Source: Gammaproteobacteria bacterium (GTDB lineage: Bacteria; Pseudomonadota; Gammaproteobacteria; Tenderiales; Tenderiaceae). Taken from it: DNA of 32,144 nucleotides. The stretch covers positions 1-32,144 of the forward strand of contig JAKFXL010000060.1 in NCBI GenBank assembly GCA_021731365.1, read 5' to 3'. This document shows positions 1 to 32,144 of this stretch, piece by piece (the first letter of the stretch is position 1; every line of letters begins with the position of its first letter). A program made the translations under genes and the position numbers. Under the pieces are notes generated by a model. That model was not told the DNA's origin and did no database searches. It saw nothing but the letters and a program-made list of their open reading frames with translations.

Positions 1-647
1 CCGGAACCGATGTAGTTGTGCTCCGTTATGCCGCCGCCAACGCCAGGGCGGTCGCCAATACCACCACCGTCAGAACCATCAATCTAACCAACAGCATCAG
101 CGCCAAAAACGGTGATCCGCTCATTATTAGCGACTGCCAGAGCGCTGATATTTTTATCGCCGACACCGGTAGCAATACCCTCGCCGATGTCACAGCAGTC
201 AACCTGCCTGCCGTCAGCCCCGATCTCAGCAAAGTCTACGGCCAGGGTGCCGAAGTGGCACGACTCAAATATGTTGCCTACTACATCAATATCGATGCAG
301 ATGGCTATAGGAATCTCTACAGAAGCGAGGTCAATGGCATCGCCGGCGCATTGGGGATCATGAATGCAGATCCACTGCTACAAGGGGTGGACGATATGCA
401 GCTGCTCTACGGTGAACGGCTCAGTAGCGGCAATATCCGTTACGTACCTGCCGACACCCCAGGCATCAACATGAACAACATTACCAGCGTCCGGCTTAAC
501 CTGTTATTAAGCACACTGGAGACAAACCTGACCAGTGATTCACAAAAATATTGGCAAAACGGTGAAGTTCAGACCGTTGCCACCAGCACCAACAGCGACA
601 AAAAACTGCTGCGTGGCTTTACCACCACCGTTCAACTTCGTAACTAG
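1..647 (+). CDS. pilW: Type IV pilus assembly protein PilW, C-terminal part (truncated by window edge)
   Basis: The reading frame is open from base 3 with no start in view, so the 5' end lies outside the window. The first residues read GTDVVVLRYAAANA, typical of the middle of PilW-family minor pilins. The rest fits the PilW C-terminal half: a segment with LLQGVDDMQLLYG, then SVRLNLLLST, and an ending in TTVQLRN. PilW is a pseudopilin-like protein of the inner membrane and periplasm that works with PilV, PilX and PilY1 to prime pilus assembly. The N-terminal prepilin helix is not visible. pilX follows 12 bases after the stop, so the two are almost certainly cotranscribed. The call rests on this C-terminal pattern plus gene order; confidence is good because pilX and pilY1 follow in the expected order. 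Confidence 0.82.
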   Translation, partial: GTDVVVLRYAAANARAVANTTTVRTINLTNSISAKNGDPLIISDCQSADIFIADTGSNTLADVTAVNLPAVSPDLSKVYGQGAEVARLKYVAYYINIDADGYRNLYRSEVNGIAGALGIMNADPLLQGVDDMQLLYGERLSSGNIRYVPADTPGINMNNITSVRLNLLLSTLETNLTSDSQKYWQNGEVQTVATSTNSDKKLLRGFTTTVQLRN

Positions 648-659
648 GGGAGATATCCC

Positions 660-1211
660 ATGAAACAGCAACACGGCTCGGTACTGATCATCAGCCTGCT
701 CATCCTGCTGGTAATGACCATCATCGGCATCAGCGCCATGAGCAGCTCCACCATGGAGGAGAAGATGGCCGCCAATGACCGCAACCAGAAGGCGATCTTT
801 CAAAATGCCGAGAGTGCATTGGTCACCGCCAGCACAGCACAGATACCGATCCAGTACGAGAATATGCGTACGGATCTGCAGGGGGTGGACCCTAACAAAT
901 TGAAAAAAAAGGGCTACCAGAACCAGGACGACCCGAGCTTTAAGCCACTCGACTCCAGCAGCTGGGTCACCTCAGGCACCAACGCCAACTGCATTGCCAT
1001 TAACAACAACAGCAACAATAACGGTAACTCCTGTTACGTCGTCGAGGCCGTTCAGCAGTCCCCTAACAGCTTCGAGGCCAGGGATTACGACAACCCAACC
1101 ACTACGGTCGGCGACATAATGAACTACAAAATCACCGTGCGCAGCACAGATGCTAACGATGTCAGCACCGCCACCCTGCAAGGCGGCCTGAAAGTACCTA
1201 TTCTCCAATAA
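660..1211 (+). CDS. pilX: Type IV pilus assembly protein PilX (minor pilin)
   Basis: A 183-residue protein. The N-terminus (MKQQHGSVLIISLLILLVMT) is a class III prepilin signal: a short polar leader, Gly6 as the likely prepilin peptidase site, then a hydrophobic helix. Like other PilX proteins it has no Glu at position +5. The motif STMEEKMAANDRNQKAIFQNAE after the helix is characteristic of the PilX N-terminal region. The remaining part is Asn/Ser-rich with a Cys pair (AINNN...GNSC region). A GGGGAG Shine-Dalgarno lies just upstream, immediately after the pilW stop. PilX is a low-abundance pilin incorporated with PilV, PilW and PilY1 at the pilus tip. Gene order pilW-pilX-pilY1 supports the call. 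Confidence 0.88.
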   Translation: MKQQHGSVLIISLLILLVMTIIGISAMSSSTMEEKMAANDRNQKAIFQNAESALVTASTAQIPIQYENMRTDLQGVDPNKLKKKGYQNQDDPSFKPLDSSSWVTSGTNANCIAINNNSNNNGNSCYVVEAVQQSPNSFEARDYDNPTTTVGDIMNYKITVRSTDANDVSTATLQGGLKVPILQ

Positions 1212-1226
1212 TACGAGGCCGCCATC

Positions 1227-4200
1227 ATGAAATCAGCCCCTACCCTATCTGTTGTTGTACGTCAGGCTGGCCGGCTCGTCCTTGTCGGACTGCTGCCACT
1301 CACCGCTGCACAGGCCACCGATCTGGCCCAGTCACCGCTCTACCTGTTAAACGCCGGTGCCCCCAACATCTTTTTCCTCAATGACGACTCCGGCAGTATG
1401 AAAGAAGAAAAATTTGATGGTGTGGCAGATGGAGACGTGAATTTTCATGAAAAAAACCCACTCTACTACAACCCCAAAACCAAGTATCTGCCTTGGCCAG
1501 GTCTCGACTCCAGTGGCAATCCACGTTATGTGAATATGACCTTAACTGCGGCAGACAATTACAATGATTCCACCATGACAAAGAGTGTCGTCAATCTCAT
1601 CACAGCAGGCTGGTCTTATAAATACAGAGACAATAGTGGTGCCATACAGACTCAAAATGTCTCTGCCTTAACGGACGCTGCCGACAAAACCAACTTTGCC
1701 AACTGGTATACCTACCACCGCAGCCGCGCCAAGGCGGCCAAGTACGCCATCGGTAGTGCCGTGAACAACAGCACCGGCAAACGGATCGGGTATGGCACCA
1801 TCAATGACGTTGCGAGAACAGCGAGCAGAGTCATTCCCATTACTGACAATAACAATAGCACCGTATTAAATGCGCTTTACAGCACATCCAGCAGTAGAGG
1901 CACCCCCTTGCAAATCAGCCTGGACTGGGCAGGGAAATATTTTGAAGGCATAGCAACCTCTAACTCAGCAACACTCGCTTCACCAATACTGATTGAAACA
2001 AAGGGTGGTGCCTGTCAGTTAAACAACACCATCCTCATGACCGACGGTTATTACAATAATGATGGGGATGATCTTAATCCACTACCAACAGTTGGCAATG
2101 CCGACAAGGACAAGAGTGCCACACAAATAGATGGTTTTGACGGCCCCCCCTATAGTGACCCGCACTCCAATACCCTGGCCGATATCGCCATGCACTACTA
2201 CGAACGTGACCTGTCACCGCTGCCCAACATGGCAAAAGGGAGTGACAAGGCCACCCATCAGCGTATGCACACCTATACGGTGGCGTTTGGATTAACCGGG
2301 AATATCACGAATCCTAACGACCTCAACTTCAATACCCTGACCAGCTATAACTGGGGCGTCGATCCCACGGGCAGTAACCAGCTGGCTAAAATCGACGACC
2401 TGTTCCACGCCTCTGTGAACAGCCGTGCCCGCTACTTCAGCGCCGGCAATCCAGACCAGCTGACCACTGCCCTTAACGACATAGTGAGTGGCGTTGGCAG
2501 CGCTGGTAACAGCGCCAATGTGGTTGCCACCTCGGCCTTCAGCCTCAAAGAGAATAATCTGGTGATCACCACCAACTTCAACCCTGCCGACTGGTCTGGC
2601 GAAATCAAAGCACTCAAGGTCAAGGCCAACGGCACGTTAGACGAAACCACACCGGCCTGGAGCAGCAATACCACGTTACTGTTCAACTCCAACCGCAACA
2701 TAATCACCCACAACGGCACCAAGGGCGTTCCCTTTACCTGGAGCAACCTGACCGCCACGCAAAGAAGCAGCCTTGCTGCCAGTGGCGACATTTCAGGCTA
2801 CGACCAGTATCGTGTTGCCTACCTGCGGGGTCAGGACAAGATTAATACTGACGGCACCCCCATCAGCCTTAACATCTTCCGCAAGCGCTCCTCAGTCATG
2901 GGCGATGTGGTCAACTCATCCCCCGTCTACGTAGGTGCCCCGTCACTGTTCTACCCAGACGCCGCCCCCTTTGGCGAAAAAGGCAACCGGTACACCAAAT
3001 TCTGGTTTGACAACAAAAGCCGTGAGGCGATGGTCTATGTAGGGGCCAATGACGGCATGTTGCACGGTTTTAAGGTCAGTGATGGCACAGAGCAGTTTGC
3101 CTACGTGCCCAACATCACCTTCCCAAAACTGAAAGAGATCACTGATCCGGCATTCCGTACCGCACATAAATATTTTGTTGATCAGACCCCAACCATCTCC
3201 GACGTTTACACTGATGGCGCGTGGAAAAGTGTTCTGGTGAGTGGCCTGGGTGCCGGTGGTCGCGGCCTGTTTGCGCTGGACATTACCGACCCCAGCAAAC
3301 TCACCGAGGCCAATGCCGATAAAGTGGCGCTGTGGGAGTTTAGCAATGCTGACGACGCTGATCTTGGTTACACCCTCTCAAAGCCGGTGATTGCCCTGTC
3401 TGAAAGTGGTAAATGGGTTGCCATTACCGGCAATGGTTACGGTGCCGAGAGTGGCGATGCTGCACTTTTCATCCTTGATATTAATGCCAGCGGTGTCTGG
3501 TCCGACACTACCAACTACAAAAAAATAGTCACGGGCGATCAGACCAGCAACGGTCTTTTTTCACCGGCGGCAGTTGATACCGATGGCAACGGCAAGGTGG
3601 ACCGCGTCTACGCTGGCGACCTGCTGGGCAATATGTGGGTATTTAACTTAAACGACAACAGCAAGCGGCTGCTGTTTACAGCAAAAGATAAAGCGGGCAA
3701 GGCACAACCCATCACCAGCAAACCCACCGTGATTCGCCACCCCAGCGAAACCACCAAGGATGGCAACAAGCCCAATATGCTGGTCCTGTTTGGCACGGGC
3801 AGTTATCTGACACAGAGCGACCTTGCCAACAGTGATGACCAGAGTTTTTATGCGGTTTGGGACGATGGTACCCCCAACCTGACACGCAGCAACCTGGCCA
3901 ACCCAACACTCAATACCGGCACAGACACCACACTCAGTATCGCTGCCCGCACCACCAGCACAGTTGATGTGGCCTATAAAACCGCAGGAACCGGCAAACA
4001 ATACGGCTGGTATATTGAACTTGATAGCAAAGGTGATGAACCGAGCGAGCGGGTTGTGACCAGCGCCAATGTTTATCAGGGCATTGTCTTTTTCACCACC
4101 TACGCCCCTTCCAACAACCCTTGTGATGCGGGTGGAGAGAGCTGGTTTATGACCATGAAGGCCGAGAACGGTGCCCCGCCCGATAAACCCATCATCAGCA

Positions 4201-4427
4201 TTAACAAAAACCGGACCATTGAAGATGCTGACGTGGTGACAATAGCGGGAATGACCAAGGTGGCCCCTTCAGGGCTGAAGATTGAAGGCGGTGCCTTTGG
4301 TGTGCGCATGACCAATGACTCGTTTATCATTGCCTCACCCAATTCACGTGAGAATCTCTTCCATAATCTTGGTACCTTAGTCGAACCGGCTGGCCGTATC
4401 TCCTGGCGTGAACTGCGCCGCGAATAA
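1227..4427 (+). CDS. pilY1: Type IV pilus tip-associated adhesin/assembly factor PilY1
   Basis: A 1066-residue secreted protein. Residues 1-30 form a Sec signal peptide ending TAAQA. A von Willebrand A-like region begins with the MIDAS-type motif DDSGSM at residues 53-58. The C-terminal half is the PilY1 beta-propeller domain, with VYVGANDGMLHGF, the Ca-binding loop DTDGNGKVD at residues 784-792, and the following RVYAGDLLGNMW. In known PilY1 proteins this loop binds calcium and controls pilus extension and retraction; that is family knowledge, while the intact Asp/Asn ligands are seen here. Length is close to the usual 1000-1200 residues. The start is preceded by ACGAGG, and the gene sits 15 bases after pilX. 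The protein should act at the pilus tip as adhesin and assembly primer. Confidence 0.93.
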   Translation: MKSAPTLSVVVRQAGRLVLVGLLPLTAAQATDLAQSPLYLLNAGAPNIFFLNDDSGSMKEEKFDGVADGDVNFHEKNPLYYNPKTKYLPWPGLDSSGNPRYVNMTLTAADNYNDSTMTKSVVNLITAGWSYKYRDNSGAIQTQNVSALTDAADKTNFANWYTYHRSRAKAAKYAIGSAVNNSTGKRIGYGTINDVARTASRVIPITDNNNSTVLNALYSTSSSRGTPLQISLDWAGKYFEGIATSNSATLASPILIETKGGACQLNNTILMTDGYYNNDGDDLNPLPTVGNADKDKSATQIDGFDGPPYSDPHSNTLADIAMHYYERDLSPLPNMAKGSDKATHQRMHTYTVAFGLTGNITNPNDLNFNTLTSYNWGVDPTGSNQLAKIDDLFHASVNSRARYFSAGNPDQLTTALNDIVSGVGSAGNSANVVATSAFSLKENNLVITTNFNPADWSGEIKALKVKANGTLDETTPAWSSNTTLLFNSNRNIITHNGTKGVPFTWSNLTATQRSSLAASGDISGYDQYRVAYLRGQDKINTDGTPISLNIFRKRSSVMGDVVNSSPVYVGAPSLFYPDAAPFGEKGNRYTKFWFDNKSREAMVYVGANDGMLHGFKVSDGTEQFAYVPNITFPKLKEITDPAFRTAHKYFVDQTPTISDVYTDGAWKSVLVSGLGAGGRGLFALDITDPSKLTEANADKVALWEFSNADDADLGYTLSKPVIALSESGKWVAITGNGYGAESGDAALFILDINASGVWSDTTNYKKIVTGDQTSNGLFSPAAVDTDGNGKVDRVYAGDLLGNMWVFNLNDNSKRLLFTAKDKAGKAQPITSKPTVIRHPSETTKDGNKPNMLVLFGTGSYLTQSDLANSDDQSFYAVWDDGTPNLTRSNLANPTLNTGTDTTLSIAARTTSTVDVAYKTAGTGKQYGWYIELDSKGDEPSERVVTSANVYQGIVFFTTYAPSNNPCDAGGESWFMTMKAENGAPPDKPIISINKNRTIEDADVVTIAGMTKVAPSGLKIEGGAFGVRMTNDSFIIASPNSRENLFHNLGTLVEPAGRISWRELRRE

Positions 4428-4451
4428 CCTGCTGACCGATTGAGAAGACCG

Positions 4452-4472
4452 GGGGGGCAATTCACGCCCCCC
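4452..4472 (+). other. G-tract hairpin between pilY1 and the pilE-like gene
   Basis: A perfect 7-bp inverted repeat, GGGGGGC (4452-4458) and GCCCCCC (4466-4472), with a 7-base loop. It is followed on the + strand by an A-rich run, not a T-run, so it is not a canonical intrinsic terminator on either strand. It sits 17 bases before the pilin start codon and might act as a processing or stabilising structure that sets the level of the downstream pilin. Confidence 0.45.
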
Positions 4473-4491
4473 ATAAAAAAATAGGGACATG

Positions 4492-4929
4492 ATGAACAGA
4501 CGTAATAGCAGTGAGGGTGGTTTTACCTTAATCGAGGTGATGGTGGTGGTGGTTATCATCGGCATTCTTGCCTCTGTCGCCTACCCCTCCTACCAGGATG
4601 TAGTGCGCCAGACCCGACGTGCCGATGGGGTTAGCGCCCTGTCAGATGTGATGGCGCGACAGGAGCGCTCATTTACAGACTTCAATATCTATACAACCGA
4701 TCTGTCAGCATTGGGATTCCCCCTGGACAGCAACAGTAAATATGTTCCGGGGGGTGGTTACTACCTGATCAGCGCAAGTGCCTGCGCCGGTTTGGCGCTA
4801 AACCGCTGTGTCTTGCTAACAGCCACAGGCCAAAAAGGGCAGGAAAAGGATGGCAGTAGTGGTGCCTGCAGCGTGCTCACCCTCAACTCACAGGGTGTAA
4901 AAGGGCCTGTCGCCTGCTGGAAAAAATAG
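4492..4929 (+). CDS. pilE: Type IV minor pilin, PilE family
   Basis: A pilin precursor of 145 residues. It has a short leader ending in EGG, then FTLIEVMVVVVIIGIL: the classic class III (type IVa) signal cut before Phe by PilD, with the conserved Glu at mature position 5 and the hydrophobic assembly helix. The C-terminal half has four cysteines (CAGLALNRC and CSVL...ACW), consistent with disulfide-closed pilin loops. Two in-frame ATGs exist at 4489 and 4492; the second has better spacing from the AGGGA at 4483-4487 and is chosen. It closes the pilWXY1 cluster, as pilE does in Pseudomonas-type clusters, so a minor-pilin role is more likely than major pilin. The stop codon abuts the convergent panC stop without an intervening base. 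Confidence 0.88.
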   Translation: MNRRNSSEGGFTLIEVMVVVVIIGILASVAYPSYQDVVRQTRRADGVSALSDVMARQERSFTDFNIYTTDLSALGFPLDSNSKYVPGGGYYLISASACAGLALNRCVLLTATGQKGQEKDGSSGACSVLTLNSQGVKGPVACWKK

Positions 4930-5784
4930 TCAGTCGCCAAGCTGTAACGGAAGATTATCGATCAACCGGGTCTGCCCCAGGCGGGCCGCCACCAGCAGCC
5001 GTAACAGACGGTCCTCCGCAGTGGCGGGTTTAAGTGTATTGGCATTGACGATAGCGAAGTAGTCCGGCTCAAACCCCACCTGTTTCAAACTTGCCTGCAC
5101 CGCAGCCTCAATACGGCGAAAGTCCCGCTCCCCAGACTGAATGCTGGTCGCCGCTGCCACCAGACCCTGATAGATGATGGGGGCCAGCGCCCGTTCTGAT
5201 GGTGACAAATAGCCATTACGGGAGCTCATGGCCAGGCCATCGGCTTCACGCACCGTGGCCACCCCCACCACCTCAACCGGAAAACAGAGGTCGGCCACCA
5301 TCTGGCGGATCACCTGCAGCTGCTGGTAATCTTTTTCACCAAACAGCGCCAGATCAGGCTGCACTATATTAAAGAGTTTCGCCACCACCGTTGCCACCCC
5401 GACAAAATGGCCGGGGCGGTGGCTGCCACACAACCCTTCTGATACACCCATAACCTCAACATGGCTTTGGCCACCCTGGCTGGCGGGGTAGAGTTCATCA
5501 ACAGCAGGGGCAAACAGCAGATCTGCACCCACCTGTTGTAACTTAATGGAATCTTCTGAGAGGGTGCGGGGGTAGGCGTCAAAATCATCATTGGGACCAA
5601 ACTGTAGTGGATTGACAAAGATAGTCACCACCACCCGATCCGCCAGCCGCCTGGCCCGCTCCACCAGCTGCAGATGGCCCGCGTGCAGATTGCCCATGGT
5701 GGGCACAACGGCTACGCGCTGCCCGGCCTGCCGCCAGGTTGCCACCTGCTGGCGCACAGCGCTTATGCTATTGACCGTCTGCAT
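4930..5784 (-). CDS. panC: Pantothenate synthetase (pantoate--beta-alanine ligase)
   Basis: Makes pantothenate from pantoate, beta-alanine and ATP in the cytoplasm, the last step of vitamin B5 synthesis. About 284 residues, the normal size. The nucleotidyltransferase HIGH-type motif is PTMGNLHAGH at residues 28-37. The family segments LFGEKDYQQL and the KMSKS-like AMSSRN are present. The frame can begin at GTG (5787) or ATG (5784); the ATG is preferred because it overlaps the panB stop as TGATG, a sign of translational coupling. It is the last gene of the pcnB-folK-kinase-panB-panC run and ends directly against the pilin gene on the other strand, with no visible terminator between them. Confidence 0.96.
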   Translation of the reverse strand: MQTVNSISAVRQQVATWRQAGQRVAVVPTMGNLHAGHLQLVERARRLADRVVVTIFVNPLQFGPNDDFDAYPRTLSEDSIKLQQVGADLLFAPAVDELYPASQGGQSHVEVMGVSEGLCGSHRPGHFVGVATVVAKLFNIVQPDLALFGEKDYQQLQVIRQMVADLCFPVEVVGVATVREADGLAMSSRNGYLSPSERALAPIIYQGLVAAATSIQSGERDFRRIEAAVQASLKQVGFEPDYFAIVNANTLKPATAEDRLLRLLVAARLGQTRLIDNLPLQLGD

Positions 5785-6596
5785 CACTCGAACCAGTGCT
5801 GTTTGGCGGGAAAGGTGCCGGATTTGACCTCGGCAACGTAGTTGCCAATTGCCTCGCGCACGCTGCCTGCCCCTTCCATAAAGTCTTTGGAAAAGCGTGG
5901 CCGTTTGCCTGGGGTGATCGCCAGGATGTCGTAGAGCACCAGCACCTGGGCATCACACTCCACCCCCGCACCAATGCCAATCACCGGGATAGCAACAGTC
6001 CGGGTGATCTCTGCCGCCAGCGCCGTGGGCACACACTCCAGCAGCAACATATCTGCCCCCGCCGCCTCCAGCGCAACAGCACTGGCGACCATCGCCCGCG
6101 CCGCCTCGGCCTCACGCCCCTGGACCCGATAACCACCCTGTTTGTGCACACTCTGCGGCTGCAACCCCAGATGGGCACAGACCGGTATGCCACGGCGCGC
6201 CAGCTCCGTCACAATCTCCAGCTGCACACCGCTCCCCTCCAGCTTGATAATCTCCGCCCCCCCCTCTTGCATCAGCCGGGTGGCATTAACCAGCGCCTGC
6301 TCTACCAGGGTGCAAGCCATAAATGGCATGTCGACCATCAACAACGCCCGCTGCCGACCCCGTGCCACAGCGCAACTGTGGTAGATCATATCCTCCATGC
6401 TCACCGGCACGGTGGTGCTATGGCCCTGAATCACCATACCCAGGGAATCCCCCACCAGGATCAGCTCCACACCTGACTCATCAAGCAGCTGGGTAAACGA
6501 GGCATCATAAGCCGTCAGACAGGTAAATTTTTCACCCTGCAGTTTCATTTTACGGAGATGGTTTAAGGTGATCGCCACCGGTTTATCAGCACTCAT
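5784..6596 (-). CDS. panB: 3-methyl-2-oxobutanoate hydroxymethyltransferase (ketopantoate hydroxymethyltransferase)
   Basis: Transfers a hydroxymethyl group from methylene-tetrahydrofolate to alpha-ketoisovalerate, giving ketopantoate, the first committed step to pantothenate. A 270-residue TIM-barrel protein of normal length. The opening KMKLQGEKFTCLTAYDASF and VGDSLGMVIQGH are diagnostic. Metal and substrate residues are visible as Asp50 (VGDSLG), Asp89 (MVDMPF), Lys118 and Glu120 (IIKLEG). The reaction needs a folate cofactor, which fits the linkage with folK two genes upstream. Nine bases separate it from the kinase gene upstream, and panC follows with overlapping codons. Confidence 0.97.
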   Translation of the reverse strand: MSADKPVAITLNHLRKMKLQGEKFTCLTAYDASFTQLLDESGVELILVGDSLGMVIQGHSTTVPVSMEDMIYHSCAVARGRQRALLMVDMPFMACTLVEQALVNATRLMQEGGAEIIKLEGSGVQLEIVTELARRGIPVCAHLGLQPQSVHKQGGYRVQGREAEAARAMVASAVALEAAGADMLLLECVPTALAAEITRTVAIPVIGIGAGVECDAQVLVLYDILAITPGKRPRFSKDFMEGAGSVREAIGNYVAEVKSGTFPAKQHWFE

Positions 6597-6605
6597 GATT
6601 CACCT

Positions 6606-7262
6606 CTACTTAGTCAACTCAAAGGGCAGTGGATTGAAGTAACGGCGACCACTGCCGGTGGCCACTATCTCCTCCAGCAGGGCGTTGTAGTCCAACTCAT
6701 TATCAACGGGGTTAAACTGGGCGGCATTCACAATCAACAGAGGGGTGGCGGTATACTGGTGAAAAAACCGCGTATAACTTTCGGCCAAACGCTCCAGATA
6801 GTCGGCGCTGATCTGCTGTTCATAACTGCGGTTGCGTTGCTGAATGCGCTCCAGCAGTACCGATACGGGTGCCTGCAGGTAGACCACCAGATCGGGGGTG
6901 GGGGCCGTCACCGAGAGATGCTGGTAGACCTGTTCATAAAGACGCAGCTCATCATCGTCCAGCGTCAGCCGTGCAAACAGACGATCCTTCTCCATCAAAA
7001 AATCGGAGACGATAACGGGTTTGAACATATCCCCCTGACGCAGCGCCTGCAGCTGCTGCGCCCGCTGAAACAGGAAAAAGAGCTGTGTTGGTAACGCCGC
7101 CGCTTTAGGGTCTTTATAAAAGCGCTCAAGAAAAGGGTTCTCATCCACCTCTTCCAGCAGCAGCTCCGTACCAAAACTCTGCGCCAGACGTCGCGCCAGT
7201 GAGGTTTTACCCACACCAATGGGACCTTCAACCACTATATAACCGGGATTTTGTTGGGTCAT
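6606..7262 (-). CDS. Deoxynucleoside (deoxyadenosine/deoxyguanosine-type) kinase
   Basis: A 218-residue P-loop kinase of the dNK/thymidine kinase 2 family. Walker A is GPIGVGKT at residues 13-20. Downstream are the family segments EEVDENPFLERFY, a QLFFLFQRAQQL helix and EKDRLFARL, corresponding to the DR[FLY] substrate-binding motif. Such enzymes phosphorylate deoxynucleosides for salvage. The exact substrate cannot be read from sequence; the bacterial homologues most like this act on purine deoxynucleosides. It lies between folK and panB in the same direction, a recurrent place for this gene in gammaproteobacteria. A 64-base gap separates it from folK, so it may have its own ribosome binding site or minor promoter. 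I assign no gene symbol. Confidence 0.85.
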   Translation of the reverse strand: MTQQNPGYIVVEGPIGVGKTSLARRLAQSFGTELLLEEVDENPFLERFYKDPKAAALPTQLFFLFQRAQQLQALRQGDMFKPVIVSDFLMEKDRLFARLTLDDDELRLYEQVYQHLSVTAPTPDLVVYLQAPVSVLLERIQQRNRSYEQQISADYLERLAESYTRFFHQYTATPLLIVNAAQFNPVDNELDYNALLEEIVATGSGRRYFNPLPFELTK

Positions 7263-7326
7263 CCAGACTCTCTTTTATCGGAAATATCTATATTTTTCTA
7301 ACCGTTACGCCCGAAGTTAATGCCCA

Positions 7327-7839
7327 TCACCCGCATATCCCCCGCGGGATAGCAGTCAGTCCGGCACGTGAACAGGCACTTACTATATCAGCCAGCGCCC
7401 GATTGTCCGGCAGACGTAAATCGGGGGCAATTTCAAACAGCGGGATCAACACAAAGTTACGTTCACACAGACCCGGATGGGGAACCTGCAGGTCACTGCT
7501 GACAACGGTTGCATCCCCATACAACAACAGATCAAGATCTAGGCTGCGCGGCCCCCAGCGCCGTTCACGATGGCGTTGATGCTGCTGCTCCAGCTGCTGC
7601 AATTGTGCCAATAGCTGGTGTGGTGACAGTGTTGTCTCAATCAGGACAACGGCGTTGACATAGTCCGGCTGGGCGGCCAGATCCCCTTCTGCCACCATCG
7701 GGGCACTGCGGTAGAGGCTGGAGGCCCGCACCTTCCGGCTGTGTGGCAACCCCGCCAGTTCAACCAAGGCACTCTCAACCTGTGCAACAGGCGATTGCAG
7801 ATTGCTGCCCAACCCAATGTAGGCAGATACAGCCTCCAC
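7327..7839 (-). CDS. folK: 2-amino-4-hydroxy-6-hydroxymethyldihydropteridine pyrophosphokinase
   Basis: Transfers pyrophosphate from ATP to 6-hydroxymethyl-dihydropterin in folate synthesis. From the chosen start the protein is 170 residues. The N-terminal AYIGLGSNL and the signature RWGPRSLDLDLLLYG, with its two conserved Asp, are textbook HPPK. The open frame runs back to 7899 inside pcnB, but those extra 20 residues match nothing in the family. The GTG at 7839, just after the pcnB stop and behind GAGGT, gives MEAVSAYIGLGSN and fits homologues. The start is inferred. It is tightly coupled to pcnB, with a gap of only 7 bases. Confidence 0.94.
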   Translation of the reverse strand: MEAVSAYIGLGSNLQSPVAQVESALVELAGLPHSRKVRASSLYRSAPMVAEGDLAAQPDYVNAVVLIETTLSPHQLLAQLQQLEQQHQRHRERRWGPRSLDLDLLLYGDATVVSSDLQVPHPGLCERNFVLIPLFEIAPDLRLPDNRALADIVSACSRAGLTAIPRGICG

Positions 7840-7846
7840 CCCTACC

Positions 7847-9154
7847 TCACTCCGCGCTCTTTTTACGCCGGGGTGGCCGCTTACGCCGCTTGGCACCACT
7901 GCCGGCGGCGGCTGGCCCCAGCTGTTTTACCATCTCCTCACGTGCCGGTTCATCCGCCACCTGAAACTCAGTCCACCAGTCGCAAAGCGCCTGTTCAACC
8001 TCGCCCGACTCACCGCGTAACAGCAAAAAATCATAGGCGGCACGGAAACGGGGGTGCTCCAGCAGACGGAAGGCACGACGACCACTGCGGCTGCCCAGTC
8101 GTAACTGCATCGACCAGATCTCAACCATGGGGGTACTGAAACGGCGGGGTAACGAGGTGTAGCGCAACTGCTCCTCAATCACACTGTTGGCAGCCTGATG
8201 CAGGGCGGGCAACTCATCAACCCCCTGTTCCAGCAGTGGCCGCATGGCGATACGTACCGGCTCCCACAACAGCGCGGCGTAAAGAAACGCCGGGGTGACC
8301 GGCTTGCCAACGGCAATACGGGCGTCGGTATTGGTTAACGCCCGCAATACCAGCTGATGTGGCATGCCATCCTCCTCCTCGCCCAGACTGTCATCCGTCA
8401 ACGGAAAGAGAAACTCAAACAGATAGTAGTGGCGCAACAACTCATAGGTCTGGACCGCCTGACCACTCATGAAGAGCTTGAGCACCTCATCAAAGAGACG
8501 TGCCGCCGGAATATCATCCAGCAGGTGGCCGTTGTCGTAGATAAACGCCTCAGAGGCGGCATCAATCTGGAAACCAATTTTGGCGGCAAAGCGGACCGCC
8601 CGTAACATGCGCACCGGATCTTCGCGGTAGCGCTGTGCCGGATCGCCGATAATCCGCAATACACCTGCGGTAATATCGGCCATGCCGTTGACATAGTCGA
8701 TCACCGAAAAGTCCTGCACATTGTAGTAGAGGGCGTTAATGGTGAAGTCGCGACGCCAGGCATCATCTTCGAGTGTGCCATAGACGTTGTCGCGGAGAAT
8801 ACGCCCACCCTCCTCGATCTCCATGCCCGGCCCCTCTTCCTCCTCTACCTGGGCACGGCGGAAGGTTGCGACCTCAATCGTCTCACGGCCAAACAGGATA
8901 TGGGCCAGGCGAAAACGTCGCCCTATCAGACGGCAGTTACGGAACACATCACGTACCTGCTCCGGCGAGGCATTGGTGGCGATATCAAAGTCCTTGGGCT
9001 CGCGCCCCAGCAACATATCACGCACCCCCCCACCCACCAGATAGGCCTCATAGCCAGCACTATTCAGGCGGTACAGCACCTTCAGCGCGTTATCACTGAT
9101 ATTGGCCCTTGAAACCACATGCTCAGCACGAGGAATGATTTTTGGACTGCTAAT
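7847..9154 (-). CDS. pcnB: Poly(A) polymerase I, probable AUU start
   Basis: Adds poly(A) tails to RNA and promotes decay. From the preferred start it is about 435 residues. The nucleotidyltransferase core is LVGGGVRDMLLG (GGGVRD at 41-46) and DFDIAT (DFD at 55-57), followed by the PcnB-type RNCRLIGRRFRLAHILFG. The C-terminus is strongly basic (RRKRPPRRKK), as in PcnB rather than CCA-adding enzymes. No ATG or GTG lies in frame near the conserved N-terminus (KIIPRAEH). The furthest open start is a TTG at 9277, giving 41 extra residues of low-complexity Gly/Ser/Pro. An ATT at 9154 stands 6 bases behind AAGGGG (9166-9161) and starts the protein just before the conserved region. E. coli pcnB is known to use AUU, so this is the preferred start. 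Confidence 0.93.
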   Translation of the reverse strand: MSSPKIIPRAEHVVSRANISDNALKVLYRLNSAGYEAYLVGGGVRDMLLGREPKDFDIATNASPEQVRDVFRNCRLIGRRFRLAHILFGRETIEVATFRRAQVEEEEGPGMEIEEGGRILRDNVYGTLEDDAWRRDFTINALYYNVQDFSVIDYVNGMADITAGVLRIIGDPAQRYREDPVRMLRAVRFAAKIGFQIDAASEAFIYDNGHLLDDIPAARLFDEVLKLFMSGQAVQTYELLRHYYLFEFLFPLTDDSLGEEEDGMPHQLVLRALTNTDARIAVGKPVTPAFLYAALLWEPVRIAMRPLLEQGVDELPALHQAANSVIEEQLRYTSLPRRFSTPMVEIWSMQLRLGSRSGRRAFRLLEHPRFRAAYDFLLLRGESGEVEQALCDWWTEFQVADEPAREEMVKQLGPAAAGSGAKRRKRPPRRKKSAE

Positions 9155-9656
9155 TGTTGGCCCCTTAATTACGTTATGGGATGCCCCATCAGGGCTGCCC
9201 CCACCTGATACTCGGCACAAGGCGGACTCAGAGGTGGAAACCGGGGGAGAAGGGTCGAATCCACCACCCCCGCTCAATACCCCATCCGTATATTCTAATG
9301 ATTTAACTGTACATTTAAGAAAATTTGCGCCTGATCATATCACAATCAAAGAATCCCAAAACCACCCTGCACATATCGCCAGATAAAAACCGAACAATGG
9401 CTTCAAACAGACCCAGCTCCGCCACCGCTGCCCCTCGATACCACAGCATATGACGTCTCTACCCAAACAACACGCCCCTCTGCACAACAAGAGTGCAAAA
9501 CAGCACTGCAACGCCCCATAACCACCCACGCCCCTGCCACCAGGAAAGGCTAACCCTATGAATTTCATCACAACACTTGCACTGGCATAGCTCCTGCTAT
9601 AACAATAGGGGGCGACTCAAGTAGCGCGCTTAATAAAATTTTGTGGAGATGACTTT
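9155..9656 (-). promoter_or_regulatory. Gap between pcnB and the porin: structured pcnB leader plus porin promoter region
   Basis: About 500 bases without a convincing gene. On the minus strand the pcnB leader holds a hairpin, ATGGG-GCAT-CCCAT (9189-9176), just before the Shine-Dalgarno. Further upstream is a longer GGTGGA/TCCACC pairing around 9230-9263. A weak possible -35/-10 for pcnB is CTTAAA (9319-9314) and TAGAAT (9297-9292) with 16-base spacing. The 41 codons between the TTG at 9277 and the preferred AUU start lie here and are probably untranslated. The right part (9390-9656) holds the porin promoter and a tiny 10-codon frame described separately. Nothing else is recognised. Confidence 0.4.
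9583..9603 (+). promoter_or_regulatory. Candidate promoter for the beta-barrel porin (extended -10, or sigma54-like)
   Basis: The sequence TGCTATAAC (9595-9603) is an extended -10 element 54 bases before the porin ATG. The overlapping stretch 9583-9598, TGGCATAGCTCCTGCT, also has GG and GC dinucleotides at the spacing of a -24/-12 sigma54 promoter (TGGCAC-N5-TTGC). The two readings cannot be separated by eye. Confidence 0.35.
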
Positions 9657-10667
9657 ATGATAAAAGCAAAAATGGTAACTGGCCTTGTCAGTTGTGCACT
9701 CTGTTTACCACTGGCCCAGGCGGGCGGTTTGAGCATAGCAGACGCTGATCTGACACTGGCCGGCGGCGTCAGTGCCGGCGTACTTTACTCAGACAATACC
9801 GGCGGCAGTAACAATACCGAGACCACCATCACTGACGTTCTGCTGGAGCTATCCGCCCCGGCTGACAAAGGGCTGGGCTTTGTTGCCGCCTACGGCTCAC
9901 TGCCACAAAACAGCATCGTCAGCAACGTACCTGCTACCCCAACCAGCTCCAGCAGCAACATGAAGCTGCAATACGGCTACCTGACCGTTAAACCGACCGA
10001 CGCTGTCACTATTGACGTCGGTGTGCTGGGTACCAAAATCGGCTACGAAGTTGCCAATACCTACGCCAACGCCCATGTCCTGCTTGGTGCTGTCTGGAAC
10101 GCTCAGCCCGTCTATTACGATGGAATCCGTGCCTCATTTGCCGTGGGTGAAGGCAGTATGTTTGTTGAAGCTAACGAAGATACCGCTACAGGCGCAACCT
10201 CTGGTTATGTGATTGGTGGTAGCACCAAGCTCGGGGCAGCCGATCTCTCTGTCGCCTACTACAACGCCAACAAGGCCCGTGACATTATTGACATCATCGT
10301 CAGCGGTGAAATCGCCGGTATCCCAGTAGCTGCCAATATCGATTTTCAAAAAATCGACAGCGAAGCGGCTACACCGGGCATGGATGACAACGCCATGGGT
10401 ATTGCCCTTTACGCCGCACCCAGCCTGGGTGGCTACACAGTGCCTGTCCGCTTTGAGTACCTGGATGACGGCAGCAGTGGCATATACGGTGGCATGAAGT
10501 CGGGCTACAGCATCACCGTTACACCTACCTATCACTACGGTAAAAACGCCTTTGTCCGTGCCGAACTTGCACTGGTCGCCAGCGACAATAAGATCTTTAC
10601 CGATAAAAACAGTGTTGCACAGGACAGCAAAACCTCGGCAGCACTGCAGGCCGGTTTCACGTTCTAA
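9657..10667 (+). CDS. Outer-membrane beta-barrel porin (BBP2/OmpL-like)
   Basis: A 336-residue precursor with a clear Sec signal peptide ending PLAQA (cleavage after about residue 22). The mature part consists of alternating amphipathic strands with many Gly, Tyr and Ser and no internal hydrophobic helix, and ends in QAGFTF: a terminal Phe as expected for BAM-dependent insertion. The segment TKIGYEVANTYAN followed by LLGAVWNAQPVYYDGIRASF resembles the OmpL-like barrel family (PF07642). It probably forms a passive diffusion channel; the substrate is unknown. The start is supported by GTGGAG 8 bases upstream. It is apparently monocistronic: own promoter region, and a hairpin 12 bases after the stop. 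The family assignment is from pattern memory; the beta-barrel nature is firmer. Confidence 0.75.
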   Translation: MIKAKMVTGLVSCALCLPLAQAGGLSIADADLTLAGGVSAGVLYSDNTGGSNNTETTITDVLLELSAPADKGLGFVAAYGSLPQNSIVSNVPATPTSSSSNMKLQYGYLTVKPTDAVTIDVGVLGTKIGYEVANTYANAHVLLGAVWNAQPVYYDGIRASFAVGEGSMFVEANEDTATGATSGYVIGGSTKLGAADLSVAYYNANKARDIIDIIVSGEIAGIPVAANIDFQKIDSEAATPGMDDNAMGIALYAAPSLGGYTVPVRFEYLDDGSSGIYGGMKSGYSITVTPTYHYGKNAFVRAELALVASDNKIFTDKNSVAQDSKTSAALQAGFTF

Positions 10668-10678
10668 CGACCTGACGT

Positions 10679-10700
10679 AGACACAGGGATGTGTCTTGTT
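10679..10700 (+). terminator. Possible intrinsic terminator after the porin
   Basis: Perfect 7-bp stem AGACACA / TGTGTCT with a GGGA tetraloop, followed by TGTT. The stem is solid but the U-tract is short, so termination may be partial. Confidence 0.45.
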
Positions 10701-10807
10701 AAACCCGAAGAAAATCGTAACCATTTGATTATAAAAGAAATTATCTCAGACATCTAAAGTCTCTGGCTGTTCCACCCGATACACCCTGTATCACAGGAGC
10801 AACCGTA

Positions 10808-11041
10808 ATGAGCACAATTCCTGCCATCAACATCGGTATACAAGGCATCCAGAAAGGGATGGATGGCCTGCGCCAAAACGCCCAGCAGATCGCCAGCAGC
10901 GTCACCAGTAACAGCGGTGGTAACGATATTGCCGCACCACTCATCGAGATGAACCTCAATAAACTGGAAGTCGAACTCTCTGCCAAAGTGGTCAAAAGCG
11001 CCTCTGACATGATCGGCACCCTGCTCGACATTACCGCCTGA
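10808..11041 (+). CDS. Small flagellar-rod-like protein
   Basis: A 77-residue protein behind a good AGGAG (10795-10799). The N-terminus (IPAINIGIQGIQKGMDGLRQNAQQIAS) resembles the N-terminal helix of flagellar rod/hook proteins, and the C-terminus (LIEMNLNKLEVELSAKVVKSASDMIGTLLDITA) resembles their C-terminal helix, in which a KVVKxxDEMLGTLLD-like pattern recurs. In rod and hook proteins these two helices pack together, so this looks like a mini-protein made of the two terminal helices with no central domain. Such stand-alone proteins occur in gammaproteobacteria and are often labelled flagellar biosynthesis or FlgE-like. No other flagellar gene is in the window, so a true flagellar role is not shown. 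The next gene follows 36 bases later. Confidence 0.7.
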   Translation: MSTIPAINIGIQGIQKGMDGLRQNAQQIASSVTSNSGGNDIAAPLIEMNLNKLEVELSAKVVKSASDMIGTLLDITA

Positions 11042-11077
11042 CACCAGACACTAGCTACCAACCAGACAGAGACTATC

Positions 11078-11668
11078 GTGCAGATCAGCAGCGCCTCCCC
11101 CACCTATCCTCTACAACGCCCGGCAACCACGCCTGGGGCTGCCATTGGTAGAGAGGAGGAGAAGACTTCAACAGAGAGCGCCCGCAACAACGGCACCAAA
11201 CTCAGTGACGAAGAGCAGAAACAGCTCAGCCAGCTGCAAGCCCGTGATCGCGAAGTGCGCGCCCACGAGGCGGCCCACAAAGCCGCCGCCGGGCAGTACG
11301 CCACCGGGGCCGCCAGCTTTGAGTACCAGCGTGGGCCGGATGGCCGCCTTTACGCCAGCGGTGGTGAGGTGGGGATCGATACCAGCCCCATCGCTGGTAA
11401 CCCCGCAGCAACCATACAGAAAGCCAATCAGGTACGTGCAGCCGCATTAGCACCGGCCCAACCCTCCGGGCAGGATATGGCCGTGGCCGCCGCGGCGGCT
11501 ATGATGGCTGCCACGGCCCGAAGCGAGATGCTGACGCAACAACAGAGACCTGCAACAGAACAGACAGAACAGGGCACCCCATCCCAGCAGGCCCAGCTCC
11601 AGCAGTATCAGTCGGTTGCCAATGGCTCCGACAACCCGCAGCCCCCGCTTATTCATCTCACCGCCTAA
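11078..11668 (+). CDS. SprA-related putative metalloprotease-like protein (HExxH)
   Basis: A 196-residue protein starting at GTG. After a disordered, charged N-terminus (residues 20-55) comes DREVRAHEAAHKAAAGQYATGAASFEYQRGPDGR; HEAAH at 63-67 is an HExxH zinc-peptidase type motif. It continues with YASGGEVGIDTSPIAGNPAATIQKANQVRAAALAP, the conserved core of the SprA-related family (PF12118). An Ala-rich helix follows, then a Gln/Thr-rich tail. No signal peptide or membrane segment is seen. The function of this family is not established, and peptidase activity is only suggested by the motif. It is probably cotranscribed with the small rod-like gene. The Shine-Dalgarno is weak. Confidence 0.78.
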   Translation: MQISSASPTYPLQRPATTPGAAIGREEEKTSTESARNNGTKLSDEEQKQLSQLQARDREVRAHEAAHKAAAGQYATGAASFEYQRGPDGRLYASGGEVGIDTSPIAGNPAATIQKANQVRAAALAPAQPSGQDMAVAAAAAMMAATARSEMLTQQQRPATEQTEQGTPSQQAQLQQYQSVANGSDNPQPPLIHLTA

Positions 11669-11799
11669 CCACACAGCTATGTCGTGAACATGGCACTCAT
11701 ATAGATAGACCCGAAAATATAAACAAAACCATTGACACGTAGTTCAACGCTGCGGCTGCATTCAGCTCAATTACCAAGCCAGGGAAGTCCTATCGACTT

Positions 11800-12999
11800 T
11801 TATGATGTCTGTTCAATGGAGCTTAATGCTCGTCTAAACATACCTGCCAGATTATTGGGGCTAACGTTTGATACACGTATAGACCGGCAACCATTAAATT
11901 CAGCAAAGCGATAAACTGTTTTAGCAAAGCGGGGGGTAAAATCATCCATCTCTATTTTTTTAGACTCGATGTGTAAATTAACCAACTCAAACTCACCGAT
12001 CTTACGATGTGCCTTGCAATCCACCCTGCCGACCAACCTCTCTTTATAGAGGATGGGTAAGCAGAAATAACCAAATCGACGTTTCTCTTTTGGCGTGTAA
12101 CATTCAAGTCGATAATCAAACTCAAACAGTTGTTGCAGCCTATCCCGATGAATAACTGCGTTATCAAAGGGGGATAAAAGCCGAACTGCTGCAGCCGGTT
12201 GTTTTATCTTTGCATCAAGAATAGTCTGGGTAATATAGATCGGCGGCATGCCATCGATGGGGTACTCAATCAGAGTCCCTTGTTCAATCTGCTGCTGCAA
12301 AACTGTGTTGAGCGTTTTCCGTAGGGTATCGCCGGGTCTTAAATGTGTCAGCTGTTTAAGGGTGGTAAATCCATTTGCCTTCACCGATTGATTAATGAGG
12401 TATTCGGAAAACTCTAATAAAGATGGCTCACTGGTATTGGTGTTATCGGGCAAGACTCTTTCGGTCAGGTCATAGATTTTCTCCATGCCATCACGGCCCG
12501 TTATCATTAGGTCACCTTGCATGAAGAGTTTTTCCAATGCGCGCTTGGTGGGCCGCCAATTCCACCATGTTGCATCACTTTTTGTGGCTGACTCAAAATC
12601 CCTCGCCTTAAGTGGTCCATCGATACCAATTCGGTCAAGAACATGGCGCAAGTATTTCGCCTCCACATTGGTAGAATAGGGCGACTCTCCACCTCTTATC
12701 GCTGACATCTGTGGCAAAACAAAACGGTAATCACTCATCGGTAGATAAGAAGCGGCGTGAAACCAATATTCGAAAGCACTTCGTTCCCGTACTAATTGAT
12801 GAAGGTGATCGGGTTGATAATCGGGGATACGGCTCCAGAGCGTATGGTGATGGGCACGTTCAATAACGGAAAGTGTATCTATCTGAATGTACCCTAGATG
12901 TTCTAACGCACGTTTTGTTGCCTGGCTGCCCTTACCAAAAGGACGCATTGTGGTAAGGCCCTGATGATGCAATGTAATAAGACACAATCTTTGATGCAT
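11800..12999 (-). CDS. YcaQ-type winged-helix DNA glycosylase (interstrand crosslink unhooking)
   Basis: A 399-residue protein of the HTH_42/YcaQ-AlkZ family. The N-terminal segment HLGYIQIDTLSVIERAHHH carries the QxD motif (Gln39-Ile-Asp41), which in E. coli YcaQ and Streptomyces AlkZ is needed for excision. The following stretches, HTLWSRIPDY, FEYWFHAASYLPMSDYRF and, near the C-terminus, RRFGYFCLPILYKERLVGRVDCKAHR, also match the family. Such enzymes remove alkylated bases and unhook DNA crosslinks in the cytoplasm. The gene is visibly more AT-rich than its neighbours, stands alone between operons, and has a weak ribosome binding site. It may therefore have been acquired horizontally; that is inference. 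I give no symbol because orthology to ycaQ itself is not proven. Confidence 0.83.
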   Translation of the reverse strand: MHQRLCLITLHHQGLTTMRPFGKGSQATKRALEHLGYIQIDTLSVIERAHHHTLWSRIPDYQPDHLHQLVRERSAFEYWFHAASYLPMSDYRFVLPQMSAIRGGESPYSTNVEAKYLRHVLDRIGIDGPLKARDFESATKSDATWWNWRPTKRALEKLFMQGDLMITGRDGMEKIYDLTERVLPDNTNTSEPSLLEFSEYLINQSVKANGFTTLKQLTHLRPGDTLRKTLNTVLQQQIEQGTLIEYPIDGMPPIYITQTILDAKIKQPAAAVRLLSPFDNAVIHRDRLQQLFEFDYRLECYTPKEKRRFGYFCLPILYKERLVGRVDCKAHRKIGEFELVNLHIESKKIEMDDFTPRFAKTVYRFAEFNGCRSIRVSNVSPNNLAGMFRRALSSIEQTS

Positions 13000-13051
13000 G
13001 AGATAACACTTTGCTCCGTCATAACAATTCGTATTGGCCTAACGACGGTGT

Positions 13052-13073
13052 AAAAAAACCCGAGTCTCACCCG
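13052..13073 (-). terminator. Intrinsic terminator for the lptFG-protease-lipoprotein run
   Basis: On the minus strand, CGGGTGAGACTCG (13073-13061) can pair as a short stem and is followed by GGG and seven T (13058-13052). It lies 13 bases after the stop of the lipoprotein gene. The stem is short with one G-U pair, but the T-run is good. Confidence 0.5.
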
Positions 13074-13085
13074 TGTACTAGCGCC

Positions 13086-13694
13086 TCAACGCCTGCCAGC
13101 CTCACGCCACCACTCAGGCATGGCGTAGACCACCTCACCGCCCTGCTGAATGGCATTGGCCCTGGCCAGCGCCTCCAACCCGCTGCCAACGTGTAGAACA
13201 TGGGTTGCCGCAGCGCCATTCAAAACAGTGACCTGCACCAGCTTCTGTCTGGCAATCCAGGCTTGAACCTGCGCCGCACTCCATTCCGGCTGAAAACGGA
13301 CCACAATGTTGCCACTCAGCGCCAGACGTGAACCGCCTGCAGAAGAGAGATGAAAGACGGGGGATAATATCCGCGCGGGTGCCAGTGCGCGGCTCACCGC
13401 TGTGGATTCATCAGCCCCGCTGTGCAAACGCCAGATACGCACACCGGGCAGTTCAACCAGTAGCGTGGCCGCCGGTATCGCCATATGTGCGGCCCGGGTT
13501 TGAGTCGGTTGTACAAACTCCACCACCTCTCGCCCATTGACCCACACCTCACGCCAGCGAGTACCATCAAAATAGCGGACCGACTCTGTCAACGCCTGGG
13601 TGCTTTCCCCCTGCACTCCGCCAGCCGCCCCAGCCTGGCAGCCATACAAAACCACCGCCAGCGCCAATCCCGATAAAAGATATAACAACCTCAC
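13086..13694 (-). CDS. Lipoprotein resembling a free-standing subtilase prodomain
   Basis: From GTG at 13694 the protein has 202 residues: a hydrophobic signal with a lipobox ending LYGC (Cys19), so it is probably a lipoprotein. An alternative ATG at 13721 would overlap the protease gene and give an acidic n-region. The C-terminal 90 residues (GNIVVRFQPEWSAAQVQAWI, then VGSGLEALARANAIQQGGEV, then VYAMPEWWRE) match the usual plan of S8 peptidase propeptides, in which a beta-strand-rich fold ends in VxYAxPx. The N-terminal part (TESVRYFDGTRWREVWVNGREVVEF) is not recognised. The gene lies 10 bases after the S8 protease stop. I infer it acts in trans as folding chaperone and/or inhibitor of that protease, comparable to ORF2 of Aeromonas sobria. 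Confidence 0.6.
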   Translation of the reverse strand: MRLLYLLSGLALAVVLYGCQAGAAGGVQGESTQALTESVRYFDGTRWREVWVNGREVVEFVQPTQTRAAHMAIPAATLLVELPGVRIWRLHSGADESTAVSRALAPARILSPVFHLSSAGGSRLALSGNIVVRFQPEWSAAQVQAWIARQKLVQVTVLNGAAATHVLHVGSGLEALARANAIQQGGEVVYAMPEWWREAGRR

Positions 13695-13704
13695 GCCCAC
13701 CCCC

Positions 13705-15330
13705 TCACCGCTGCCGTCCATAGATACGCAATCTCCAGGAGATCAGGCTACCCATATTGTTTGCCCGTTGATCCACCACCTTTAAACGCCAGCTGCCTTG
13801 CGCTGCCTCGCCCAGATGGCGGCTGCTGCCAAAGGTCCAGGGGGAGTAGTTGGTGGTGGGGCAGGTATTGGTGAACGTCGTACATCTGTGCACCTCTGCC
13901 AACACACTCTCGGTACCACTGGGGGCCGTCAAGACGATGCTCAACTCACCAGGATCACCGTGGACCAGATTCACATCGATCTCAACATATTCAATAATCA
14001 GGTTATTGGCCGCCGCCACAGTCACCGTCTGCTGCAGGCCCGCTGCGTCACCATCCGGAATCGAGTCAGCCACCGCCACCGGGAACTCCCGCTGCAGCTG
14101 CACCCCTACATTACTACCCCAGCGCTTTGCCCTGGCCACTGCCGCCGCTGCATCCACAACACCAAATCCATATTTGTGGTTGATGTTGTACTGCGGCTCT
14201 CCGCTGGCGGGGGTGGTCACCCGCCAGTCGCTATCACTGGCGTCATTTTTACGTGCACTCTCCGCCAGGATCAGACGCACATCGCGCCACCCCAGATTGG
14301 GGTTGGCCTCCAGCATCAATGCCACCACGCCCGAGACAATCGGCGTGGCCGCGGAGGTACCGGCAAACAGTTTGGTATAGTTGCGGTTGGTATAGTCATG
14401 CAGCACGCCTGCGGTATTGTCACCACGCGTACCCATTAAATCGGTGGTAGTCAGACCATTGCCATAACCGCCAGGCGCGCAGAGCCAAAGGTTGGCCCCC
14501 TTTTCCGAATACACGGTTTTTACCCCATCACCATCCACGGCACAGACCGCGATCACATGCCTGTTATTGGTGAGGTAATTATAGTTGCTGTTATCCACCC
14601 CAAATTCACCGCCGTTGCCCGCCGCCCAGACATAGATAGTCCCTTTGCCACCACGACCATAGGTCACCCCATAGGCCACCCCCTCCTGCCACAAATTGTC
14701 CCCCGGATGTTCGGTGGTCCCATCACCACTCGCACCATACCCCCAGGAGTTATTGGAGATTGCTACCTCAGCCACATTGCGGGTCATGGCATCATGAATC
14801 TCGGCACTGTTAATCCCGCCGTTCCAGAGCAGGTTGTACCCGGCCAGGCTAACACCCGGTGCCACCCCCCGCCCACCCACGCTGTTCAAATCGCGGGCTG
14901 CGGCAATGCCCGCCACCTGGGTGCCGTGTGAACTATCAGACGACACAGGAGTGGGGTCAAAGTCCCTCTGCCGGTAGTCCCAGCTCTTACGGAACGCGAT
15001 ATTCGCCGACAGATCCTCATGCCCAATCTCCAGTGCGTCATCGACTACCACCAACAGCACGCCACGCCCTTTAATGCCATCGTTCCAGACCGGCTCAACA
15101 TGAATATCCTCCCCCACCAACAGCCCGGCAAATTGGGCGCTGTTATATAGATGCCATTGGTCACCATAGAGTGGATCGGGGCCAGTCTGCTGTGGTTGCG
15201 AGGGTGGCGGGGGGACAATGGACGAGGGTGTGCCACCACCGCCGCCGCACCCTGACACAAAACCCGGAAGCAGGAAAAGATAACAGAGCATTTTGCATAG
15301 ACTGCGTAACTGTTTGATAACGTTGCTCAT
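13705..15330 (-). CDS. Kexin-like S8 serine protease with P/Homo B domain, lipoprotein
   Basis: From ATG at 15330 the protein has 541 residues. Residues 1-28 are a lipoprotein signal ending LPGFVSGC (Cys28), followed by a Gly/Pro-rich linker. The catalytic domain opens with DPLYGDQWHLYN, typical of kexin/proprotein convertases. The triad is Asp97 (VVVDDAL), His135 (SSHGTQVAG) and Ser326 (GTSAATP), with oxyanion Asn239 (AAGNGG). The last 110 residues (from about VAVADSIPDG) form a P domain. Only about 45 residues lie between the lipid-linked Cys and the catalytic domain, so the usual propeptide is absent. The protein is probably tethered to the outer membrane or secreted. It begins 10 bases after lptG and is followed by the prodomain-like lipoprotein gene. 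Upstream in-frame codons to 15366 would overlap lptG and are rejected. Confidence 0.88.
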   Translation of the reverse strand: MSNVIKQLRSLCKMLCYLFLLPGFVSGCGGGGGTPSSIVPPPPSQPQQTGPDPLYGDQWHLYNSAQFAGLLVGEDIHVEPVWNDGIKGRGVLLVVVDDALEIGHEDLSANIAFRKSWDYRQRDFDPTPVSSDSSHGTQVAGIAAARDLNSVGGRGVAPGVSLAGYNLLWNGGINSAEIHDAMTRNVAEVAISNNSWGYGASGDGTTEHPGDNLWQEGVAYGVTYGRGGKGTIYVWAAGNGGEFGVDNSNYNYLTNNRHVIAVCAVDGDGVKTVYSEKGANLWLCAPGGYGNGLTTTDLMGTRGDNTAGVLHDYTNRNYTKLFAGTSAATPIVSGVVALMLEANPNLGWRDVRLILAESARKNDASDSDWRVTTPASGEPQYNINHKYGFGVVDAAAAVARAKRWGSNVGVQLQREFPVAVADSIPDGDAAGLQQTVTVAAANNLIIEYVEIDVNLVHGDPGELSIVLTAPSGTESVLAEVHRCTTFTNTCPTTNYSPWTFGSSRHLGEAAQGSWRLKVVDQRANNMGSLISWRLRIYGRQR

Positions 15331-15340
15331 AGTGCACACG

Positions 15341-16405
15341 TTAAAAAATTCGCCGCACCAGCACAATCGCCACGGTTAAGAATGCTGCCGGGGCAGCCAG
15401 CACGCTCATCAGCGGTGTCAGACCATAGACAACGCCCACATGGCCGGTTGTCTGATCGATCAGGTAGTAGGCAATACCAAACAGTGTGCCGACAAAAATA
15501 CGCTGCCCCACCCCCACCGAGCGTAACGGCCCAAAGACAAACGGCACCGCCAGGAAGATCATCACCATCGTGGTTACCGGTAACATGACCTTTTTCCACA
15601 ACGCCAGCCGGTAACGGCTGGCGTCCAGGCCGTTATCACTCAGATACTGCACATAACGGTAGAGCCCTGGCCCGGTCAGTGCCGTCGGATCAACAGTGAC
15701 CACACCAATCAGGTCCGGCACCAGTAACGAGCGCCACTCCGTAGTGGGCCTGCTCACCACACGAATACCCTCCATGCCAATCTCGCTGCTGGAGACATCA
15801 CTCAAATGCCACTGATTGTCGCTGAAGTTGGCACGTTTGGCCTGCGTCATCACCGTCAGCTGATTATGGTTATCAAACTCATAAATGGAGACATTAGCCA
15901 CCTGTTCAGACGAGATCAGATCACGAATATGGATGACTTTGTTACCATCACGCGCCCATAACCCCTGCTCGCTACGAAAGCTGGTCTTCTCCGCCAGCAG
16001 TTCGGCTTTAATGTTTTGCGCCCGCAACTCTGCCCGGGGGGCCACATATTCCCCCACCACCGCCATCACCACCAGCAGCAGAATGCCCACCTTCATCACC
16101 GCCCAGACAATCCGTTTAATGGAGACACCCGCCGCCCGCATCGCCACCAGTTCGCTCTGTCCCGCCAGTCCACCCAGACCGATAATCGCCCCCAGCAACA
16201 TCACAATAGGAAAGAGCTGGTAGGCCAGCCCCGGCATCAGCAGCAGACTATAGTGCATCGCATCGGCCAGGCCGTAACGCATCTTGCCAATGTTATCCAG
16301 CTCCCCCGCAAATGCAGCAAAGGCAAACAGCGCCAGCAGTATCAACATCACCACCAGCGTGCTCTGCAATACCGCCCGGCCTACATGAAAGTCGAGCAGT
16401 TTCAT
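15341..16405 (-). CDS. lptG: LPS export ABC transporter permease LptG
   Basis: A 354-residue inner-membrane protein. Three N-terminal hydrophobic helices (starting at residues ~14, ~55 and ~100), a large periplasmic beta-jellyroll region (roughly 125-265), and three C-terminal helices match the LptF/LptG plan. Diagnostic stretches are FPIVMLLGAIIGLGGLAGQSELVAMRAAGVS and VAPRAELRAQNIKAE. With LptF and the LptB ATPase (not in the window) it extracts lipopolysaccharide from the inner membrane and passes it to the Lpt bridge. Its ATG overlaps the lptF stop (ATGA). The protease gene follows 10 bases downstream. Confidence 0.95.
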   Translation of the reverse strand: MKLLDFHVGRAVLQSTLVVMLILLALFAFAAFAGELDNIGKMRYGLADAMHYSLLLMPGLAYQLFPIVMLLGAIIGLGGLAGQSELVAMRAAGVSIKRIVWAVMKVGILLLVVMAVVGEYVAPRAELRAQNIKAELLAEKTSFRSEQGLWARDGNKVIHIRDLISSEQVANVSIYEFDNHNQLTVMTQAKRANFSDNQWHLSDVSSSEIGMEGIRVVSRPTTEWRSLLVPDLIGVVTVDPTALTGPGLYRYVQYLSDNGLDASRYRLALWKKVMLPVTTMVMIFLAVPFVFGPLRSVGVGQRIFVGTLFGIAYYLIDQTTGHVGVVYGLTPLMSVLAAPAAFLTVAIVLVRRIF

Positions 16406-17514
16406 GATTTTGTCATCCGTGGTGCAAGCCCTTTATTACCCAGCAGCGCCTTAAAACCACCGGCATGCTGGAACATCATCACCACCACGACCAGCAGTAA
16501 CAGCCCATGCACCCACCAGATACCGATCAGCGGATCAACCTTGCCACGCTCAACCCAGGTGCGAGCCACCGCCAACAGGTTGCTGTAGATGGCATACACC
16601 AGAATGCCGAGAAAAAACTTACCGTAACGCCCCTGGCGGGGATTGGTCCGGCTCAAAAAAACCGCCAGCAGTGCCAACAGTACTGCTGACAACGGCATCG
16701 CCATACGCCACTGCAACTCCGCCTTATGCCGGGGATCATCAGAGGCCCAAAGCTGCGCGGTTGCCATGGTTGCCGTCTCACTGCTCTCCTGTGCCGTCAC
16801 TGTCTCCGGCTCTGCCACCCGCACCTCATGCTGCCGATATTTGATAATGCGAAAATCGGCCCGCCCCGGCACACCTTCGTAGCGATAACCGTTCTCCAGC
16901 ACTAGGTAACGGCTGCCATGCTCCCCCTCCCGCAGCCGGGCACGCTCAGCCACCAGCAGATTTTCAGCGCCGCGATGTATCCCTTGAATAAAAACATTCT
17001 CCATCGCATCGCCACTGTCCGAGAGGCGCTCCGCATAAAAGATCACCTCGCCCCCGGCCAGCTCCCGAAACTGCCCCGCCGCGATGCTCTCCAGGCCGAT
17101 ACTGGCCCCCAGCACCTCCTGCATCCGGTAACGTTCCACCTTGGCCAGTGGGCCGTAGTAGAGCGAGACAGCGCCAATAATGAGCGCAAACCCCACACCA
17201 AACCAGAATACCAGCCGGGTAACACGTAACAGACTGACACCACACGCCAACATGGCGACCATCTCGCTATCTTTATATAGGCGTCCAAAGGCCAGCAGTA
17301 CTGCCAGAAACAGAGAGAGCGGTAACAAAAGCATCAGCGCATCCACTGATTTAAGCGCCAACAGCATAAAAACCACCCCCAACTGGAGATCGCCTGAGGC
17401 CACCTGGCCCAGCAGCCGCGCAAACCAGGTGCTGACAAAGATCAGAAACAGCACGGTGGTCACCGCCACCAGCGTGGTGGCCATCTCCCGGAACAGGTAT
17501 CGCTCAATAATCAA
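16402..17514 (-). CDS. lptF: LPS export ABC transporter permease LptF
   Basis: Partner of LptG, about 370 residues, with the same plan: three helices, periplasmic domain, three helices. Diagnostic segments are LSLFLAVLLAFGRLYKDSEMVAMLACGVS and, before the second membrane part, HKAELQWRMAMPLSAVLLALLAVFLSRTNPRQGRYGKF. No ATG is available near the N-terminus. The TTG at 17514 gives MIIERYLFREM, which matches the start seen in homologues (I-I-x-RYL-x-RE); a TTG at 17541 would add nine residues. It is transcribed divergently from pepA, the same layout as in E. coli. A role in essential lipopolysaccharide export is certain for the family. Confidence 0.94.
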   Translation of the reverse strand: MIIERYLFREMATTLVAVTTVLFLIFVSTWFARLLGQVASGDLQLGVVFMLLALKSVDALMLLLPLSLFLAVLLAFGRLYKDSEMVAMLACGVSLLRVTRLVFWFGVGFALIIGAVSLYYGPLAKVERYRMQEVLGASIGLESIAAGQFRELAGGEVIFYAERLSDSGDAMENVFIQGIHRGAENLLVAERARLREGEHGSRYLVLENGYRYEGVPGRADFRIIKYRQHEVRVAEPETVTAQESSETATMATAQLWASDDPRHKAELQWRMAMPLSAVLLALLAVFLSRTNPRQGRYGKFFLGILVYAIYSNLLAVARTWVERGKVDPLIGIWWVHGLLLLVVVVMMFQHAGGFKALLGNKGLAPRMTKS

Positions 17515-17570
17515 AGGGGGTATCCATAATATTAAATTCAACCAGTTACTGAAAAAATGCCGCCGTTTAA

Positions 17571-17585
17571 GTAGACTCTGTCTAC
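17571..17585. promoter_or_regulatory. Palindrome in the lptF-pepA divergent promoter region
   Basis: GTAGAC-TCT-GTCTAC is a perfect 6-bp inverted repeat with a 3-base centre. It lies between the divergent lptFG and pepA-holC-valS units, 56 bases from the lptF start. It could be an operator for either side; the regulator is unknown. Confidence 0.3.
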
Positions 17586-17627
17586 ATAGCCATAGATCGC
17601 GCCAACAACGTGCTATTACGCCGTTTT

Positions 17628-17657
17628 TTGGAAAAGACCGGGCTGGTCCATTAAAAT
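17628..17657 (+). promoter_or_regulatory. Candidate sigma70 promoter of pepA-holC-valS
   Basis: TTGGAA (17628-17633), an 18-base spacer, and TAAAAT (17652-17657), placed 44 bases before the pepA start codon. An AAGGGGA Shine-Dalgarno follows close to the ATG. Confidence 0.5.
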
Positions 17658-17701
17658 CAAACTTTCAACATCAAGCCGTCTGATACAAGGGGACATAAAA
17701 C

Positions 17702-19198
17702 ATGGAGTTTACTGCAAAAAGTGGCAATCCAGAAAAACAGCGCACCGCCTGCGTAGTAGTGGGTGTATTTGAAACACGCCGCATCTCCACTGTTGCCGAA
17801 CAGCTCGATCAACTCAGCGATGGTTTTATCTCCAACCTCATCCGCCGTGGTGATATGGATGGCAAAATTGGCCAGACACTCCTGCTCCACAGCGTACCCA
17901 ACACCCTCTGCGACCGCATCCTGCTGGTGGGGTGTGGCCGCGAACGTGAGCTGCATGATGCCCAATACCGTCAGATCATCGCCAAAAGCGCCACCATACT
18001 CAATGAGATTGGTGCCATGGAGGCGGTCTGTTACCTCACCGAACTGCACGTCAAAGGGCGTGACAACCACTGGAACGTGCGTCAGGCCGTGGAGACCTTC
18101 GCCGATTCGCTCTACACCTTTGAACAGCTTAAATCGAAAAAAGATACCACTCGCCGGCCACTCCGCAAGGTGACACTGGGGATCGCCAGCCGTCGCGACC
18201 TCGCCGATAGTGAAGCCGCCGTAAAAGAGGGGCTGGCCATCGCCCACGGCGTCACACTGGCCAAGGATCTGGGCAATCTGCCCGGCAACATCTGCACCCC
18301 CAGCTACCTGGCCGATGTGGGCATGGCACTGGGCAAAGAGTACAACAGCATCACCACTGAAATCCTTGAGGCCGCAGACATGGAAAAGCTGGGGATGGGG
18401 TCGCTGCTATCAGTCGCCCGTGGCAGCCGCGAGCCGGCCAAGCTCATCATCATGGATTACAAAGGCGGCAAAGCCGATGAAAAACCCATCGTACTGGTAG
18501 GTAAAGGACTCACCTTTGACGCCGGTGGCATCTCCCTGAAACCGGCAGCGGCCATGGATGAGATGAAATATGACATGTGTGGTGGTGCCAGTGTCTTTGG
18601 CACCATGAAGGCTATCGCCGAACTGAATCTGCCCATCAACGTCATCGGTGTCGTCCCCGCCTCGGAGAATATGCCCGATGGTGCGGCCAATAAACCCGGC
18701 GATGTGGTGACCAGCATGTCCGGCCAGACCATTGAGATCCTCAATACCGATGCCGAAGGACGACTGATCCTCTGCGATGCCCTGACCTATGTTGAAAAGT
18801 ATGAACCCGACACTGTCATCGACATCGCCACCCTAACGGGTGCCTGCGTGGTGGCACTGGGTAAACACGCCTCCGGCCTGCTGGGTAACCACAGTCCACT
18901 GATCCACGACCTGCTGAATGCGGGCAAGAGCAGTGGTGACCGGGTATGGGAGCTACCGCTGTGGGAGGAGTATCAGGAGCAGATCAAAAGCCCCTTTGCC
19001 GACATCGCCAACGTCGGTGGCAAAGAGGCCGGTACCATTACCGCCGCCTGTTTCCTGTCGCGCTTTACCAAAAAATTCCAGTGGGCCCATCTCGACATCG
19101 CCGGTACCGCCTGGCGCAGTGGTGATAAAAAAAGTGCCACCGGTCGCCCCGTACCACTGCTGACCCAATACCTGCTCGATCGTTGTGCCAATAAATAA
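17702..19198 (+). CDS. pepA: Leucyl (cytosol) aminopeptidase PepA
   Basis: A 498-residue M17 aminopeptidase, full length. The catalytic domain contains [16 protein letters not shown] with the conserved Lys and Asp metal/catalytic residues, [10 protein letters not shown], and the signature [14 protein letters not shown]. It hydrolyses N-terminal residues (Leu preferred) from peptides, uses two metal ions and forms a hexamer. In E. coli PepA also binds DNA as an accessory factor in Xer recombination and carAB control; whether that holds here cannot be read from sequence. First gene of pepA-holC-valS, a widely conserved gammaproteobacterial order, divergent from lptF. Confidence 0.97.
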
Positions 19199-19219
19199 AC
19201 CGTTGTATTCTCAACGCTT

Positions 19220-19666
19220 ATGACACGGGTAGATTTTTATATACTGACTGGAGACGCCCACGCCAACCGTGAGCAGTTTGCCTGTCGCCTGGCCGAAAAG
19301 GTCTACCTGCTCGGCCAGGGTGTCTATCTCCATACCGAAAACGCAGCACAGTCGGCCATGCTCGATCAACTGCTCTGGAGCTACAAACAGAACAGCTTTG
19401 TCCCCCACGCCATTGAGGGCGAATCACCCGATCCAGATGTTGCGGTTTTAATAGGTCATGGTAGTGACACAGAGAGCCACAACCACGCCCAGAACCGCGA
19501 ACTGCTGATCAATCTGGCATCAGAGATTCCGCTCTTTTTTAGCTCATTCAAGCGGGTTGTCGAGATCATCAACAATGACGAGCAGACCAAACAGAGCGGC
19601 CGCGACCATTACCGTTTCTACCGTGACCGTGGCTACACCCTGGAAAATCACAACATCAGCCAATGA
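19220..19666 (+). CDS. holC: DNA polymerase III subunit chi
   Basis: A 148-residue protein with the family start RVDFYIL, then [49 protein letters not shown], followed by [11 protein letters not shown]. Chi links the clamp loader to single-strand binding protein during replication. Length is normal. It starts 21 bases after pepA and its stop overlaps the next start as ATGA, so the valS frame is translationally coupled to it. Confidence 0.93.
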
Positions 19667-20223
19667 AGCCACCAAAATACCCCTCACACCCGACAGACGA
19701 ACAGATTCCCGCAGTTCTCAGCAACGATGACATCCCTGTCCTGCAGGATATTATCGCCACCCAGGCCGTGGCCCCCGAAAAGACCGCTGTTGCATCCACC
19801 CTGAAAAAACTGGTGGATGCGGCCATCGACATGCGCCTGGCGCGACTGGCAGAGGTCATCGAACACCACTTCAACTCCCTGGAGCAGCTCCCGGGCACAC
19901 TGACAGCCGCCGATATCGGCCGCGAACTTGGGTTGGTGCTGCGTAACAATACCCGTGGCTCTCTCCCGGCCATACACGACACTAAAACCGGCCCGGCAAA
20001 TACGTTACAATCTGCGCCACCCAGGACAGCGGCGTCCACCGCCATGCAGACCGCACTGCCTACCCCCTCACCGTCGGTAGAGCAGAACTGGTATGAACAG
20101 TGGAAAAAGGCCAATACAGTACAAACAGCCGCCATCAATAATAGTCAGGCACCCAACAGTGCCCCCCATGAGCGCACGGTTACCAAAACCGTCACCAAAA
20201 TAGTGAAAGAAGCGACCACAGGC
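19663..20223 (+). other. N-terminal extension of the valS frame; likely a normally separate small gene
   Basis: These 187 codons precede the canonical ValS start in the same frame. Residues 14-100 contain DIPVLQDI, a helical region ([29 protein letters not shown]) and an ending GRELGLVL. This looks like a small acidic, helical protein; short DIPxLxDVV proteins are found between holC and valS in some relatives, from memory. Residues 100-187 are low-complexity Thr/Pro/Ala/Ser with [11 protein letters not shown]. Within it [13 protein letters not shown] resembles [13 protein letters not shown] of the ValS start. No function can be assigned. Confidence 0.6.
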
Positions 20224-23013
20224 ATGGAAAAAACCTACAACCCCGACGATATCGAACAGCGCTGGTACCAGAACTGGGAGGAGAATAACTATTTTGCCCC
20301 GGCCAACAGCAATGCTGCCGCCAGCGATACCCCCTCCTACTGCATCATGATCCCGCCGCCCAATGTCACCGGCAGCCTGCACATGGGCCACGCCTTTCAG
20401 GACACCATCATGGATGCCCTGGTCCGTTACCACCGCATGAAAGGGGATAACACCTTGTGGCAGGCCGGCACCGACCACGCCGGTATCGCCACCCAGATGG
20501 TGGTAGAGCGTCAGCTCAATGCCCAGGGCAAGACCCGCCACGACCTGGGGCGCAAGGGTTTTATCGATCAGGTATGGAAATGGAAGGCAGAATCCGGCGG
20601 CACCATCACCCGCCAGCTGCGGCGCATGGGGGCCTCCCTCGACTGGTCCCGTGAACGTTTCACCATGGACGAGGGGCTATCCGAAGCCGTGCGTGAGGTC
20701 TTTGTCCGACTCCATGAAGAGGGGCTGATCTATCGTGGTAAACGTCTGGTCAACTGGGACCCGGTACTGCACACCGCCGTCTCTGACCTTGAGGTGGTAT
20801 CACAAGAGGAGGATGGCCACCTCTGGCACTTCCGTTACCCACTCGCCAACGGCAGCGGCCATGTCGTAGTGGCCACCACCCGCCCTGAGACCATGCTCGG
20901 TGATACCGCCGTTGCCGTCCACCCTGAAGATGAGCGCTACAGCCACCTGATCGGCAAAGAGATTGCCCTGCCGCTGACGGGTCGCATGATCCCGATCATC
21001 GCCGATGACTATGTCGATCCCGAGTTTGGCAGTGGTTGTGTCAAGATCACCCCAGCCCATGACTTCAATGACTACGCCATCGGCCAGCGCCACAACCTGC
21101 CGATGATCAACATCCTCACGGAAGATGCCCGTATCAACAACACCCCCCCCGTACAGTACCGGGGGCTTGACCGTTTTGAGGCCCGTAAAAAGGTGGTTGC
21201 CGACCTTGAAGCCCTGGGATTACTGGAAAAAGTACAAAACCATAAGCTAATGGTGCCACGGGGCGACCGCTCACAATCGGTCATCGAACCGCTACTCACC
21301 GACCAGTGGTTTGTGAAAGTCGGTCCGCTGGCAGAGCCTGCCATCAAGGCGGTAGAAAATGGCGACATCAAGTTTGTACCCGACAACTGGAAAAACACCT
21401 ACTTCGAGTGGATGCGTAACATCGATGACTGGTGTATCTCACGGCAGATCTGGTGGGGCCACCGCATCCCCGCCTGGTATGACGATGTCGGCAACATCTA
21501 CGTCGCTCGCACCGAAGAGGAGGCCCGCGCCGAGGCCTTCCTGAAACTGGGCAAAGAGGCGACGCTGACCCAGGATACCGATGTGCTCGATACCTGGTTC
21601 TCCTCTGCACTCTGGCCCTTCTCCACCCTCGGCTGGCCACAGCAGACCCCTGAACTCAAGACCTTCTACCCCACCAACGTATTGGTGACGGGATTTGACA
21701 TCATCTTCTTCTGGGTCGCCCGCATGATCATGATGGGGCTCAAGTTCACCGGACAGGTCCCTTTCAAAGAGGTCTACATCCACGGTCTGGTGCGTGACGG
21801 CCAGGGACAGAAAATGTCGAAGTCAAAGGGCAATGTACTTGACCCCATTGACCTGATTGATGGTATTGACCTGAGCGCCCTGATCGCCAAACGGACCACC
21901 GGGCTGATGCAGACCGGCATGGCGGCCAAGATCGACAAGGCGACCCGCAACGAGTTCCCCAACGGCATTCCACCGTTTGGTACCGATGCGTTGCGGTTCA
22001 CCTTTGCCGCCCTGGCCTCCACCGGCCGTGACATCAAATTTGACCTGAACCGTGTCGAGGGTTACCGCAACTTCTGCAACAAACTCTGGAACGCCGCCCG
22101 CTATGTGCTGATGAATACCGATGGCCAGGATTGTGGCCAGCACGGTGGTGAAGTGGTACAGAGTCTGGCCGACCGCTGGATTCTCAGCCGCCTGCAGCGG
22201 ACCATTGACGAGGTGACACAGGCGCTTGAAAGTTATCGCCTCGACCATGCTGCTCAGGCGATCTACGAGTTCACCTGGAACGAGTACTGCGACTGGTATC
22301 TGGAGCTCTCCAAAGTAGTGCTCAATAACAGCGAGAGCAGCGTAGCGCAGCTGCGTGGCAGTCGTCAGACATTGGTACAAGTATTGGAGAGCCTGTTACG
22401 GCTGGCCCATCCCCTGATGCCCTTCATCACCGAAGAGATCTGGCAGCGTGTGGCACCCCTGGCAGGCAGTGTTGGCAAGACCATCATGCGTCAACCCTAC
22501 CCAATCAAAAATGACAACCACCACAACCCGGCCGTTGAAGCGGAGATGGGCTGGGTGATGAGCTTCATCCTCGGGGTCCGCACCATTCGTGGTGAGATGA
22601 ACATCGCCCCCGGCAAGCCGCTCCCCGTGCTGCTGCAAAACGGCAGTGACAGGGATCAACGCCGCCTGTTACGCAGTAGCAACTACCTCAACAATCTGGC
22701 GCGCCTTGAATCAATCACCTGGCTGGAAGCAGACGCCATCGCACCAGAGAGCGCCACTGCACTGATTGGCGAGATGAAGCTGCTGATCCCCATGGCCGGG
22801 CTGATCGACAAAGAGGATGAGCTGGCCCGGCTCAATAAACAGATTGAGAAGATCCAGGGTGATTTGAGCCGTGTTGAGGGCAAACTAAGCAACGAAAGTT
22901 TTATCAGCAAAGCCCCTGAGGCGGTTGTTGAGAAAGAGCGCCAGCGGATTGCCGAGATGCGCTCCTCACTGGAGCAGCTGAACCAACAGCTGGTACGTAT
23001 TCAGGCACTCTGA
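19663..23013 (+). CDS. valS: Valine--tRNA ligase with unusual 187-residue N-terminal extension
   Basis: Charges tRNA-Val in the cytoplasm. The open frame encodes 1116 residues; the normal ValS start ([18 protein letters not shown]) is at Met188 (20224), leaving a canonical 929-residue enzyme. The class I motifs are intact: HMGH at 240-243 in [13 protein letters not shown], and KMSKS at 717-721. The CP1 editing domain lies between them, with a C-terminal anticodon-binding domain and a final ValS-type coiled coil ([20 protein letters not shown]). The first ATG at 19663 is coupled to holC by ATGA, whereas the internal ATG at 20224 has no good Shine-Dalgarno. Either the cell makes a fused protein, or initiation occurs internally by a weak site. 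An intrinsic terminator follows. Confidence 0.95.
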
Positions 23014-23027
23014 AACCCCCTTTGAAA

Positions 23028-23057
23028 GCGGCTCAGGGCTATTCTGAGCCGCCTTTT
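23028..23057 (+). terminator. Intrinsic terminator after valS
   Basis: GCGGCTCAG (23028-23036) and CTGAGCCGC (23044-23052) form a perfect 9-bp stem with a 7-base loop, followed by CTTTT. It starts 15 bases after the valS stop and ends the pepA-holC-valS unit. Confidence 0.8.
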
Positions 23058-23166
23058 AGCAACCTTCCCTACAAGATTGCCGACGCTGCCCGCTACTGTA
23101 AACAGGGTGCGCCCAAATCTAATTGCCATTGGCTGCCCCCCATCTCATGGACTGGAGCAGATCAAA

Positions 23167-23634
23167 ATGGAACAGGCCCTACTCAAACAGACAGCCATGC
23201 TCACACTCTGCACCGCCCTGCTGGCAGCGCCGCTGCCCTGCCGTGCTGACCACCTTATCACTCAGAGCGGTGGCGAAATCGGCATCCTGGGGGGGTCAGT
23301 ATCACGCTCCGCCTTTACCGAGGCGGTAGTCAACAGCGAACCCAAAAGTCGCCTGATTGAGCTACCCAACAATAAACAGTTCCTCTACTACTTCACCGAA
23401 CTGAAGGGGATGGCGGGGCAGACGATCACTCACCGCTGGCTGTTTAACGGTGCCACCATCTCTGACAAAAAATTCAATATTGGTGCGCCACGCTGGCGCA
23501 TCTGGTCCAACCTCACACTCAACAACGAATGGCTGGGTGAGTGGAAGGTTCAGGTCATTGACGAGATGGAGCGGGTGATACATAGCGACAGTTTTAACTA
23601 CGTTCAAACCAGCGCCTCAGCCCGTAAACAGTGA
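23167..23634 (+). CDS. DUF2914 domain periplasmic protein
   Basis: From ATG at 23167 (GGAG nine bases upstream) the protein has 155 residues; an open frame exists upstream to 23077 but reads as non-coding. Residues 1-28 form a signal peptide ending PCRA. The mature part is a small beta-rich domain: THRWLFNGATISDKKFNI, then PRWRIWSNLTL, then EWLGEWKVQVIDE and SDSFNY. This is the DUF2914 pattern (W-x(3)-G, PRWRxWS, GxWxVxVxD). The function is unknown; such domains occur in exported proteins. It lies after the valS terminator and converges on the AlgE-like porin gene with only 9 bases between the stops, so it is probably a separate unit with its own promoter. A link to the neighbouring glycan locus is only a possibility. 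Confidence 0.8.
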   Translation: MEQALLKQTAMLTLCTALLAAPLPCRADHLITQSGGEIGILGGSVSRSAFTEAVVNSEPKSRLIELPNNKQFLYYFTELKGMAGQTITHRWLFNGATISDKKFNIGAPRWRIWSNLTLNNEWLGEWKVQVIDEMERVIHSDSFNYVQTSASARKQ

Positions 23635-23643
23635 ACTCTACCT

Positions 23644-25038
23644 TTAATCTATGGGGGGTGGCGGGTAGGCACGGATAGGGGTCCGCTGAAAAGGCTCATT
23701 GACAGATGTTGCCGGTTTGGCTGGCGCTGATGATGGTGCAGCCGAGAGCTTCAACTGAACTTCAGCAAACAGTACCGAATCACCACGCTCAAAAGCGGCC
23801 CCGGGATTGAATACCCCCACCGTACCGTAGGCACTGAGATAACGGCCGGCACGCAGCCCCAGAATCAGATCCAGCTCCGAACCCAGCGCCCGCTCCTTTC
23901 CCGTGGGTGATTGAATTACCTTTGAACGAAAACGGCTGTTTGCCACTCGCTGCTCATAGGCGTGATAGACAAGGTCAATGGAGTAGCGTCGTTTCTCACT
24001 CAAGCCAACACCAACGGTGGAGACTTGCAGATTGCTCAATTCTGGATCACTCACCACACCGTAATATTTAAATTTTGTGATGCCGTTAAAACGCGCCTCG
24101 TTATCATCCAGCCCTGTCTGGCGAAAGGTCTGATCACGGTTGTCACTTGAGTTGCCATCCCCCGATCCAACAGCATGGGCCAGCGTCACTGACCAGCGCC
24201 GATTGGCACCAAACCGCAACGTTACGCCGGTGTCAACGGCAAAACCCTGACGCTGTCGGCTGCCGTTATCACCGCTGAGTGAAGCAGCCTCTAACCAGAG
24301 TTTGTGCCCAGAGAACCGAGTTTCACCACTCAGGCCCAGGTATTGGCGATCACTTTTTTCATTGATAGGATCGTTACGGTAGAACAGATACATCCCCAGC
24401 CGATCCTGACTGGTAAAGTGAAAATCAGAGCGCAACAGATAGTTATCCAGCGCCTCTTTGTCACTGTTAGGATTTAGGTGGCTGCTACCTGAAAGCTCAC
24501 TCTCCAGACGTCCAAGTTTAAGTTGAAGCGCTGCCCCATCAAGATTTTCATCAAACAGCCACTGCCGCTCATCAGAGAAGCGCTGACGCCCAATCTGAAG
24601 TGTCAGTGGCAACGACATAATCTGATCCCAGACGATATAAGCAGTGCTGATCTTGCGCTCTGTTACCGACTCCCGTTCAGTTTTATCACTATGCAGCAAC
24701 TCTGCCGCAATAAAAACGCCAACATCTGGCGTGATAGCCAATGCCGCAGTGGTGGTAAGCAGTGACTCTGACGATCGCTGCCGGGCCGGTACCAACCCCA
24801 CAACATCGACGTTGTCACCGGCTGCCAACGTCAATTTAAGCGCCGCACCCAGGGAGAGCCAGGAGGTAAGATGAAAAGCTAACGGGGGTAACGCGGCCTG
24901 GTCGGAGTCGACCACCTGATTGTCCGCTTTAACCTGCCTGGCCGCAGGTATCTGCTGGGGTTCAGCAGCGCTGCAGAACGGCATGAATACAGTGATGATG
25001 GCAAAGGTTATGCTGAAGCTAAAACAACATCTGATCAC
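23644..25038 (-). CDS. AlgE-family outer-membrane porin (alginate-export domain)
   Basis: A 464-residue precursor with a signal peptide (FAIITVFMPFCSAAEP, cleavage near residue 24). The central motif LQIGRQRFSDERQWLFDENLDGAALQLKLGRLESELS is the hallmark of the alginate-export/AlgE barrel family, and the rest shows alternating amphipathic strands. Near the C-terminus is LDLILGLRAGRYLSAYGTVGVFNPGAAF; a Pro/Ala-rich tail ending PPPPID replaces the usual terminal aromatic. AlgE family porins pass anionic polysaccharides across the outer membrane. Its ATG overlaps the stop of the ABC exporter gene (ATGA), which couples it to the glycan locus. No alginate synthesis gene (alg8, alg44, algG) is in view, so the substrate is probably another glycan. 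Last gene of the operon. Confidence 0.83.
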   Translation of the reverse strand: MIRCCFSFSITFAIITVFMPFCSAAEPQQIPAARQVKADNQVVDSDQAALPPLAFHLTSWLSLGAALKLTLAAGDNVDVVGLVPARQRSSESLLTTTAALAITPDVGVFIAAELLHSDKTERESVTERKISTAYIVWDQIMSLPLTLQIGRQRFSDERQWLFDENLDGAALQLKLGRLESELSGSSHLNPNSDKEALDNYLLRSDFHFTSQDRLGMYLFYRNDPINEKSDRQYLGLSGETRFSGHKLWLEAASLSGDNGSRQRQGFAVDTGVTLRFGANRRWSVTLAHAVGSGDGNSSDNRDQTFRQTGLDDNEARFNGITKFKYYGVVSDPELSNLQVSTVGVGLSEKRRYSIDLVYHAYEQRVANSRFRSKVIQSPTGKERALGSELDLILGLRAGRYLSAYGTVGVFNPGAAFERGDSVLFAEVQLKLSAAPSSAPAKPATSVNEPFQRTPIRAYPPPPID

Positions 25039-26828
25039 AATGGCCGCGCACCCGACTGCTGATGCAGATAGAGTTCATAGTAGTCCCCCTTCAGGGCCAT
25101 CAGTTCACGTGCCCCACCCTGCTCCACAACGCGCCCCTGTTTAAGGACCAATACATGATCATCATCATTGATGTAGCGAAAGTGATGTGCAATCAGAATG
25201 GTGGTTTTGCCCTGCTGTAACCGCCCGATCACCTCTTGAATTAACTTTTCGGCACTGGCATCGAGTGCAGACGTCGGCTCGTCCAATATCAGGATTGATG
25301 GCTGTTTAATCAACGCACGTGCCAGACCAATACGCTGACGCTGCCCGCCTGACAGGGTGGCACCACGCTCCCCCACCACTGTTTCGTAACCATCCGGCAG
25401 TGCATCAATAAACTCATGGGCGTAGGCAGCGCGGGCAGCGGCCTCAACCTCGTCATCCGTTGCATTCAGTTTGCCGTAGGCGATGTTTTCGCGAATAGTC
25501 GCCCCAAAGAGCACGTTATCCTGCAGGACAATCCCTATTTCACGCCGTAACGATTCACGGCGATAGTCACGCACATCATGGCCATCCACAAATACCGTAC
25601 CTTCGGTCGGTTCATAAAGCCGTAACAGCAGGTTAACAAGGGTTGACTTGCCCGCGCCCGAGGCGCCCACCAGCACCAGCCGCTGCCCTGGCACAATACT
25701 GAAGCTGACATCTTTGAGTGTGTGCTCCCCTTCACTGTAACCAAACGATACATGTTCAAACCGGATATCCCCTTTCAGCCCCTGCGCCTCAAGCGCATCT
25801 GGCTGATCAGGTATCTCCGGCTCTTCGTTCAGAATCTCACGCAACCGGTCAGCACTGACTGCCGCCTTATTAAACTTCGATAACAACTTGGCCACCTGTC
25901 GCACCGGGTTGTACATGCGGGAGACATAGGCTGAAAATACCAGCAGATCGCCCGGGCTCATCTGCCCATCAACCGTCTGCAGCGCACCGTAAAAAATAGT
26001 AGCCCCCAGACCAAAGGCGCTGATGATTTCCGTTGACCGTATCGCCGTTGCCTCCAGACGCAGGGCACGGATCCCCTCCTCCAGATGTTTGCCGCTCTCG
26101 GTCTCAAACTGTTCAATCTCATAACGCTCACGGCCAAATGCACGCACCAGAGGGGCGCTGTTAAATACCTCACCCAATCGTGCCGCAATCCGCCCCTCCC
26201 GCCGTCGCTGCTTTTTGATGGTGACCTTGATGCGGCCATAGAAAAAAACCAATACCACCAACAGCAGGGGGAACGTGACAGCCGCTATCAACGCCAACCG
26301 CCAATTGAGTATAAACATCACCACAAACATACCTGTGATCGTTAACAGGTGGGTGCCAAAGGCCAGTGCAGACTCTGTAAATGTGTCGCGTAGATTACGG
26401 GTATCACTGGTCACCCTGTTCAGCAACTCGCCGGCACGGGCGCGATTATGGTAAGAGAGCGACAACCCCTGCAGATGCTGAAACAGCTCCCGGCGTAACT
26501 CAAATACCAGCTGAAAACCGATACGCGAAGTCAGAAACACCTGGAAATATAAAAATGCGGCCTTACCCAAAGCAATCAATACAATCAACAGCGCCAGTAA
26601 CGCCAACGCTGTCACCGTACCTTGCGCCAACAGACTATCGAGGAATGTGAGCGCCGGCGTCAGCGGCTTTTCAAGCAGAATATAGTCAAACAGGATTTTA
26701 AGAGGCCACGGTGCCAGCAGCTCTAACGCCACCACAGACAGCGTGCAGAGTATCGCCAGTAGCAGCCCCCCCTTCATCCGTCCCAGATGTTCCAGGACCA
26801 GACGGCTCAGACGATCGCGCTGTTTCAT
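25035..26828 (-). CDS. MsbA-type ABC exporter (fused permease and ATPase)
   Basis: A 597-residue half-transporter: about six transmembrane helices in residues 15-320, then a nucleotide-binding domain. Walker A is GASGAGKST at 388-396, the signature LSGGQ at 492-496, Walker B ILILDE at 512-517 and the switch His at 548. It belongs to the type IV/MsbA family of exporters (lipid, lipid-linked oligosaccharide, peptide or drug export) and should dimerise in the inner membrane. Its ATG overlaps the kinase gene stop, and its stop overlaps the AlgE-like porin start. This placement among glycosyltransferases suggests it flips or exports a lipid-linked or finished glycan. The substrate itself cannot be read from the sequence. 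Confidence 0.92.
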   Translation of the reverse strand: MKQRDRLSRLVLEHLGRMKGGLLLAILCTLSVVALELLAPWPLKILFDYILLEKPLTPALTFLDSLLAQGTVTALALLALLIVLIALGKAAFLYFQVFLTSRIGFQLVFELRRELFQHLQGLSLSYHNRARAGELLNRVTSDTRNLRDTFTESALAFGTHLLTITGMFVVMFILNWRLALIAAVTFPLLLVVLVFFYGRIKVTIKKQRRREGRIAARLGEVFNSAPLVRAFGRERYEIEQFETESGKHLEEGIRALRLEATAIRSTEIISAFGLGATIFYGALQTVDGQMSPGDLLVFSAYVSRMYNPVRQVAKLLSKFNKAAVSADRLREILNEEPEIPDQPDALEAQGLKGDIRFEHVSFGYSEGEHTLKDVSFSIVPGQRLVLVGASGAGKSTLVNLLLRLYEPTEGTVFVDGHDVRDYRRESLRREIGIVLQDNVLFGATIRENIAYGKLNATDDEVEAAARAAYAHEFIDALPDGYETVVGERGATLSGGQRQRIGLARALIKQPSILILDEPTSALDASAEKLIQEVIGRLQQGKTTILIAHHFRYINDDDHVLVLKQGRVVEQGGARELMALKGDYYELYLHQQSGARPL

Positions 26829-27877
26829 GATCCTGTATGGGGCGGCAGCCCCAGTCGCTGTTCACACAGCGCCAGCAACCGACCACTCCAGTTACGTCGT
26901 TCAGGAAAAAGTGTACTCAGATGGATATGACGGACCAGCGTCAACGTTGTATAGGCAGTAACCGCCTCCCGTGATGCAGCACCGACCAGGGCGATAAAAC
27001 GTTCAACCAGAATCTCTTCATACCTCACCAACATCGTAGCGTCACCCACCAGACGCAGGCGCTGTTCAATCATATGCCCGACAAAGTTGCCGATATCAAG
27101 CGCCGGATCACCGTAACAGTAGAGATCAAAATCGAGCAGATAGAGCCACTCACCATCCACCATCACCTGATCCGCATAAAAATCACGGTGGATACCACAC
27201 ACCTTGGGCACCGGCAGACTGGCCCCCAGTCGATCACAGGCTAGCAATACTCGCTCTATCCGCTGCCGCCACTCCGGATACTGCTGGAATAGCTGCGGCA
27301 GACGTTCATACAGAATTTGTAACTCATCGTCTATGGTGTGGCGTCGGTCAGCGGCCACACCCGCGCTATGCAGCTTATGAATTGCATCGGCAACACGCTC
27401 GATCAACGCCGTATGATTACCCGCCAACAGCAACTCACTCAATGGCCGACCCGGCACCTTCTGTTGTAACCAGAGATTAAACGAACTGATCACCCCGATG
27501 GGTTTAGGCACAAAAACGGCGTCGCTGCCCTGCTGGTCAAATCCGGCACCCCATAACGTCCTCAGCAAACGGTGTGCAGCGCGGGCACTATGGCGCGACC
27601 GCGCCTTACCCATCAACGTCAGCTCCTGCATGCCCAGCGCCGTTAAGACGGCCACATCATACTCAACCATAAAACGCCGCCCCGGCTTATGGCGAATAAC
27701 ACGAATGGCGCGCAACTGCGGAGGACCGTCGATTCCTGTCAGAGCGGGAAGCCGCTGCAGCTCCCGCTCAACCCGCTGCGGATCAATCGCCAGTGAAGCC
27801 AGCGGCAATCCCGGATCGTCGGCAATCCCAAACGGATCATCAACTGTCACACGCCTATCCTGCACAATGAGAGACAC
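26825..27877 (-). CDS. APH-fold phosphotransferase, probable sugar or lipid-glycan kinase
   Basis: From GTG at 27877 the protein has 350 residues; a longer frame reaches 28003 but overlaps the upstream glycosyltransferase by more than 120 bases. The kinase core has the catalytic loop GIHRDFYADQV (His230, Asp232) and the metal loop LLDFDLYCYGDPALDIGNF (Asp249, Asp251). In the usual HxDxxxxN loop the Asn is Gln237 here. The N-terminal lobe contains AIRVIRHKPGRRFMVEYDV, resembling the ATP-binding sheet. This is the aminoglycoside-phosphotransferase/choline-kinase superfamily. Given the neighbours, a role phosphorylating a sugar, or the growing glycan before export, is more likely than antibiotic resistance; this is inference. 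It overlaps the ABC exporter start and follows the glycosyltransferase by 4 bases. Confidence 0.75.
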   Translation of the reverse strand: MSLIVQDRRVTVDDPFGIADDPGLPLASLAIDPQRVERELQRLPALTGIDGPPQLRAIRVIRHKPGRRFMVEYDVAVLTALGMQELTLMGKARSRHSARAAHRLLRTLWGAGFDQQGSDAVFVPKPIGVISSFNLWLQQKVPGRPLSELLLAGNHTALIERVADAIHKLHSAGVAADRRHTIDDELQILYERLPQLFQQYPEWRQRIERVLLACDRLGASLPVPKVCGIHRDFYADQVMVDGEWLYLLDFDLYCYGDPALDIGNFVGHMIEQRLRLVGDATMLVRYEEILVERFIALVGAASREAVTAYTTLTLVRHIHLSTLFPERRNWSGRLLALCEQRLGLPPHTGS

Positions 27878-27881
27878 GCGA

Positions 27882-29138
27882 TCAGTTACCCACCCGTTCG
27901 GCAATGAGCAAGCGCGCCTGTTCAACAATCCGAGTGGCATTGCCCGACCATGTGTAGTGTGCATGAACCTCTGCTGCTGCTGCCGTGCCCAGCCGCTGAC
28001 CAAATTCAGGATCGGCCAATACCCGCAGGCAGGCGGATGTCAGCGCATCAATATCATCTGGCGGATAGAGCAGCCCCGTTTCATCATCACGAATCACATC
28101 AGCAATCTGGCCCACCGCTGCCGCCACCACTGGAATACCACAGGCCATATATTCAAACAGTTTGAGCGGTGAAAAATAGAACGCATGATCAAGAACGGGG
28201 TAAGGGGCAAGTGCCACATCAAACTGGCGAATCAACGCACTCACCTCCAGATGTGGCAGTGAGCCGGTAAAGATCACATGGGCGTCTATGTTGCGGGCAG
28301 AAAAGGCGCTCTCCAGCTCTGCACGCATCGGCCCCTCACCCACAATCACCAGCCGCAATTGCGGATAACGCACAACCAACCGCTCCACCAGTAACGGCAA
28401 GGCTTGAACACCGTGCCACGGCCTCAGCCCCCCCACAAACCCAAGCACCGGCCCACTCCCCAAGGCAAATTTTGCATGCAGTTCAGGGTTGCGCGGCGCA
28501 GGATAAAACAGCTCGACATCAACACCGTTTGGCAGCACCTGTACCCGCGCCTCCGGAACCTCCAGAGAGCACACATAATCACGCAATGGTGCCGAGACGG
28601 CAAAGATCGCATCGGCACGGGTCAGCGCCCAACGCTCAGACTGCGCTGCCAGTTTTCCCAGGCCTGTCGCCCGGTAAGCAGACTGCTCCAGCGCCAGTGG
28701 TGCGTTAAGTTCAACAAGTAGAGGGATATTAAGTTTCTGGGCAAGATGCACACCCGCCGTGGCATAAAGCGCGGCCCGCTCAAGAATAAAATCCGGGGCA
28801 TGATTGCGAAAACGGCGCTCCAGCTGCCCGACCAGCTGCTGATTATAAAGGATACGTCGCAGCTCACCTGGCAACGAGTTTTCAACACCGATTGAATCAT
28901 TAAACGTTGTCAACCCAAGCACCGCCTGCGATACCTCAGGAGCGGGTGGCAGATGCATCACCTCCACACTCACTGGCTGTGACGCCTCCCAGGGATCTTT
29001 ATTCAACGCAGATGCAGCCAGCACAACTGAATGGCCAGCACGCTGTAACGCTTCACTCATTACACGCATGTGCACTGCCGCACCCTTGCGTCCCAGTACG
29101 GGGATACCCAGATCACTACACAGATAGAGAATTTTCAT
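27882..29138 (-). CDS. Family 4 glycosyltransferase
   Basis: A 418-residue GT-B enzyme. The N-terminal domain starts MKILYLCSDLGIPVLGRKGAAVHMR, a nucleotide-binding start with the Gly-Ala acceptor loop. The C-terminal domain contains GPVLGFVGGLRPWHGVQALP, VIVGEGPMRAELE, VIFTGSLPHLEV, and SPLKLFEYMACGIPVVAAAVG, the GT4 sugar-nucleotide site with its conserved Glu. It should transfer a sugar from an NDP-sugar to a lipid-linked or growing glycan at the cytoplasmic side of the inner membrane. Donor and linkage are unknown. A 97-base gap separates it from the upstream glycosyltransferase; the kinase gene follows after 4 bases. Confidence 0.9.
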   Translation of the reverse strand: MKILYLCSDLGIPVLGRKGAAVHMRVMSEALQRAGHSVVLAASALNKDPWEASQPVSVEVMHLPPAPEVSQAVLGLTTFNDSIGVENSLPGELRRILYNQQLVGQLERRFRNHAPDFILERAALYATAGVHLAQKLNIPLLVELNAPLALEQSAYRATGLGKLAAQSERWALTRADAIFAVSAPLRDYVCSLEVPEARVQVLPNGVDVELFYPAPRNPELHAKFALGSGPVLGFVGGLRPWHGVQALPLLVERLVVRYPQLRLVIVGEGPMRAELESAFSARNIDAHVIFTGSLPHLEVSALIRQFDVALAPYPVLDHAFYFSPLKLFEYMACGIPVVAAAVGQIADVIRDDETGLLYPPDDIDALTSACLRVLADPEFGQRLGTAAAAEVHAHYTWSGNATRIVEQARLLIAERVGN

Positions 29139-29235
29139 TTTTAATATCTGCTCTTAATATTGAGCATTGATGGCACACCATTGCCCGCCACCAGCACTGG
29201 CTGGCGCGGTCCAAAAATAAAATATGGCCACACTC

Positions 29236-30441
29236 TCAATAGTCACTCACAGCACTAGCACTAAAATGGGTCACCAGCTGCTTTACATTTTCAGCCGCAT
29301 TAAATTGGCGTACCACTTTCTCGCGGCCCCCGTTACCCAACCGCTGCCGCAGCGTCGGTGACTGCAGTAATTCGGTGAGTACTGCGGCCAACTCGATTGC
29401 GTCGCGCTCTTCCACTAACATACCTGTCTGACCGTGATCGATAATTTCGGGAATCCCTGTCACACGGGTAGAGACCACAGGCACCCCAAGCGCCATCGCC
29501 TCCAGCAGCACCGTTGGCAATCCATCACGATTACCATCATCACCTACCACACAGGGCAGCGTAAACAACGTCGCACGCCTCAGCAGCGCAATCACATCCG
29601 CCTGAGTCATCGCCCCAACCAGCTTAATCTCATCACCCATCCCATAATCAGCAATCAGTAGCTCAAGCGCATCACGTTCCTCACCATCACCCACAATCGT
29701 GCAGTTAAACTGCATTCCTTGTTGTTTTAATACAAAACAGGCGTGGATCAAATATTCAAATCCCTTTTTTTCCACAAGACGTCCAACGCCAACAATCAAA
29801 TCGGGGGCTGGTGAACGTGGCTGTGGCGCAAATAGATCAAGGTCAATGCCGTTATAAAGACGTTCTATCCGTCCAGACAACCCTAATGCGGCAAGAAGAT
29901 CATCAAGATATTTTTTGTTAAAATCACTCACCGTCACAACAGATTGCGCCCGCGACAACTTCCATGCCAGACGTTCTCTGTTCACATCATCATGAAAAAT
30001 ATCCTTGGCATGTGCGGTAAAACTAAAGGGGATACCGGTAAGCGCATGGGTATAACAGGCAACGTCGCTCGCCCATGTGGCAAAATGGGCATGTAGATGA
30101 TCAACACCAAGCTGCTCTACCAAAGGGGCAAGTAACGCGGCATCAAGCACGGTACGTGCACCCTCTACATCCACAGGTCTTGCTACAGGTGTCACCGCAC
30201 TCTCACCATTCGCTTGATGCTGAAAAACCCATTCACGCTTGGAGGTGCGCGGCAAATAGTACACAGGCACATCAAGCTGGCGTGTCTTTTCATGCAGCAA
30301 CTCTTCACCTGCATTTTTCTGTGCAAATATCGTTACCTCAATACCAAGACGTCTTAACTCAAGCATCTCTGTCACGATAAACGTTTCCGAAAGACGAGGG
30401 TAACGCTTGAGGATGTACCCCACATGCAATGGTTTATCCAT
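29236..30441 (-). CDS. Family 4 glycosyltransferase, WcaL-like
   Basis: A 401-residue GT-B enzyme. The N-terminus GYILKRYPRLSETFIVTEMLELRRLGIEV is characteristic of the WcaL/colanic-acid type GT4 branch. Further on are DHLHAHFATWAS, FTAHAKDIF, a VVTVSDFNKKYL linker and YNGIDLDLF; then VGVGRLVEKKGFEYLI, IVGDGEERDAL and LPTVLLEAMALGVPVVSTRVTG, the conserved donor site with the Glu of the EAMALG motif. It is predicted to extend an exopolysaccharide repeat or other glycan. Its ATG shares a base with the upstream stop (TAATG), so the two glycosyltransferases are coupled. Confidence 0.92.
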   Translation of the reverse strand: MDKPLHVGYILKRYPRLSETFIVTEMLELRRLGIEVTIFAQKNAGEELLHEKTRQLDVPVYYLPRTSKREWVFQHQANGESAVTPVARPVDVEGARTVLDAALLAPLVEQLGVDHLHAHFATWASDVACYTHALTGIPFSFTAHAKDIFHDDVNRERLAWKLSRAQSVVTVSDFNKKYLDDLLAALGLSGRIERLYNGIDLDLFAPQPRSPAPDLIVGVGRLVEKKGFEYLIHACFVLKQQGMQFNCTIVGDGEERDALELLIADYGMGDEIKLVGAMTQADVIALLRRATLFTLPCVVGDDGNRDGLPTVLLEAMALGVPVVSTRVTGIPEIIDHGQTGMLVEERDAIELAAVLTELLQSPTLRQRLGNGGREKVVRQFNAAENVKQLVTHFSASAVSDY

Positions 30442-31766
30442 TAAAACACCTCCTTGACAGGGCGAACCCTGCTGCGACGATCGCTATTTTTACGCCGCTC
30501 CAATGATGTCGTAACAGAATCTCCTATCTTCATAGACGCACGATCTCTATTGGAAAAATCGGCCATGTCCACCATCTCTTGCCGTTTATCCAGCAACTCG
30601 ATCAAAATACGGCTCGACGTCGCTGCACCCATCATATTTAGTCCCGCAGATGATGGCTGTGCGGGGTTGCACTCCAGCATATTTCTCCTCACTTCAATCA
30701 AGAGGCGTTCTACTGTCAACTCATTCGGATGAATCATACAAACCAGATTACGCGCAGCCAGACGTTCAGCACGAATCAACTGTTCACGCCGGGGAACAAC
30801 ACGCGGCACAATAATCGCACGTCGACCATACCCCATAATCTCCATCACCGTATTGTACCCACCCATGGTAACCACCAGATCAGCAATACTCAGATAACTT
30901 GAAAGATGTGGTGTAAACACTTTAAACGTCACGGGGGAGCTAACTGCTGCTGCACGCTGCTCCAATAAATGGGATTCAGATATCGCCATTTGCGGTCCAG
31001 TCACAATCAACGAGTGAAACGCCGCCGGTTCAGGCAGACCTGCCAACATCTCGAGGTAAGTTTTAATGATATGAAACCCATCACCACCACCGCCTGCGGT
31101 CACCAATACCAATTTTTCTGTCTCTATCCCCAATTTTTTGCGCAGCTCATTGGCAGAAAGATGGTGTTCATCTCCATCAAAAACATAACCACAGGGGTAT
31201 ATTTTATTTTCAATCACAGGGGAAAGGCCGTACTCAACAACGGGATCAAACACCTCACGCTCACCGTACAATAAAATGGCATCGTAACTCTCCGCCAACA
31301 ACTGGTAGATATTTTCTTCTCGCCAGTCACGACGTGTAATTTCAGAGGCGTCTTCAATATCACGCATCCCCAATACCAGCAGCGTATGAGGGCATGATTT
31401 TTTAAGATAATGCAGTGGGCGCACCATCTCACCATTCAATCCCGCTGGTGCTTTATCAACCAGCATCAGATCAGGATTGAAATGGCTGATAGTACTCATG
31501 ATGATGCTCTCCCGTAAGGAAGAGACAGCCTCAAGTGAACCGTGTAAATGGGGGGAGTGATATTCGCCGTTTGTTTTTTTTCGAAGGGTAGGTAACTTCA
31601 CACAGTCTACATGAGGCGGCCACTCATACGCACCGAACTGGGCTGAACCCGTCAGCACCATCTGTGCCACACCTGGCTGATCATGTGCGAGCTGCCTGAC
31701 TATCGCTAATGTACGGCGTATATGTCCAAGCCCTAAACTATCATGAGAGTAGTGCAAAACCTTCAT
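30441..31766 (-). CDS. Predicted GT-B glycosyltransferase, COG4671-like, first gene of the glycan locus
   Basis: A 441-residue protein. The N-terminus reads LHYSHDSLGLGHIRRTLAI, the SHDxxGLGHxRR signature of a family of predicted glycosyltransferases distantly related to MurG/GT28. It continues with DLMLVDKAPAGLNGE, LVLGMRDIEDA, LVLVTAGGGGDGF, and MGGYNTVMEIMGYGRRAIIVPRVVPRREQLIRAERL, the C-terminal donor site analogous to the MurG GGxxT loop. The last 50 residues are charged and basic (ERRKNSDRRSRVRPVK) and may help membrane association; that is conjecture. The start has a strong GGAGGG five bases upstream. It heads a run of overlapping genes and is preceded by a good promoter. Confidence 0.83.
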   Translation of the reverse strand: MKVLHYSHDSLGLGHIRRTLAIVRQLAHDQPGVAQMVLTGSAQFGAYEWPPHVDCVKLPTLRKKTNGEYHSPHLHGSLEAVSSLRESIIMSTISHFNPDLMLVDKAPAGLNGEMVRPLHYLKKSCPHTLLVLGMRDIEDASEITRRDWREENIYQLLAESYDAILLYGEREVFDPVVEYGLSPVIENKIYPCGYVFDGDEHHLSANELRKKLGIETEKLVLVTAGGGGDGFHIIKTYLEMLAGLPEPAAFHSLIVTGPQMAISESHLLEQRAAAVSSPVTFKVFTPHLSSYLSIADLVVTMGGYNTVMEIMGYGRRAIIVPRVVPRREQLIRAERLAARNLVCMIHPNELTVERLLIEVRRNMLECNPAQPSSAGLNMMGAATSSRILIELLDKRQEMVDMADFSNRDRASMKIGDSVTTSLERRKNSDRRSRVRPVKEVF

Positions 31767-31916
31767 TCTTGCCCTCCAGGGCCTGCACGTCTGATATGCA
31801 AATATATTAAGTACAAGTTAAGCAGCCGTGATAATGAATGGCACCTAAAAACGGCCCAGTCGTAAAAAAAACATACTCCAATACGATGCCAGCTTTCAGC
31901 ACAAACATGATGACTG
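31767..31916 (-). other. Long leader of the glycan locus
   Basis: About 140 bases separate the predicted transcription start (near 31910) from the first ATG. The leader ends with a strong GGAGGG Shine-Dalgarno. It contains a run of eight T (minus strand, 31873-31866) without a convincing GC-rich stem before it, and a 33-codon frame with no ribosome binding site. No ops element (RfaH) is seen. Nothing else is recognised. Confidence 0.3.
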
Positions 31917-31946
31917 ACTATATTTCAAATTCATTAAAAATGTCAA
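31917..31946 (-). promoter_or_regulatory. Sigma70 promoter of the glycan locus
   Basis: On the minus strand, TTGACA (31946-31941, a perfect -35), an 18-base AT-rich spacer, and TATAGT (31922-31917, five of six -10 bases). It points into the glycosyltransferase run and is the best promoter match in the window. Confidence 0.65.
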
Positions 31947-32144
31947 GGATTCATGCTATCAACTCCACACCCTAAACCAATTTAATCATCCACCTCGACC
32001 ACATCACTTTAAATGTTTAAAGTGGACCCCAGAGTCAAGACAAAACCTGCCTTAGTTTAAGCTGTACATTCGACTATACTCACAGCTGGACGGCGCTGCC
32101 CCGGATTTGTATTTGGATTGATTATCACCGTTGCTTCTGCAGCG
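31947..32144. other. Right-edge intergenic region
   Basis: With the leader and promoter, this completes 378 bases with no gene. The main structure is the long palindrome and possible insertion-sequence end at 32005-32042, annotated separately. A TATACT (-10-like) near 32077 on the + strand lacks a good -35. The neighbouring gene to the right lies outside the window. Confidence 0.3.
32005..32042. repeat. 20-bp palindrome and possible insertion-sequence terminus
   Basis: CACTTTAAA-TG-TTTAAAGTG (32005-32024) is a perfect 9-bp inverted repeat. It is followed by GACCCCAGAGTCAAGACA (32025-32042). Read on the minus strand this becomes TGTC...GGGGTCCACTTTAAA, a layout reminiscent of IS21-family (or IS3-like) termini, which begin with TG and carry repeated TTTAAAGTGG-type boxes. 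No transposase is in the window, so this would be a remnant or the visible end of an element; alternatively it is an operator. Confidence 0.3.

Follow-up and report, generated by a model that had tools for sequence, protein, structure and literature searches.

A propeptide-less kexin-like protease and its separately encoded prodomain-like partner in a lineage of Gammaproteobacteria

Introduction

The protease ASP of Aeromonas sobria needs ORF2 to become active and is also inhibited by it (IC50 84 nM), the C-terminal Lys of ORF2 lying at the catalytic Ser (PMC5638518), and a 2022 survey named ASP as the one subtilase that folds without the aid of an N-terminal intramolecular chaperone (PMC9549277). 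Stand-alone propeptide-like inhibitors of subtilases are also known, namely POIA1, yeast IB2, SUB1-ProM of Plasmodium and TgMIC5 (PMC6993865). Here, we analysed a stretch of 32,144 nucleotides (hereafter, the window) from a genome of the Tenderiaceae (Gammaproteobacteria, Tenderiales; contig JAKFXL010000060.1), in which a protease gene and the gene following it had been predicted to form a pair comparable to ASP and ORF2.

The protease and its partner gene

The window protease matches the Peptidase_S8 (PF00082, E 4.9e-46) and P domain (E 4.6e-19) models far above the Pfam cut-offs, and its catalytic triad and oxyanion residue (N239) are intact; the lipobox, complete triad and P domain of the original prediction are all confirmed (Table 1). 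Its best PDB match is kexin/furin (kexin, 4.9e-59), with the homology to the mature enzymes starting at residues 36-50, only ~22 residues separating Cys28 from the start of the mature enzyme. Therefore, the protease lacks a cis prodomain, and the claim that too few residues precede the catalytic domain for a propeptide holds. Judged by its sequence, the protein is a kexin-like enzyme in having an S8 domain followed by a P domain, the triad and the oxyanion Asn, and lacks two further kexin-like features, the acidic S1 pocket and the N-terminal cis prodomain. A strict-pattern lipobox is present in 14 of the 16 proteases of its clade (the window-type clade, see below). The protease frame of L014 (6624-8207, genome G001) shows no recognisable signal peptide or lipobox, and its start or the assembly may be faulty.

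Table 1. Coordinates of the features discussed, in positions of the window.
Feature	Position	Strand	Basis or remark
lptF-like gene	16402..17541	-	assigned by eye; same synteny as lptG-like gene
lptG-like gene, directly upstream of the protease (10 nt gap), probable same operon	15341..16405	-	assigned by eye
Kexin-like S8 serine protease, predicted lipoprotein, 541 aa, without propeptide	13705..15330	-	start ATG 15330
Lipobox VSGC, Cys28 predicted lipidated	15247..15258	-	sequence
Peptidase_S8 catalytic domain, residues 88-390; triad D97, H135, S326	14161..15069	-	Pfam
S1-pocket positions of the protease, residues 195-204 and 251	14719-14748 and 14578-14580		
P domain, residues 447-536	13723..13992	-	Pfam
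Putative external prodomain protein (partner), 202 aa, lipobox-like LYGC with Cys19	13086..13694	-	start GTG 13694
Partner C-terminal prodomain part, last ~80 residues	13089..13331	-	Pfam, profile-profile, model
C-terminal Arg-Arg of partner, proposed P2-P1 in the active-site cleft	13089..13094	-	Arg/Lys last in 14/14

The GTG start of the partner lies 10 nt past the protease stop, exactly where the next gene had been placed; an alternative ATG at 13721 would give a 17 nt overlap, and the two reading frames are out of phase. Searching the window genome and its relatives, we retrieved 15 partner genes in 12 genomes, 14 of them complete, the relatives being 25-41% identical to the window partner. 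A spurious second open reading frame was ruled out by this conservation across 14 full-length members. The partner had been described as a lipoprotein with a prodomain-like C-terminus, of which the prodomain is supported by profiles and structure (see below), whereas LYGC only resembles a lipobox and the majority of relatives have an ordinary signal peptide instead. The anchoring of both proteins by lipid is thus predicted in the window but does not hold in general, as a lipobox is found in a minority of the relatives' partners, and tethering to a shared membrane would be a feature of some members, including that of the window, rather than of the system. No significant match was obtained for the first ~85 residues of the mature partner. 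This half may represent another copy of the prodomain, like that of the cis proteins, although sequence comparison gave no support (hhalign E 0.17-0.8). A 53-aa open frame in another genome (L085, G212:C4:93777-93890) corresponds to just the last 38 residues of the partner family and is possibly a decayed duplicate.

Similarity of the partner to subtilase prodomains

The C-terminal 67 residues of the window partner match the Fervidolysin_NPro-like model PF22148 with 16.8 bits, below the 21-bit cut-off. The same model is found at E<=0.1 in 10 of the 14 complete partners, five of which pass the cut-off, with 23.0-25.9 bits (L010, L013, L014, L016 and L041). The Inhibitor_I9 model (PF05922) was not listed at E <= 10, but filters drop most weak matches in this comparison. 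Direct sequence searches of the PDB with the window partner and with the partner profiles A1 and A5 gave nothing or chance matches (ribosomal L19 and others), and a plasmid search with the window partner found none.

A partner profile built from eight family members was searched across the class, and three matches of profile A1 (L034, L035 and L036) were not free-standing proteins: they are the N-terminal part of S8 proteases, the match covering about residues 33-172 directly before the catalytic domain (E 2e-8 to 5e-10). A cis partner-like region is also present in a haloarchaeal kexin-like protease (L104, E 5e-5). In profile-profile comparison, the partner matches the cis prodomain region with E 3.5e-7, and hhalign aligned its C-terminal domain to the corresponding cis domain with E 1e-11 (probability 97%), in contrast to 0.002 to 0.8 for the wrong halves. 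The anticipated homology with fervidolysin-type prodomains was therefore found. In cis subtilases, including the kexin-like L034, L036 and L104, this homologous C-terminal domain occupies a like position relative to the processing region, although it is fused to the protease there, whereas the window partner is a separate exported protein.

The model of the C-terminal domain (pLDDT 78) points in the same direction. Subtilisin prosegments and the PC1/3 prodomain with furin were among the first rows of the Foldseek search, with TM-scores to the target of 0.64-0.71 (0.70-0.71 for the PC1/3 prodomain bound to furin), no row having E <= 0.001. The PC1/3 prodomain was also the top row in VIA-align (Z 8.1, rmsd 2.4, 67 residues aligned), although such Z values are intermediate and RRM/ACT folds with like topology come close behind it; subtilisin prosegments and POIA1 follow among the structural matches. 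A structural similarity to a propeptide, as expected from the original prediction, is thus recovered. The last residue of the partner aligns to residue 107 of the PC1/3 prodomain and to residues 76-77 of subtilisin prosegments and POIA1, which are their ends; these last ordered residues of the solved prodomains lie close to the cleavage site. The proprotein convertase prodomains (PC1/3, furin, kexin), besides being the best structural match, share with the partner a basic C-terminal residue and a kexin-like target enzyme, but they are fused to this enzyme, and their identity to the partner is only 6-8%. The full-length partner model was poor (pLDDT 55), and its Foldseek list, in which ferredoxin-like folds predominate and ORF2 (2mk4) comes 27th (E 0.31), is not usable; the viral structure library gave weak matches only.

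The 14 complete partners share one final alignment column, located nine residues past an invariant Pro and occupied by Arg in 13 and Lys in one, against an Arg/Lys background of 11%; six of them end in KR or RR. Taking profiles and model together, we conclude that the last ~80 residues of the partner are a subtilase prodomain.

Pairing and distribution of the two genes

The partner adjoins a propeptide-less protease of one clade in 14 of the 15 genes, lying downstream of it in 13 cases, at a short distance or overlapping, and upstream in one (L037). The 16 window-type proteases form one clade (97/94) in a tree of the catalytic and P domains, and none of them has a cis prodomain. Both genes are present in six of the 11 genomes of the window's order, and the five without partner have only remote S8 proteases (several genomes being incomplete). 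The distances between proteases correlate with those between partners (r 0.93 for 13 pairs, reached in 0 of 5000 permutations), a value that is inflated by species relatedness. The sorting of paralogues is independent of such relatedness: in genomes with two (G085) or three (G212) pairs, the paralogous partners sort as their proteases do. In G057, two tandem, closely similar propeptide-less proteases (L064, G057:C43, 204-4391) are found together with a single partner on another contig (L016, 6103-6720), which, if it serves them, must act in trans. In G057, a single partner thus seems to act on both enzymes.

The trans partner was found in 10 of 369 sampled genomes of the class, where three further matches were cis, and a phylum-wide sample of 398 genomes gave no partner besides the window's own. 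A search of named records with a single partner protein found nothing; with partner profile A3, two were retrieved, which are the nearest named records and both uncultured: L043, a MAG from the Gammaproteobacteria, and L044, one labelled 'uncultured Chromatiaceae'.

Relationship to ASP/ORF2 and to stand-alone inhibitors

In the ASP/ORF2 system (PDB 3wqb, 2mk4; PF18492), a propeptide-less kexin-like S8 enzyme is likewise encoded directly upstream of its helper, whose C-terminus, ending in Lys, reaches the catalytic site (PMC5638518). Nevertheless, the ASP-type proteases, in which two PF18492-linked homologues stood for A. sobria ASP, form a clade (100/100) separate from that of the window (97/94), and the basic C-terminus is strict in window-type partners, whereas the ORF2-type helpers seen end in RAQ, DAF and LIE. 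Window-type partners do not reach the PF18492 (ORF_2_N) cut-off of 29.2 bits, the best relative having 19.5 bits (E 0.0012), while the ORF2 homologues L072 and L073 pass it with 38.9 and 90.7 bits; the sub-cut-off match in one relative lies in the same register as its PF22148 match. Aligning the partner with the two ORF2 homologues by hhalign gave E 0.05 and a probability of 1%. No PF18492 match was found in 185 genomes of the class, although this is not evidence of absence, as the control genomes likewise gave none. The homology between the partner and ORF2 is thus plausible. Since it is only suggestive and the protease clades are separate, we do not file the pair as a member of ASP/ORF2.

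Two named records, of Pseudoalteromonas (L072) and Vibrio campbellii (L073), contain ASP-type pairs. G085 probably has a third (L070; 2406-5128 of G085:C77), in which the gene after the ASP-type protease encodes an exported helper of 201 aa whose C-terminus is prodomain-like and which matches no Pfam model. The same genome also carries two window-type pairs and a cis protease (L071). In our tree, the 16 window-type proteases, the three of ASP type and the cis enzyme of G314 form one group (94/97), whose inner order is supported by only 56/30, and the external arrangement may have had one or two origins, both being compatible with this topology.

POIA1, IB2, SUB1-ProM and TgMIC5 are also free-standing prodomain-fold proteins acting on subtilases, as the partner would be, and POIA1 is a structural match too. 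In contrast to the window pair, they are eukaryotic and their targets have their own propeptide, which the window protease lacks.

Proposed function and alternatives

We propose, with a probability of roughly 0.8, that the partner is the prodomain of the protease made as a separate protein, which would act in trans both as chaperone and as product-like inhibitor, by analogy with ASP/ORF2. Cis-fused homologues, Pfam, structure, co-occurrence and co-evolution all argue for the ASP/ORF2-like reading put forward originally. From their signal peptides, both proteins would be exported by Sec, and the protease would be lipidated and, since Gly follows the Cys, probably directed to the outer membrane. 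As ASP/ORF2 and the convertase prodomains suggest, the C-terminal domain of the partner would bind the nascent catalytic domain in trans and template its folding, its C-terminal strand would enter the cleft and place the terminal Arg there as a product-like P1, and the enzyme would be held inactive until the partner is degraded or dissociates. Co-expression from one operon would replace the peptide bond that joins a cis prodomain to its enzyme.

It is also conceivable, although unlikely, that the partner is only a dedicated inhibitor or immunity protein with an I9-like fold, protecting the envelope from a protease that folds alone. POIA1 is indeed one of the best structural matches, propeptide-like inhibitors occur as stand-alone proteins (PMC6993865), and protease copies can outnumber partners (G057). 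In addition, L099, L100 and L102, which are kexin-like proteases of Alphaproteobacteria, have hardly any sequence ahead of the catalytic domain, and no partner homologue was found beside them. Some kexin-like proteases thus have neither propeptide nor partner, so that a missing propeptide alone is not diagnostic and the partner could be only an inhibitor. However, the genomes of the window's order have either both genes or neither, and the window clade is devoid of cis prodomains, whereas a near cis relative in G314 (L096) retains a prodomain of its own and no partner gene was found beside it.

For a prodomain acting in trans, the simple picture of an Arg in an acidic S1 pocket may not hold in the window, since the S1 acids of furin, D258 and D306, correspond to Ser/Gly and N251 in its protease. 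Both acids are kept in 14 of the 16 clade members and both are changed only in the window protease and L039, whose partners end in Arg despite this loss. The P1 preference of the window enzyme may have shifted, though its partner still ends in Arg-Arg. The same changes could indicate that the protease of the window lineage is degenerate, possibly weakly active or re-targeted, with the partner kept as a passenger, but this seems improbable, as the triad, the oxyanion Asn, the calcium-site residues D246 and E276, the P domain and both open frames are intact. The pairs of L010, L012 and L040, which retain these acids, are better experimental subjects than the window enzyme. Finally, a protein of prodomain fold that serves another purpose, for instance as a substrate, surface adaptor or envelope lipoprotein, and is linked to the protease by chance, is very hard to reconcile with the linkage in five families with different neighbours, the mirrored trees, the strict C-terminal Arg/Lys and the cis-fused homologues, even if the unmatched N-terminal ~85 residues may have an extra role.

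As a separately encoded prodomain, the partner would define a second protease clade of this kind, distinct from ASP/ORF2. The sequence of the partner links it to cis prodomains, whereas no such link could be demonstrated for ORF2. Both arrangements occur in nature, and a single bacterial family has the two (cis in G314, trans in G085 and G212), which allows testing the purpose of the covalent link between prodomain and enzyme. More tentatively, and with the odds somewhat against it, this could be a second, independently arisen family of external-prodomain subtilases, in which a cis prodomain moved to its own gene, one prodomain would serve more than one protease (G057) and co-localisation at the membrane in some members would provide lasting on/off control.

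Genomic neighbourhood

The pair directly follows lptFG, as noted previously, and this position is common to L010, L011, L012 and L014, all from the window's order, and absent elsewhere. The adjacency points to co-transcription in this order rather than to a link with LPS. Being restricted to it, the neighbourhood says little about substrates, and the earlier hint at envelope substrates is weakened. On the other side of the pair, a winged-helix gene (YcaQ-like, by eye; 11800-12999) separates the partner from the gene at 11078-11668, the counterpart of which is directly beside the partner in L011, L012 and L014. Further away in the window, a valyl-tRNA synthetase (by eye; 19663-23013) has an N-terminal extension of ~190 residues, whose WYEQWKKAN motif resembles the start of a normal valyl-tRNA synthetase, and a similar extension seems to begin in L014.
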